53,916 nucleotides of DNA from Fidelibacterota bacterium (GTDB taxonomy: Bacteria > Fidelibacterota > SORT01), in the NCBI GenBank assembly GCA_022571215.1, contig JACZYG010000016.1:1-53916 (forward strand), in the 5' to 3' direction. A program made the translations under genes and the position numbers. Below the pieces are notes generated by a model. It was not told the DNA's origin, did no database searches, and was given only the letters and a program-made list of their open reading frames with translations. Positions 1 to 53,916 of this stretch are shown here, piece after piece (within the stretch, counting starts at the first letter, position 1; every line of letters starts with the position of its first letter).

Positions 1-1803
1 TTCAAAAGAGCGCGAGCTTATCATAAGGTGGGCAAGATCGAAGATGCCATCAAGATACTTCAAAAGCTGCGCGAAGATAGACCGGAAAACATCGCATATT
101 TGAATCTATTAAAAGAGAGCTACAAAGATATTGGCGATTTCGAAAATCTGCTTTCCCTCCTGCGACAGAGATCAGCCCTTCACCCAGATAACTGGCGAAT
201 CGAAGCGGAGATTATTGACACATATTTCAAACTCGGTGAGAAAGATAAAGCTTTCTCAATCATCGACAGATTGTCAAAAGAATATCCGGATAATTATTCC
301 CTTACTCGTACAATTGCTTTGGTACTGAGTAGCAACAGATTCTTTTACGAGACTGTCGAGCTTTATGAAGACGCTCGAAAAAGGATGGAAAAACCGGGAC
401 AGATAACAAGAGACTTAGCGAATTTTCATGCATCCCGTCTCAATTATTCCCAAGCTACTAAAGAATATATAAAGTTCCTGAATCTTGCTCCCCAAAATTT
501 CGATTATATACGGCGGCAACTCTCCCGATTCAACACTGATAGCAGCACAATAAACATTGTTCTCGAAAACCTTAAAACAGGATTAAAGGAATCCCCCGAT
601 AATACACCGTTAAGACAACTCGTAGCGGATTACCAATTCCGGACGGGTAAGTATGAGGAAGCGCTCGCCGAGTATCTGATCTTGGAAACTAACTCCGAAA
701 GCGACGGACGAATCCTCTTTGAGTTCATCGAAAATCTCAAACTTGAGAAACAGTATAATATCGGCATAAAAGCCTCCCGAATACTGATGACTCTTAAACC
801 AAATAGCAGAATTTATCCAAAGACATATTTTATGTTAGCCGAGATGACTGAGCTGAACGAAGCAGGTCGGGATGAATTTTATCCGGAGCTGAATTTCACT
901 CTGCATCAGAGCTATGCCGGGGGAATTGACGAATCACCGGGCATTCCTAAGTCTATCGCCATCTATGATTCACTTTCAAACAGATACAAAAACAGCCTGA
1001 TAGCCTCCAAGGCGTTATTCAGAATGGGAGAGATCTATTTTACGAGACTCCAAAATTTGGATGAAGCCGAAAAGGCTTTTAAGAATTCGATGCTTTCATA
1101 TCGTGCAGCAGAAATAATCGAACCCGCCTTAGCGCGGTTAGCCGACATAGATTTGGAACGGGGTGATCTTGCTTCAGCAAGAGAAATTTATCAGAAGCTT
1201 GCCGAAACAACAAATAGAAAAGATTTTCGTTTAAAAAGTAAATTTATCGTTAGTGAAATTGAATACTTTTCCGGTGAATTCGACAGCTCGCTCTATCACT
1301 TGAATGACGTTATCTTTGAAGCTGATTTTAAAGACGCTATCATGAACGATGCTTTGGAGTTAAGCGTTCTTTTGGAAATTGTTAAGAGCGATAACTCGGT
1401 AAACTCTCGGGAGGCATTAAAACTTTATTCAAAAGCAGAGCTATTCTCCCGCCAAAGAAGATATTCGGAAGCCCAAGCGCAGTTTCAAAACCTTTACGAA
1501 GAATACCCGGATACTCCACTCTCGGACGATGCCTTCTTTATTGCGGGGAAACTATCAGCCAGAATGGGCAGATTCGAGGAATCGGTTCGAATGTTAGATC
1601 TATTCCTGGTCACTTATCCCGAATCAAACCTTGCCGACGAAGTCCTGCTTTCTGCCGGCGAGATCAGCGAAATGGCTCTTCAAGACCGTAGAATCTCGAT
1701 TTCTTATTACGAGAGGCTGTTGATAGATCATCCAAGAAGTCTATACGCGGACAGAGCGCGAAAACGTTTAAGAAGTTTAACGAGGTTAGAAAGCGTAAAC
1801 TAA
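1..1803 (+). CDS. TPR-repeat protein, 5' end outside the window
   Basis: The reading frame is open to base 1 and residues before the GTG at 28 (FKRARAYHK, then VGKIEDAI) already form half of a tetratricopeptide repeat, so the gene starts upstream. It is built almost entirely of 34-residue helical hairpins with A/Y/F and P spacing typical of TPR or Sel1-like solenoids (for example a unit ending KLREDRPEN and a late unit FIAGKLSARMGRFEESVRM). Such proteins are scaffolds or, in this phylum, often outer-membrane or periplasmic assembly factors. The visible part has no enzymatic motif and its N-terminal signal is not visible. It is followed after one base by the next gene, which suggests co-transcription. 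Specific role unknown. Confidence 0.85.
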   Translation, partial: FKRARAYHKVGKIEDAIKILQKLREDRPENIAYLNLLKESYKDIGDFENLLSLLRQRSALHPDNWRIEAEIIDTYFKLGEKDKAFSIIDRLSKEYPDNYSLTRTIALVLSSNRFFYETVELYEDARKRMEKPGQITRDLANFHASRLNYSQATKEYIKFLNLAPQNFDYIRRQLSRFNTDSSTINIVLENLKTGLKESPDNTPLRQLVADYQFRTGKYEEALAEYLILETNSESDGRILFEFIENLKLEKQYNIGIKASRILMTLKPNSRIYPKTYFMLAEMTELNEAGRDEFYPELNFTLHQSYAGGIDESPGIPKSIAIYDSLSNRYKNSLIASKALFRMGEIYFTRLQNLDEAEKAFKNSMLSYRAAEIIEPALARLADIDLERGDLASAREIYQKLAETTNRKDFRLKSKFIVSEIEYFSGEFDSSLYHLNDVIFEADFKDAIMNDALELSVLLEIVKSDNSVNSREALKLYSKAELFSRQRRYSEAQAQFQNLYEEYPDTPLSDDAFFIAGKLSARMGRFEESVRMLDLFLVTYPESNLADEVLLSAGEISEMALQDRRISISYYERLLIDHPRSLYADRARKRLRSLTRLESVN

Positions 1804-1804
1804 A

Positions 1805-3064
1805 TTGAAACAATTACTTACACTTATATTTGTTATGTTACAACTAACGCCGCTTTTTGGGCAAAAACTGCTTATACCTATGGACATATCTCAAAAAAAC
1901 CATCTAAAAGCCTATGGTTTAGCCTTCTGGGCATTGGAAGCCGATATTGAAATAGAATGGCTTTTGAATTATCGGGGCGGCTCTTTTTTAATGGATTATT
2001 CTGATAAGCTCGCCCGTGAATGCAGAATTCGCGGCGTCAATTTTCAGTCGCCCGACGCAGGAAAGATATTGGACATATACTCCGAGATCGAGGCGAATAA
2101 CATGGAAGTCATACTCCTTGAAAAAGCGCCGAAGATAGCAGTTTATACCCCGTCAAATAAACAACCGTGGGACGATGCGGTCACCTTAGCGCTTGCTTAC
2201 GCTGAAATACCCTATGAGAAGCTATGGGACCGGGAGGTTCTTAAGGGCGACCTCTCCAAATATGATTGGCTTCATTTGCATCATGAGGATTTTACAGGTC
2301 AATACGGTAAATTTTACGCCTCTTACAACAACGCATCATGGTATATCAGGCAGCAGTTGCAGTACGAAGATATGGCGGCTGAATTGGGATTTCGAAGTGT
2401 TTCCGAAGAAAAGAAATCAGTGGCGAGAACGATTAAGGAATATATTCGAAATGGCGGATTTTTATTCGCCATGTGTTCGGCGACTGACAGCTACGACATA
2501 GCGTTAGCCGCTGAGGGTCTTGATATTGTTGATGTTCCTTTCGATATGACGGGGGTGACACCCGACCTCAACAACAAACTTGACTATGGCAAAACTCTTG
2601 TATTTAAGGATTTCACTCTTGTAACTAATCCGTTAGTATATGAATTTTCCGATATTGACGCTGTCCCCGGCAGCGGAGCGGCTCCGAGACCGATAGATAC
2701 CGACTACTTCTCCCTTTTCGAGTTCTCCGCTAAGCATGACCCCGTGCCCACCATGCTCACTCAGAATCATGTTAGCGTCATTAAGGGATTTATGGGACAG
2801 ACCACATCTTTTCGCAAACATCTGATAAAAGACCATATTGTAATTATGGGAGAAGTCGAATCAGCAAATGAAGTAAAATATCTTCATGGAAACTTCGGAA
2901 GAGGCACATTCACTTTTCTCGGCGGACATGATCCGGAAGATTCCCGTCACCATGTCAACGACCCGCCTACCAATCTCGAGCTGCATCCTAATTCGCCCGG
3001 CTATAGGCTGATATTGAACAACATTTTATTCCCGGCCGCAAGGAAGAAACCACAAAAAACATGA
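1805..3064 (+). CDS. secreted GATase1-like protein (often labelled asparagine synthetase B)
   Basis: The 419-residue protein starts with TTG one base after the preceding stop and has a clear signal peptide (hydrophobic residues 3-16, ending LFGQ). The mature part opens with KLLIPMDISQKNHLKAYG, a signature I associate with a family commonly but doubtfully annotated as asparagine synthetase B in FCB bacteria. I see none of the class-II amidotransferase or ATP-pyrophosphatase motifs of real AsnB. A central part (KIAVYTPSN, then IRNGGFLFAMCSATDSYDIA) resembles a class-I glutamine amidotransferase/ThuA-like fold, with a Cys where the nucleophile elbow would be. Tight spacing after the TPR gene suggests a shared envelope function. 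Substrate unknown. Confidence 0.7.
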   Translation: MKQLLTLIFVMLQLTPLFGQKLLIPMDISQKNHLKAYGLAFWALEADIEIEWLLNYRGGSFLMDYSDKLARECRIRGVNFQSPDAGKILDIYSEIEANNMEVILLEKAPKIAVYTPSNKQPWDDAVTLALAYAEIPYEKLWDREVLKGDLSKYDWLHLHHEDFTGQYGKFYASYNNASWYIRQQLQYEDMAAELGFRSVSEEKKSVARTIKEYIRNGGFLFAMCSATDSYDIALAAEGLDIVDVPFDMTGVTPDLNNKLDYGKTLVFKDFTLVTNPLVYEFSDIDAVPGSGAAPRPIDTDYFSLFEFSAKHDPVPTMLTQNHVSVIKGFMGQTTSFRKHLIKDHIVIMGEVESANEVKYLHGNFGRGTFTFLGGHDPEDSRHHVNDPPTNLELHPNSPGYRLILNNILFPAARKKPQKT

Positions 3065-3071
3065 GGCGCCA

Positions 3072-3470
3072 ATGTCATCACAATTTTCTGTAAGCACACA
3101 CTCTTCTACGGAGATGGTCAACATAACAAGCCAGGTCCAGAACGAACTTAAACATGCCGAAATCAAAACAGGGGTCTGCACTGTTTACGTTCCGCATACA
3201 ACTGCGGGAATTACCATTAATGAAGGCGCGGATCCTGCCGTAGTCAGAGATATGGTGATGGAGATTAATAAGATAGTTCCTCTTCAAGACGGATATGCCC
3301 ATGCGGAAGGAAATTCAGCGGCGCATATCAAAACATCCCTCTTCGGGTCGTCAGTGCAGATTCCCGTGGAAGAGGGTCGTCTCACTCTTGGAACCTGGCA
3401 ATCGGTGTTTCTTTGTGAATTTGACGGACCTCGTAACAGACGGGTGATAGTTCAGGTGATTGGGAAGTAG
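3072..3470 (+). CDS. yjbQ: YjbQ/UPF0047 family protein
   Basis: A 132-residue single-domain protein of the YjbQ (UPF0047) family, with the usual length. The conserved VYVPHTTAGITINEGAD block (His and Glu of the family signature), the central GNSAAHIKTSLFGSS block and the final LGTWQSVFLCEFDGPRNRRV block are all present. Members have weak thiamine-phosphate synthase activity in vitro; the physiological role is unsettled. The ATG at 3072 has GAGG upstream with suitable spacing. It is the last gene of the + strand group and converges on greA; only a weak GGAG/CTCC hairpin lies between. Confidence 0.93.
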   Translation: MSSQFSVSTHSSTEMVNITSQVQNELKHAEIKTGVCTVYVPHTTAGITINEGADPAVVRDMVMEINKIVPLQDGYAHAEGNSAAHIKTSLFGSSVQIPVEEGRLTLGTWQSVFLCEFDGPRNRRVIVQVIGK

Positions 3471-3522
3471 CTCTTTATTTATAGGTAGGAGCGTTCTCCG
3501 ACAGCTGTGAACTCACTAAATC

Positions 3523-3993
3523 TTAATCAACTTTCTTAATGAGCCAGCGCGCGGTTCCGCGCTCCGTTTTCACTATTACCTTATCACCCTGTGACTTGCC
3601 TAAAATGGCTTTTCCCACCGGAGACTTAGTGGATATTTCTACAACATCGTCCTTGAACAAAGGCATAGAGACTACCTCGCCTTCCAAAAGCACTCCTGAA
3701 TCCAAATTTTCTATAGTAATCGCAGAACCGACAAATACCTTGCCCTTAGGTCTGTCTTTCGGGTCATATACTTCCGCGTTGGCGAGCTTACTCTCCATAT
3801 CCTGAATTTTCGTCATAAGCATAGACAGCCTCTCTCGAGAAGCATGATATTCCGCATTCTCGCTCAGGTCACCCTGCGCTCTTGCGGTTGATATGTCCTT
3901 TTGGACGCCTGATTTCACAGGCCCTTTCATATTTTTTAATTCCGCCATAAGTTCATCATATTCTTCCTGCTTGAAGAAATATTTTTCACTCAT
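3523..3993 (-). CDS. greA: transcription elongation factor GreA
   Basis: GreA/GreB factor of 156 residues, the normal GreA length. The N-terminal coiled-coil carries the acidic tip (ARAQGDLSENAEYHASRERL) whose Asp/Glu pair coordinates the second Mg ion in the RNA polymerase secondary channel for cleavage of backtracked transcripts. The C-terminal FKBP-like domain ends in the usual SPVGKAILGKSQGDKV block. Its ATG overlaps the stop of the upstream mazG gene by 4 bp, so the two genes are probably translationally coupled and read from the promoter upstream of mazG. Confidence 0.97.
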   Translation of the reverse strand: MSEKYFFKQEEYDELMAELKNMKGPVKSGVQKDISTARAQGDLSENAEYHASRERLSMLMTKIQDMESKLANAEVYDPKDRPKGKVFVGSAITIENLDSGVLLEGEVVSMPLFKDDVVEISTKSPVGKAILGKSQGDKVIVKTERGTARWLIKKVD

Positions 3994-4832
3994 ACTTGCC
4001 CCTTGATTTTATTACTTTCCCAAATTTTATCCATTTCCTCTAAAGATAATTCCGTTATATTGCGTCCATTCTCCTCAGCCGCTTTTTCGATACTCTTGAA
4101 TCGAGTTTCAAACTTCTTTATTGTCCTGCGCAGCGCGTCTTCCGGATTCACCCCCATGAACCGGGATAAGTTGACAGCGCTGAAAATGAGATCTCCTATC
4201 TCCTCCTCGAGCTCGTTTTTATTTCCATCGTCAGCTGCCTTACGAACTTCCTGTATTTCCTCATCTAACTTTGCCCAAACATCTTCTACGTTATCCCAAT
4301 CAAATCCGGTTGAAGCGGCTTTTTCCTGCAATCTGAACGCCCTTTGCAAACCGGACATATTCTTTGGAATACCGTCAATACGCGATTCTCTTCCCTCTTT
4401 TTGTTTCGACTCTTCCCAATCCATTTTTATCTTTTCAACATCCTTCTCTCTGTTTTCGCCAAAGACATGGGGATGTCGTCTGATTAATTTTTCATTTATT
4501 CCGGCTAATACAGCGTCAATATCAAAGTTCCCCTTTTCTTCCCCTAACCGCGCGTGGAATACTACATGCAGCAGGAGGTCGCCGAGCTCTTCTTTCAATA
4601 AGTTCATATCCATGTTATCAATCGCCTCAACGGCTTCATACGCTTCTTCTATCAAATATTGCCGAAGTGATTCATGGGTCTGTTTCTTATCCCATTCACA
4701 ACCGTTTTCCGAACGCAGGGATTGCATGATCTCTATCAGTCTGTTGAATTCTATGGAATAACTCTTTTGCCCTGATTCTTCTATGGAAAATCTCCTCTCC
4801 TGAAATAAATAAAAGGATGTCTTTGCTGACAT
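3990..4832 (-). CDS. mazG: nucleoside triphosphate pyrophosphohydrolase MazG
   Basis: The 280-residue protein has two MazG domains. The first starts near residue 30 with LRSENGCEWDKKQTHESLRQYLIEEAYEAVEAI and includes EELGDLLLHVVFHA, the acidic Mg-binding ExxE-D pattern. The second, after about residue 165, includes the shortened EEEIGDLIFSAVNLSRF. This is the E. coli-type tandem arrangement that hydrolyses NTPs to NMPs and lowers ppGpp or removes aberrant nucleotides. The first 28 residues do not look like the family, so the true start could be internal. Upstream is a good promoter; downstream it overlaps greA. Confidence 0.95.
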   Translation of the reverse strand: MSAKTSFYLFQERRFSIEESGQKSYSIEFNRLIEIMQSLRSENGCEWDKKQTHESLRQYLIEEAYEAVEAIDNMDMNLLKEELGDLLLHVVFHARLGEEKGNFDIDAVLAGINEKLIRRHPHVFGENREKDVEKIKMDWEESKQKEGRESRIDGIPKNMSGLQRAFRLQEKAASTGFDWDNVEDVWAKLDEEIQEVRKAADDGNKNELEEEIGDLIFSAVNLSRFMGVNPEDALRRTIKKFETRFKSIEKAAEENGRNITELSLEEMDKIWESNKIKGQV

Positions 4833-4864
4833 GGTAAAATTCTAATCAGCGCTCATCCTGTTTA

Positions 4865-4893
4865 AATATATTTTATTATGCGTTAAAACACAA
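4865..4893 (-). promoter_or_regulatory. candidate promoter for mazG-greA
   Basis: On the minus strand, TTGTGT is followed after 17 bp by TATATT, with the mazG ATG about 30 bases further on. The -10 matches those found before the trp leader and tRNA-Val in this window. Confidence 0.5.
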
Positions 4894-4924
4894 CTACGAA
4901 TTGATATTTCCCAAAACCGACAGC

Positions 4925-4955
4925 TTGATTGTCTGAGCGAAACAACATAACTTTG
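4925..4955 (+). promoter_or_regulatory. candidate Bacteroidota-type promoter for the M28 peptidase
   Basis: TTG at 4925 and TAACTTTG at 4948-4955 match the FCB primary-sigma pattern (TTG, about 20 bases, TAnnTTTG). The gene's ATG follows at 4982 with GGAG just before it. Confidence 0.45.
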
Positions 4956-4981
4956 CAGCCTGTATTCACAATGGAGACAAC

Positions 4982-6424
4982 ATGCTCGATGACAAGTTAA
5001 AAGTAATATTCTATTCGTTACTATTCTCAGTCCTGATTCTTTCTAATGTCAACGCCGAAGAAAACAGTATTTATCGGTTACTGTTCGGCGAGATATTTTA
5101 TAACTCGGAAGCGTACAGTAACCTCCGTGAACTATCCGATGATATCGGCGGACGAGTCTCCGGAACCGAAGCGGGCTACAGAGCAGAACGTTGGGCGCTT
5201 CAAAAATTCACCTCTTACGGCTTACATAACCCACACTTTGAACGATTTGAAATGCCGGGTTGGAAACGCGGCTCCCTTACCGTAGAGGTCTTGACCCCGG
5301 GGAAGAAAATACTTTCTGCGGTTGCTTTGGCTAACACTCCGTCAAAAGCTAAGATAACCGATAAAATAATCGATGTGGGGTTTGGACATCCCGATGAATT
5401 CGCTGAATTAGGCGATAGAATAAAAGGCAGGATAGTCCTCGCGGAGGTCGGCACGCTCCCGGGGAAAAGATCCGTTCACAGAACGGAGAAGGTCGAACTT
5501 GCCACCCGGTACGGAGCCACAGGATTTGTGCTCATCACTAACGCTCCGGGCAATCTCCCGAGAACAGGGACTTGTAAAATCGGCGGATATGCTGATATAC
5601 CGGCTATCAGCGTTTCATCAGAACACGGCAAATGGCTCAGAAGACAGCTAAAAGATCATCCCGAAATCGAAATGAAGATCAACATGAAAAATAAAACGGG
5701 AAAGACCCATGCGAATAATATCGTAGCGGAAATCATCGGGACGGAAAAACCTGATGAAATTGTGATAGTAGGCGCTCATCTCGATTCATGGGAACTCGGA
5801 CAGGGTACTATCGACAACGGCGTAGGCTCCGTGTCGCTTCTTGAAGCCGCAAGAGTATTGTCAACTCTGGACGCTCAACCGAAACGGACTATACGATTCA
5901 TACTCTTCATGGGAGAAGAATTCGGTCTATACGGTTCAAAAGCATATGTTAAACAGCATTCTTCGGAGCTTGAAAACATAGTTATGATGCTTAACATGGA
6001 CATGATAGGCGATCCGTATAGTTTCAACTCTTACGGACATGAAGAAGCCATACCATTCCTCAAGGAACTCGCTGCCGACCTTCAGGGCTTCGGATTATCT
6101 CCGGACAAAGTCACAAATAAAGCCGGTCTGCACAGCGATCACCAATCTTTTACGCTCGCTGGGGTTCCTGCCATGAACATAAGAGCGACCTTGGATGAAA
6201 GCATGTGGCGGTACTATCACAGCGCAGGGGACACGTTCGACAAAGCATCAGAGACCTACCTGAACAATGCAGCCAGCGTTGCCGCCACCACCCTTCTTAG
6301 AATCGCCAATGCCGAAGAAAGAGTCGGTCGATTTTATTCAGATGATGAAATAAGAGATATGCTGATAGAACACGATTTGAAAGAACCTCTTTCGCTTACC
6401 GGATATTGGAGATGGAAAGATTAA
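4982..6424 (+). CDS. secreted M28-family metallopeptidase (aminopeptidase/carboxypeptidase Q-like)
   Basis: A 480-residue zinc peptidase. An N-terminal hydrophobic stretch (about residues 7-21, ending SNVNA) is a signal peptide. A protease-associated insert lies around residues 140-240 (GRIVLAEVG ... GATGFVLITNAPG). The di-zinc site of M28 is complete: His near 265 (GAHLDSWE), Asp near 277 (DNGVGS), the Glu-Glu pair near 311 (FMGEEFGLYG), Asp near 340 (LNMDMIGD) and His near 386 (HSDHQSF). It probably trims peptides in the periplasm or outside the cell. It stands alone between divergent mazG and the convergent CNNM gene, overlapping the latter by 4 bp at their stops. Confidence 0.93.
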   Translation: MLDDKLKVIFYSLLFSVLILSNVNAEENSIYRLLFGEIFYNSEAYSNLRELSDDIGGRVSGTEAGYRAERWALQKFTSYGLHNPHFERFEMPGWKRGSLTVEVLTPGKKILSAVALANTPSKAKITDKIIDVGFGHPDEFAELGDRIKGRIVLAEVGTLPGKRSVHRTEKVELATRYGATGFVLITNAPGNLPRTGTCKIGGYADIPAISVSSEHGKWLRRQLKDHPEIEMKINMKNKTGKTHANNIVAEIIGTEKPDEIVIVGAHLDSWELGQGTIDNGVGSVSLLEAARVLSTLDAQPKRTIRFILFMGEEFGLYGSKAYVKQHSSELENIVMMLNMDMIGDPYSFNSYGHEEAIPFLKELAADLQGFGLSPDKVTNKAGLHSDHQSFTLAGVPAMNIRATLDESMWRYYHSAGDTFDKASETYLNNAASVAATTLLRIANAEERVGRFYSDDEIRDMLIEHDLKEPLSLTGYWRWKD

Positions 6425-7728
6425 GAATCCTCAACGACCGTGATTCTATTTGTAGTGTCTATCTTTACTCTTATGATCCTGTTTGAGTGAATCTCTAATA
6501 CCTTAAACATTACGCCGCTGTGACTGATTTCCCGTCCCTTCTCCGGAATTTCACCAAACTGATGGAACAGAAATCCGCCAAGTGAATCATACCCCTCTTC
6601 TTTTGGAAAAGAAATTCCTAATTCATCTTCCGCATCATCAAGATCCCATTTCGCATCAGCATCAAGTAAATTTACCGATATCCGCTTAAATATCGGTTCT
6701 TCGTTATCATGCTCATCCTGTATCTCTCCGACGATCTCTTCAAGAATGTCCTCCAATGTTACCAATCCGGATATTCCTCCGTATTCATCAACTACCAACG
6801 CAAGTTTTCTTCTTTTATCCTGAAATTCACGCAATAATTCGTCTATCATTTTTGTTTCAGGAACATAAAATACCGGTTTAATGATAGCTGATAAACTTCC
6901 CTCTTTCTTTTTATTTTCAATAAACGGCAGCAGATCCCTGGAGTGCAGCATACCTACGATATCATCCACACTCTCTCTGTAGACCGGGATGCGTGAAAAT
7001 CTGCTCTTCCTTACCACTTCAATCGCCTCGTTTAAGCTCAATTCTATCGACATCATTATCACGTCTGTCCGGGGCACCATTATCTCACGAACCTTGGTAT
7101 CACTTAGTTCGAAGATGCCATGTAACATTTTATGTTCTTCTTTTTCCAACGTTCCCTTCTCTTCCCCCACATCAACTAAAGTTCTCAGTTCATTTTCATC
7201 AAGGTTGACCATCTTTTTTTCGACACCCAATGCTTTTAAAACAAAGTCAGTGAATCCGTATATTATCTTTGCTATAGGCTGAAGGATCAAATGAATAATT
7301 GACAAAGGCAGGGCGAAAAATTTCGCTATTTTTTCCGCTCGTTTCACCGCGGCTAACTTTGGCGTAACCTCAGAAAAGATGAGAACTGCTATAGTTACGA
7401 TAATTACTTCCACAATAATTGCTATATTTTTCTCAATACCATAATATTGAGCAACGTCAAGGGCCATAAGAGCAGCAAGACTCGCTATCGCCACATTTAC
7501 AATTGTATTGCCCGTTAAAATCGTGATCAGCAATTTTCGGGGTTCTCGCAACAGATTCAATAATCTCTTTGTTCCTTTGCCGTTCTCATCGGTCATCTCT
7601 TTAATTCGGGATTTCTTTAACGAAAAATATGCGGTCTCACTACTCGAAAAAAATGCTGAAATAAGCATCAGAATCAGCAAGACGATTAGTTTATACAAAA
7701 AAAGTTCGTTCAGAATTATAAAATCCAT
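6421..7728 (-). CDS. CNNM/CorC-type membrane protein with CBS pair
   Basis: The 435-residue protein has the standard hemolysin-C/CNNM order: a DUF21 membrane domain with about four hydrophobic helices (residues 8-160), a short linker, a tandem CBS pair (MVPRTDVIMMSIELSLNEAI ... VVDEYGGISGLVTLEDILEEIVGEI) and a C-terminal CorC/HlyC domain ending near residue 430. Family members mediate Mg (or Co) efflux, with CBS domains binding adenine nucleotides. It is the last gene of the long minus-strand operon and begins one base after the ybeY stop, a link between YbeY and CorC seen in many bacteria. Confidence 0.93.
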   Translation of the reverse strand: MDFIILNELFLYKLIVLLILMLISAFFSSSETAYFSLKKSRIKEMTDENGKGTKRLLNLLREPRKLLITILTGNTIVNVAIASLAALMALDVAQYYGIEKNIAIIVEVIIVTIAVLIFSEVTPKLAAVKRAEKIAKFFALPLSIIHLILQPIAKIIYGFTDFVLKALGVEKKMVNLDENELRTLVDVGEEKGTLEKEEHKMLHGIFELSDTKVREIMVPRTDVIMMSIELSLNEAIEVVRKSRFSRIPVYRESVDDIVGMLHSRDLLPFIENKKKEGSLSAIIKPVFYVPETKMIDELLREFQDKRRKLALVVDEYGGISGLVTLEDILEEIVGEIQDEHDNEEPIFKRISVNLLDADAKWDLDDAEDELGISFPKEEGYDSLGGFLFHQFGEIPEKGREISHSGVMFKVLEIHSNRIIRVKIDTTNRITVVEDS

Positions 7729-7729
7729 A

Positions 7730-8173
7730 TCACTGGCGTTTCGTCATCAGGGAATCTTCGATCAAATTAAGATAAAAATCTTCTTTCTTTTTCATCTCTT
7801 CCCTCGATTCGGAAGTCGAATCCTCATATCCGGCAAGATGAAGTATACCGTGAATTACAACACGAATTATTTCATTTGAATGGCTATTGTTATATGTTTT
7901 TGAATTCCGTTCCGTCGTTTGCAAACTGACATAAATTTCGCCTTCGATAGGCTCTGATTTTTCATGGAGAGGAAAAGTCACTACATCCGTGGTCTGATCG
8001 TGCCCGAGATATTTTTTGTTTACCTCTTTGATTTCATCGTCAGATACGAGTAAAACAGAAACAGTGTTATAATCCTTATCTTCTCCATCTAATACCGAAG
8101 AGATCGCTGATATCACTGCTTCGGAACTGACTACACCACTCTCATTACCGGTTAAGTTAAGTTCTTTGTCCAT
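7730..8173 (-). CDS. ybeY: endoribonuclease YbeY (16S rRNA maturation)
   Basis: I place the start at the ATG at 8173 (MDKELNLTGN), because a longer frame would add 35 lysine- and arginine-rich residues lying wholly inside the end of the upstream HD gene. That gives 147 residues, the usual YbeY size. The zinc-site motif is HGILHLAGYEDSTSE: the first two His are kept, but the third ligand position is Asp rather than His, a form I know from Bacteroidota. YbeY trims the 16S rRNA 3' end and takes part in ribosome quality control. It overlaps the upstream gene by 17 bp. Confidence 0.92.
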   Translation of the reverse strand: MDKELNLTGNESGVVSSEAVISAISSVLDGEDKDYNTVSVLLVSDDEIKEVNKKYLGHDQTTDVVTFPLHEKSEPIEGEIYVSLQTTERNSKTYNNSHSNEIIRVVIHGILHLAGYEDSTSESREEMKKKEDFYLNLIEDSLMTKRQ

Positions 8174-10517
8174 TCGTCTGCTTCTTTTCTTCGTTTTCTT
8201 CCCCCTTAGGTCGCTCCTCTTCGGTGCCTTCCGCCTGCTTATCAGATTTATCTTCTTCCGTATCATCAGGATATTCAACTCTCACATGATACATCCCGAT
8301 CAATATGGGCAGGATAGCCGATTTGATCTTGCCAATTTCGGCTAATGTGAGATCACATTCATTGAGTTGACCATCGTCAAGTCTTGTTTTGATGACAGTG
8401 TCAACCATATCGCTGATCCTGTTCAACGTTTTTTCTTTTATGGAGCGTGTAGCCGCTTCGATTCCTTCACATATCATCACAATGCCAGCCTCTTTTGAAA
8501 TCGGAAGCGGACCGGGATAACGAAAATCCATCTCATTCACATTTGGTTCATCTCCCGCCTGGTCGATCGCTTTTTTATAGAAATACTCCATTCTCATCGT
8601 ACCGTGGTGAGACGTTATAAAATCGATTATCGCTTCGGGAACTTTATGTTTTTTCGCAAGCTCAATCCCATCCCGGACGTGCGAAGCAAGTATAAGAGCG
8701 CTAAGATTGGGTCTCAGCATTTCATGCCTGTTCTCAGCGCCCATTTGATTTTCCACAAAATACTCGGGTTTATTCATCTTTCCTATATCGTGATAATATG
8801 AGCCTACTCTTGCGAGTAGAGAATTGGCTCCGATGGCATCCGCAGCTTCTTCGGCGAGGTTTCCCGATAAAACGCTGTGATGGTATGTTCCCGGCGCTTT
8901 AACGGCTAATTGTTTCAGCAGCGGTCTGTTGAGGTCTGACTGCTCAAGCAAGGTCAGATCTGTCGTAATTCCGAATGCGATTTCCAAAAATCCTATTATC
9001 CCATAAACCAAAATCGGTGATAAAAGCGCGTTGCCAATCGCAAAACCATAACTCTCAAGGATAACATCCACAGTCGAAAACTTTAGCAATTCCACAGCCG
9101 TTATTGCTATTATATAAGCGGCGGCTACGAAGATAAATGACCAGAATAATTGGCTTCTTGTTCTGAGCCGGGTAACAGTGAAAATGGACGCGGTCCCCGC
9201 GAAAGTTGATACTATTACGAAATCTAGCTTATTACCGAGAACTACCCCGATGAGAAGCGCCAGAGTAACAGTTCCAATGAAAGCAATGCGAGCATCCACT
9301 AAAATTGTCAGCACCATGGATGCTATCACTATCGGAATGAGATATTCTGATAATCCTAATCTGTAGATAACCAACGATGAAAAAGCAAGCACCGAAAGGA
9401 AGATAAATCCTATCAGCAATACCATCCTGCTGTCTTTATATATTTGTGGGCGATACGCCACGATAAACGCGCTGAAGAAAAACAGTATCACCGATACCAA
9501 CAGGATGCGCCCTATTTGTGGAAGATAAGTGACTATCCCGCCTTCAGCGGTTCCTCTCCGGGCTTTTTCCGAAAAGAGAGATTCAAGTTTCTGTTGAATA
9601 TTGGGAGTGACACGCTCGTTTCTGTCCACTATTCGTTCGTTGGCTCTAACGATATCCCGACTGATCGGCACTTTGGCTATCACACCTCTAATGCGAGCTT
9701 CAGTCGTTTGTTTATTATAAATGATATTAGCTTTGTTGAATCTCTTTAATATATCAATTCCTACTTCGACTTCGTCGCCCGTTTCGATTCCTAAACTTGC
9801 TTTTAATCGAATATCAGACTGAACATGAGCGTCATCTAAACTCATGTAATAGCCCTTGTCACCCAATAATTCCTCACCGTTTTCTAAAACGGCTATTTTT
9901 TGTTTACTAATCTCTTTAAGCGGAATATCTAATATACCCTCGTTAAACAGATCACGGGCTATCCGTACCAAATTCGCTTTGAACATCTCTAATTCATCTA
10001 TTCCACCGGTCAGACGGTTATCTCTGTCAGTAAGGAATCGCCATTTCGGACGTGACAGATTAAAATTATATTCGCTTTGAACAAGATTTACTAAATTAAC
10101 AAAATTGAGCGAATCTTCTTTTAATTCCGCAAGAAACGCCGAATCAATTTCAGCCGCTCTCAGCACTTTTGTCGTCAGGTTTTTTCCGTAAGCAGCCTTC
10201 GCTTCGCGAACTTTTCGGAGTATGTCAAAGAATTTATTTATCTCGTCAAGCTGAGACAGCATGATGTCATCTCTTCTCTCGAATAACGGGTATGTTTGCT
10301 CCAAAGCCTTTTGCCTATCTTTTTCGAGTTCGACTTTTGTCTTTAATATCGGGAAATCGAATGGAGCTATTATTTCGTCGGTGGTTATTTGACCTACTTC
10401 ATAAGCATACTCAAGCGATTTCTCTCTCGGGAAAAAGAAAAGACTGGAGATCAATAGAACTATAAGAGTTCCATACCTGATTGCCAAATCAGTTCTGTTT
10501 GATGATTTATCTGCCAT
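8157..10517 (-). CDS. pgpH: 7TM-HD phosphohydrolase, probable c-di-AMP phosphodiesterase PgpH
   Basis: The 786 residues have the PgpH/YqfF plan: one N-terminal membrane helix (residues 13-27), a long extracytoplasmic 7TMR-HDED domain (to about 335), a block of about seven hydrophobic helices (about 340-515) and a cytoplasmic HD domain. The HD motif is intact: YHHSVLSGN, then SYYHDIGKMNKP with the signature HD, then HVRDG and ITSHHGT. Family members hydrolyse cyclic di-AMP to pApA. The tail after about residue 745 is very acidic and polar. It lies in the operon just before ybeY, a conserved pairing in Firmicutes and FCB bacteria. The symbol is by homology. Confidence 0.9.
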   Translation of the reverse strand: MADKSSNRTDLAIRYGTLIVLLISSLFFFPREKSLEYAYEVGQITTDEIIAPFDFPILKTKVELEKDRQKALEQTYPLFERRDDIMLSQLDEINKFFDILRKVREAKAAYGKNLTTKVLRAAEIDSAFLAELKEDSLNFVNLVNLVQSEYNFNLSRPKWRFLTDRDNRLTGGIDELEMFKANLVRIARDLFNEGILDIPLKEISKQKIAVLENGEELLGDKGYYMSLDDAHVQSDIRLKASLGIETGDEVEVGIDILKRFNKANIIYNKQTTEARIRGVIAKVPISRDIVRANERIVDRNERVTPNIQQKLESLFSEKARRGTAEGGIVTYLPQIGRILLVSVILFFFSAFIVAYRPQIYKDSRMVLLIGFIFLSVLAFSSLVIYRLGLSEYLIPIVIASMVLTILVDARIAFIGTVTLALLIGVVLGNKLDFVIVSTFAGTASIFTVTRLRTRSQLFWSFIFVAAAYIIAITAVELLKFSTVDVILESYGFAIGNALLSPILVYGIIGFLEIAFGITTDLTLLEQSDLNRPLLKQLAVKAPGTYHHSVLSGNLAEEAADAIGANSLLARVGSYYHDIGKMNKPEYFVENQMGAENRHEMLRPNLSALILASHVRDGIELAKKHKVPEAIIDFITSHHGTMRMEYFYKKAIDQAGDEPNVNEMDFRYPGPLPISKEAGIVMICEGIEAATRSIKEKTLNRISDMVDTVIKTRLDDGQLNECDLTLAEIGKIKSAILPILIGMYHVRVEYPDDTEEDKSDKQAEGTEEERPKGEENEEKKQTNGQRT

Positions 10518-10554
10518 GCTGTTTGAAACCTAAGGCTTGAATGAACTTAATTGA

Positions 10555-11697
10555 CTAAAGTTCCTTTAACATTTCCCGCGCGATGATTATTCTCTGAATT
10601 TCGGAAGTCCCTTCCCCGATTTCGCATACTTTGGCGTCCCTGTAAAACCGTTCGACCGGAAAATCCTTCAGATAACCATACCCGCCGTGAATTTGAATCG
10701 CTTCTCCCGATGCCCACATCGCCAATTCCGAAGAAAATAATTTTGCCATTGCCGATACTTTAATAATATTCTTACCTTCGTCGCGCATCCTTGCGGCATT
10801 AAATACAAGAAGTCTGGCAGCTTCTATCCTCGTTGCCATATCAGCCAGTTTAAAGCTGATTCCCTGAAACTCGTAGATATTCTTACCGAATGCTTTTCGC
10901 TGATTAGCATACTTCAACGAGAGATCATATACACCTTCCGCCAATCCAAGACTCAACGCCGCAACCGATATCCTGCCGGCATCCAAAATTTGCATAAATT
11001 GCTTGAACCCTTCTCCCTTTCTCCCGAGAATACTATCTGACTTTACCCTCATGTTTTCGAACGTCAAAGCCCTTGTGTCCGAGCCTCTCCACCCCATCTT
11101 TTTTTCGGGAGGTCCAATGATCAAGCCAGGCGTATCCTTCTCGACAATAAAATTCGTAAGTTCATTCTTACCATTTTTTTGCCCTGTTGAAGCAAGAATC
11201 ACAAAGGTTTCCGCAAAGCCCGCATTTGTGATGAAATTCTTTGAGCCGTTGATTATATAGTCATTCCCGTCAACTACAGCAACGGTTTGGATTGCAGAAG
11301 CGTCGCTTCCCGCGTTCGGTTCCGTCAATCCGAATGATGCTAACTTTCCCCCGCTTGTAAGAGGGGGGAGATACTTTTTCTTCTGCTCATCGCTTCCAAA
11401 ATAATAGATCGGTCCCACGCCGAGTGAGATGTGAGCAGCAAGCGTGATCGATGTCGAAACACAAACCTTCGCCAATTCATGAACGGCTATTATGTAGGAT
11501 ACATAATCCATCCCCGAACCGCCGTATTCAGGAGAAAATGGTATTCCCATCAGCCCGAGATCATTCATTTTTTTGACAGTTTCTACCGGAAACCGTTCAT
11601 TTTCATCTATCTCGGCCGCAATCGGGGCGACTTCTTTGATAGCGAAATCCCTGACCGTATCCCTCAGAAGTTTATGATCGTCCGTAAAAAAATCCAT
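10555..11697 (-). CDS. acyl-CoA dehydrogenase (short/branched-chain type)
   Basis: A 380-residue FAD-dependent acyl-CoA dehydrogenase. Visible blocks are the N-terminal helical domain, ASFGLTEPNAGSDA and NGSKNFITNAG (FAD contact), and the C-terminal QIHGGYGYLKDFPVERFYRDA followed by IGEGTSEIQRIIIARE. The Glu before GTSEIQ is at the position of the catalytic base of short- and medium-chain enzymes; isovaleryl-CoA dehydrogenases carry their base elsewhere and normally lack it here. So a butyryl- or 2-methylbutyryl-CoA-type activity is more likely than isovaleryl. Electrons would go to ETF. It follows the enoyl-CoA hydratase gene in the same direction. Confidence 0.92.
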   Translation of the reverse strand: MDFFTDDHKLLRDTVRDFAIKEVAPIAAEIDENERFPVETVKKMNDLGLMGIPFSPEYGGSGMDYVSYIIAVHELAKVCVSTSITLAAHISLGVGPIYYFGSDEQKKKYLPPLTSGGKLASFGLTEPNAGSDASAIQTVAVVDGNDYIINGSKNFITNAGFAETFVILASTGQKNGKNELTNFIVEKDTPGLIIGPPEKKMGWRGSDTRALTFENMRVKSDSILGRKGEGFKQFMQILDAGRISVAALSLGLAEGVYDLSLKYANQRKAFGKNIYEFQGISFKLADMATRIEAARLLVFNAARMRDEGKNIIKVSAMAKLFSSELAMWASGEAIQIHGGYGYLKDFPVERFYRDAKVCEIGEGTSEIQRIIIAREMLKEL

Positions 11698-11773
11698 AGC
11701 CTAACTTGTTTAGTTTCACCTCTAAATCGAAATATATGCAATATACACGCTCTAATCAAGAAATCAGATTGTT

Positions 11774-12559
11774 CTAATATCCCTTGTAAACGGGCTTTCT
11801 CTTTTCCGAAAACGCTTGCAGTCCCTCAAGTCTGTCTTTCGTAGAAATTGTTTTTAGATACTCAGCCCATTCAACTTCAATAGATTCCTCAAATGGAATG
11901 TCAAAACCTTCTCTTAGAGCCTTTTTCGCGGCTTGAACGCCTACGGGTCCGTTTTCGGCTATTGTATTCGCTATATCATCTGCCTTATCCAATAATTGAT
12001 CTTCAGGCACTGCATCGCTGATCAATCCCGCCCTTAGAGCTTCCTCGGAGCTTATATCCCTTCCTGTACAGATCCAATCAAGAGCAATTCCAATCCCTAC
12101 TATTCGAGAAAGCCGTTGGGTTCCGCCCGCGCCAGGCATAATCGCCAATGAGACTTCCTTTAATCCCATTCGAGAATCCAACGAGGCTATTCTTATGTCT
12201 GCCGCAAGGGCAAGTTCGAGTCCCCCACCTAATGCAAAACCTTTTATGGCAGCGATTACCGGAACCTTCAGCGCCCAAATTGAATCCACCGCCTTTCGAA
12301 TTGACTTCACTTTATCAGCTACATCTGACTCGGCAATCAATAACCGCTCTTTTAAGTCCGCGCCGGCGGAAAAATGTTTTCCTTCGCTATGCAGGATAAC
12401 AACCCGAACTTTTCTTTTTTCAATCATTATTTTAACCTGCTCTGCGGCATTAACCAGTTCAAGAACCACTTCGGAATTCAAAGTATTAACGGGAGGATTG
12501 TCGAGAATTATCTCCGCAATAAAAGTTTTTTCATCAATATTAACTCTGACTTTACTCAT
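11774..12559 (-). CDS. enoyl-CoA hydratase/isomerase family, methylglutaconyl-CoA hydratase-like
   Basis: A 261-residue crotonase-fold protein. The oxyanion-hole segments (HFSAGADLKER and KGFALGGGLELALAADIR) and both acid/base glutamates (in GGGLELAL and GLKEVSLAIMPGAGGTQRL) are present, as is the C-terminal STKDRLEGLQAFSEKRKPVYKGY. From memory this tail and the ADLKER segment closely resemble human AUH, the 3-methylglutaconyl-CoA hydratase of leucine degradation, so I favour that activity over generic beta-oxidation. The neighbouring carboxyltransferase supports this. Its start overlaps the stop of the upstream gene by 4 bp. Confidence 0.88.
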   Translation of the reverse strand: MSKVRVNIDEKTFIAEIILDNPPVNTLNSEVVLELVNAAEQVKIMIEKRKVRVVILHSEGKHFSAGADLKERLLIAESDVADKVKSIRKAVDSIWALKVPVIAAIKGFALGGGLELALAADIRIASLDSRMGLKEVSLAIMPGAGGTQRLSRIVGIGIALDWICTGRDISSEEALRAGLISDAVPEDQLLDKADDIANTIAENGPVGVQAAKKALREGFDIPFEESIEVEWAEYLKTISTKDRLEGLQAFSEKRKPVYKGY

Positions 12560-14130
12560 AGGTCTTTAACAGCATCCTCTCCCTCAGGTTTGGGAATTAT
12601 ATATCTCAACTTTACGACCTCGCCGTCCTGCTCTTTTGAAGAAATGTATTTCACATGTTTTCTCTTTATAACTGAATGTGTGATCTTAACACCGCTTTCG
12701 ATCACGCTGCCGAAAATATAACTGACTCCTCTCAAATGTACTTCATTTCCGATATTTATGGGATATTCATCACTGCCGGTGATATATACGCGTGATTCTA
12801 TAAGACAATCCGTACCTATACTTATTCTCCCTTTCAGTTCATTTCCGTTCAGCACGGTTGTGCCATCACCTATCTTTATAACCTGTCCGGGATAACTGCT
12901 CATAACCACACGTTCAGAAATGTGCACATTTCTACCCAGATGAACCTCTCCTGTCAGATGGCAATTATCACAAATTTCAACTCCCGCCGACAGATGTACA
13001 TCCGGTCCGAGATAGACGCCTTTGTGAATAAGCAGATCACCCGAATTTCCCGAGCTGTCGAGATCAAGAATATGTTCAACTACTTCATCGGCTATAAAAA
13101 AATCTTTCCGATCTTTAATTGTGATAACATCTTTCAGTTTTTCATAAACCCGCTCACGGGCTATGGCTTCCATCTCACGGAGAGTGCTCTTGACATTGAA
13201 TCCCTCTACCAACTTACTGTCAGTGGCGTTAGCGGCGCGAACTATCAATTTATTTTCGTTAAATATCTTTATCAGATCAGTTACGTAAAGCTCTCCCTGG
13301 ACGTTATCGGTAGTGATTTTCCGAAGGTACCGGTTCAATACTTTCGCCTTGAAGCCGAACACTCCGGTATTAAACTCCGAAATATTGATTAGTTCCTCCT
13401 TGGTGAGATGAAATTTCTTATCTTTATGATTCAATTCAAAAGGTTCATCAAAGCTCATTGCTAATATATCTTTATGCTCTATAATTTCAACAATTTCACC
13501 CTCAAGCGAACCCGCGCTGCTACCATCCGAGAGCTTTTTCGGCACTCGAATTATTCTTCCATACTGATTATTTTCGGGATTCCCGGCATATTGACCTGTT
13601 AGAACCGTCATATCCGCATTTGAATTTTTAAAAGAATCTTTAAACCCGCTTATGGTATCTCCGTCAATCAGACCCATATCACCAGGCACGATAAAGACAT
13701 CATAGTCAACTTCTGACTCTTCCAAATTATTCATGGCGATACACACAGCATCTCCTGTCCCAATTTGTTCTTCCTGAAAAACAAATTTCAAGTTTTCTTT
13801 TTTACCCACACTACGTGCCACCTCTTCGGCTTTTACGCCGACAACAATCAGTTGAGATGATTTACCAAGACCTTGTTCAAGAGCTTGACGAACTCGTAAA
13901 ACAGTCGGAACACCCCAAATCTCATGGAGCATTTTAGACTTCTCTGATTTGATTCGTTTTCCGTGCCCTGCGGCAAGGATAATGCCTACCGTGCCGTTCG
14001 ACAGATTGAGCGGTGAACTTAACTCTTCAAGAAGTAAGAGTGTTTCCTCTTTTCCCAATAATTCCCTTGTATCAGTGATTGAATAACTATTATCGGCTTC
14101 TAAATTAACCTGAAATTGTAAATTCAGCAA
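12556..14130 (-). CDS. sugar nucleotidyltransferase with left-handed beta-helix domain (GlmU-related)
   Basis: The 524 residues start at a TTG. After about 45 unusual N-terminal residues comes a GlmU-like nucleotidyltransferase domain with the nucleotide-binding loop LAAGHGKRIKSEKSKMLHE, the GTGDAV segment and VPGDMGLIDGD. From about residue 370 hexapeptide turns form a left-handed beta-helix. I cannot find GlmU's acetyltransferase signature (the KxxxKHLxYxGD-like block), so it may be a pyrophosphorylase with a structural or different acyltransferase helix rather than a bifunctional GlmU. First gene of the minus-strand run to 6421 and overlapping the hydratase gene by 4 bp. Confidence 0.8.
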   Translation of the reverse strand: MLNLQFQVNLEADNSYSITDTRELLGKEETLLLLEELSSPLNLSNGTVGIILAAGHGKRIKSEKSKMLHEIWGVPTVLRVRQALEQGLGKSSQLIVVGVKAEEVARSVGKKENLKFVFQEEQIGTGDAVCIAMNNLEESEVDYDVFIVPGDMGLIDGDTISGFKDSFKNSNADMTVLTGQYAGNPENNQYGRIIRVPKKLSDGSSAGSLEGEIVEIIEHKDILAMSFDEPFELNHKDKKFHLTKEELINISEFNTGVFGFKAKVLNRYLRKITTDNVQGELYVTDLIKIFNENKLIVRAANATDSKLVEGFNVKSTLREMEAIARERVYEKLKDVITIKDRKDFFIADEVVEHILDLDSSGNSGDLLIHKGVYLGPDVHLSAGVEICDNCHLTGEVHLGRNVHISERVVMSSYPGQVIKIGDGTTVLNGNELKGRISIGTDCLIESRVYITGSDEYPINIGNEVHLRGVSYIFGSVIESGVKITHSVIKRKHVKYISSKEQDGEVVKLRYIIPKPEGEDAVKDL

Positions 14131-14161
14131 GAGGAAACTGACTGAATAGATTAGACAACAA

Positions 14162-14191
14162 TTACGTCATTAAAGAATTATGGTGACGTCA
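14162..14191. promoter_or_regulatory. dyad with TGACGTCA palindrome, possible operator
   Basis: TTACGTCA at 14162-14169 and the perfect palindrome TGACGTCA at 14184-14191 share ACGTCA/TGACGT in inverted order. They lie 32-60 bases upstream of the nucleotidyltransferase start, where a repressor could control the long minus-strand operon. No regulator is identified. Confidence 0.3.
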
Positions 14192-14225
14192 GTAAGGTAA
14201 AAATGGTTAGATCCCTTTAAATTAG

Positions 14226-14585
14226 CTAAATCTCGGGTCGGTTTTCATCCTTCGACAGCTCAAAGTCGTCAGGGACTTCAATAGACATCAGCAAAAGTCC
14301 CTGTCCGTGTGTTTTTCCTTGAGCATCGTTCTTTAGCGATTGCGAACCGCCGCCGCCGAGAGAGTCATGTAGTATAAAATTCAGGGCGAGGAGATTCGGC
14401 AGTTCGTACCTATCCACCTTCCCTTTGATAATACTTCCGAAATGCTCTTTTACAGCCTTAGCAGTCACTCTGTTTTTGATGATCTCATATGCTTCCGGAC
14501 TTTTAGCTATCAGCCCTATATTGCTGGAATCTCCTTTATCGCCGGAGCGGGAGTGAGCAATATCAAGCAGTTTCACTCTTTTCAT
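14226..14585 (-). CDS. AtuA-like C-terminal (ferredoxin-fold) domain protein
   Basis: This 119-residue protein corresponds to the C-terminal domain of AtuA proteins: it begins LLDIAHSRSGDKGDSSNIGLIA, the characteristic RSGDKG motif, and ends with the glycine-rich LHDSLGGGGSQSLKNDAQGKTHGQ. In Pseudomonas AtuA, as I recall it, this domain is fused to the larger N-terminal domain; here it is a separate gene starting one base after that gene's stop. The two presumably form a complex. The biochemical function of AtuA in acyclic terpene (citronellol) use is still unsettled. Confidence 0.88.
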   Translation of the reverse strand: MKRVKLLDIAHSRSGDKGDSSNIGLIAKSPEAYEIIKNRVTAKAVKEHFGSIIKGKVDRYELPNLLALNFILHDSLGGGGSQSLKNDAQGKTHGQGLLLMSIEVPDDFELSKDENRPEI

Positions 14586-14586
14586 T

Positions 14587-15948
14587 TTAAATAGTCTCTA
14601 CGCGAACTTCAGGTCTTACCAAATCTTTGTCGATCAGCGCAGGCCAATAAGCGTAAATGTTTTGCGGGCGCGGTCTGCCGCCCGCGAATCCCGTAATACC
14701 GGGCGGTCCGTTAGTAATCAGAGGCGCCAGCTCCTTCCCGAATCGCTCGACAGACGCCTTATCGTTGTCACGCACTCCGAGCCGAAGCACAATCTCATTG
14801 ACCTGTTCCGGCATCGGATTAATATCGCCATGACTCGAATTCAACCCGAGAAATTCCGTGCTTGTCTCTTCATACTTAAATCCGGCATCTTCCAACCGTT
14901 GCCAGATTATCTCAGCGCATTTTTCAGCCTTTGCTACCGCGAACGGTCCCGAAATCGTCAAGCTTCCTGAAGCCTTATAACCCACAAAATGATTTATTGA
15001 TACTTTATAGGTGTCTGTAGCGGGACCACCTTTGACACCGCTTATACGAACTCTGTTCTCGCCATCCTCTTCCAACTTTACGCTTCTGAAATCCACTACA
15101 CAATCAGCCGTTATATAGTTGCTCGGCTCCCCCATTTCGTACAACAACTGCTCGCTTACAGATTGTTTATTTATCAGTCCGCCTGTCCCTTCATGTTTTG
15201 TGAGCACGAAAGAGCCGTCCCTGTACGCCTCGACTATCGGGTATCCTATATTAGCGTAATCCGGCACATCCCACCAACGCGTGTAATTTCCTCCGGTACT
15301 TTGCGCTCCGCATTCCAGGATATGACCCGCGACCGTGCCCGCGGCGAGCAGGTCATAGTCGGTTGCTTTCCAGCCGAATTCATGAATCATAGGCGCAAGC
15401 GTCAATCCGGTGTCCGTTACTCTGCCCGCGATAACAATATCCGCTCCCCGGTCGAGAGCTTCCGCCATTGAAGCGGCGCCGAGATATACATTGGCGGAAA
15501 CAATACTTTTTTGTATTTCCGACAGCGGTTTCCCCGATTCCATGTTAGCCAGCTCGGTTCCGTTCCCCAAGAGTTCGTCTAACCGTTCAAGCAGGTCGTC
15601 ACCACTTACGATGCCTATTTTGACACCGCTCAAGCCAAGCTCTTTTGCAGTTTCTCTCAACGCCTCAAAGCACGAATCAAGATTTACGCCACCGGCATTT
15701 GTAACGACCTTTATCCCCTTTTCAATCAGTTCGGGGAAAATCTCCCGCATAACATTTACGAAATCCGAAGCGTAGCCCGCCTTCGGATTTTTACTTTTCT
15801 GCCGCTGCATGATAGACATGGTAACTTCCGCGAGATAATCCAAAGTCAGATAATCTATAGGACCTCCCCGCACAAGCCGTGCGGGAGCGTCAACGGAATC
15901 ACCCCAGAAGCCCTGACCGTTCGCGATGCGTAGCGGCTCCTTCATCAC
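14587..15948 (-). CDS. acyclic terpene utilization AtuA-family protein (DUF1446)
   Basis: A 453-residue AtuA N-terminal (DUF1446) protein. The family blocks are IANGQGFWGDSVDAP near the start, KVVTNAGGVNLDSC, the central DIVIAGRVTDTGLTLAPMIHEFGW and the GGPATDTYKVS segment. AtuA was named from the Pseudomonas citronellol operon, where it lies beside geranyl-CoA carboxylase. Here the upstream genes include a methylcrotonyl/geranyl-type carboxyltransferase, which repeats that association. Likely cytoplasmic. Start is one of two adjacent ATGs (15948 or 15945). It is four bases from the FlgO-like gene and one base from the AtuA-C gene, so an operon is likely. Confidence 0.9.
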   Translation of the reverse strand: MMKEPLRIANGQGFWGDSVDAPARLVRGGPIDYLTLDYLAEVTMSIMQRQKSKNPKAGYASDFVNVMREIFPELIEKGIKVVTNAGGVNLDSCFEALRETAKELGLSGVKIGIVSGDDLLERLDELLGNGTELANMESGKPLSEIQKSIVSANVYLGAASMAEALDRGADIVIAGRVTDTGLTLAPMIHEFGWKATDYDLLAAGTVAGHILECGAQSTGGNYTRWWDVPDYANIGYPIVEAYRDGSFVLTKHEGTGGLINKQSVSEQLLYEMGEPSNYITADCVVDFRSVKLEEDGENRVRISGVKGGPATDTYKVSINHFVGYKASGSLTISGPFAVAKAEKCAEIIWQRLEDAGFKYEETSTEFLGLNSSHGDINPMPEQVNEIVLRLGVRDNDKASVERFGKELAPLITNGPPGITGFAGGRPRPQNIYAYWPALIDKDLVRPEVRVETI

Positions 15949-15952
15949 ATTA

Positions 15953-16921
15953 TCATCTAGTTATAGAGATATTGCGGAACTGGGCTGTAAAATAATCTTC
16001 AGATTTGCAACTCAATTCAAGAAGCGCAATAACGGTTGGTTTTGGTGTTACGTTCTTAAACTCCAGCACTGCCTTCGTTGGCACTCCGTTGACAAGTAAG
16101 TTTTCAGAAGGCCAAAAGCCACGACTATGTTTACTTCCTAATTTTGCAAGGTCTGCCTTATATTCATTCCCTGTATTAAGAATCATCCTCGAACCAGAAC
16201 GATTACTTCCACCGTAAACACCGCTTCCATATAATGCTATTTTTCTATCCTCATGATCATTTGTTACAAGCACATCGCAAATCACGGTAGTCCCAAGCAT
16301 CTTGCATTCCACGAGCTCAAACGTAAATCCATTTGCTTCAACCTTTTGTACACTGCTGACGCTAGCTTTTTTCGGCAATTCCTTTCGGGTTTTTCCTGAC
16401 CCGATACCTGTTCCGGAAGACATGAGCCCTATTACCGATTCATCCTTGAAGATATTAGTCGAAGCTACGGCAAATATCTCGCCTGTTTCGGTGTCGATAA
16501 TTCGCGCGTTTACACGAAGATTTTGCGCCAGCTCGGTGATAGTTCCCGAGCAGATGGCATCCACGCCGAGAATTTTACCGAGCTCCATCGCAGACTCGGT
16601 GTCAATCACACCGGTCAAACTCAATACGTGTTCTTCCATTACTTTGTTCAGGAGTTGTCTTTCGATCACTTTAAACTTCTTGGTCTGGTACAGCTTAGTG
16701 ATGAGCTCCTCGGCAAGGAAACGTCCGAAATTTGTGACGTTTCCCTCAAGATCAGAAAACTCGATAATGGCGATTGTCGTTTTCTGATGGATTGTCATCT
16801 CACTGGCAATCTGCTGGCTTAGCTCTGAAATGCGCTGCTCAAGTCCTCCCTGAGCGTAAAGCGTAGGCTGTAAGCTCATTGCCACAATAAATGAGCTTAT
16901 GATTGGTATTAATCTCTTCAT
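15953..16921 (-). CDS. FlgO/CsgG-like secreted protein with C-terminal beta domain
   Basis: I start at the ATG at 16921, which has GGAGG eight bases upstream; a start at 16948 would lack one. The 322 residues begin with a signal peptide (MKRLIPIISSFIVAMSL...). Residues about 45-165 match the FlgO/CsgG-like fold of envelope proteins: TTIAIIEFSDLEGN, FGRFLAEELITKLY, FKVIERQLLNKVMEEH and ILGVDAICSGTITEL. The remaining C-terminal part looks like an immunoglobulin-like beta domain (NGFTFELVECKMLGTTVICDVLVTN region). An envelope protein between catabolic genes is unexpected. Function unknown. Confidence 0.82.
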   Translation of the reverse strand: MKRLIPIISSFIVAMSLQPTLYAQGGLEQRISELSQQIASEMTIHQKTTIAIIEFSDLEGNVTNFGRFLAEELITKLYQTKKFKVIERQLLNKVMEEHVLSLTGVIDTESAMELGKILGVDAICSGTITELAQNLRVNARIIDTETGEIFAVASTNIFKDESVIGLMSSGTGIGSGKTRKELPKKASVSSVQKVEANGFTFELVECKMLGTTVICDVLVTNDHEDRKIALYGSGVYGGSNRSGSRMILNTGNEYKADLAKLGSKHSRGFWPSENLLVNGVPTKAVLEFKNVTPKPTVIALLELSCKSEDYFTAQFRNISITR

Positions 16922-17015
16922 AGTCCCAACCTCCATCTTAAATATCAAAGTCCTATAATTTAATCATTATTTTAGAAAGTCCCTTCGGCGATATATTTAC
17001 GAATCAGCTCAGCTC

Positions 17016-18680
17016 TCATATCCTCAATATCCCTGTTACGTATTCGGGCATATCGGGATTATGTTCGGCGACTTCGAGTCCTTGAATCAGGATCTCTCTC
17101 GTGTCCCTTGGATCGATAACCGCGTCCAACATCATACGGGCGGCAACGTAATATGGAGACATCTCTTCATCGTATTTATTCTTGATCTTTTCGTAGAATT
17201 CCTTTTTTTCCGCATCGCTCAGGTTTTTCTTCGTCAGCAGAACCGTATTTGCCGCAATGCCTCCGTCCATGACAGCAAGACGGGTGGTAGGCCATCCGAT
17301 TATCAATCGTGGATCATACGCCTTTCCACACATGGCATAGTTTCCGGCGCCGAACGAATTTCGTAATATTACGGTAAATTTCGGGACTACCGAATTTGCC
17401 TGGGCGTTCACAAATTTTGCTCCGTCTTTAATTATTCCCTCATTTTCTGCCTTCGTTCCAACCATAAAGCCCGTTACGTCGTGCATAAAGATAAGCGGGA
17501 TTTTTCTCTCGTTACACAGCATGATAAAACTTGTCGCTTTATTGGCGGAATCAGAAAATATTACGTTTCCCATCTGAATTTGCGGCGGTTGTGATTTCCC
17601 TGTGTGATCCGGGGGCATCTCTTTTTTTACAGGTTTCCCTTGATTGGCGACTATTCCTACAGAAAATCCTCCTAACCGGGCAAAACATGTAACGATTGTT
17701 TTACCGTATTTCGGTTTATACTCTTCGATTTTACTTTCGTCCACGATCCTTGCTATGATCTCCCTGACATCATACTTTTCACCCAATGCCTGCGGTAGAA
17801 TTCCCAACAGTTCTTTCGGGTCTAAAGAGGGGTCTTTGGATTCGATTCTATCAAGTCCCAATTTCTGTTTAGAGCCTATAAGAGCCATCTGCTCTCTGAT
17901 CCATTCAAAGGCTTCGTCTTCCGTATCGAATTGATAATCCGCGACTCCGCTGACAGCGTTATGCATTTCGGCTCCGCCAAGAGATTCACTGTCGTTATCC
18001 TGTCCCAAAGCAGCCTTTACGAGAAACGGACCGGCTAGGAACATGCTCGCATTGCCGGTGATCATAGCCATCTCGCTGGACATTGCGGGAAGATACGCTC
18101 CACCCGCCACACAATATCCGAATACGCATGAGATCTGGGGAATTCCCATAGCCGCAAGTTTGGCGTTGTTTCTGAATATCCTCCCGAAATGTTCTTTGTC
18201 AGGGAATATTTCCGCCTGATGCTCAAGATTCACTCCGGCAGAATCTACCATATAAATAATCGGCAGATGGTTTTCCATGGCTATTTCTTGCGCGCGAAGA
18301 TTCTTCTTACAAGTAATCCCAACCCATGCGCCCGATTTTACGAGCGGATCGTTTGCCACCACCACGCATTTTTTACCGGAAATTTCTCCGATTACGGTTA
18401 CAACCCCCCCGGATTTATATCCGCCTTTGATCTCTTCGTACATTCCGTCAGCGGCAAATAACCCTATTTCTGTGACCGGAGCGTCTTTATCCAAGACCTT
18501 AGATATTTTCTCTCTTACCGGATACTTCCCTTTTTTCCGTAAACGTTCTACACTGGAAGTGTCATGACTTTTTGTGCTCTCGGATTTCTCTTTAAGTTCG
18601 GCAAGCAATTTTTCCATATGAGTTTTTCTTTTTTTAAACTCATCCGATTTCGAGTCAATAGTTGAATTATATTTTTTCAT
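17016..18680 (-). CDS. acyl-CoA carboxylase carboxyltransferase subunit (MCC/PCC-beta type)
   Basis: A biotin-dependent carboxyltransferase of 554 residues if the ATG at 18680 is used. It has the paired crotonase-fold N and C halves of the family: VDSAGVNLEHQAEIFPDKEHFGRIF, GYCVAGGAYLPAMSSEMAMI, then in the C half IPLIFMHDVTGFMVGTKAE and the NSFGAGNYAMCGKAYDPR block. The HQAEIFPDKEHFGRIF block follows methylcrotonoyl-CoA carboxylase beta rather than propionyl-CoA carboxylase. It transfers CO2 from biotin to a branched enoyl-CoA. The biotin carboxylase/BCCP subunit is not in the window. Gene order suggests leucine or isoprenoid acyl-CoA breakdown. Confidence 0.9.
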   Translation of the reverse strand: MKKYNSTIDSKSDEFKKRKTHMEKLLAELKEKSESTKSHDTSSVERLRKKGKYPVREKISKVLDKDAPVTEIGLFAADGMYEEIKGGYKSGGVVTVIGEISGKKCVVVANDPLVKSGAWVGITCKKNLRAQEIAMENHLPIIYMVDSAGVNLEHQAEIFPDKEHFGRIFRNNAKLAAMGIPQISCVFGYCVAGGAYLPAMSSEMAMITGNASMFLAGPFLVKAALGQDNDSESLGGAEMHNAVSGVADYQFDTEDEAFEWIREQMALIGSKQKLGLDRIESKDPSLDPKELLGILPQALGEKYDVREIIARIVDESKIEEYKPKYGKTIVTCFARLGGFSVGIVANQGKPVKKEMPPDHTGKSQPPQIQMGNVIFSDSANKATSFIMLCNERKIPLIFMHDVTGFMVGTKAENEGIIKDGAKFVNAQANSVVPKFTVILRNSFGAGNYAMCGKAYDPRLIIGWPTTRLAVMDGGIAANTVLLTKKNLSDAEKKEFYEKIKNKYDEEMSPYYVAARMMLDAVIDPRDTREILIQGLEVAEHNPDMPEYVTGILRI

Positions 18681-18706
18681 CGTCAATTGTAAATATTAAG
18701 AAATTC

Positions 18707-20401
18707 CTATTTCAGATCCTTGAGAATAATCTGGATATATTTATTCCCTTTCCAAACATTTTCCTCCAATGCATACGCAATATCTATTCCCTCATCGGGA
18801 GGATTTAGAACGTTCGTCAGGTATTCAGCCATATTAAACCCGATAGCGTCAATCGTTCTGTTCTTTTGTTCAAATTTCACTTTCAGGTGATTTTCTCCCA
18901 CTATTGTCGCATTGCCTGTAGGGAAAGTTCCCTTGGAAACAAACACCGGTCGGTCATTTTCAGGTCCATAAGGTTCAAGACGATCGATAATTTTTAACAG
19001 TTTTTTATCTATTTCATTGAAATTCAGTATGGCTTCGACCTTTATTTTTTTGGTCATAAGATCAGGCGTCAACCTTGAAGAGACTACGTCATCAAACTTG
19101 TCAACAAAATCTTGTAGATTCGACCGCTTTATAGTCATTCCGCCGGCTTGCTCATGACCTCCAAACCCTATGAGCAGATCGGAACATTCCTTCAGCACGG
19201 AATGCAGATTGAACTCCGGTATGCTCCTTCCCGATCCCTTTCCTATCTCACCGTTCAACGAGATCATCACCGTCGGTCTATAAAATTTCTCTGTGAGGCG
19301 TGAAGCAACGATTCCTATCACTCCCTGATGCCAGTCGTCGGCATACAGCACCACACCGCATGGTTGATCGGGATCATATCTTTCAAGCATTTGTTGCTCT
19401 GCTTCCATAAATGTTTTCAGGTCGACCGAACGTCTTTTCTTATTCATCTGGTCAAATTTCTTTGCTAATTGTTTTCCTCTTTCAGGATCATTAGTAGTAA
19501 AAAGTTCGACAGCTTCTCTGGCTTCTCCCATTCTTCCAACGGCATTTATCCTCGGGGCTAAATTAAATACCACGTCCATAAGCGTAATCTTGTCTTTCGA
19601 AAAATTGGATGATTCTAACAACGCCCTTAGTCCTACTCTATTTCTATTGTAAATTTCCGGAAGTCCGAGCGAAACTATAACACGATTTTCCCCGATCATA
19701 GGCACTATATCCGCAGCCGTGCCGAGAGCGGCGAGGTCATAGTACTCCCTTGCATACCAATTTTCCGGCGCTACTTGTTTCCTTAACGCCTGCACCACCT
19801 TCAATGCCACTCCCGCGCCGGAGAGATAGTTAAACGGGTAGGAGGAACTCGGTCGTTTCGGATTTACGACAGCATCAGCGGTGGGTAATGTATTCGTTAC
19901 TTCATGATGATCCGTGACAATTACTTCCATGCCGAAAGATTTTGCCAATGCAATTTCTTCATGACTCGTTATGCCGCAATCGCAGGTTATTATCAACTCG
20001 ATACCTACCTGCCGCGCTGATTCGATCCCTTTTGATGAGAGACCATATCCCTCATCTCTCCGTGGAATATAGTAGGTCACACGAGCGCCTAGCTCCAAAA
20101 GAGCCAGATATAAAATCGATGTTGCCGTTGTGCCATCCACATCATAATCACCGTATATAAGCAGATGGCTGTTCCGCTTTATATGACTAAGAATGATCTC
20201 TACAGCTTTATCCATATCTTCCAACAGAAACGGATCATGAAAGTGATCTTCTACGGGATTGAAGAATAATTTTGCTTCTTCAAGATTATTTATCCCCCTA
20301 TTTATGAGTAGGGATGCAATGATTCCAGATAATTCCAGGTCTTTTGATAAGGCGGCGATTTTACCTTCATCATCGGAGGAAAATGACCAAACTTTATCCA
20401 T
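18707..20401 (-). CDS. recJ: single-stranded-DNA-specific exonuclease RecJ
   Basis: The 564 residues carry the DHH phosphoesterase motifs in order: IYGDYDVDGTTATSILY, DCGIT, the DHH signature in VTDHHEV, and NLAPRINAVGRMG. The DHHA1 domain follows with the GFGGHEQAGGMTIKR motif. RecJ is a 5'-3' ssDNA exonuclease acting in recombination, mismatch and base-excision repair. The ATG at 20401 has AGGTGAG shortly upstream. The C-terminal OB-fold domain (near PVFVSKGTFPTGNATIVG) is present, so the gene is full length. Confidence 0.96.
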   Translation of the reverse strand: MDKVWSFSSDDEGKIAALSKDLELSGIIASLLINRGINNLEEAKLFFNPVEDHFHDPFLLEDMDKAVEIILSHIKRNSHLLIYGDYDVDGTTATSILYLALLELGARVTYYIPRRDEGYGLSSKGIESARQVGIELIITCDCGITSHEEIALAKSFGMEVIVTDHHEVTNTLPTADAVVNPKRPSSSYPFNYLSGAGVALKVVQALRKQVAPENWYAREYYDLAALGTAADIVPMIGENRVIVSLGLPEIYNRNRVGLRALLESSNFSKDKITLMDVVFNLAPRINAVGRMGEAREAVELFTTNDPERGKQLAKKFDQMNKKRRSVDLKTFMEAEQQMLERYDPDQPCGVVLYADDWHQGVIGIVASRLTEKFYRPTVMISLNGEIGKGSGRSIPEFNLHSVLKECSDLLIGFGGHEQAGGMTIKRSNLQDFVDKFDDVVSSRLTPDLMTKKIKVEAILNFNEIDKKLLKIIDRLEPYGPENDRPVFVSKGTFPTGNATIVGENHLKVKFEQKNRTIDAIGFNMAEYLTNVLNPPDEGIDIAYALEENVWKGNKYIQIILKDLK

Positions 20402-20436
20402 AGCTCACCTTTTTTGAAAAGACATAAACTCCAAGT

Positions 20437-20820
20437 AAGTCTATAAGCCGAATTCTGTCTCCCGGTAAACCGGGCGGCGATCATTAATCTGGGCGTTGAG
20501 TTACCTCAACGCTCGAGCGATCTACCCGGGAAACTGTCGGGCAAAGCCCGACTCGCGCCAGCAACGCGCATTTCCCTGCTTGATCTTGCTCCGGGCGGGG
20601 TTTACAAAGCATCCGGGATCACTCCCGAATCTGGTGGTCTCTTACACCACCGTTTCACCCTTACCTTTTCGAACGAGTCGAAAATCGGCGGTTTACTTTC
20701 TGTTGCACTTTCCGTTTCTCACGAAACCTCTCCGTTAGGGAGCACCCTTCTGTATGGAGTTCGGACTTTCCTCCCTTCTCATATTTCAGAAAAAGGCGAC
20801 CGCCCGACCTGCTTGGAGTG
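20437..20820 (-). ncRNA. rnpB: RNase P RNA
   Basis: Read on the minus strand, the 5' end (AAGCAGGTCGGGCGGTCGCC) and the 3' end (GACAGAATTCGGCTTATAGA) are the conserved P1-P2-J and terminal segments of bacterial class A RNase P RNA. Between them lie the conserved AAGGGTGAAACGGTGGTGTA core and the GCGTTGCTGGCGCGAGTC region. About 384 nt, a normal size. It processes tRNA 5' ends with the RnpA protein. It begins six bases after the zinc-ribbon gene stop, so it may be co-transcribed or use a promoter inside that gene. Ends are approximate. Confidence 0.93.
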
Positions 20821-20825
20821 TTATT

Positions 20826-21545
20826 TTAATTACCCAATTCCTCATTGGGTGGCACAAGTACTCTGCCACAAGATTCACAATGAATTATTTTATTCAATTT
20901 TTTAACTTCAACAACAAGTTGCGGTGGCAGCGTGTGAAAACAACCTCCGCATGCGCCACGCACAACAGGAACTATCGCTCTTCCATTTTTCGCTACTTTT
21001 ATCTTCTCATATTTGGAGATCAGCGATTTACTGATATCGGGAGTAATCTTATCCCTTTTCTTCAAAAAATCGGCCTCTACATTTTTAGTCTCACTAATTC
21101 TCTTTTTCAATTCTTTTGATTTGGATTTGAGATCCTGTTGGATTTCCTCTAAAAGTGTTTTGGAGTTCATAGTGATCTCCTCATTTTCATCTTTTTCTTC
21201 CATCAGCTCTAAAATTTGACTCTCACTCTCGTTTATCGCTCCTTGCATTGTTTCCAATTCATGGGTTAACGCATCGTACTCTTTGTTGGTTGTAACCGCA
21301 TAAAGCTGCTCTTTGTATTTATCCAACTTCTCGTTACATTGCAAGATATTTCCTTCAATCTCCCGAATCTTCTTATCTATAGCCTTTATTTTATCCTGAC
21401 TCGTCTTCAAAGTCTCTTTCGTATCACCGAGATCTTTTTTTAGCCCGTCTACCTCTTGAGGCAGGCTGCCTCGAAGTTCTTCAATCTCTAAAAGCTTTGT
21501 ATCCACTTTTTGAAGTTCAATCAGTCTTTGCAGGGATTCCCGCAT
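20826..21545 (-). CDS. coiled-coil protein with C-terminal C4 zinc ribbon
   Basis: A 239-residue member of the zf-RING_7/DUF164 family. Residues 5-175 are predicted almost wholly coiled-coil (heptads in LQKVDTKLLEIEELRGSL and further). The end holds a CxxC...CxxC zinc ribbon: RGACGGCFHTLPPQ and IIHCESCGRVLVPP. Family members such as chlamydial CT398 bind sigma-54/secretion components or are thought to act in nucleic-acid handling; the role here is unknown. It follows the Nif3-like gene after 49 bases and precedes rnpB, an order common in several phyla. Confidence 0.9.
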   Translation of the reverse strand: MRESLQRLIELQKVDTKLLEIEELRGSLPQEVDGLKKDLGDTKETLKTSQDKIKAIDKKIREIEGNILQCNEKLDKYKEQLYAVTTNKEYDALTHELETMQGAINESESQILELMEEKDENEEITMNSKTLLEEIQQDLKSKSKELKKRISETKNVEADFLKKRDKITPDISKSLISKYEKIKVAKNGRAIVPVVRGACGGCFHTLPPQLVVEVKKLNKIIHCESCGRVLVPPNEELGN

Positions 21546-21594
21546 TTATTTCCTCCTGATATAGCGCATTAAATTATTAATATTCTTAACTGTC

Positions 21595-22383
21595 CTAAAC
21601 ACTGTTGTAAAGTTTATAAGGTTTTGATTCTGATTTAGCCCTTTTGATAGAAATATCAGCGGCGTCCATTTTTCTTCCCAGCTTATCGATTATGGAGTCC
21701 AAAACCACTTCTTCGCTCTCAAAGTGACCGGCGTTCACGAGGGCTATCCTATCTCCTGCTTCTAACCAATTACTGTGCTTGAAATCAGAACTTACGAAAA
21801 CATCGGCTTTCAATTTAACCGCCGTTTCAATAAAACTCCCTCCCGCGCCTGAGCATAAAGCCACCTTCTTGATCAATTGACCGGTATCTCCCTTGTACGT
21901 AAGAGCCTCTACATCCAATACTAACTTCAACTCCTTCAAGAAATCATCCATCCTCAGTTCACTCTGTAGTTCACCGATCCTGCCTAATGCTCCCAATTCG
22001 GAGTCGTCAAACGGTTTTATATCTTTCAAATTTAGTTTTTCCGCTAACGATTCATTCACGCCCGAATCGGCAATATCAAGGTTGGTGTGCATCGTATACA
22101 GAGATAGATCATTTTTAATCAATTGCACAATCACTGAAGCAGGGTATTCGTCTCTCCTTAGTGAATAGAGCGGGTTGAAAATTATGGGATGATGTGTGAT
22201 TATTAAATTTGAGCCTGACTCTTTCGCTTCATTCGCTATTGCCGCAGTTACGTCCAATGCTACTAATATTCCCGTAAGCTCATCTTCCTCCGAACCTACC
22301 AATAGTCCTACATTATCCCACTCCTGCGCATCAGCCTCCGGCGCCCATTCGTTCAATATTTCCAATACTTGACTAATTTTCAA
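21595..22383 (-). CDS. Nif3-like dinuclear metal-centre protein
   Basis: The 262-residue protein (TTG start at 22383) has the Nif3/GTP cyclohydrolase I type 2 layout without the PII-like insert of longer forms. Metal ligands are visible in NLIITHHPIIFNPL, MHTNLDIADSGVN and NAGHFESEEV, and the N-terminal WDNVGLLVGSEEDE block is conserved. The start agrees with family alignment (KISQVLEILNEWAPEADAQE). Biochemical function is uncertain; the GTP cyclohydrolase label in databases is mostly unsupported. A terminator lies a few bases upstream, so it needs its own promoter or read-through from tRNA-Val. Confidence 0.92.
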   Translation of the reverse strand: MKISQVLEILNEWAPEADAQEWDNVGLLVGSEEDELTGILVALDVTAAIANEAKESGSNLIITHHPIIFNPLYSLRRDEYPASVIVQLIKNDLSLYTMHTNLDIADSGVNESLAEKLNLKDIKPFDDSELGALGRIGELQSELRMDDFLKELKLVLDVEALTYKGDTGQLIKKVALCSGAGGSFIETAVKLKADVFVSSDFKHSNWLEAGDRIALVNAGHFESEEVVLDSIIDKLGRKMDAADISIKRAKSESKPYKLYNSV

Positions 22384-22388
22384 TATAT

Positions 22389-22413
22389 AAAAAATGCCCC
22401 TGTTATAAGGGGC
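22389..22413 (-). terminator. Rho-independent terminator downstream of tRNA-Val
   Basis: Minus-strand stem GCCCCT/AGGGGC with a short AT-rich loop, followed after one base by six T. It ends just before the Nif3-like gene and closes the tRNA-Val transcript. Confidence 0.75.
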
Positions 22414-22537
22414 TTTCCAATTACAAATTATTTGTTTGCAGAGGCAATATAAATAGTCTCCGAATTTCCGGCGACCTCACTTATTATTTCCTCTTTTTGT
22501 TTTGTTCATATTCTCTGCTTTATAGCGTCTTCAAACG

Positions 22538-22612
22538 TAGGCGATACTGGACTCGAACCAGTGACCTCCGCGATGTGAACGCGGCACTCTAAACCAACTG
22601 AGCTAATCGCCC
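22538..22612 (-). tRNA. tRNA-Val (anticodon CAC)
   Basis: A complete 75-nt cloverleaf on the minus strand: acceptor GGGCGAT/ATCGCCT (one G-U), D arm TAGCTCAGTTGG, anticodon stem CCGCG/CGCGG with loop TTCACAT, T arm with GGTTCGAGTCC, discriminator A. The anticodon CAC reads Val codon GTG. CCA is not encoded. It has its own promoter (22630-22658) and terminator (22389-22413). The 124 bases between tRNA and terminator hold nothing recognisable. Confidence 0.95.
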
Positions 22613-22629
22613 TTCACTGCGCGGGAAGT

Positions 22630-22658
22630 AATATAAAATCATTTCAAAAAATTGTCAA
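22630..22658 (-). promoter_or_regulatory. tRNA-Val promoter
   Basis: Consensus TTGACA, 17 bp, TATATT on the minus strand; the predicted start lies about ten bases before the tRNA 5' end. It is identical in hexamers and spacing to the trp leader promoter. Confidence 0.8.
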
Positions 22659-22719
22659 GCGGTTATTACTTTTGACTAAAGAAATTGAATTGCTCTCTGA
22701 CGTAACCATTAAAAATAAC

Positions 22720-22752
22720 TTGACTAAATTAGACCGATAATCTTTATTATCG
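22720..22752 (+). promoter_or_regulatory. candidate promoter with CGATAAT inverted repeat before the membrane-protein gene
   Basis: TTGACT at 22720 has TTTATT 17 bp downstream (22743-22748). A perfect 7-bp inverted repeat, CGATAAT-CTTT-ATTATCG (22735-22752), overlaps the -10 and ends one base before the ATG. It could be an operator; transcription would start about at the ATG, implying a leaderless mRNA. Confidence 0.4.
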
Positions 22753-22753
22753 A

Positions 22754-24238
22754 ATGACTAAATACCTCCCAAATGATTATATTCTATTAATATCTCTTGG
22801 TTTCGGTCTTGTTCTTTTCTCGCTGAATGAAGCGGATACAGATTTATTCGGACACCTGATGTATGGAGAGAATATTCTCCAAAGCGGGTCCTTGCCCGCT
22901 CTGAACAGTTATTCATATACTAATCCTGATTATCCATGGGTCAACCATAAATGGCTCTCGAGTCTGATATTTGCCTCCATCTATCGTTTCTCCGGCGGTA
23001 GCGGGATACTAATATTCAAAATTTCGATATTTCTTCTGATTATTTCGTTGCTAAACTCGCTAATTAAAAATATGCATCCCACTGTTCACCCAGTAGTACG
23101 ATATCTGAGTTTAATGATTTCAGCAGGTTTTTTACAGGGCGGTTCGTATCCGAGAGCCCATATTTTCACATACCTGTTTACTACTTTGCTCATTTGGCTT
23201 CTTTATTCAAAATTGAATCAGAAGAAGTTTGGGATCGCCCTGTTCACCATCTTTTTGTTCTGGGTTAATTTGCATGGCGGAGTCATTGCCGGATTTGGAA
23301 TTTTTTATCTTTGGATTCTGATTACCCTTCTTCAAAAAACAAGAAAACCAGGTTATTCTATCCTGTTTTGGGTACTGACAGGCTTCCTGTTACCCATAGT
23401 TTTAATTATCAACCCGTATGGAATAAACTTGCCGATTCAATTGTTTACCGAGATGTTAACGGACAAATCTGTCATAGTCGAGTGGCAGCCGCTGCCCATT
23501 TTCACATGGGATTACCTGATATTTAAAATACTTTTTCTGGCTCTTATACCTATCTCATTCTTCTGGAAGAGGGAGATTGGTATTTTCCCCACTGTTTTAA
23601 TACTGATTACCGCATACCTGTCATTTCGTTATTTGCGGCATGTACCGTTCTTCGGCATTGCTGCGGCATTGGCTTTTCCTCTGCCTATTTCAGAGTACCT
23701 GACGAAATTCGGAAGCATTATATATGAAATCTCAGATAAGATCTCAAATCGATTTATGAAACTGCACTATATGTTAAAATTATTTTCCTTCTCTGTGTTT
23801 CTATTGATAATGCTGGGTCCGTATATCTTAAAATATCCGGATTCGGTAAATATTGTTTTACCAAGGGGTTTTTACCCTGAAGAACATATGAAATGGCTAA
23901 AGGAAAATAATATTAAAGCCAATATACTCAATTCATTTAACTGGGGTAAGTATCTTACTTATAATTTATATCCGAATATTAAAGTTTGTATTGACGGGCG
24001 CTTCGACACCGCTTATCCTGAGACGTTCATAATAGAGTATTTTAACTTTTTTCAAGGAAATGACACCTCTCTCGTGTTCTTGGACAAATATAATCATGAT
24101 CTAATTCTGATGGAAGCAAACAGCGAAATTACACATAGTCTGCTGTCCCATGAAGATTGGGTGCTGCTCAATGCAACGGAGCATGCCGCCCTCTTTGCAA
24201 AGAGAACGTGGCTTTCAAAACGGGTGGTAACTGATTAA
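22754..24238 (+). CDS. polytopic membrane protein, possible GT-C-type glycosyltransferase
   Basis: A 494-residue integral membrane protein with about ten or eleven hydrophobic segments between residues 8 and 370, followed by a short soluble tail. The first loop holds NEADTDLFGHLMYGENIL and later NPDYPWVNHKWLSSLIF; acidic residues in loop 1 and the WVNHKWLS element are typical of a large family of uncharacterised dolichyl-phosphate-mannose-type (PMT/GT-C-like) proteins of FCB bacteria. The C-terminal part (LNSFNWGKYLTYNLYPNIKVCIDGRFDTAYP) is also a recurrent family block. Such proteins may transfer sugars from lipid carriers. Donor and acceptor are unknown. It is a single-gene unit. Confidence 0.75.
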   Translation: MTKYLPNDYILLISLGFGLVLFSLNEADTDLFGHLMYGENILQSGSLPALNSYSYTNPDYPWVNHKWLSSLIFASIYRFSGGSGILIFKISIFLLIISLLNSLIKNMHPTVHPVVRYLSLMISAGFLQGGSYPRAHIFTYLFTTLLIWLLYSKLNQKKFGIALFTIFLFWVNLHGGVIAGFGIFYLWILITLLQKTRKPGYSILFWVLTGFLLPIVLIINPYGINLPIQLFTEMLTDKSVIVEWQPLPIFTWDYLIFKILFLALIPISFFWKREIGIFPTVLILITAYLSFRYLRHVPFFGIAAALAFPLPISEYLTKFGSIIYEISDKISNRFMKLHYMLKLFSFSVFLLIMLGPYILKYPDSVNIVLPRGFYPEEHMKWLKENNIKANILNSFNWGKYLTYNLYPNIKVCIDGRFDTAYPETFIIEYFNFFQGNDTSLVFLDKYNHDLILMEANSEITHSLLSHEDWVLLNATEHAALFAKRTWLSKRVVTD

Positions 24239-24278
24239 AGCCTCTATCGGAAATATCTTCGAAGGTCGAAAAGGGATA

Positions 24279-25145
24279 TTATTCCGTTAAAATAATATTT
24301 CCCGACGAATGCTTAAATGGTAATTTTAAGTAATCAGGGTGATATTCCATTATATGCGCACCAAGACCTTTAAGAAGCTCTAATGGCGGATTAACATCTC
24401 TTACTTTTACATAAGGGATAACCTTATAAGCGCCTGGTGGTAATTCGCCCCCTGAAAATCCAATATTCGTTTCATATATCACAGTTATATTCTTGTTTAT
24501 AAAATTAATTAAATTCACATGGATACCGATATCAATCATCTTGAAGATGTTTTCCTTTGAATCGACCTTCTTAATGAAGAAGGCAGGTAAAGGAGTATCA
24601 TCTTTAGCCTTTTCTTTCGCCATGACTGAGATAACAGGATTAATTTCAGGAGATGTCAAAGTAATTTTTATATTCAAACTGTCAGGACTTGACATACTTA
24701 TCGATTTCTTTAAAAATGATAATTTGACATTCAGTAATTTTGATAGATTTATAATGCGGTTCAGATTTCCTTCTTCATTTAGATCTCCCTTAGAGATCAA
24801 TGGAACTCCGTTTAAAAAAGAGATTCGCGCCGAATCGAGTTTATAGTTTGCAAGATAGAAGTACATAAACAGATCGCCGGTGAGACCATTGCCTCCCCCT
24901 TGACTTGCAGGCGGCGGTATGTTGATCAAGAATTCACCATTAGAATTTGTGTAAGCGGATAGTTTTAATTGTTCGACCCAGACATATACGCCGCTATTAT
25001 CAAAATCATGGCTCAGGAAAACTTTCCCGCTGATTTGGGCTGCTCCGACTTCCGGAGGATCAAAGAATGGGTTTTCGGTGCATCCTAACAGGGTCATGAG
25101 ACTAAATGCGCATATTAATGCGAGCTGTTTATTCTTGTTTATCAT
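24279..25145 (-). CDS. lipoprotein with N-terminal beta-sandwich domain
   Basis: I prefer the ATG at 25145 (MINKNKQLAL) to an upstream TTG at 25169. The 288-residue product has a lipoprotein signal with lipobox LLGC near residue 22. The mature N-terminus (AQISGKVFLSHDFDNSGVYVWVEQ ... NSNGEFLINIPPP) looks like a carboxypeptidase-regulatory-like beta-sandwich. The rest has no motif I recognise. It follows the TonB receptor gene within about 20 bases, the position of a surface or periplasmic partner lipoprotein, but it is not SusD-like in length or sequence. Confidence 0.75.
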   Translation of the reverse strand: MINKNKQLALICAFSLMTLLGCTENPFFDPPEVGAAQISGKVFLSHDFDNSGVYVWVEQLKLSAYTNSNGEFLINIPPPASQGGGNGLTGDLFMYFYLANYKLDSARISFLNGVPLISKGDLNEEGNLNRIINLSKLLNVKLSFLKKSISMSSPDSLNIKITLTSPEINPVISVMAKEKAKDDTPLPAFFIKKVDSKENIFKMIDIGIHVNLINFINKNITVIYETNIGFSGGELPPGAYKVIPYVKVRDVNPPLELLKGLGAHIMEYHPDYLKLPFKHSSGNIILTE

Positions 25146-25165
25146 GGCTTTATTACCTGCAAGGA

Positions 25166-27409
25166 TCAATATTCGATTCCCACTGATAAATAATACCTCC
25201 TATCGCGAAGAGCCAATCCCTGTATTATCAAATCGTCGCTGATCAAGTTTAATGCGCTAAGATTGATATTCATTTCATAATCGTTCCAGTTGACGGCTTT
25301 ACTTATATGAATATCAATATTTGAAAATGAAGGAAGAATTACTACAGCTAATTGCTCATCATCGCTATTAATCCAGCCTACTTGTTCACCTTCCCTATAA
25401 ATCGTTATGAATGATGAATAACCCGAATGCTTAATCGTGATCCCCATCGAAAGTTTCATATCATATTTAAAAGGAAAAGCTGATTTATCGGAAATAAAAT
25501 ATTTAGACAGACCTATGTTCATATTTAATTTCTTTTCATAAAAAGTCGCTCTTAAATTGGTCTCCAAGCCCGATATTTTTGCTCTTGCGATATTATCATA
25601 TATCGGAACAGGAACACCTATAGGAAAGGTCACACGAATTTTATTGTCATAAATATTGTTGAAAATATTAATTTTGAACTCCCATTCGTCAACAATCTCA
25701 TGATCGGGCAGACTTCCGATTATCTCAAAGCCGATCTCTTTACTTAAGACTTTCTCCGGATTAAAATTGATATTTTCATTGGCGCCGCTTTTAAGATATA
25801 TGGAGCTTATTCTCTGACTTAACGATGGAAATTTAAAATTTGTTCCATAATTCATATAACTGTTATAGATGGTATTTTCTGTGCTCCCCGCTATATTATA
25901 CGAAAATTTATACGAGGTTTCTTCCTCGTAGACCCCATTCCGTTCATTATTCGCTTTTGAAAAGTCACTGCCCGACAATGTTTCATTTTGAACATCTTTT
26001 AAAAATTCGTGTCGAATGCTTACATCAAAATCAGTAACTCTTACCTTATCGGATCTACTCTTCTGATGAATCTTTGTTATAGACACTATTGCATGTCTCG
26101 TTCGATTGAACTGTTGGCGAGCGATACCCGGGAAAGCGGTAAAATCGTTTCCCCGAATATCCGAAATATCAAACTCTGTAGTTTCCAATTGGTAAACAAA
26201 CCGTTGCTCTACTAATGCTATCTCTATCGGTTTGTCAATACTTATGTTAAATGACTCTTCAGAAAGATTCCGTGTAAGTGAACCGAAATCACTTTTGATG
26301 GTGTGCGATTGCTCGAAGGACCTTTTTGAGACCTTAAATTCAATCTCTTGAATCGAAGGAAGGTATGCGTCAAACCGGGATGAGAATATATTTTCTTCAT
26401 TTGACAGTGTTTCGACATCTCGTTCATTTTCATAATCTTTTGTGGTGGTAAGCACTGTACCATATAGGGAATTATTATGATTGATATCGGACAAACGATA
26501 CACGAAATTTCCGGTAAAGTGTTTTGAATTATTCCTAATTTGAAAATTCGATTCATTTTGAGTCGAAAACAACCGGACTGACGCTCCCTGCCTTGTACTC
26601 AGAAACCCGGAAAGGTTTCCAACTGCTCCATTCAGGTTCAAAGTCCACTGTCCGCTATCATAGCTGCCTATCTTCTGTCTGAATCTGACATGGTAATTAT
26701 CGTTAAATTTCGGTACGATATTAATGACCCCCGAAAATGCTTCCGAACCGTAAATTGCGGTGTTACTTCCACGAATTACTTCTACTTTTTCTATATCTTG
26801 CAAATCGATAAGAGAGACGTCCGCAATATTATTGTATACGCTATTCAATTTAATACCGTTGTACATCACTATAGTTTCGCTCGAATTGCCCCCTCTTATC
26901 GAAATGGTTTTCAGACCGTTCAATGTTTCTTCTACTTGAATACTTTGCTCATTCCTCAGCAGCTCTCCCGCATCATCAAAGCTTAGATGTTCAAATTCTT
27001 CGGCTCCAATGACAAGTATGGATTGAGGCAGATCTTTTCCAATTTCCGAATATACCCGCTTATCACTTACCTCAAACTCGGAAAGCGGTATCACTCTTGG
27101 CATGAGGTAAATATCTAATGTTGATTGAATTCTATCAAGAGCGTAAGCGAGAGAATCATAACCTATATGTCGAAATACTATCGTTATATTAGAGTTTTTC
27201 GGTTTAAAGGTCAGACTAAAACCACCCGATGAATTTGTGGTCGTTCCAAATGTTGATTTAGGTATAAATACTTGAACGTTGGATATACCTTCGCGGGTCA
27301 CCGAATCTTTAACTCTGCCCCGAATCGTGATCGTATCCTGAGCTTCAGACTTAACACTGAATAACAGCAGGAATAAGATCGTTTTCATGATAATATTTTC
27401 AGATTTCAT
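25166..27409 (-). CDS. TonB-dependent receptor with carboxypeptidase-regulatory-like domain
   Basis: A 747-residue outer-membrane receptor. After a signal peptide (residues 9-23, ending SEAQ) comes a carboxypeptidase-regulatory-like domain (ITIRGRVKDSVTREGISNVQV to about residue 110), then the plug (SILVIGAEEFEHLSFDDAGELLRN, KTISIRGGNSSETIVMYNGIKLN, DIEKVEVIRGSNTAIYGSEAFSGVINIV) and a beta-barrel to the C-terminus ending in the aromatic YYLSVGIEY. Size is nearer siderophore/vitamin receptors than SusC. Ligand unknown. It lies between a DUF1028 gene and a lipoprotein gene. Confidence 0.93.
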   Translation of the reverse strand: MKSENIIMKTILFLLLFSVKSEAQDTITIRGRVKDSVTREGISNVQVFIPKSTFGTTTNSSGGFSLTFKPKNSNITIVFRHIGYDSLAYALDRIQSTLDIYLMPRVIPLSEFEVSDKRVYSEIGKDLPQSILVIGAEEFEHLSFDDAGELLRNEQSIQVEETLNGLKTISIRGGNSSETIVMYNGIKLNSVYNNIADVSLIDLQDIEKVEVIRGSNTAIYGSEAFSGVINIVPKFNDNYHVRFRQKIGSYDSGQWTLNLNGAVGNLSGFLSTRQGASVRLFSTQNESNFQIRNNSKHFTGNFVYRLSDINHNNSLYGTVLTTTKDYENERDVETLSNEENIFSSRFDAYLPSIQEIEFKVSKRSFEQSHTIKSDFGSLTRNLSEESFNISIDKPIEIALVEQRFVYQLETTEFDISDIRGNDFTAFPGIARQQFNRTRHAIVSITKIHQKSRSDKVRVTDFDVSIRHEFLKDVQNETLSGSDFSKANNERNGVYEEETSYKFSYNIAGSTENTIYNSYMNYGTNFKFPSLSQRISSIYLKSGANENINFNPEKVLSKEIGFEIIGSLPDHEIVDEWEFKINIFNNIYDNKIRVTFPIGVPVPIYDNIARAKISGLETNLRATFYEKKLNMNIGLSKYFISDKSAFPFKYDMKLSMGITIKHSGYSSFITIYREGEQVGWINSDDEQLAVVILPSFSNIDIHISKAVNWNDYEMNINLSALNLISDDLIIQGLALRDRRYYLSVGIEY

Positions 27410-27493
27410 TCAGCGTATTCAAAACCGTTTTAAATTGTATCCGGTAAAAAGATACGCAATCATCAAACAAGAAGTTTGGTCAAATAATATTTC

Positions 27494-28486
27494 TTACTGT
27501 TTTAATATTTTTTTTATCACCTTTTTATCATCAGGTAAAAAGTCGCTCTCTACCAGACGTGGAACAAGTTTTTTCCAAATTGGCTCTCTTTTAAATACCC
27601 ATTTGAATTCCGGTAGAGACTCCTCAAGTTTATCCACCAATACAAGAGTGGCGGCATACCAGAATCTTAATTCGACATTATCCGGAAGCATCTTCATTCC
27701 GATTTTATACTCTTCAAGCGCCATCTCGTAATGATTTTCGGCGAGATGATCGTCTCCTCTGCTGACATGATTATATGCCTGCGCTATATATACGAGCCTT
27801 CGTAATTCTTTAAGCGGATTGGGGCTATCTTCAACTCTAAGGTTGTAGGGACGATCAAGATAAACATTGCCTGTTGGATTGATAGTGACAATCATAATTG
27901 CAGCTGACTGTTTTCCCCGTAGGTCTCCTCCCTCTTTCTGCGCTGCATCGAGCGCTGCGAGAAGACGGTTCGCCAAATCTCCGTCTGTCTTTTCATACGC
28001 TTCCCCCATTTTATTCCAAACAGTGTTTTTCAGCATTATATTAGCTTGCGCTGAATAACTGTCACCAATTTTATATCCAGCCTCAGCAATGCAATTATCG
28101 CCAGTGTGAGAAGCGATAATGCCATTTACATCCACCATTGCAACCTGTCTTACTTCCGGCGTGTTATCAGCTGCTAAAAGCCCTTTTAGCGCTTGTTGAG
28201 CGCTTTTCCCCGCTTTCATAAGACTCAAGCCGAGAGGTCCGTAGCTGACCTCCACGATAGATTGTGTGGCTACTACTCCAACTCCGGGCTCAACCCAAGT
28301 GACTATTGAACCTACACCGAAATAGTGTGATTGAACCGCAACTCCCATCTGGTTATTCTCTTTATCATATGCTACTATTGAATATGTATGCGCATTTCGT
28401 ACGGCGAAATGCGACGACTGCGAAAAACCTGTTGAAACTGTTAGAAATAATGATATGAGAACTACAATAAACTGACTTTTCATCAT
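27494..28486 (-). CDS. secreted DUF1028 (Ntn-hydrolase-like) protein with TPR-like tail
   Basis: The 330-residue protein has a signal peptide (residues 5-22, VLISLFLTVSTGFSQ) and a DUF1028 domain from about 30 to 225: THTYSIVAYDKENNQMGVAVQSH, VEPGVGVVATQS, YGPLGLSLMKAGKSAQQALKGLL and DGDLANRLLAALDAAQKEGGDLRGKQSAA. DUF1028 belongs to the Ntn-hydrolase fold and is of unknown activity, perhaps an amidohydrolase. The C-terminal 90 residues form two TPR-like helical pairs. It is the first gene of a minus-strand unit with a TonB receptor and lipoprotein, so a role in using an imported compound is possible. Confidence 0.88.
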   Translation of the reverse strand: MMKSQFIVVLISLFLTVSTGFSQSSHFAVRNAHTYSIVAYDKENNQMGVAVQSHYFGVGSIVTWVEPGVGVVATQSIVEVSYGPLGLSLMKAGKSAQQALKGLLAADNTPEVRQVAMVDVNGIIASHTGDNCIAEAGYKIGDSYSAQANIMLKNTVWNKMGEAYEKTDGDLANRLLAALDAAQKEGGDLRGKQSAAIMIVTINPTGNVYLDRPYNLRVEDSPNPLKELRRLVYIAQAYNHVSRGDDHLAENHYEMALEEYKIGMKMLPDNVELRFWYAATLVLVDKLEESLPEFKWVFKREPIWKKLVPRLVESDFLPDDKKVIKKILKQ

Positions 28487-28563
28487 CTTTATCCTTTTTT
28501 TAATAAGGTATCCCGATTGATTATATCCAACCTTACTTTTTCAGAGCTACTTCTAAAATACAC

Positions 28564-28593
28564 AAAAGCCCCGCCTGTGAAGGCAGGGCTTTT
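28564..28593 (-). terminator. Rho-independent terminator of the PorV-like operon
   Basis: A 13-bp stem (AAAAGCCCTGCCT/AGGCGGGGCTTTT with one U-G pair) and 4-base loop, 20 bases after the PorV-like stop on the minus strand. The last four stem bases are T. Confidence 0.85.
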
Positions 28594-28612
28594 AACGATT
28601 CCTTAGAGTATT

Positions 28613-29647
28613 CTAAAAACCGAATCTAAACGAAAGAACCTGATTATTATCGAATATCTCTGTAGTAATAAATGCATAGTCAAAACTAATATCAATACCG
28701 GTAGCCGCCCTTAAGTTCAATGAGCCACCGAATGATATGTTGTTAGCAAAGATATTCTCAAGCGCACCTTCCTTCTCCGAGATAACCCATGAACCTCGTA
28801 GAGCAAGCATATCGCTCAACGAGTACTCACCTAAGAGTTTAAAATCATTCTGAGCAGTTTCGTTGTTCTCGAATGTAAGACCTAACTCGAGCGAGCTTGA
28901 TTCACCCACCGGAATCGAATAACTGGTACCCAAGTTAACAATTGACGGGAGGTCAAATGAGGCTGCCTCGACTTTGTAGAAAGTAACCTTTCTATCATTA
29001 CCAATGGCGCTTGCCGACTGCCAGAGTCCCGAGCCGCCGTATCTCACCGGTGAACCGAAGTTTCTCAATACTACGCCAATAGACCAACCTTCTACATCCA
29101 TGAATGTGCGATATTGCACACCGACGTCAAACGCTATTCCGGTTGCCGCAACTCTTTCGAAGCTCTCGTTCAGGTAATTGAGACTGATTCCAACACTTGT
29201 TCTATCTGTTAATCTCTTGGCATATGTTACTCCTAATGAAAACACAGTAGGTGAATAAACTCCTCCGGTTCCATCAGGCGCAAATACAGTAGTTATAGGA
29301 ATATCTCCGATATCGAAATTTCTTAATGAAATAGCAAACGCGCCAAGCCGTTCAGACGATAGGCTTGCGGCGACGAAATTTATATCAATATCAGCAATAT
29401 AACTTCTCCTTGAGAACATTGCGTTTAATGATTTTTCTGTTGTTGCTAGTCCGGCAGGATTCCAGAATACCGATTCCAAACCGGTAACATTTGCAACGGC
29501 TCCGCCTCCGGATAAATACCGCGCTCCCTGCGGAACCAGAAGATAAGACGCTGCTGTCGTCCCATTTCGAGCATCACTTTGCGCAAACGCCATTGTTGAA
29601 ATGAGTAGAAGCGCTAACACTCCTAATATTGTTTTACGAACTGTCAT
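28613..29647 (-). CDS. PorV/PorQ-family outer-membrane protein
   Basis: I use the ATG at 29647 (MTVRKTILGVLAL), which has AGGAG eight bases upstream; this gives 344 residues. A signal peptide (to about FAQS) precedes the family opening TTAASYLLVPQGARYLSGGGAVANVTGLESVFWNPAGLA, the signature of PorV/PorQ (UPF0164) beta-barrels of the FadL-like fold. The C-terminal residue is Phe, as in outer-membrane barrels. PorV shuttles type IX substrates to the attachment complex, and this gene lies next to a sorted-protein gene, as I would expect for a dedicated pair. Confidence 0.88.
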   Translation of the reverse strand: MTVRKTILGVLALLLISTMAFAQSDARNGTTAASYLLVPQGARYLSGGGAVANVTGLESVFWNPAGLATTEKSLNAMFSRRSYIADIDINFVAASLSSERLGAFAISLRNFDIGDIPITTVFAPDGTGGVYSPTVFSLGVTYAKRLTDRTSVGISLNYLNESFERVAATGIAFDVGVQYRTFMDVEGWSIGVVLRNFGSPVRYGGSGLWQSASAIGNDRKVTFYKVEAASFDLPSIVNLGTSYSIPVGESSSLELGLTFENNETAQNDFKLLGEYSLSDMLALRGSWVISEKEGALENIFANNISFGGSLNLRAATGIDISFDYAFITTEIFDNNQVLSFRFGF

Positions 29648-29697
29648 TTTTTTAGCTCCTTTTAAAAACATGATTTTCTGATTCAGTTATCATGTTA

Positions 29698-32600
29698 TTA
29701 ATATGTCCGCAGGATTTGTTCTTCCTGTACTAAGGCAATTTTTAATATTTTAGTTCCGAGATTTCCCATATCTATATGAATTATATAGATACCACTTGCA
29801 ACCGGGAATCCGCCTTCGTTTGTAAGATCCCACCTCAAGAACTGTGAAGCATCTTCTTTAATTATTACTTTAACCATTTCACCTCCAAGGCTGAAGAACC
29901 GTATCGTCGCCTTTTCCGGTAAATGATTGAAAGTGACAAATTTATCGAATCTGCTTGTTTCATTTTCATGTAATCCCAAGTATGGATTCGGGTAGATATT
30001 TATCTTTGAAATATCCGCATCAGTGGCAGTAGCAACTGCCGGCGCTGCTGTGGAGAACGTAAACGAATCTATTCCGAATTGGAGTGGATTCGCGTAACGA
30101 ATCGTATATACATCTCCGGTGGACCATACAGACCCGCCTTCCTGCTCAAAGAATAACATCCATGTTGCGCTTGCATCGATCAGCGAACGCTCAGCAGCTG
30201 CATCGTCCGTATATGGCTTTTGGAGAATTACCATATAGTCTCTGCCGGACATACGCCAGCGAGCCGTAGCTGCCGTTCCGACGTCGTTTCCATATGGAGA
30301 ACCATCGTCGGCGTTTCTGTTGATCACAGCGACTTCTATCTGATGATGAAGCGAGCTGTCTGAACCGTCCACGTTCCAAAGTTCAAACGGAATTCTCAAC
30401 TGAACTCTGTTGAAACCTGAAAGATCGGATGCGCCGAACGCTCCTCTTTCCCACTGAGTGGAAAATGACCCGCCTGCGGTAACAGGACTGTCATTATCGG
30501 GAGCTACTCCCGTAAATCTAAATTCAAGATCAGGTTGCGCCTGATTAATTGTAGGTACGGGCGTACCGGATCCGAATTCAAACCAGAACCCTGTCGCAGC
30601 TCCGAATAGTTGTGAATCGCCCCAGATGGATAAATCACCGTCGTCCGGATCGGCGTCAACCGTAAATTTATCGGCAAAAAATGTGATCGGCGCGGCAAAG
30701 CTTCCTTCGAGTTTGACGGTCATCCCATTCACGACCAGCCTATCTTCGTCGGTGGTTAAATTAAGTTGATCTTCAAGCAGAACCTCGTTTGTCGTAACGT
30801 TCAAAAGATTCCAATGCTTTTCGAGTCTGAAATCATAACCAAGTTCCGTCAGAGTAACAGACCCACTTGCGTCAACAGTCGCGCTACCGAATCCGTCGTC
30901 ATAGGCTTCCCAACCCACGGTGATCGGAAGAGTAACAGGATTCACGTTCACTACGAAAACCACATCGGCTTCGATACAGCCGAATTCTGATCGAGCCGTA
31001 TTTCCCCACAATATCGTATTAGCTGCATTGTCAACCAATCCATTGGGGTAGTTCGGGCAATTTTGTCCCTGATCCGCAAAGCTCCCATAGGAGCCTGTGA
31101 TATTCGCGCTTAATATTTCAACTCCGGCGGGTAAGAACAGTTTAAACCCATCTGCCCATTCCTCATCCGCAGAGGGAACAAAACTAAAAGAAAATACAAG
31201 GTCAAACGTTCCGACGTTAGCGGAAACGACCGCTGCACCTGATACGGTTGAAGCGGAGATATCCGTTACCTTTCCTATGCTCTTCGGTATTGTGGAATCT
31301 GCGTTCGCGAATTTCCACTCGCCATCCACATCAAGGAAGAAAAGCTGTTTATCAAGAAATATCTCGTAATCAGCCGTAACTAATTGAGATTGATCAATCA
31401 CATTTACAGTAAGGAAAGCATCAGCAGTTCCTATGTGAACGTCGTCTATCTCATCGGCATAAGCCGCAGTAAGCGTAGTACCCGGTACAGGTTGTTGCGG
31501 TTTTACAGAAAGTATTACCGGACTCGATTCTAACGTCTTGAACGGCCTGCCGATATTATCAGCCAAGAAGCTGTACGCCGTTACCGCAAAGAAGTATTCG
31601 ATTCCAGTTGACAGCGGTCGGCCTCTAACCGCATCATTCGTTGTTGTGAAATGACGCTGTATACCGGAGTTAGAGCCGGATTGTTTCGCCTGTTGTACAA
31701 TAAAACCTGATTTCGTATCCACACCCGGATCGAATATTGTCTGTACGAGATTAATCAGGTCATAAGTAGCGACCCTAATTCCATCCGACAGTGTTGAAGT
31801 AGCGTTTGGAAGTTGATACACATTATAACCTTCAAAGGCGAATCCTTTGCTTACGATATCTTCAGATGCAGCGCGATCGGCATCATCTGTATTCCATGTC
31901 AGAGTTACTCTACCCTGGTTTGTGTTTGTTTCAAGCGCAAAACCTGTCGCAGTTGCTATAGGCGCGATCGGCGGACTTGGAAGATCAAAATCATTGTCAT
32001 ACGCAAATTGCGCAAAATCATCATGGAACTTCATAACGGTAATGGATGAAATATTGTCCAATCCGGTTCCGCCCATCAGCGCCATAAATAAATCTTGAGT
32101 ATCACCGAGCGCCATTTCAAACGGACCGGTAGTCATCACGAGACGACGGTCGCCCGGGGGAAGAATGATTCCGTCAATCCAACCCGTGCCTGTAACGGGA
32201 TCGCCTGACAGCCAGAATTTCGTTGCCTCTCCTGTTAGAGGATCAAGTAACCGCACAGTATCCGGCCATGCGGGACGCGGTAAAAATCCTTGCATCAAAT
32301 TAAACCACTGCAACGTGCCTTCGTATACTCCAAGATCGGGATCACTGATGGAAGAACCCGCTCCGAAGAATACAAAAGATGACATTCCAAGCGTATCTCC
32401 GGCTATGATAGGTCCTTGAAGGAAGTCATATCCGGCTGCTGGAACAGGAAGACCGAAATCCCCAAAGTAGGTGGCATCCTGAGCGGTACCGTTGTATACG
32501 AAACCAAGAGATTTCTCAACATCGGTTCCTACATAGTCATCGGTAAATGTTCCTAAATCAGGGTCAGACCACTGCGTAAGATACATCTCATCTATATGTG

Positions 32601-33480
32601 CGTCAGCAGAACCGCCTATTTTACCAGTGTAAATAAATCTCACTTTCTTGTAAGTAATGTTTCCAAGCGGGGAGGTGGCTGCAAAATCATATCCCCACAG
32701 GGTCATCTGCATCTCAAGACCGATTGAGGGTGAGCCGTAAGAGATCGCCGAGATATCGGAGTCAAGGTCATTGGCTACGAGCCAGACGGTCTGCGAAGCG
32801 CCCGGAAAACCTGGAATATCTTCAGCTGGATCATACGTACCGTTTCCATTTACATCTTCATAAGGCGCGCCATCAGCGGCAGGCCAATTATTCCAGGCGA
32901 ATTCGTATGTTTCAAATATTTGCTGCACATTGTCGGCGGTTACATCACCGATAGGAATTTGGATGAATGACGCTGCGTCACTTGTTAGATCCGCTGTTGC
33001 GTAATCAGTGCGAACCCTCCAGATCTGCTGGTCATTATGAACATCTATGCCGGTAGGAGGAACATAATTACTACCGTCGGGATCTATACTCCATCCTCTA
33101 ACCTTACCGGGAGATAAACCGTTTGCATATGTACTGCCGTTAACTCTGGGATTAATAGGATCGCCGTCACCGCTTATCTGAGCGCCCCAGACAATTCCTT
33201 CGGCAAATATCACACCGGCCGTACCTTTCGGGTGAGAACCGTTCCAACCGCCCGGATAGTCCCACGGGAAGAAACCGTCCCTCTCGATCCAACTGGTAAT
33301 GTTATTTATGCTAAGTAAGGTTTTAGCAGGATTAAGATGATTAAGCGCGCTCTTGGAAAGACTGCCTATCAATTTCGTTGCGCCCCCGCGCCTCGGGCCG
33401 TTCGTAATCTTGGCAAACGCGGTTGTTTGCAATATAAATATTACCACTATAGATAGGACTGTAAATAATTTCAGTCGCAT
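29698..33480 (-). CDS. large secreted protein with type IX-style C-terminal sorting domain
   Basis: A 1260-residue secreted protein: signal peptide (residues 4-22, LFTVLSIVVIFILQTTAFA), a long unrecognised N-terminal region with a Ca-binding-like loop (DVNGNGTYDPAEDI near residue 210), a fibronectin-III-like segment around residues 520-570 (RVTLTWNTDDADRA), further beta-rich domains and a C-terminal sorting domain (about 1175-1260) with INIYPNPYLGL, KATIRFFSLGGEMVK and SGIYIIHIDMG. This is the Por-secretion/type-A form. The ATG at 33480 has GGAG 8 bases upstream. Lying between a TonB receptor and a PorV-like protein, it is probably a surface-exposed partner. Ligand unknown. Confidence 0.85.
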   Translation of the reverse strand: MRLKLFTVLSIVVIFILQTTAFAKITNGPRRGGATKLIGSLSKSALNHLNPAKTLLSINNITSWIERDGFFPWDYPGGWNGSHPKGTAGVIFAEGIVWGAQISGDGDPINPRVNGSTYANGLSPGKVRGWSIDPDGSNYVPPTGIDVHNDQQIWRVRTDYATADLTSDAASFIQIPIGDVTADNVQQIFETYEFAWNNWPAADGAPYEDVNGNGTYDPAEDIPGFPGASQTVWLVANDLDSDISAISYGSPSIGLEMQMTLWGYDFAATSPLGNITYKKVRFIYTGKIGGSADAHIDEMYLTQWSDPDLGTFTDDYVGTDVEKSLGFVYNGTAQDATYFGDFGLPVPAAGYDFLQGPIIAGDTLGMSSFVFFGAGSSISDPDLGVYEGTLQWFNLMQGFLPRPAWPDTVRLLDPLTGEATKFWLSGDPVTGTGWIDGIILPPGDRRLVMTTGPFEMALGDTQDLFMALMGGTGLDNISSITVMKFHDDFAQFAYDNDFDLPSPPIAPIATATGFALETNTNQGRVTLTWNTDDADRAASEDIVSKGFAFEGYNVYQLPNATSTLSDGIRVATYDLINLVQTIFDPGVDTKSGFIVQQAKQSGSNSGIQRHFTTTNDAVRGRPLSTGIEYFFAVTAYSFLADNIGRPFKTLESSPVILSVKPQQPVPGTTLTAAYADEIDDVHIGTADAFLTVNVIDQSQLVTADYEIFLDKQLFFLDVDGEWKFANADSTIPKSIGKVTDISASTVSGAAVVSANVGTFDLVFSFSFVPSADEEWADGFKLFLPAGVEILSANITGSYGSFADQGQNCPNYPNGLVDNAANTILWGNTARSEFGCIEADVVFVVNVNPVTLPITVGWEAYDDGFGSATVDASGSVTLTELGYDFRLEKHWNLLNVTTNEVLLEDQLNLTTDEDRLVVNGMTVKLEGSFAAPITFFADKFTVDADPDDGDLSIWGDSQLFGAATGFWFEFGSGTPVPTINQAQPDLEFRFTGVAPDNDSPVTAGGSFSTQWERGAFGASDLSGFNRVQLRIPFELWNVDGSDSSLHHQIEVAVINRNADDGSPYGNDVGTAATARWRMSGRDYMVILQKPYTDDAAAERSLIDASATWMLFFEQEGGSVWSTGDVYTIRYANPLQFGIDSFTFSTAAPAVATATDADISKINIYPNPYLGLHENETSRFDKFVTFNHLPEKATIRFFSLGGEMVKVIIKEDASQFLRWDLTNEGGFPVASGIYIIHIDMGNLGTKILKIALVQEEQILRTY

Positions 33481-33532
33481 TTTTAATACTCCTTTTGAGC
33501 TTTTATTATTCTAATATCAGTCAACATTTCGC

Positions 33533-36532
33533 TTAAAAACTAACCTTAATGCCTACAGCTACCTCACGCGGTGGTCCGAACAAATCGGTCCCCTGATCAA
33601 GTTTCCAATGTGCGCGATTTTCCAGATTTATTGCCTCATAAAGTTGTACATAAAGGTCTCCATCAGGTCCTTCAATCACCTTTTGACTTAGATCGGGATT
33701 TGTAAGGAAACCGTCATCATAAGCATTACCCGTACGGTTATACACATTTATTACATTTCTACGGTTAAAGAGATTGGCAACATACATATAGATGCTTGCA
33801 TTCATATTCCCAATTTTTATCCCTTTATCAACCTTCAGATCAGTAGTGAACATCCAAGGCGTGGTGGAGTTGCCAATAGGCTCTAACGGGTTTCTGCCGC
33901 GTGGATCACCATCGGTTAATAAAGCTCCAGCATCTATCGATCTTTGACCGAGACCCCCTCCCGAGAGCGTGAATCGATGACCACTATTGAAATTCAACAG
34001 GAAGTTTACTCCGCTGTTCGCAAACAGCCCTGCCGGACCTTTGTCCGAACCGCTGAACCTGTAGTCAAAGTTAATTGAACCACGATGCCTTTGCTCAAAC
34101 CTGAGCGGCGTGATAAGCGTCGGTACGTCACTCTCCAACTCGATTGCGCCTGTTCTTGAATTCGGGAATGAATTTGTTCCCCTTGCGTCAGTCAACGAAT
34201 AGTTTAACATAGTCAATATCCGGTTTACCCTGCGCGTGCGGAACGTAAATTCTAATCCCTTGATTACGGCGAAGTCGCCGTTTACATAGACGTTATAATC
34301 TCCAGCCGCAGCGCCGGACACAACATCAACCCTGTCAATCGTCAACTGTCCTTCGGTGTTCTTATAGAACAACGTTATATCGAAAGAAGCTTGCGAGGCA
34401 ACCTGCTGGTTAAACCCGATTTCAAATTGCGATGTGATTATCGGCTTCAAGTCAAACCCTATAGGATCGTTGATAAAGTTTTGACCGCCGAATACAGTCG
34501 CCATAAATCTACGTGTAGAAAAAGCGTCACCCAGATCAGGTGACTGAGCGAATCTGCCGAACTGTAGATGGAAAACAGTCCGTTCACTAATTGGAAACGC
34601 CAATCCCAATCTCGGCTGCCATATGGTAGTAGCCTCTGATCTTGATAAACTTTCCTCAAAAACCGTTTCATTACGTCCATCAAATCCCGGATTCTCCGAA
34701 TCGGCAAGAGTCCAGGTACCAAGATCAAATCGATCGACTCTCAGACCTACATTTACTATGATATCGTTAACTTCAATTTTATCGTTTATATACGCAGAAA
34801 AGAATTTGGGACGCTTAGCATCATCTACGCCACTCGATACCTCGTTTCCAAATTCATCGTAACCAAACCCCGCAACACCGCTTCTCCTGAGTTGCGCTCT
34901 CGCTGATTCATTTTGAGCGTCTAAATCAGCCTGGAACGCAGGATTTATATTTAGCAAACTATTCAGAGATACGACACCAAAGGCTCCAAAGTCATATTGT
35001 CTAATTTCCCATGTTTTAAGAGACGCGCCCACTCTAATATCGTGATTATCCTTTTGAGTCTGTAAGTTCGAACTGTATTCTATGTATTTCTGTTCACGCT
35101 TACTATATCCCGAGACAATATCTCCGGGTCTCTGGAATCTAAAACCTGCTATATTATAGTCTTGAGGCGGCGTTGTAGCTGCTTTATACTGCCACGTTTC
35201 GCCTATCGCCTTACCCGCGTCGGCTACCTTAGCGCTGTCTCCGGAATCCAGTAGCGATTGAAAAACAAATTCACCGTCCGTTATGAAGTTAGGATCGTAC
35301 TGCTGCCAGTTAAATTCATATAGAGCGACATTCGCATCCCAAACGGTGTTTTTCGAGATGAAATAACTTGCTTTCAAGTTAAGCAGTCTGTTTTGTTCAT
35401 CAAACTGGGGAGTTCTAGATTCATTGAAAATTCTGTAAATCGGTCTATCGTTTCGTATACGTTCCCTTGATGTGACTGCAGCGCTGAGCCTAAGTATCAA
35501 AGGATTCATATCATACAGCAGTGTACCGTTAAATGTATTCCGTTCATCACTACGCCTGGAAATACTTCCCCCGTCCCATTTTACAAGAATGGTATCTTCC
35601 GTTGAACCGCCCGAAGCTCCAGTATCACCTTGTCTTCCAAGGTCAAACGGAGTATTGAACCCTGGAGCATAATCGTCTACCTTCCTGTTTTCGAAAGCCA
35701 GGAAATATCTTGCTGACCCTAACGGACCGCCTATTGTTGCCGTAACGTCATTATACCCGTAAGAAACGGTTTCACCTTCATCATCAAGAAAACCGTCGGT
35801 TTCATATTGTATCGATGAATGAAATTTACTCTTTCCGGTTTTGAAAGTCTGCTGCACAATTCCTGATACCGCCCCGCCAATTTCGGCTCCGAAGCCGCCT
35901 GAAAGAACTTTTACTTCCTCTAATGCCTCAGCTATTGTATTTACGGAATTATCCGACAGTAAAGCTGGATTGCCTGAACCTACAATTGCATTGGTTCCCG
36001 CGCCTTCCAAGGTAAATCCGGTTTCTTCCGATCTACCGCCACGAATGAAAACTTCACTGTTTTGGACAACAACACCGGCTTGAAGAGCGTAAATATTTTC
36101 GACAACTCTCGTTGCCAAGTTTTCTATTGCTTCAGTGTCCATAGTCCTAACGGCATTTGTAGCGGTCAGGTTTACAAGCGGAGTTTCGGCAACTATTATA
36201 ACAGCCTCGCCCGCTATCGCTGAAGAGGAGAGTTCAAAGTGCACGTTGGTAGTAAGATCACTCGATACTTTAATATTTTCGTATGTTAAGTCGGCGTATC
36301 CTATAAATGCCGCCTTTACGCTGTATGTTCCTACAGGCACACGTAAAATATTAAATTTTCCGTTGGCATCGGTCGATGCGCCAAGGGAAGTACCCACTAC
36401 AAGCACATTAGTACCCGCTAATGGATCGCCCGTCTCGGCATCAATTACCGTTCCGGAAATTTTACCATTTATTCCTGCAAGAGCTAACGTGGGTATCATA
36501 ATTAAAATCATGAATAGACTTAATCGTTTCAT
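33533..36532 (-). CDS. TonB-dependent receptor with carboxypeptidase-regulatory-like domain
   Basis: A 999-residue receptor. Signal peptide (residues 4-18, ALAG), then a carboxypeptidase-regulatory-like domain (GKISGTVIDAETGDPLAGTNV to about residue 105), plug (EAIENLATRVVENIYALQAG, VFIRGGRSEETGFTLEGAG, LEEVKVLSGGFGAEIGGAVSGIVQQTFK) and a long barrel ending VGIKVSF. It is the first gene of the operon with the sorted protein and PorV-like protein, with GGAG 9 bases before the ATG and two candidate promoters 110-235 bases upstream. The plug lacks a recognisable ligand-specific feature. Confidence 0.93.
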   Translation of the reverse strand: MKRLSLFMILIMIPTLALAGINGKISGTVIDAETGDPLAGTNVLVVGTSLGASTDANGKFNILRVPVGTYSVKAAFIGYADLTYENIKVSSDLTTNVHFELSSSAIAGEAVIIVAETPLVNLTATNAVRTMDTEAIENLATRVVENIYALQAGVVVQNSEVFIRGGRSEETGFTLEGAGTNAIVGSGNPALLSDNSVNTIAEALEEVKVLSGGFGAEIGGAVSGIVQQTFKTGKSKFHSSIQYETDGFLDDEGETVSYGYNDVTATIGGPLGSARYFLAFENRKVDDYAPGFNTPFDLGRQGDTGASGGSTEDTILVKWDGGSISRRSDERNTFNGTLLYDMNPLILRLSAAVTSRERIRNDRPIYRIFNESRTPQFDEQNRLLNLKASYFISKNTVWDANVALYEFNWQQYDPNFITDGEFVFQSLLDSGDSAKVADAGKAIGETWQYKAATTPPQDYNIAGFRFQRPGDIVSGYSKREQKYIEYSSNLQTQKDNHDIRVGASLKTWEIRQYDFGAFGVVSLNSLLNINPAFQADLDAQNESARAQLRRSGVAGFGYDEFGNEVSSGVDDAKRPKFFSAYINDKIEVNDIIVNVGLRVDRFDLGTWTLADSENPGFDGRNETVFEESLSRSEATTIWQPRLGLAFPISERTVFHLQFGRFAQSPDLGDAFSTRRFMATVFGGQNFINDPIGFDLKPIITSQFEIGFNQQVASQASFDITLFYKNTEGQLTIDRVDVVSGAAAGDYNVYVNGDFAVIKGLEFTFRTRRVNRILTMLNYSLTDARGTNSFPNSRTGAIELESDVPTLITPLRFEQRHRGSINFDYRFSGSDKGPAGLFANSGVNFLLNFNSGHRFTLSGGGLGQRSIDAGALLTDGDPRGRNPLEPIGNSTTPWMFTTDLKVDKGIKIGNMNASIYMYVANLFNRRNVINVYNRTGNAYDDGFLTNPDLSQKVIEGPDGDLYVQLYEAINLENRAHWKLDQGTDLFGPPREVAVGIKVSF

Positions 36533-36640
36533 AGTAGATCTCTCCTACTTTTCTATTTTGGCCTGTTGACCGTGTTCAGCATTTTTAAAATAAAAATGTT
36601 TACGTAAATTGCTTGGAAGTCTTGTAACAATAAAACTGTT

Positions 36641-36669
36641 ATTATGCATAAAATTTCGCCCTTGTACAA
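36641..36669 (-). promoter_or_regulatory. candidate promoter (proximal) for the TonB receptor operon
   Basis: Minus-strand TTGTAC, 17 bp, CATAAT, giving a 5' UTR of about 100 bases before the ATG at 36532. Confidence 0.4.
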
Positions 36670-36738
36670 TCCCTTACGTTACTGTACTCAGCTGCTTTTC
36701 CTTTTTTTACAATCATAGTAAAACGTGTTAACGGGAGA

Positions 36739-36767
36739 AGCTATCAATCTCAACCAATGTTGTCAAG
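36739..36767 (-). promoter_or_regulatory. candidate promoter (distal) for the TonB receptor operon
   Basis: Minus-strand TTGACA, 17 bp, TAGCTT, giving a 5' UTR near 200 bases. The rest of the 369-bp interval 36533-36901 is AT-rich and holds no gene I can see apart from these sites and the trp leader promoter. Confidence 0.45.
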
Positions 36768-36862
36768 TAATATTTTATTTTTTCTTTTCAATTAATTTTA
36801 CGTCATCAAATCAAGATGGTTTCTGAGAAATATTCATAAAATTGGAAAACAAAATAAATAAC

Positions 36863-36891
36863 TTGACATCCATCCATCATCTCTATATATT
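36863..36891 (+). promoter_or_regulatory. promoter of the aromatic superoperon
   Basis: TTGACA (36863-36868), exactly 17 bp, TATATT (36886-36891), preceded by an A/T-rich stretch like an UP element. The predicted start is at about 36898, only about 4 bases before the leader ATG. Confidence 0.8.
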
Positions 36892-36901
36892 CCTGCCGCT
36901 T

Positions 36902-36979
36902 ATGGATGCACTGACTACATTTAGAAACTTTTACGCTTATTGGTGGTATTATAACCGCGCAGAGGGCGTACTTATGTAG
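36902..36979 (+). CDS. trpL: aromatic amino-acid leader peptide (attenuator)
   Basis: A 25-codon frame, ATG to TAG. Codons 7-17 read F-R-N-F-Y-A-Y-W-W-Y-Y: two Phe (TTT), four Tyr and tandem Trp TGG TGG (36941-36946). It ends 30 bases before a Rho-independent terminator that precedes trpE, and lies just after a consensus promoter. That is the layout of a ribosome-mediated attenuator. The codon set matches the operon, which makes precursors of all three amino acids. There is no room for a Shine-Dalgarno site, so it would be translated from a nearly leaderless mRNA, as known for trpL of Sinorhizobium and some actinobacteria. The symbol trpL is used for convenience. Confidence 0.82.
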   Translation: MDALTTFRNFYAYWWYYNRAEGVLM

Positions 36980-37009
36980 CCAGCACCATATAAAAAATCA
37001 GTATACTCG

Positions 37010-37040
37010 CCTGCCAATTGAAAACTCGGCAGGTTTTTTT
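37010..37040 (+). terminator. attenuator terminator upstream of trpE
   Basis: Stem CCTGCC (37010-37015)/GGCAGG (37028-37033), 12-base loop, then seven T (37034-37040), ending 22 bases before the trpE ATG. A competing antiterminator is possible: GCA and GGCG of leader codons 20-23 (36959-36961, 36965-36968) can pair with CGCCTGC (37008-37014), which includes the 5' half of the stem. Confidence 0.82.
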
Positions 37041-37062
37041 AATTTTAAAATTTAGGATTTGT

Positions 37063-38577
37063 ATGAATACTACCACATTCGATGAGTTTATAAAGCTTTG
37101 CCAAACTAAACCTAAGGGAAAATCAGGGCTTATTGTCCCAATCTATCGTAAAGTTCTTGCAGACCTGATCACACCGGTCAATGCATATTTAAGGATTCGT
37201 AATTCGTCAGTTTACTCATTTTTGCTTGAAAGCGTCGAGGGCGAAGAACGGTTTGCCCGTTATTCCTTTCTTGGTTTCGGACCGTCTGAACTTCTGACAC
37301 TGAGTAACAATAGAGTTACACTCACTATGTCCGGAGTTGTAAATGAATTTACAGGGAACGGCATAGACCAGCTTCGTGAAATTATATCAAAATACGATTC
37401 GGTTGATCTTCCCGAACTACCTCCTTTTACCGGAGGAGCAGTTGGATATATTTCCTACGATGCGGTGAGACAGTTCTTTAATCTTAACGAAAGTTCACAT
37501 CACGATTCCGACAAGAATCAGCCACCCGAGCTGCAGTTTGCGTTTTACAGAACCATAATGGCGTTCGATCATTTCAAGCATCAAGCGATACTAATCAGCA
37601 ATGTTTTTCTTGATTCCAACGAGCTCAAGAATATGAACGCGACCGTTCTTAAAGAAAAATATGAATCAGCAATTAAAAATATCAGCTCTCTTGAATCTAT
37701 TATTAATAAACCGGTCGAACACAAGCCTGATCCGATAAAGCATGATGACTATAAGGAAAGCTTCGATAAAAAGAGTTATCTTGAAGCGGTTCTGAAAGCT
37801 AAAGAACATATAGTTGAAGGTGACGCGTTTCAGATAGTTCTATCCCGTAGAGAGGAAATCACAAACCATCCCGAACCGTTCGAGATATATAGAGCCCTGC
37901 GAACAATAAATCCCTCTCCATATCTTTTTTATCTCGAAATGGATGGACAGACTATTGCAGGCTCCTCCCCCGAGATGCTCGTAAAGGTTGAAAACAGGAA
38001 GGTCCAGGTAAGACCCATCGCAGGCACACGACCGAGAGGTTCCACCGGAGCCGAAGACGAAGCGTTAGAAACGGAACTCAGAAAAGACGAAAAGGAACGG
38101 GCTGAACATGCCATGTTAGTTGACCTTGGAAGGAATGACCTTGGGAAGGTATCCAAATATGGAACGGTAAAAGTTTCTGAGTTGATGGTTGTTGAAAAAT
38201 ACTCTCACGTCATGCACTTAGTAAGTCGGGTCACAGGCGAACTTTCTGATGATAAGGATTGTCTTGATGCGTTGACGGCCACATTTCCGGCCGGAACCGT
38301 TACCGGCGCTCCAAAGAAGCGGGCGATGGAGATAATAGATGAACTCGAACCGGTCAAAAGAGGCATTTATGCCGGAGCCGTCGGTTATCTGGACTACAAG
38401 GGAAATCTCGATACATGCATTGCCATTAGGACCATAACGTTCAAAGACGGCAAGGCGAGTATTCAGGCAGGAGCCGGCATCGTCTATGATTCCGTACCGG
38501 AAAACGAATATGATGAGTGCGGGAACAAAGCAAAAGTTCTCAAAGAAGCTATTTCAATGGCTGCGAAAGGATTATAA
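37063..38577 (+). CDS. trpE: anthranilate synthase component I
   Basis: The start is placed at the ATG at 37063, preceded by TTAGGA; an earlier in-frame TTG would fall inside the terminator hairpin. The 504-residue enzyme converts chorismate and ammonia (from TrpG) to anthranilate. The feedback-inhibition motif LLES (about residues 53-56) is intact, so tryptophan inhibition is expected. The chorismate-binding domain has SPEMLVKVENRKVQVRPIAGT, the ATFPAGTVTGAPKKRAME block and the closing GAGIVYDSVPENEYDEC. First structural gene of the 14-kb operon, regulated by the upstream attenuator and separated by one base from trpG. Confidence 0.97.
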   Translation: MNTTTFDEFIKLCQTKPKGKSGLIVPIYRKVLADLITPVNAYLRIRNSSVYSFLLESVEGEERFARYSFLGFGPSELLTLSNNRVTLTMSGVVNEFTGNGIDQLREIISKYDSVDLPELPPFTGGAVGYISYDAVRQFFNLNESSHHDSDKNQPPELQFAFYRTIMAFDHFKHQAILISNVFLDSNELKNMNATVLKEKYESAIKNISSLESIINKPVEHKPDPIKHDDYKESFDKKSYLEAVLKAKEHIVEGDAFQIVLSRREEITNHPEPFEIYRALRTINPSPYLFYLEMDGQTIAGSSPEMLVKVENRKVQVRPIAGTRPRGSTGAEDEALETELRKDEKERAEHAMLVDLGRNDLGKVSKYGTVKVSELMVVEKYSHVMHLVSRVTGELSDDKDCLDALTATFPAGTVTGAPKKRAMEIIDELEPVKRGIYAGAVGYLDYKGNLDTCIAIRTITFKDGKASIQAGAGIVYDSVPENEYDECGNKAKVLKEAISMAAKGL

Positions 38578-38578
38578 A

Positions 38579-39166
38579 TTGATAGTGGTCATAGATAACT
38601 ATGATTCGTTTACCTATAACCTTGTTCAGTACTTCGGTGAACTCGGCTCCGAGATAAAAGTATTTCTGAATGATGAAATAAAAGTCGAAGAGATCGATCA
38701 ACTGAATCCGGAAGCCCTTATAATCTCACCCGGACCGGGAAGACCGCAAGATGCCGGAATCTCAATGGATGCCATAAGAAAGCTCGGGCCTAAAATCCCT
38801 ACGCTCGGAATCTGTCTTGGTCATCAATGTATCGGCGAAATCTATGGAGGCAGAGTGACCCACGCAAAAGAGATTCTTCATGGCAAAACATCGCTTATAA
38901 GGCATAATGGGCATCCGTTGTTTGACCGAGTTTCTAATCCCTTCAAAGCCACAAGGTATCACAGTCTGATTGTTGAGGAATCGAATCTGCCTGAGGAACT
39001 CGTCCCGATAGCAACTGCGGAAGACGGAACTCTCATGGCGATCGCTCATAAAGAATACCCGATATTCGGATTACAGTTCCATCCGGAATCTATCTTTACG
39101 AATGTCGGAATGCATATTCTTGATAACTTTCTTAAAATCGCCTCAACTACTGATTCGAGATTATGA
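38579..39166 (+). CDS. trpG: anthranilate synthase component II (glutamine amidotransferase)
   Basis: I start at TTG 38579, one base after the trpE stop, because the family N-terminus is MIVVIDNYDSFTYNLVQY; a longer frame from 38486 would read through the end of trpE. The 195 residues are of normal length. The class-I amidotransferase triad is present: Cys in LGICLGHQCIGE (near residue 78) and His-Glu in LQFHPESI (near 168-170). It supplies ammonia to TrpE. It lacks fusion to TrpD. Stop overlaps the trpD ATG by 4 bp. Confidence 0.95.
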   Translation: MIVVIDNYDSFTYNLVQYFGELGSEIKVFLNDEIKVEEIDQLNPEALIISPGPGRPQDAGISMDAIRKLGPKIPTLGICLGHQCIGEIYGGRVTHAKEILHGKTSLIRHNGHPLFDRVSNPFKATRYHSLIVEESNLPEELVPIATAEDGTLMAIAHKEYPIFGLQFHPESIFTNVGMHILDNFLKIASTTDSRL

Positions 39167-40182
39167 TGTTACAGACCTATCTCTCCAAACTAATTGAAGG
39201 CGATTCTCTGACCAGAAACGAAGCAACTGAGGCTATGGATTCTATAATGAGCGGTGATACGCCTGCCACTCAAATCGCGGCGTTTCTCGTCGCCATGCGA
39301 ATGAAAGGAGAAAACTCCGAAGAAGTCACCGGATTTGTAGAATCGATGCGTTCAAATGCCACTCCTATTAATACAGATGCCGAATCGTTGCTCGACATGT
39401 GTGGAACGGGCGGGGACGGCGCGGGGACGTTCAATATTTCCACGATAGCGTCTATCGTAGCTGCCGCCGGAGGAATCAGCGTTGCCAAGCACGGTAACAG
39501 GGCGGTCTCCTCAAAATGCGGCTCGGCTGATTTGTTCAACGCGCTTGGAGTCAATATAGAGATGCCTGTCGAACGGCTCGGCGATTGTCTTAACGAAACC
39601 GGATACGCGTTTCTATTTGCTCCGTTGCTCCATCCAGCCATGAAACATGCTATAGCTCCCCGCAGAGAATTAAAGATAAGAACCGTATTCAATTTGCTCG
39701 GACCGATGACGAATCCCGCAAGCCCTACCTTACAACTTTTGGGTGTTTATGATTTTGAACTGGCTGAACTCGTTGCGGAAGTGTTACGGAACATAGGCGT
39801 TAAAAGAGCTCTCGTGGTTCATGGTTCAGATGGGTTGGATGAGATCACCCTTACGGGAAAAACAATGTGTGTTGAATTAGACGGGGACAATATAAGTAGA
39901 TTAGATCTCACCCCCGGATCATTCGGACTGCCGCAACTTTCAACAGTTGATATTTCGGGAGAGTTCGAGCCGGATGAATGCGCGCTGATCGCCACCAATA
40001 TCCTTTCAGGTGAAAAAGGACCCAAGAGAGACATCGTCGTAGCGAATTCTGCTGTCGGTCTTTATTTAGGCGGAAAAGAAGATTCTATTGAAAAGGCGGC
40101 GCGGTTAGCGGAGGAGCTGTTAGACAGCGGAAAGGCTTTGGAGCTGCTTGAAAATTTCAGCGGGTTTACGAACAGAGCATGA
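39163..40182 (+). CDS. trpD: anthranilate phosphoribosyltransferase
   Basis: A 339-residue class-III phosphoribosyltransferase joining anthranilate to PRPP. The glycine loop CGTGGDGAGTFNIST begins near residue 80, and KHGNRAVSSKCGSAD (anthranilate and PRPP contacts) lies near 109. The DGLDEITLTG element near 225 carries the Asp-Glu pair that binds Mg. Its ATG overlaps trpG and its stop overlaps trpC, each by 4 bp. Confidence 0.97.
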   Translation: MMLQTYLSKLIEGDSLTRNEATEAMDSIMSGDTPATQIAAFLVAMRMKGENSEEVTGFVESMRSNATPINTDAESLLDMCGTGGDGAGTFNISTIASIVAAAGGISVAKHGNRAVSSKCGSADLFNALGVNIEMPVERLGDCLNETGYAFLFAPLLHPAMKHAIAPRRELKIRTVFNLLGPMTNPASPTLQLLGVYDFELAELVAEVLRNIGVKRALVVHGSDGLDEITLTGKTMCVELDGDNISRLDLTPGSFGLPQLSTVDISGEFEPDECALIATNILSGEKGPKRDIVVANSAVGLYLGGKEDSIEKAARLAEELLDSGKALELLENFSGFTNRA

Positions 40183-40976
40183 ACAGGTTAGACAAAATCG
40201 TAACTCATAGGATAGAGGCTATCGCTCGAAGGATAAAGGATAAATCCGTTCTGAAGATTCGGACTGACGCGGAATCAATGCCCCCTGTTCTCGACTTCAG
40301 AAAATCGCTTATCTCAACTAACGGTGAAACACGAATTATATCAGAAGTGAAAAAAACTTCACCGACCGCCGACTTCGGGGGCAAATCCTTAGACGCTGTC
40401 CGTATAGCTCTCGCGTATGAATCAGCCGGCGCATCCTCAATCTCCGTTCTGACAGAACCTGAATTCTTCTCAGGCTCCATGGAGGACCTTCTGAACATAA
40501 AAAAATCCGTCCGCATACCGATCCTTTGTAAAGATTTTATTATAGACCCGTTCCAAATTTACGAAGCGCGCGCGGCAGGAGCGGACGCGATCCTTCTCAT
40601 AGCGGCAATATTAGACCCTTATGAGCTGAAAGATTTTATCTCTATATGCCGTCTTGTCGGTATCGTGCCGTTTGTTGAGATCACTGACGAGTCCGACGCG
40701 GAAAACGCCTTGAACAATGACCTTGACCTTATCGGAATCAATTGCAGAAATCTGAAAACCTTTGAGCTCGACCGTTCAGTTTTTAAAGAGCTTTCCGCGA
40801 ATATCCCTAAAAGCATTTTGATAATCGCTGAAAGCGGCATCAACGGCAAAGAGGACCTGTCATATATTAATGAACTCGGAATCTACTCAGCCCTTATAGG
40901 CTCGCTCTTTATGAAAACGGACGATCCCGGAGAGGCTCTACGCGGATTGCTAAGTGAGAATCATGACCGAAATTAA
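40179..40976 (+). CDS. trpC: indole-3-glycerol phosphate synthase
   Basis: A 265-residue (beta/alpha)8 enzyme turning CdRP into indole-3-glycerol phosphate. The first catalytic lysine lies in SEVKKTSPTADFGG (near residue 56; SP is followed by Thr where Ser is more usual), the second in ILCKDFIIDPFQIYEARAAGADAILLI, then GINCRNLKTFELD and IIAESGI with the catalytic Glu and Asn. It is not fused to TrpF. It ends 14 bases inside trpF. Confidence 0.96.
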   Translation: MNRLDKIVTHRIEAIARRIKDKSVLKIRTDAESMPPVLDFRKSLISTNGETRIISEVKKTSPTADFGGKSLDAVRIALAYESAGASSISVLTEPEFFSGSMEDLLNIKKSVRIPILCKDFIIDPFQIYEARAAGADAILLIAAILDPYELKDFISICRLVGIVPFVEITDESDAENALNNDLDLIGINCRNLKTFELDRSVFKELSANIPKSILIIAESGINGKEDLSYINELGIYSALIGSLFMKTDDPGEALRGLLSENHDRN

Positions 40977-41586
40977 AATTTGCGGCATCACCACTCCTGC
41001 CGACGCGCTGCTCGCCTGTGAATATGGAGCAAAAATGATAGGGATGATATTCTACCGTAAAAGTCCTCGTTTTATCTCAAACAATGCCGCTGAAAAAATT
41101 GTTCAGGTTCTGCCGGAAACCGTTCTTCCGGTTGGAGTTTTTGTGAATCCTACGGTAGAAGAGATCAGTTCGGCAATTGACGCCACCGGAATCAGGGCTT
41201 TGCAAATTCACGCTGATCTTGTCATCGAGGAGTTTGGTAAACTGGATCTGCCAATAATCCGGGCATACTCGATAAGCGCTGAAAACGATTTTGATTCCGT
41301 CAGGGGAAACGGCTCGGACTATTTTCTCCTTGATAATAAAGAGCTCAACAGCTACGGCGGAACAGGCAAGAGATTCGATTGGGAGATCATACCGTCCGGT
41401 TTAAGGAGAGACCGGATGATACTCGCGGGTGGCATCAATGCCGAAAACGTCTCCGTGGCTATCTCAACTGTCAAGCCGGCTTTTCTCGACATATCAAGCG
41501 GGGTGGAATCCTCACCGGGAATTAAGGATAAAATGAAATTAGAACAACTCTTCAATGCGGTGGAAAGAGCAAATAGTGGACTTTAA
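40963..41586 (+). CDS. trpF: phosphoribosylanthranilate isomerase
   Basis: The start is at the ATG at 40963 ([15 protein letters not shown]), where family proteins begin, rather than the GTG nine bases before. The 207-residue barrel has the catalytic Cys of KICGI and Asp in the FLLDNKE segment, and [10 protein letters not shown] after strand 2. It isomerises phosphoribosylanthranilate to CdRP between the TrpD and TrpC steps. Gene overlaps are 14 bp with trpC and 11 bp with trpB. Confidence 0.95.
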
Positions 41587-42769
41587 AAACTATAACTTGC
41601 CAGACGAATCAGGTCATTTCGGTGATTACGGAGGAAGTTTCGTTCCGGAAACACTTGTGCCTGCTCTCAACGAACTTGAAAGCGCATTCAGAACCGCATG
41701 GGTTGATGAGGATTTTCAATCTGAATTCGATCATCTATTGAAAAATTATTCCGGGCGACCCACGCCGCTCTACTTTGCGGATAAACTCAGTTCTATGTTA
41801 GGCGGGGCGAAAATATACCTGAAGCGTGAAGACCTCGGACATACCGGTTCGCACAAGATAAATAACACAATCGGTCAAGCTCTGCTTGCGATGAGGATGG
41901 GCAAAAAACGAATCATAGCAGAGACCGGCGCGGGTCAGCACGGACTTGCCGTGGCTACAGTCGCCGCAAAATTCGGATTGAACGCCGTAGTGTACATGGG
42001 TCGCGAAGATACCCTGCGTCAGTCTCTTAACGTTCGAAAGATGGAGCTGCTTGGCGCGGAGGTCATTCCTGTCGACTCGGGAAGTAAGACTTTGAAAGAT
42101 GCCATCAACGAGGCGATTCGGGACTGGGTCACAAATGTCGAGGATTCTTTTTATATGATCGGTTCGGTTGTGGGTCCTCACCCCTACCCTCTTATGGTTC
42201 GTAACTTTCAACGGATAATAGGACTCGAAGCGAAGAAACAATTTGAAGAGATCGAATCTGCTATTCCGGCTGCGCTTGTGGCTTGTGTCGGCGGCGGCAG
42301 TAATTCGATTGGATTATTCCATCCGTTTCTATCAACTGACACGGAAATGTACGGCGTTGAAGGCGGAGGCAAGAATTTAGAGTTGGGAAACCACTCGGCT
42401 ACCCTCTCCGAAGGCTCGCCTGGAATCCTGCACGGAAGCCTCTCGTACATTCTTCAGGATTCAAACGGTCAGATTTCCCCTGCGGATTCAGTCGCGCCCG
42501 GATTGGATTATCCGGGTTCGGGACCGGAGCATTCTTACTTGAAAGATTGCGGCAGAATACAGTACTCCTCAGTCAGCGACGCGGAAGCGCTTGCGGCATT
42601 TAAACATCTTTCAAGAACAGAAGGCATCATTCCCGCTATCGAGTCGTCACATGCCATCGCCAAGGTTATGCAAATAGCCGCCGACTATAAAAAGAGCGAT
42701 GGTATCATCGTCTGTTTATCGGGCAGAGGCGATAAGGATTTTTCAAAAGAGGTTTCTGATGGAGAATAG
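41576..42769 (+). CDS. trpB: tryptophan synthase beta chain
   Basis: PLP-dependent enzyme joining indole and serine. I favour GTG 41576 (reading [20 protein letters not shown]), with GGAAAGAG upstream; an ATG at 41555 would add seven residues and extend the overlap with trpF. The product has 397 residues. Blocks: [14 protein letters not shown], the Schiff-base lysine in [10 protein letters not shown] (near residue 94), [16 protein letters not shown], and the phosphate loop [10 protein letters not shown]. This is the TrpB1-type partner of TrpA. Stop overlaps trpA by 11 bp. Confidence 0.96.
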
Positions 42770-43553
42770 ACTCACAGCCCTTTCTCAAAACAGTGATATG
42801 GCCGATGGCACTCTTCTGGTCCCTTATATGGTTGCGGGATATCCCACGCTTGAAAGGTCGCTTGAGGCGTTTGAACTCTTCGCAGAGGAGGGAGCTGATC
42901 TGATTGAAATAGGCATCCCGTTTTCCGATCCGTTAGCGGACGGCGTGGTCATTCAAGAAGCATCGAATCGATCTCTGAATAACGGCACCGACCTTGACGA
43001 TATATTTAGCTTGGTCAAGTCGCTTAGAAAAGTTCATGAAGTTCCGCTCGTATTGATGGGATACACCAATCCTGTCTATAAAAGGGGAATATCAAAGTTT
43101 TTTTCAGAATGCGCCGAAGCAGGAGTTGACGGCGTAATCATACCCGATCTCGCTCCGCAGGAATCGGAAGAATATCTGAAATCCGCGAGGGAAAACAACA
43201 TAAGTGTCATTTTCCTCGTTGCGCCGAATACAACAGACGAAAGGATCAAGCTGATCGCTGAACTCTCCACCGAATTCATTTACTGTGTCTCGGTTTTCGG
43301 CGTCACCGGGCAACAAATTAATCTGCCGGAGGACTTAAAGGAATATTTGGAGAGAGTGAAACGGCTGTCCCGTAGAAAAATATTAGTGGGATTCGGAATT
43401 AATTCAAAAGAGTCGGCTCTTAAACTTGCGCCGTATTCCGACGGCATAGTCATCGGCAGCGCCTTCGTAAAGTTATTAAGCAGTGATGATGACAACTCCA
43501 TAAACGAGTTAAGGTCATTTTTTAGGGATATTAGACAATCACTCCGTAAGTGA
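42759..43553 (+). CDS. trpA: tryptophan synthase alpha chain
   Basis: A 264-residue TIM barrel cleaving indole-3-glycerol phosphate; indole is channelled to TrpB. I take ATG 42759 (MENRLTALS), inside the end of trpB. The catalytic Glu and Asp lie in [19 protein letters not shown] (near residues 49-62); [11 protein letters not shown] and VSVFGVTGQ are the other family blocks, and [25 protein letters not shown] binds the phosphate. A 5-base gap separates it from the chorismate mutase gene, so the transcription unit continues. Confidence 0.96.
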
Positions 43554-43558
43554 GATAA

Positions 43559-43873
43559 ATGATGGAACGGATTAAAGAAATAAGGAATGCGATCGATTCA
43601 ATTGACGCCGATCTCTTAAAACTCCTCAACGATAGAGCTCAATTGGCGATTGAATTAGGAAAACTCAAAAATGATCTTGGGTTAGCGATATACGACCCTG
43701 TGAGGGAAAGGGAAATCATTGACATGATGCTCGATGAGAATGAGGGACCGTTAGATGATAAAGCGGTTGTAGGTCTCTTTCAACGGATAATTGATGAATC
43801 ACGAAGAGTAGAGAAATTCTCAGTATCAGCCCCAAAAAAGACCACAGAAAATAAAAAAAGAGAATTTAAATGA
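43559..43873 (+). CDS. chorismate mutase (AroQ class)
   Basis: A 104-residue all-helical chorismate mutase of the AroQ class, a monofunctional form. The catalytic pattern is visible: Arg in IRNAIDSIDADLLKLLNDRAQ, the Lys in ELGKLKN, Arg-Glu in YDPVREREI and Gln near LFQRIIDESRRVE. It converts chorismate to prephenate at the Tyr/Phe branch. It is not fused to prephenate dehydratase or DAHP synthase, but overlaps the DAHP synthase gene by 4 bp; such pairs can form regulatory complexes. The last 15 residues are lysine-rich and probably flexible. Confidence 0.93.
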   Translation: MMERIKEIRNAIDSIDADLLKLLNDRAQLAIELGKLKNDLGLAIYDPVREREIIDMMLDENEGPLDDKAVVGLFQRIIDESRRVEKFSVSAPKKTTENKKREFK

Positions 43874-44886
43874 TTATAGTAATGGAATTAGGTACAAAAG
43901 AGAGTGATATTCAGGCGGTTATATCCAAAATAACCGGAATGGGTCTCGATATTCACCGTTCTGACGGAGTTGCTCAGGTTGTTATAGGAGCGATCGGGCT
44001 GACAGGCGAAGTAGAACTCAATGATTTCAAAATGATGCAAGGGGTCAGTAACGTAGTTCGTATATCTGAACCTTATAAACGGGCAAGCAGGGCGATGCAT
44101 CCGGAAAAAACCATCTTCAGCGTCCGTGGAATAGAGATAGGCGGTGAAAAGGTAGTTGTTATGGCGGGACCGTGTTCGGTTGAATCGAAAGAACACATTA
44201 TGAGAATGGCTGAAATAGTCAGTAAGGCGGGAGCGAAATTCCTTAGAGGCGGCGCATACAAACCGAGAACATCGCCTTACTCCTTTCAGGGACTTGGAGA
44301 AGAGGGTCTGATATACATGCGTGAAGCGGCTGACATGTATGATATGGCTGTAGTGACCGAGATTATGGATCCGAATCTGATTCCTTTGATGTCTGATTAC
44401 ACGGACATATTTCAAGTAGGTACCCGTAATATGCAGAACTATCAGCTGCTTAAGGAACTGGGTAAATCAAGAGTGCCTGTTCTTCTTAAAAGAGGACTAT
44501 CGGCGACCATAGAGGAATGGCTCATGTCAGCTGAATATATTATGGCGGGAGGAAATAAAAATGTTATTCTGTGCGAACGAGGTATTCGTACATTCGAAGG
44601 GTATACTCGAAATACATTTGATGTCTCCGCTATACCTGTTGTGCAAGGTTTAAGCCATCTTCCCATCATTGCGGATCCGAGTCACGCAACGGGGATAAGA
44701 GATAAGGTCAGCCCGGTCGCAAGAGCCTCCGTCGCCGCCGGCGCCGACGGTATGATAATAGAGGTACATGATAACCCGGAAAAAGCGCTTTCAGACGGGG
44801 CGCAATCGCTCTATCCGGAGCAATTTACGACTCTTATGAATGAAGTAAGGATAATTGCCTCTGCTGTCGGCAGAACGATAGACTGA
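43870..44886 (+). CDS. aroF: 3-deoxy-7-phosphoheptulonate synthase (type I-beta)
   Basis: This 338-residue enzyme makes DAHP from PEP and erythrose-4-phosphate, the first shikimate step. Residues 1-70 form a ferredoxin-like regulatory domain of the Thermotoga type ([20 protein letters not shown]). The barrel follows with [48 protein letters not shown] and [11 protein letters not shown]. In Thermotoga the N-terminal domain mediates Tyr/Phe feedback inhibition, so allosteric control is expected here beside the attenuator. Stop and tyrA start share one base (TGATG). Confidence 0.96.
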
Positions 44887-45731
44887 TGTACAAAAATATT
44901 TCCATTATAGGAACTGGTCTGATTGGAGGTTCTTTAGCGTTATTGCTCAAAAAGGTTCTTCCTGATATCAGACTGATTGCAGTTGACCTGCCTCCTGTTA
45001 TCCAAAATTTGCCCGAAAATTCTCCATTTGACGACCTATTTGAAACCAATGATATTTCAGAAGCTGTAAAGGATTCAGACCTTATATTTCTTGGTCTTCC
45101 AATATCGGGTATAATCAACATCCTCCCCCGGGTGATGTCCGATTCCAAAGATGGCGCGGTGATATGTGATTTAGGGAGCGCAAACGCAGCTATATTAAAA
45201 GAAGCGGAGAAAAATTTAATTCCCGGAAAATATTTTATCGGCGGTCATCCGATAGGCGGCTCTGAAGGAAAAGGTTTTAGTGACGCTTCAGCCGATTATC
45301 TTGACGGGGTTAAATTTTTACTATCTCCAGCTTCAAACGTTCCTGAGGATGTCATAACAAAGCACTCCGATTTTTTGACAAAATTGAATTTCGAAGTTAG
45401 TGTTATAGAATCGGTGATTCATGATCGTATCGTTGCTTATACCAGCCATCTCCCTCAATTTATCTCCACTGCCCTCGCTCTTGCCATAGGACAGATAGAT
45501 AATACGAAAGAGACTATGGGTCGAGGGATGTACACAATGACGCGCCTTGCGTCAAGCCCTCCTGAGATGTGGAACGATATTATCCGTTTTAATAATAAAG
45601 AAATAAGAGAGGCGATCTCAGTATTTACCTCTGTTCTATCAGATATTGAAAAAGATATATTAGATGGCTCGATCAGCGAAAAATTCAACAGCGCGGCTAA
45701 ATTGAAGAAAAAAATCAGAGGTGAAAGTTAG
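44886..45731 (+). CDS. tyrA: prephenate/arogenate dehydrogenase
   Basis: A 281-residue NAD(P)-dependent dehydrogenase with Rossmann motif SIIGTGLIGGSLALLLKK at the N-terminus, followed by DLIFLGLPISG and the catalytic-site GGHPIGGSEGKGF (His). The helical dimerisation domain holds SHLPQFISTALA. It oxidatively decarboxylates prephenate to 4-hydroxyphenylpyruvate (or arogenate to Tyr). No ACT domain is attached. The size is that of monofunctional TyrA. Start and stop overlap both neighbours by one base. Confidence 0.94.
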   Translation: MYKNISIIGTGLIGGSLALLLKKVLPDIRLIAVDLPPVIQNLPENSPFDDLFETNDISEAVKDSDLIFLGLPISGIINILPRVMSDSKDGAVICDLGSANAAILKEAEKNLIPGKYFIGGHPIGGSEGKGFSDASADYLDGVKFLLSPASNVPEDVITKHSDFLTKLNFEVSVIESVIHDRIVAYTSHLPQFISTALALAIGQIDNTKETMGRGMYTMTRLASSPPEMWNDIIRFNNKEIREAISVFTSVLSDIEKDILDGSISEKFNSAAKLKKKIRGES

Positions 45732-47017
45732 TGGATCGATTCGTCCATCCGGTCAATAAATTTTCCGGAGAGATTTCCATGCCGGGAGATAAATCGATAT
45801 GGCACCGCGCATTGATCATCAGCGCCATCGCAAACGGAGAGACGGAGATAACCGGTAATCCTGCCGGTCTTGATGTTGAATCAACGAAGCGGTGCTTACT
45901 CGATTTAGGAGTGTCCATCTCTTCTTCGGACGGAAAAACCATGGTGAACGGAAACGGATTCAATGGAATGAGAAAACCTGAGAATGCGCTCGATGTCGGA
46001 AACTCAGGTTCGACTATCCGGTTGTTGTCGGGAGTTCTGTCAGCCCAAAAATTTGAAACTCTGATAGACGGTGACTCATCCATACGGAAACGCCCAATGA
46101 ATCGGATCGTCACACCTCTTTCCCAGATGGGCGCTCATATATCTTCCGCTCCTTCGGGAGGCTGCCCGCTGGGAATCAAAGGGAATCCTGATTTGAACTC
46201 TATTACGTATGATATGCCTGTAGCGAGCGCGCAAGTCAAATCGGCAATTCTTCTCGCGGGTGTCACTGCCGGAGTTAGCGTAACACTGTCGGAGCCGCAT
46301 TCTTCCCGCGACCATACCGAAATTATGCTCAGACGATGCGGGGCGATCGTTGAAAAAGACAACAACAAAATCAGATTAGACCCTTGCCCGGAATTGACCG
46401 CGACCAATTTCAATATTCCCGGTGATTTCTCCTCCGCGGCGTATTTTATAGCGGCGGCGATTTTAATTGAGGGCAGCGATTTATTAATAAAAGATGTGGG
46501 ACTTAATCCTACCCGGATAGGATTCCTGAATGTCGTTAAGGAAATGGGGGCTGCCGTTGAAATCCATAATTCGAGAGAGGAATCCGGTGAGATCAGAGGC
46601 GACATTTCTGTAAAACATTCTAAACTAAATGCCGTGTCCATAACGGCAGAGACCGTTCCATCCATTATTGATGAACTTCCGCTCATATCCGTCTTAGGAG
46701 CGAAAGCGGAAGGCATAACTACCGTTTCCGGCGCGGGAGAACTGCGGGTTAAGGAATCCGACCGGATTTCGCTGCTCATAAAAGGTCTTCGCTCAATAGG
46801 CATAGAAGCTGAGGAATTTGAAGACGGCTTCTCCGTTCGGGGAAATCAATCAATTATTGGCGGGGAGACAGATACAGGTGGAGATCACAGAATGGTCATG
46901 ACCTTCGCTATTGCAGCTCTCGCGTCAAAAAACGGCATAACTGTTCGAGACGCCGAATCTTCTTCCGTGTCATATCCATCGTTTTTCAACGAATTAGACG
47001 AACTCGGTTCAAATTGA
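45731..47017 (+). CDS. aroA: 3-phosphoshikimate 1-carboxyvinyltransferase (EPSP synthase)
   Basis: A 428-residue enzyme starting at GTG, sharing its first base with the tyrA stop. It condenses shikimate-3-phosphate and PEP. Key blocks are GNSGSTIRLLSG, DGDSSIRKRPMNR, PVASAQVKSAILLAG, the ELRVKESDRI motif and GDHRMVMTFAIAALAS. The N-terminal substrate loop is PGDKSIWHRALII: Lys21, Ser22 and Arg26 are kept, but the second Ser of the usual KSxSxR is Trp24 (TGG at 45800-45802). The GNSG loop lacks the Gly-to-Ala change known in glyphosate-insensitive enzymes, so sensitivity cannot be judged. Confidence 0.96.
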   Translation: MDRFVHPVNKFSGEISMPGDKSIWHRALIISAIANGETEITGNPAGLDVESTKRCLLDLGVSISSSDGKTMVNGNGFNGMRKPENALDVGNSGSTIRLLSGVLSAQKFETLIDGDSSIRKRPMNRIVTPLSQMGAHISSAPSGGCPLGIKGNPDLNSITYDMPVASAQVKSAILLAGVTAGVSVTLSEPHSSRDHTEIMLRRCGAIVEKDNNKIRLDPCPELTATNFNIPGDFSSAAYFIAAAILIEGSDLLIKDVGLNPTRIGFLNVVKEMGAAVEIHNSREESGEIRGDISVKHSKLNAVSITAETVPSIIDELPLISVLGAKAEGITTVSGAGELRVKESDRISLLIKGLRSIGIEAEEFEDGFSVRGNQSIIGGETDTGGDHRMVMTFAIAALASKNGITVRDAESSSVSYPSFFNELDELGSN

Positions 47018-47024
47018 ACAGATA

Positions 47025-47843
47025 ATGAAATTCGGTATACTGAAATATTCAGATCGGAAATCGCTTTCCCCCGTGTTGCATACATATTTCATGGAACGGT
47101 TAGGCATCGACGGTGAATTCAAGACCTTCTCCGTTCCTCCTGATGAATTGGAAACATTTATTCTGAAAAGTCGCGACGATTCCCTTGACGGCTTTAATGT
47201 GACCACGCCGCACAAGGAGAAGATTATCCAATATCTGGACGAATTGACGCCTGAAGCAGAAGCGGTAGGCGCGGTAAACACGGTCGCTGTCCGTAAGGAT
47301 AAACTGATCGGTCACAACACCGACATAATCGGTTTCCGAAAAGCTTTGAACGAATTAGGCGAAATTGTCGAGAGGAAAGAAGTTCTCCTGTTCGGCGCGG
47401 GAGGCGCAGCCAGAGCCGTTGTATATTCACTCAGCGCAATGGACGTTTCTGTCATATATGTAGTGAATCGGACAATGAAGCACGCTGAATCGCTCGAAGA
47501 AGTTATTCAGGACGGCAAGAGAACCAAACTAATTGTGATCAAAGATTTAGATTCGCTATCGGAGGAAATCAAGTTGGCTATAAACTCTCTTAGCCATGGA
47601 GTCTTTCGACCTGAACTACTGACTAACCTTCCCGATTTGAAACTCCTTTACGATTTGAATTATGGCGCAAACGCTCTCGACCCATCAATTTTAAACGGTT
47701 CATACCGGTATTCAGAGGGAATGAGCATGTTGGTACATCAGGGCTTTGAATCACTGAAATTTTGGATGCAAAAAGATTTGCCCGATGACGGGTTAACTGA
47801 TTCCGCAATTAGAAAATTACACGGAGTAATTGAAAGTGAGTAA
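47025..47843 (+). CDS. aroE: shikimate dehydrogenase
   Basis: A 272-residue NADP-dependent reductase of 3-dehydroshikimate. Substrate-binding segments are SLSPVLHTYF, GFNVTTPHKE (catalytic Lys) and GAVNTVAVRKDKLIGHNTD (catalytic Asp), with the dinucleotide fold LLFGAGGAARAVVYSL and the VNRT phosphate loop. The N-terminal ILKYSDRKSL is more charged than the common GxPIxHS start, but alignment holds. It starts 7 bases after aroA and overlaps aroC by 8 bp. Confidence 0.94.
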   Translation: MKFGILKYSDRKSLSPVLHTYFMERLGIDGEFKTFSVPPDELETFILKSRDDSLDGFNVTTPHKEKIIQYLDELTPEAEAVGAVNTVAVRKDKLIGHNTDIIGFRKALNELGEIVERKEVLLFGAGGAARAVVYSLSAMDVSVIYVVNRTMKHAESLEEVIQDGKRTKLIVIKDLDSLSEEIKLAINSLSHGVFRPELLTNLPDLKLLYDLNYGANALDPSILNGSYRYSEGMSMLVHQGFESLKFWMQKDLPDDGLTDSAIRKLHGVIESE

Positions 47844-48978
47844 TATCAGATTTCTTACAGCCGGTGAATCCCACGGCAAAAGATTGGTGGGGATTATCGA
47901 GGGTATTCCCGCCGGATTGAAAATATTGGTGAAGGATATTAACAAAGATCTCGCCCGCCGGCAGCTCGGATACGGCAGAGGCGGAAGAATGAAAATAGAA
48001 AAAGACCGCGCCGAAATTATATCAGGCGTGCGAAACGGGCTTTCGATGGGCAGTCCTATATCGCTTACGATTGAAAATAAGGATTGGGAGAATTGGAAAG
48101 AGATAATGGCTTCCGAAGTGATGCCTTCCGTTCCCGAAGCTGTCACCATACCCAGACCGGGACACGCGGACCTTGCCGGGCATTATAAATACGGACACGA
48201 CGACCTGAGAAATGTCATTGAACGTTCCAGCGCGAGAGAAACCGCCATGCGCGTCGCTCTCGGCGCGATAGCCAAACTGCTGCTGAAAGAATGCGGAATA
48301 TCTATCGGGAGCCATGTCCTCAGTATAAATCAGGCGTTCCTCTCCTCCCGCGATGAGGAGCTTTCGGCAATCACCATCAATAAACTCGCTGACAGCTCCC
48401 GCGTTCGTTGCATCGAAAAGGAATCTTCGGAACGAATGGTCAACGCAATCAAAGAAGCTGTAACTAAAAAAGACACGGTAGGAGGAGTATTCGAAGTCAT
48501 AGCCGACGGCCTGATGCCCGGATTGGGCAGTTATGTTCATTGGGACAGGAAACTCGACGGAAAACTCGCTCAATCAGTGATGAGCATACCGGCTATTAAA
48601 GGTGTTGAAATCGGACCGGCATTCGATAATGCCGCGCTCTTCGGCTCGCAGGTTCATGATGAAATACTACCGGAAAACGGAACGTATATCCGAACCTCCA
48701 ACAGAGCCGGCGGACTCGAAGGCGGAGTCACGAACGGAAAACCGATTGTCGTTAGAGCGGCAATGAAACCTATCTCTACGTTAAGGCAACCGCTGAAATC
48801 CGTTGATCTTGCGACCGGTAAAGAAGTCGATTCACGATACGAACGTTCAGACGTGTGCGCAGTCCCCGCTGCCGCGGTAATCGGCGAATCGATGGTCGCT
48901 CTAACTCTCGCCGATGCTTTATTAGAAAAATTCGGCGGCGATTCAATGAAGGAATTGCTCTCCCGTGTCAAGAGCTGA
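47836..48978 (+). CDS. aroC: chorismate synthase
   Basis: Start taken at GTG 47836 (MSNIRFLTAGESHGKRL) with GGAG upstream; a TTG two codons earlier is possible. The 380-residue FMN-dependent enzyme eliminates phosphate from EPSP to give chorismate. Blocks: RRQLGYGRGGRMKIEKD, RPGHADLAGHYKYGHDDLRNVIERSSARETA and, near the end, RSDVCAVPAAAVIGESM. Last common-pathway step; product feeds TrpE and the chorismate mutase of the same operon. Overlaps the next gene by 14 bp. Confidence 0.96.
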   Translation: MSNIRFLTAGESHGKRLVGIIEGIPAGLKILVKDINKDLARRQLGYGRGGRMKIEKDRAEIISGVRNGLSMGSPISLTIENKDWENWKEIMASEVMPSVPEAVTIPRPGHADLAGHYKYGHDDLRNVIERSSARETAMRVALGAIAKLLLKECGISIGSHVLSINQAFLSSRDEELSAITINKLADSSRVRCIEKESSERMVNAIKEAVTKKDTVGGVFEVIADGLMPGLGSYVHWDRKLDGKLAQSVMSIPAIKGVEIGPAFDNAALFGSQVHDEILPENGTYIRTSNRAGGLEGGVTNGKPIVVRAAMKPISTLRQPLKSVDLATGKEVDSRYERSDVCAVPAAAVIGESMVALTLADALLEKFGGDSMKELLSRVKS

Positions 48979-50584
48979 CAACATATTCTTAGTAGGTTTC
49001 ATGGGAGTGGGCAAAAGCGCGGCAGGTAAATTACTCGCCGAAAAACTTGAACATGATTTTTTTGAGACCGATTCTCTTGTGGAAAAAACCGCCGATAAAG
49101 ACATCAATCAGATTTTTAAAGATTCAGGTGAATCTGTTTTTAGGGCGGTTGAAACTACCGTTCTTAAAAAAGTGAGTATAGAGCGTAACGCCGTAATATC
49201 TTGCGGCGGCGGAATAATATTGCGTGAGGAGAACAGAAAGATAATGTCCGAATCCGGAACCACTGTTTTTCTGAACGCCTCACCCGAGACACTTCTGTCC
49301 CGTCTGATCGAATCCAAAAACAGTAGACCTTTATTAGATGGACTTTCTGACCCGGAAAAACTCGACAGGATAAACGGGATGCTCGCGGAGCGGATTCCGC
49401 TCTACCGGAGAAGTGATCTTATGATAAACACAGATGATAAACCGACTGAAACCGTTGTGGAGGAAATTATCGAGAGGCTGACCGACTTTCCGGCACAGGT
49501 GAAAGTTAAACTCGGGGAGCGGTCATACCCGATTCATATCGGAAGAGGCATCTCCTCAAAAATCGGTACTGTTGTTTCCAACCTGAATTTCGGTAAGAAG
49601 ATAGGCATTGTTACCGACGAAAACGTATCCAAACTGCATCTCGACACTATAGCCGATAACCTTTCCAGCGCGGGATTCGAGGTTTTGAATGTGAAGATTC
49701 CGGCGGGTGAATCCTCTAAATCTCTTGTTGTCATATCAACTCTTTATGATAAATTTTTAGAAGGACATTTTGAAAGGAATTCCACCATTATAGCGCTTGG
49801 AGGCGGAGTTGTGGGGGATGTTACCGGATTTGTCGCGGCTACGCTCCTAAGAGGAATAAACTTTGTGCAGGTTCCCACTACACTGTTGGCGCAGGTAGAT
49901 TCGAGTGTCGGCGGTAAGGTGGGGATCAATCACCGATTGGGTAAAAACTTGATCGGTTCCTTTTATCAGCCGAACGCGGTCATCATCGACACCGAATTTC
50001 TTTCTACCCTTCCCCGAAAAGAGCTGATGTGCGGCATGGCGGAGGTGATTAAATACGGATTGATTCTCGATAGCGGCTTCGCAAAACACATTTCAACCAA
50101 CTTTTCAAAGATCATTGTACTGAATGACCCTGATTTGACCCTGAATCTTATTAAACGGTGTGTCGAACTGAAGGCTGAAGTGGTAGCAAAGGATGAGCAG
50201 GAAAATGGATTACGGCGAATTCTTAACTTCGGTCACACTTTCGGGCATTCCGTAGAGGCTATCCTGCCACGAGGAAGCATTACGCACGGAGAAGCCGTTG
50301 CGTTCGGAATGAGAGCCGCCATCCGGCTTTCGGAATTGCTTGAACTCCTTTCAAAAGACCAATCGGAAGAAGCATTGAAATTGGTGGAAAATATACCTAT
50401 TGACAGGTCAATTAAGGAACTGACCGTCAGCGACATGATGGACGCCATGAATTCCGACAAAAAAGTCAAGGACGGCGAGATTCATTTTGTACTTCTTGAT
50501 AAGATCGGAAACGCCGTTATCAGATCCGGAATAGAAAACAGACTTATCAAAGAATCAATAATATTTTCGCAGGAATCAATATGA
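48965..50584 (+). CDS. aroKB: fused shikimate kinase / 3-dehydroquinate synthase
   Basis: One 539-residue chain carrying two steps. Residues 1-170 are shikimate kinase: P-loop GFMGVGKSAAGK, FFETDSLVE (the FxDxD position reads ETD), GESVFRAVE, SCGGGIILRE and the lid arginine in NSRPLLDG. Residues about 178-530 are 3-dehydroquinate synthase: VTDENVSKLHLD, ALGGGVVGDVTGFVAAT, TTLLAQVDSSVGGKVGINH, and metal ligands in GMAEVIKYG and GHTFGHSVEA. AroK-AroB fusions are known elsewhere (Thermotoga). These are non-consecutive steps (5 and 2). GTG start inside the end of aroC; overlaps aroQ by 4 bp. Confidence 0.95.
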   Translation: MSRADNIFLVGFMGVGKSAAGKLLAEKLEHDFFETDSLVEKTADKDINQIFKDSGESVFRAVETTVLKKVSIERNAVISCGGGIILREENRKIMSESGTTVFLNASPETLLSRLIESKNSRPLLDGLSDPEKLDRINGMLAERIPLYRRSDLMINTDDKPTETVVEEIIERLTDFPAQVKVKLGERSYPIHIGRGISSKIGTVVSNLNFGKKIGIVTDENVSKLHLDTIADNLSSAGFEVLNVKIPAGESSKSLVVISTLYDKFLEGHFERNSTIIALGGGVVGDVTGFVAATLLRGINFVQVPTTLLAQVDSSVGGKVGINHRLGKNLIGSFYQPNAVIIDTEFLSTLPRKELMCGMAEVIKYGLILDSGFAKHISTNFSKIIVLNDPDLTLNLIKRCVELKAEVVAKDEQENGLRRILNFGHTFGHSVEAILPRGSITHGEAVAFGMRAAIRLSELLELLSKDQSEEALKLVENIPIDRSIKELTVSDMMDAMNSDKKVKDGEIHFVLLDKIGNAVIRSGIENRLIKESIIFSQESI

Positions 50585-51009
50585 AAAGGATTGTTATTAT
50601 CAACGGCCCGAATCTTAATCTACTTGGCGAGCGTGAACCCGAAATTTACGGTTCACAAACATTAGAAGAACTAAACCGTGAGATCGAAGAATACGCTGAA
50701 GGCAAGGATCTGAAATTGGAATTTTACCAGTCTAATCATGAAGGTGAGATCATTGATCTGCTTCATAGGTTTAGAAAAGATTGTGACGCGTTTATACTTA
50801 ATCCGGGGGCTTATACGCATTATTCATACGCCATACGCGATGCGGTGGCGGCTGTCTCCCCTCCCGTGGTGGAAGTTCATCTCAGCGACATCCGATCAAG
50901 AGAAGAGTTCAGGAAAATCTCGGTTATAGAACCGGTCGCCGCAAAACAATTCTCGGGCGAAGGTACGGGCAGTTATCTGAAAGCTATCGATTTCATTCTA
51001 TCTTTATAG
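50581..51009 (+). CDS. aroQ: 3-dehydroquinate dehydratase, type II
   Basis: A 142-residue type II dehydroquinase, normal length. Conserved: IINGPNLNLLGEREPEIYG (lid residues, catalytic Tyr and Arg), YQSNHEGEIIDLLH, NPGAYTHYSYAIRDA and VEVHLSDIRSREEFRK with the catalytic His. The Ala-Ile-Arg-Asp segment replaces the common VALRDA but keeps Arg. Last gene of the superoperon; completes the pathway from DAHP to shikimate together with aroB and aroE. Confidence 0.96.
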   Translation: MKRIVIINGPNLNLLGEREPEIYGSQTLEELNREIEEYAEGKDLKLEFYQSNHEGEIIDLLHRFRKDCDAFILNPGAYTHYSYAIRDAVAAVSPPVVEVHLSDIRSREEFRKISVIEPVAAKQFSGEGTGSYLKAIDFILSL

Positions 51010-51036
51010 AATCAGAGTATAAATATTCATCTGATT
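51010..51036 (+). terminator. weak possible terminator after aroQ
   Basis: AATCAGA/TCTGATT (51010-51016, 51030-51036), a 7-bp inverted repeat with 13-base loop, just after the aroQ stop. No T run follows, so it may only mark the end weakly. Confidence 0.25.
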
Positions 51037-51045
51037 GTTGACGCG

Positions 51046-51990
51046 TCACAGTCCAAGAAATTTCTTTATATGCTCAGAAAGTTCGGGTGTTCTTAAGTAT
51101 CCGTACGATTTATGGTGATTGCGCTTTCCATTCCTTCCAGAGCTTTGATAGTCGTTCGCCACTAAATCATCCCTAACCCTTACTCCCCTGTCGTTCGCCT
51201 TGTATTCGTCGCGGAGCGTTACGTCAATAGCGACAGGGTCCAGACGGTCAGCGTAATTCACCCAGCTCTTCATTACTATCGAAGGTGTTCTCACCCGTCT
51301 GTCGTATTTTCTCTCGTCGATTATCTTCCCTTTTACGGGTGAAAATCCCAATGGGGAACCTATCGTAACAAAGTGCGAAACCTTCAGATTCTCGCCGCTT
51401 CGTCCGATATCCCTTAAAACGTCATACGCTATTATCGTTCCCATCGAATGAGCTATCAGCATCAGCTGATTACCCTTCTCCGCGAGGATCTCCTTCTTCA
51501 ATTCATTCCGCAGAATATCTTTAGTCCTGCCCTTTTTACCCTCACGGCTGTAGATGAAACGTTTCTCATCGTAGTAAAATGCCAGATCTTTCAGTTTCTT
51601 TTCCAACAACCAGTCCGAGAGCTTGTCCATTCCGATCCGTTTCCTGATCTTATCAATTCCGCTGCCTATGAACCCAAGCGCGGAAGAAAGCATAGCATCC
51701 TTCCACGAATCATTATAAGTTTTGAGAGCTCCTTTCCTCGCCGGAATATAAGGTTCGTTGTTGTACAGATCATCAAAGGTATATCTGTATTTTCTATGAA
51801 CGGGATAGGCGTACAAAAAATCCGCCCAGTGAACCATACGAAATGCAAAGACGGCGTTTTTTCGACGGCAATTCTTCTCCAAACCTTCCTTGATGGATCT
51901 CTTCCACCATCCCGTGATTATCTCTTTTTTAGGCTTATTAGCCACCTGAATAAGCATTCTTTTTTTATATCTTTCAAAAAACAGTGACAT
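51046..51990 (-). CDS. alpha/beta-hydrolase-like protein
   Basis: I use ATG 51990; a TTG start at 52014 would add eight residues. The 314-residue protein has the nucleophile-elbow motif LIAHSMGTIIAYDVL (near residue 190) and a following segment VSHFVTIGSPLG typical of lipase/PGAP1-like hydrolases. An acid and His of the triad are plausible in NYADRLDPVAID and in NHHKSYGYL near the C-terminus. No signal peptide is seen. It is basic and contains many Lys/Arg residues. It is convergent with the aromatic operon. Substrate unknown; similar proteins are often annotated only as hypothetical or alpha/beta hydrolase. Confidence 0.7.
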   Translation of the reverse strand: MSLFFERYKKRMLIQVANKPKKEIITGWWKRSIKEGLEKNCRRKNAVFAFRMVHWADFLYAYPVHRKYRYTFDDLYNNEPYIPARKGALKTYNDSWKDAMLSSALGFIGSGIDKIRKRIGMDKLSDWLLEKKLKDLAFYYDEKRFIYSREGKKGRTKDILRNELKKEILAEKGNQLMLIAHSMGTIIAYDVLRDIGRSGENLKVSHFVTIGSPLGFSPVKGKIIDERKYDRRVRTPSIVMKSWVNYADRLDPVAIDVTLRDEYKANDRGVRVRDDLVANDYQSSGRNGKRNHHKSYGYLRTPELSEHIKKFLGL

Positions 51991-52068
51991 GACTTTGTCA
52001 ATGATATGTCCCAAAACGTCCCGTAATGCCTTTTCGGGACAATTTCACTATTCACTGCTAAAACCAGC

Positions 52069-52102
52069 AAAGCCCTGATAACAAAGCGTTACCAGGGCTT
52101 TT
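52069..52102 (-). terminator. terminator downstream of the tRNA-Arg fragment
   Basis: Nine-bp stem AAAGCCCTG/CAGGGCTTT, extended on the minus strand by GTAAC/GTTAT with a 5-base loop. Two or three bases beyond the tRNA fragment, as expected for the terminator of the original tRNA gene. Confidence 0.65.
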
Positions 52103-52104
52103 AA

Positions 52105-52160
52105 GGGTACGCCCGTCGCGAGTCAAACGCGAAACCTACGGCTTAGAAGGCCGCAGGCAC
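52105..52160 (-). pseudogene. 3' fragment of tRNA-Arg (TCT), probable attachment site
   Basis: On the minus strand there is an anticodon stem-loop with loop CTTCTAA (anticodon TCT), then a variable region, a T stem CGCG/CGCG with loop TTTGACT (normally TTCGAxT; the conserved C is T), and an acceptor-like CGGGCGT. No D arm or 5' acceptor strand precedes it: the sequence upstream is not tRNA-like. So only the 3' half remains. tRNA 3' ends are common integration targets. Confidence 0.65.
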
Positions 52161-52210
52161 CAGATATTTAAGCATCATGAGAGTTTTATCAGATTCCCTT
52201 TCTAACATTT

Positions 52211-52241
52211 AAAAAAGGGGTAATTGATCAATCCCCTTTTT
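52211..52241 (-). terminator. Rho-independent terminator of the sigma-like gene
   Basis: Stem AAAAAGGGG/CCCCTTTTT with loop containing TTGATCAA, 14 bases after the stop on the minus strand; T-rich 3' side. Confidence 0.8.
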
Positions 52242-52254
52242 GTCGTTCATTTTA

Positions 52255-52839
52255 TCAGGCTACTTTGAATGAGATAGCCAGATCTTTTGGAATATCTAAA
52301 GAGAGTGTGATCTCTCTTCCTATCCTCCTTAAACATTTGGATATAGTTGATGGTGAACTGTTGAAGAGCGATGAGAGCTCCTTCACCTGATAACCTTCCA
52401 TTCTTCTGATGAGAATAGATCGGTCTCTCTCCGATAGGCCTGTTAAGAAGTTCTTAAAATCTATCTTGAAGGCGATATCATCAGCAAGTGGGATGTTTCT
52501 TCTGTGGAAGGAGCCCATCAATACATCATCTGTACCTTCTGATCCACTCAGGTGCAATAACTTAACGTCATCATTGTAGTATCTCAACCTTGAATAGACA
52601 TCCTTGGTTCCGTTATATCCTTTATTACCAAAATGCCGAAGCTTGCAGCGTCTGAGTTCACCGGCCCTCAGTTGCATGAAATTTACCAACTCCCCGACAG
52701 AAAGTTCATACTTACGTGAAAAAGCTGAGCAGTATGTCGTATATGATAATGAGAGGATATTTTGTTTAAGATCCTTATCTCCTCTTGATATCCTGTCAGC
52801 GTGTCTATCCAAGTGGGCGTACATTTCCATATATCCCAT
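52255..52839 (-). CDS. sigma-70 region-4-like DNA-binding protein
   Basis: Start at ATG 52839 (MGYMEMYAHL), which has GAGGAGA seven bases upstream; an in-frame ATG at 52866 lacks one. The 194-residue protein ends with a helix-turn-helix of the sigma-70 region-4 type: FLTGLSERDRSILIRRMEG, then VKELSSLFNSSPSTISKCLRRIGREI. The first half (RISRGDKDLKQNILSLSYTTYCSAF) is weakly like region 2. It could be an alternative sigma factor or a regulator of a mobile element. It neighbours the recombinase and a tRNA fragment. Terminator at 52211-52241. Confidence 0.65.
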   Translation of the reverse strand: MGYMEMYAHLDRHADRISRGDKDLKQNILSLSYTTYCSAFSRKYELSVGELVNFMQLRAGELRRCKLRHFGNKGYNGTKDVYSRLRYYNDDVKLLHLSGSEGTDDVLMGSFHRRNIPLADDIAFKIDFKNFLTGLSERDRSILIRRMEGYQVKELSSLFNSSPSTISKCLRRIGREITLSLDIPKDLAISFKVA

Positions 52840-52842
52840 GAT

Positions 52843-52881
52843 AGTCTCCTCTGGTTTATGAATCATTGATTTGAGGAGACT
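52843..52881 (-). promoter_or_regulatory. hairpin masking the ribosome-binding site of the sigma-like gene
   Basis: AGTCTCCTC/GAGGAGACT form a perfect 9-bp stem with a 21-base loop. The 3' arm contains the Shine-Dalgarno GAGGAG of the gene starting at 52839, so the fold would block translation initiation. Confidence 0.55.
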
Positions 52882-52893
52882 TTCAGATGGGTC

Positions 52894-52914
52894 TTAGATC
52901 ATTTGGGCCTCCTT
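52894..52914 (-). other. minimal upstream frame (ATG ATC TAA) with perfect Shine-Dalgarno
   Basis: AAGGAGG (52914-52908), five bases, ATG ATC TAA (52902-52894). It lies 13 bases before the hairpin that masks the sigma-like gene. It may be an accidental start or a regulatory start-stop element. Confidence 0.35.
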
Positions 52915-52953
52915 ACGGTGTCTATTCTTCGTTTCTTTCTTCAATTAATACCT

Positions 52954-53037
52954 CGCGAGCTCGCGTTTAAGCTTCTCTGTTATTTTCAGCTGGTGTAACA
53001 TGAATAAGAGGATCAAGGAGCTTGTCGAGCCTCCTTG
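52954..53037. repeat. dyad repeats between the sigma-like and recombinase genes
   Basis: A perfect 12-bp palindrome CGCGAGCTCGCG (52954-52965) and an inverted repeat CAAGGAG/CTCCTTG (53014-53020, 53031-53037). The 253-bp interval 52840-53092 holds these, the hairpin and the upstream frame, and no gene I trust. The dyads could be recombinase or regulator sites. Confidence 0.4.
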
Positions 53038-53092
53038 GAGCTTCTACAGCTAAATTATAATATTAGGTCATTAACCTGATCTGGCGGACTGA

Positions 53093-53644
53093 TCAATCTT
53101 CCTCTAAATAACGATAAAGAGTGGATTTTGAGATATCCAGAATTTCACAGATATCACCGATTGAATTTGACGGATCGTCGTGCAGAGACTTCGCCAGAGC
53201 TATCTTCTTTTTATCCATCTTTTTGGGTCTGCCGCCTACCTGACCTCTTGAACGGGCAGATACGAGTCCAGCCAATGTTCTCTCGCGAACGATTGATCGC
53301 TCAAACTCCGCCAATGCGCCAAAGATGTGGAATATCAATTTACCACCCGATGAGGTAGTGTCAATATTCTCCATGATGCTCTTGAAGAAGCAGTTACGAT
53401 CATCCAACTCTTTGACGACTTCGATCAAGTGCTTCAGTGACCTTCCCAAACGATCCAGTCTCCATACTACTAACGTGTCACCCTTTCTTATAATTTTAAA
53501 CAGTTCTTTAAGGCCATCCCTCTCTTCCTTGGCTCCTGACATAGTATCCCGGATGATCTTTTCACAGCCTTCGTTTTTAAGCACATCTATCTGAAGGTCG
53601 AAATTCTGATCTTGCGTGGATATACGAGCGTATCCGATTTTCAT
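53093..53644 (-). CDS. serine recombinase (resolvase/invertase family)
   Basis: Start at ATG 53644 (MKIGYARISTQDQNFDLQ), with AGGAGG five bases upstream. The 183 residues have the normal small-serine-recombinase length. The catalytic Ser is in YARISTQDQ near residue 9; RLDRLGRSLKHLIEVV and ALAEFERSIVRERTLAGL complete the catalytic domain, and the C-terminal part (GGRPKKMDKKKIALAKSL ... SIGDICEILDISKSTLYRYL) is the DNA-binding helix-turn-helix. It may invert, resolve or integrate DNA. Tn3-type resolvases and Pin/Hin invertases have this plan; no transposase is in the window. Confidence 0.92.
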   Translation of the reverse strand: MKIGYARISTQDQNFDLQIDVLKNEGCEKIIRDTMSGAKEERDGLKELFKIIRKGDTLVVWRLDRLGRSLKHLIEVVKELDDRNCFFKSIMENIDTTSSGGKLIFHIFGALAEFERSIVRERTLAGLVSARSRGQVGGRPKKMDKKKIALAKSLHDDPSNSIGDICEILDISKSTLYRYLEED

Positions 53645-53701
53645 AATACCTCCTGAAAGTTGATTGAATAATTGAAATGAAAAAGAGAAAATTCCCTTTA
53701 C

Positions 53702-53722
53702 ATAATACATATACGGTATTAT
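53702..53722. repeat. inverted repeat upstream of the recombinase gene
   Basis: ATAATAC, 7 bases, GTATTAT, a 7-bp dyad 58 bases before the recombinase ATG. Could be a recombinase site or operator. Confidence 0.4.
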
Positions 53723-53770
53723 CAGGTGGATTTACGCGATGGAACGTTTGATCAAGCTAGTAGAGGTAGG

Positions 53771-53851
53771 TTCCCAAAAACGTTAAATGCTCGAGGTTTT
53801 GGGAACTTGATTTAGAGACGGGTTTTGACACCGATTTTGAGGTTTTGGGAA
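53771..53851. repeat. TTCCCAAAA dyad and GAGGTTTTGGGAA direct repeat
   Basis: GAGGTTTTGGGAA occurs at 53793-53805 and 53839-53851 (46 bp apart), and TTCCCAAAA (53771-53779) is the inverse of its core. The 272 bases from 53645 to the window end hold no gene I can support; this repeat set and the dyad at 53702 are the only structure besides a short AAAAAC/GTTTTT hairpin near 53882. Confidence 0.45.
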
Positions 53852-53916
53852 GGGTTTAACGGAAGGTCACTCAAAGTGCCAAAAACGACCGTTTTTAAGA
53901 CCACTTCAATGTGGAT

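Follow-up and report, generated by a model that had tools for sequence, protein, structure and literature searches.

A leader peptide with Phe, Tyr and Trp codons as a probable multi-input attenuator of the combined trp-aro operon in Marinimicrobia

The 25-codon open reading frame (plus stop) that precedes a combined trp-aro operon on the window examined (i.e., the whole stretch of 53,916 nucleotides) very probably encodes a leader peptide through which a ribosome-mediated transcription attenuator reads several amino acid inputs. Codons 7-17 of this frame are F R N F Y A Y W W Y Y; translation thus reproduces exactly the frame described in an earlier note on this DNA, with eight aromatic codons out of eleven. 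The features of the region, all on the forward strand, are as follows.

36863-36891 (+): promoter, TTGACA-17-TATATT, 11 out of 12 consensus positions, with the elements and their distance kept throughout the five genomes of the family of the window (f1)
36902-36979 (+): leader peptide ORF, MDALTTFRNFYAYWWYYNRAEGVLM*, from translation of the window and comparison of the family genomes
36920-36949 (+): predicted sensing zone, codons 7-16 (F7, F10, Y11, Y13, W14, W15, Y16), in which a stalled ribosome would free segment 2, from stall-position folding
36959-36971 (+): segment 2, GCAGAGGGCGTAC, within codons 20-24 of the leader and predicted 5' arm of the antiterminator, from folding and comparison
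37001-37014 (+): segment 3 side of the predicted antiterminator, GTATACTCGCCTGC, overlapping the 5' arm of the terminator, from folding and comparison
37009-37040 (+): intrinsic terminator, GCCTGCC-N12-GGCAGGT followed by T7, segments 3 and 4, with the stem kept in all five f1 genomes
37063-43553 (+): trpE, trpG, trpD, trpC, trpF, trpB and trpA
43559-51009 (+): chorismate mutase, DAHP synthase, tyrA, aroA, aroE, aroC, aroKB and aroQ, without prephenate dehydratase

The frame and the promoter match are directly observed. The promoter is of the sigma-70 type (TTGACA at 36863-36868, a 17-nt spacer and TATATT at 36886-36891), and both it and the terminator, which the earlier note had mentioned, could be located. 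The -10 hexamer lies 10 nt from the leader ATG and no Shine-Dalgarno sequence is present, which makes the ORF near-leaderless. A -10 element ca. 8-10 nt upstream of the leader ATG also occurs in genomes of families f1, f5, f9, f14, f16 and f18, and a Shine-Dalgarno sequence, looked for in 53 leaders, was not seen in 52 of them. Together these two features suggest that the leader peptide is probably translated from a leaderless or near-leaderless mRNA. The trp leaders of f29 apparently have a longer 5' UTR.

Among the ORFs of up to 60 codons in the 53.9-kb window, this leader is the only one with at least eight aromatic codons in eleven and a Trp codon, and dinucleotide shuffling of the complete window, repeated 30 times, produced no comparable frame. 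A chance ORF in an AT-rich region, without regulatory role and near an ordinary terminator, is a negligible alternative: when the surrounding AT-rich stretch of 601 bases was shuffled 3000 times, three of the shuffled sequences did contain a comparable frame, but the frame is conserved throughout the phylum and correlates with operon content. Conservation, with the promoter, ATG, WWYY, stop position and terminator kept in all five genomes of f1, can be regarded as stronger evidence for the leader frame than the shuffle statistics.

The operon, likewise observed directly, comprises 15 genes on one strand, from trpE at 37063 to 51009, including those with the domains of chorismate mutase (PF01817), DAHP synthase (PF00793) and the tyrA prephenate dehydrogenase (PF02153). 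By gene content, the description in the earlier note of an operon that makes chorismate for all three aromatic amino acids and carries enzymes of the Trp and Tyr branches was accurate. The nearest named relative of the window genome is Candidatus Marinimicrobia bacterium MT.SAG.3 (TrpE 87% identical). The aroKB gene (48965-50584) is a fusion of shikimate kinase with 3-dehydroquinate synthase, which is found in f1, f5 and f29; the two genes are separate in most other families.

As in known attenuators, an ORF rich in codons for the products of the operon lies between the promoter and the first gene, and a terminator lies between this ORF and trpE. A standard terminator scan missed this hairpin because its 12-nt loop exceeds the limit of 8 nt. 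Folding and comparison furthermore predict an antiterminator for which segment 3 is needed just as it is for the terminator, so that the two structures would be mutually exclusive; a ribosome stalled at the regulatory codons would allow this antiterminator to form. For these computations the A-site was placed at codon i and bases were masked to 10, 13 or 16 nt past its start, with footprint and energy parameters borrowed from other bacteria. The core antiterminator pairs (GCAG:CTGC) of the window have a probability of about 0.04 with the A-site at codons 1-6 vs. 0.92-0.98 at codons 8-15 (13 nt footprint), and in the folding the antiterminator cannot form once the ribosome passes W15/Y16. The computed sensing zone coincides with the aromatic run of the leader. 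Its edges (F7 and Y16) shift by about one codon with the assumed footprint; F10, Y11, Y13 and W14 fall within it at all three footprints, W15 at two of the three and F7 only at the longest. In the sibling genome G197 the predicted zone covers ca. codons 11-15, which hold Y Y W W. The computed sequestration of segment 3 drops just past the last aromatic codons in nearly all families, and over 52 leaders the start of segment 2 lies at a median distance of 14 nt (quartiles 12-18) from where the last Trp codon begins, roughly as far as a stalled ribosome would extend. The energies of the full antiterminator (-10.8 kcal/mol) and the terminator (about -11 kcal/mol) in the family of the window are similar. 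Super-attenuation, i.e., termination when the leader is not translated, would require a 1:2 hairpin; folding predicts one in the window genome and in G197, not in G195.

In the proposed mechanism, RNA polymerase would start a few bases upstream of the leader ATG, and a shortage of charged Trp, Tyr or Phe tRNA would cause the ribosome to stall within codons ca. 7-16. The stalled ribosome would melt the upstream hairpin of the coding region and leave segment 2 free to pair with segment 3, by which the terminator would be prevented and read-through into the operon would follow. If all three charged tRNAs were plentiful, the ribosome would reach the stop codon (36977-36979) and cover segment 2, and the terminator would form; if translation never started, the leader would fold on itself and termination would again be expected.

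The pairing of segments 2 and 3 is also reflected in the comparison between families. Segment 2 of a family pairs better with its own segment 3 than with those of other families (only 7 out of 20,000 permutations were as good), and in f16/f18 the antiterminator is 93% paired vs. 29-45% when slid, with five double changes, which argues that segments 2 and 3 have co-evolved. In f1 taken by itself, covariation is weak, with five sequences and one double change, and too thin to count. The energy of the short segment 2:3 duplex was no better than that of shuffled sequences in f1 and was uninformative also for the trp leaders of f29 and, therefore, the longer antiterminator is needed in these cases.

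Upstream regions of trpE and the accompanying operons were gathered with TrpE from about 60 genomes of the phylum. In 53 Marinimicrobia genomes from 13 families, trpE is preceded by a candidate leader ORF that is rich in aromatic codons and contains Trp (e.g., MNSFVPTFFYYWWFRSTG, MRNGNEKFNCYYWWFFYGGLRRQP, MNNMNTKYFYSWYWFFNREGVS and MIFNLKKYFFYFWYYNNMGNC); the conserved frame with F/Y/W codons for which the earlier note had proposed a search is, thus, present across the phylum. A stricter finder identified a terminator for 52 of the 53 leaders, G157 being the exception. Combined trp-aro operons are represented by 43 leaders from 10 families (ca. 11 of the 43 were classed by family, their contigs ending before the aro genes). 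These leaders contain aromatic runs, with F, Y and W occurring together in 39 and a mean of 1.8 F, 2.8 Y and 1.9 W in the 11-codon core. The trp-only operons of f4 and f29 (six genomes) have WW or WWW in this core, and none has all three aromatics. The difference (39/43 vs. 0/6) yields a Fisher probability of 1.5e-5 when counted by genome, although the genomes are not independent; at the family level ten combined families stand against two clean trp-only families (f4 and f29), with f24 intermediate. Exceptions are G122, G181 and G182, which have trp-only operons, yet kept two or three F/Y codons, and G185, where the operon is interrupted and two or three such codons likewise occur. In G122 and G217 the aro operon begins beyond or close to the end of a contig. 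In G104 the same operon with identical leaders occurs on two contigs (L189 and L190), representing either a duplication or assembly redundancy.

A leader of the trpL kind that counts only Trp, with the other aromatic residues due to chance or peptide-composition effects, would fit the observation that no position varies less than the Trp codons. It is, nevertheless, very unlikely, since at least three F and Y codons occur in the core of 36 of the 43 combined-operon leaders vs. none of the six trp-only leaders of f4/f29, while F and Y make up 3.0% and 2.3%, respectively, of the leader codons outside the core. Moreover, the split tyrA-aro operon of f29 is preceded by a Tyr/Phe leader without Trp. 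In this family the aro genes stand in a separate operon, whose first gene encodes a chorismate mutase/prephenate dehydrogenase. The leaders of this operon (e.g., MMKRELTYMPINYTLYFTGHIYTGPRIQNQ, MMKREPINMPLNYTTYYYFNGQIEPGPRIRNH and MKTDRKNMTNFFSYYFFSGYNRSGPLILN), located in L252-L258 at about 110-170 bases upstream of the CM/tyrA gene, contain Tyr and Phe and have their own segment 2 (GGTCCGCGGATTC), antiterminator and terminator. G209 and G212 carry both kinds of leaders, i.e., WWW before trp and Tyr/Phe before CM-tyrA-aro. Judged from sequence, the split in f29 represents a natural experiment in favor of a match between codon set and operon content; such separate Tyr/Phe leader attenuators are apparently undescribed. 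With Trp leaders before clean trp-only operons and a Tyr/Phe leader before the split tyrA-aro operon of f29, the codon set follows the products of the operon, and the match with operon content noted earlier for the window holds more widely. We consider it likely that these leaders form one phylum-wide class, in which a single near-leaderless leader integrates the charging of the three aromatic tRNAs for a trp-aro superoperon and in which the codon set splits into Trp-only and Tyr/Phe leaders when the operon splits.

The codons themselves seem to be under selection. Both Trp codons are invariant within the f16/f18 group, which comprises 13 genomes, among them G182. Three codons before the first Trp, seven of these genomes have Y and six have F; directly after the second Trp, nine have F and four have Y. 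Synonymous TTT/TTC and TAT/TAC changes occur and flanking codons drift; GGG GTT at the end of the leader is invariant, as segment 2 would require. This pattern indicates that selection acts on the aromatic codons of the leaders. It also bears on a nascent-peptide arrest sensor comparable to TnaC, in which a free aromatic amino acid would be bound in the exit tunnel without counting of tRNAs and for which a short, aromatic-rich peptide before an aromatic operon would be suitable. Arrest peptides require fixed residues, however, whereas outside the Trp positions the leader peptide is not conserved between families, its aromatic residues shift place and exchange F for Y, and the distance between the last Trp and the stop codon varies from 18 to 48 nt. 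Such a sensor is, consequently, highly improbable.

The role of Phe in the family of the window itself requires a more careful assessment. Family f1 consists of five genomes (the window genome G000, G195, G196, G197 and G198), of which G195 belongs to another genus. The promoter, ATG, WWYY, stop position and terminator are kept in all five. Phe codons are found at positions 7 and 10 in the window and at 7 and 11 in G195, and are lacking in the other three. Prephenate dehydratase is encoded within the operon in most of the other combined operons examined and outside it in f1, with the copies of G000 and G195 on other contigs; no Phe leader was seen upstream of these two separate genes. Since Phe codons are absent in three out of five genomes and the operon contains no Phe-branch enzyme, Phe is accessory in f1. 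It is conceivable, although we consider it the less probable reading, that the attenuator in f1 has two inputs, Trp and Tyr, and that the two Phe codons of the window result from incidental Tyr/Phe drift. The siblings G197 and G198 and the relative G196 indeed have no Phe codon in the run, and the operon serves the Tyr branch with prephenate dehydratase located elsewhere. Yet F10 falls within the computed sensing zone at all footprints, G195, from another genus, has two Phe codons in the run, and DAHP synthase, chorismate mutase and the shikimate enzymes serve Phe as well; F and Y also interchange in other families, where Phe is kept. Within the attenuator with several inputs, Trp and Tyr would be firm inputs in the window genome and Phe a probable one, as predicted from F10, yet evolutionarily dispensable. 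The proposed sensor of three tRNA pools thus stands for Trp and Tyr, while Phe is not dependable in f1. That its Phe codons come and go illustrates the limits of reading a single genome.

Leaders in which the codons of several amino acids of a shared pathway are counted are known from ilvGMEDA and thr. Both the ilv and thr operons are listed as attenuated (PMC1183508). The principle of multi-amino-acid leaders is already known, and it is the aromatic trio that is unusual. The inputs of ilvGMEDA and thr are branched-chain amino acids or Thr/Ile instead of aromatic ones, and these leaders differ from that of the window in phylum and sequence. The enterobacterial pheL/pheA leader has a run of Phe codons before an aromatic-pathway gene and, unlike the window leader, counts only one amino acid, in a separate operon. 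In Bacillus subtilis the trp supraoperon resembles the window operon in joining trp with aro and tyrA genes, but is controlled by the TRAP protein instead of by a leader peptide. The attenuation mechanism of the E. coli trp operon is summarized in PMC1183508; like trpL, the window leader has a short ORF with tandem Trp codons, predicted mutually exclusive antiterminator and terminator structures, and control that would act from trpE on. It would differ in also reading Tyr and probably Phe, in controlling 15 genes including the whole shikimate pathway and in its near-leaderless start, and it matches no Rfam leader family. The actinobacterial trp attenuators of Corynebacterium and Streptomyces, outside the Proteobacteria, possess a classical leader with double or triple UGG (PMC1262725); these concern only Trp and trp operons, whereas the window leader precedes a trp-aro operon and would have several inputs. 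No Rfam leader or T-box matched the window at the gathering score, the only matches being RNase P and a tRNA, and at E<=10 the region 36800-37100 gave only three matches, all to unrelated families and well short of the respective gathering scores; no amino acid leader or T-box was among them. In open-access papers no description of an F/Y/W leader or study of Marinimicrobia leaders was found.

A survey of 2010 reported no leader-peptide attenuation outside the Proteobacteria and Actinobacteria before its own example from the Firmicutes (PMC2965389). The leaders described here would extend this type of control to a phylum for which hardly any regulatory data exist and would allow end-product control in uncultured Marinimicrobia to be read from sequence. 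They form a natural series of one regulatory device in which the input codons track operon content, and allow direct tests of how attenuators with several inputs originate and divide when operons fuse or split.

A few minor observations can be added. The split aro operon of f4 carries a conserved Phe-rich uORF (MSVPLFNSFT..ECCFLFSVFFPYLF..KGVL; L232, about 1714-1818, and also L234, L235, L250 and L251), whose stop codon overlaps the ATG of the next gene. It may represent a translationally coupled Phe sensor; as it has no terminator, it was not counted as support for attenuation. In four Deltaproteobacteria (including a Smithella and a Syntrophaceae) the trpE leader contains WWWW and no other aromatic run. 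An Acidobacteria contig (L010) carries a candidate YWYW leader about 260 bases upstream of trpE, hinting that leaders with Tyr and Trp may exist outside the Marinimicrobia.
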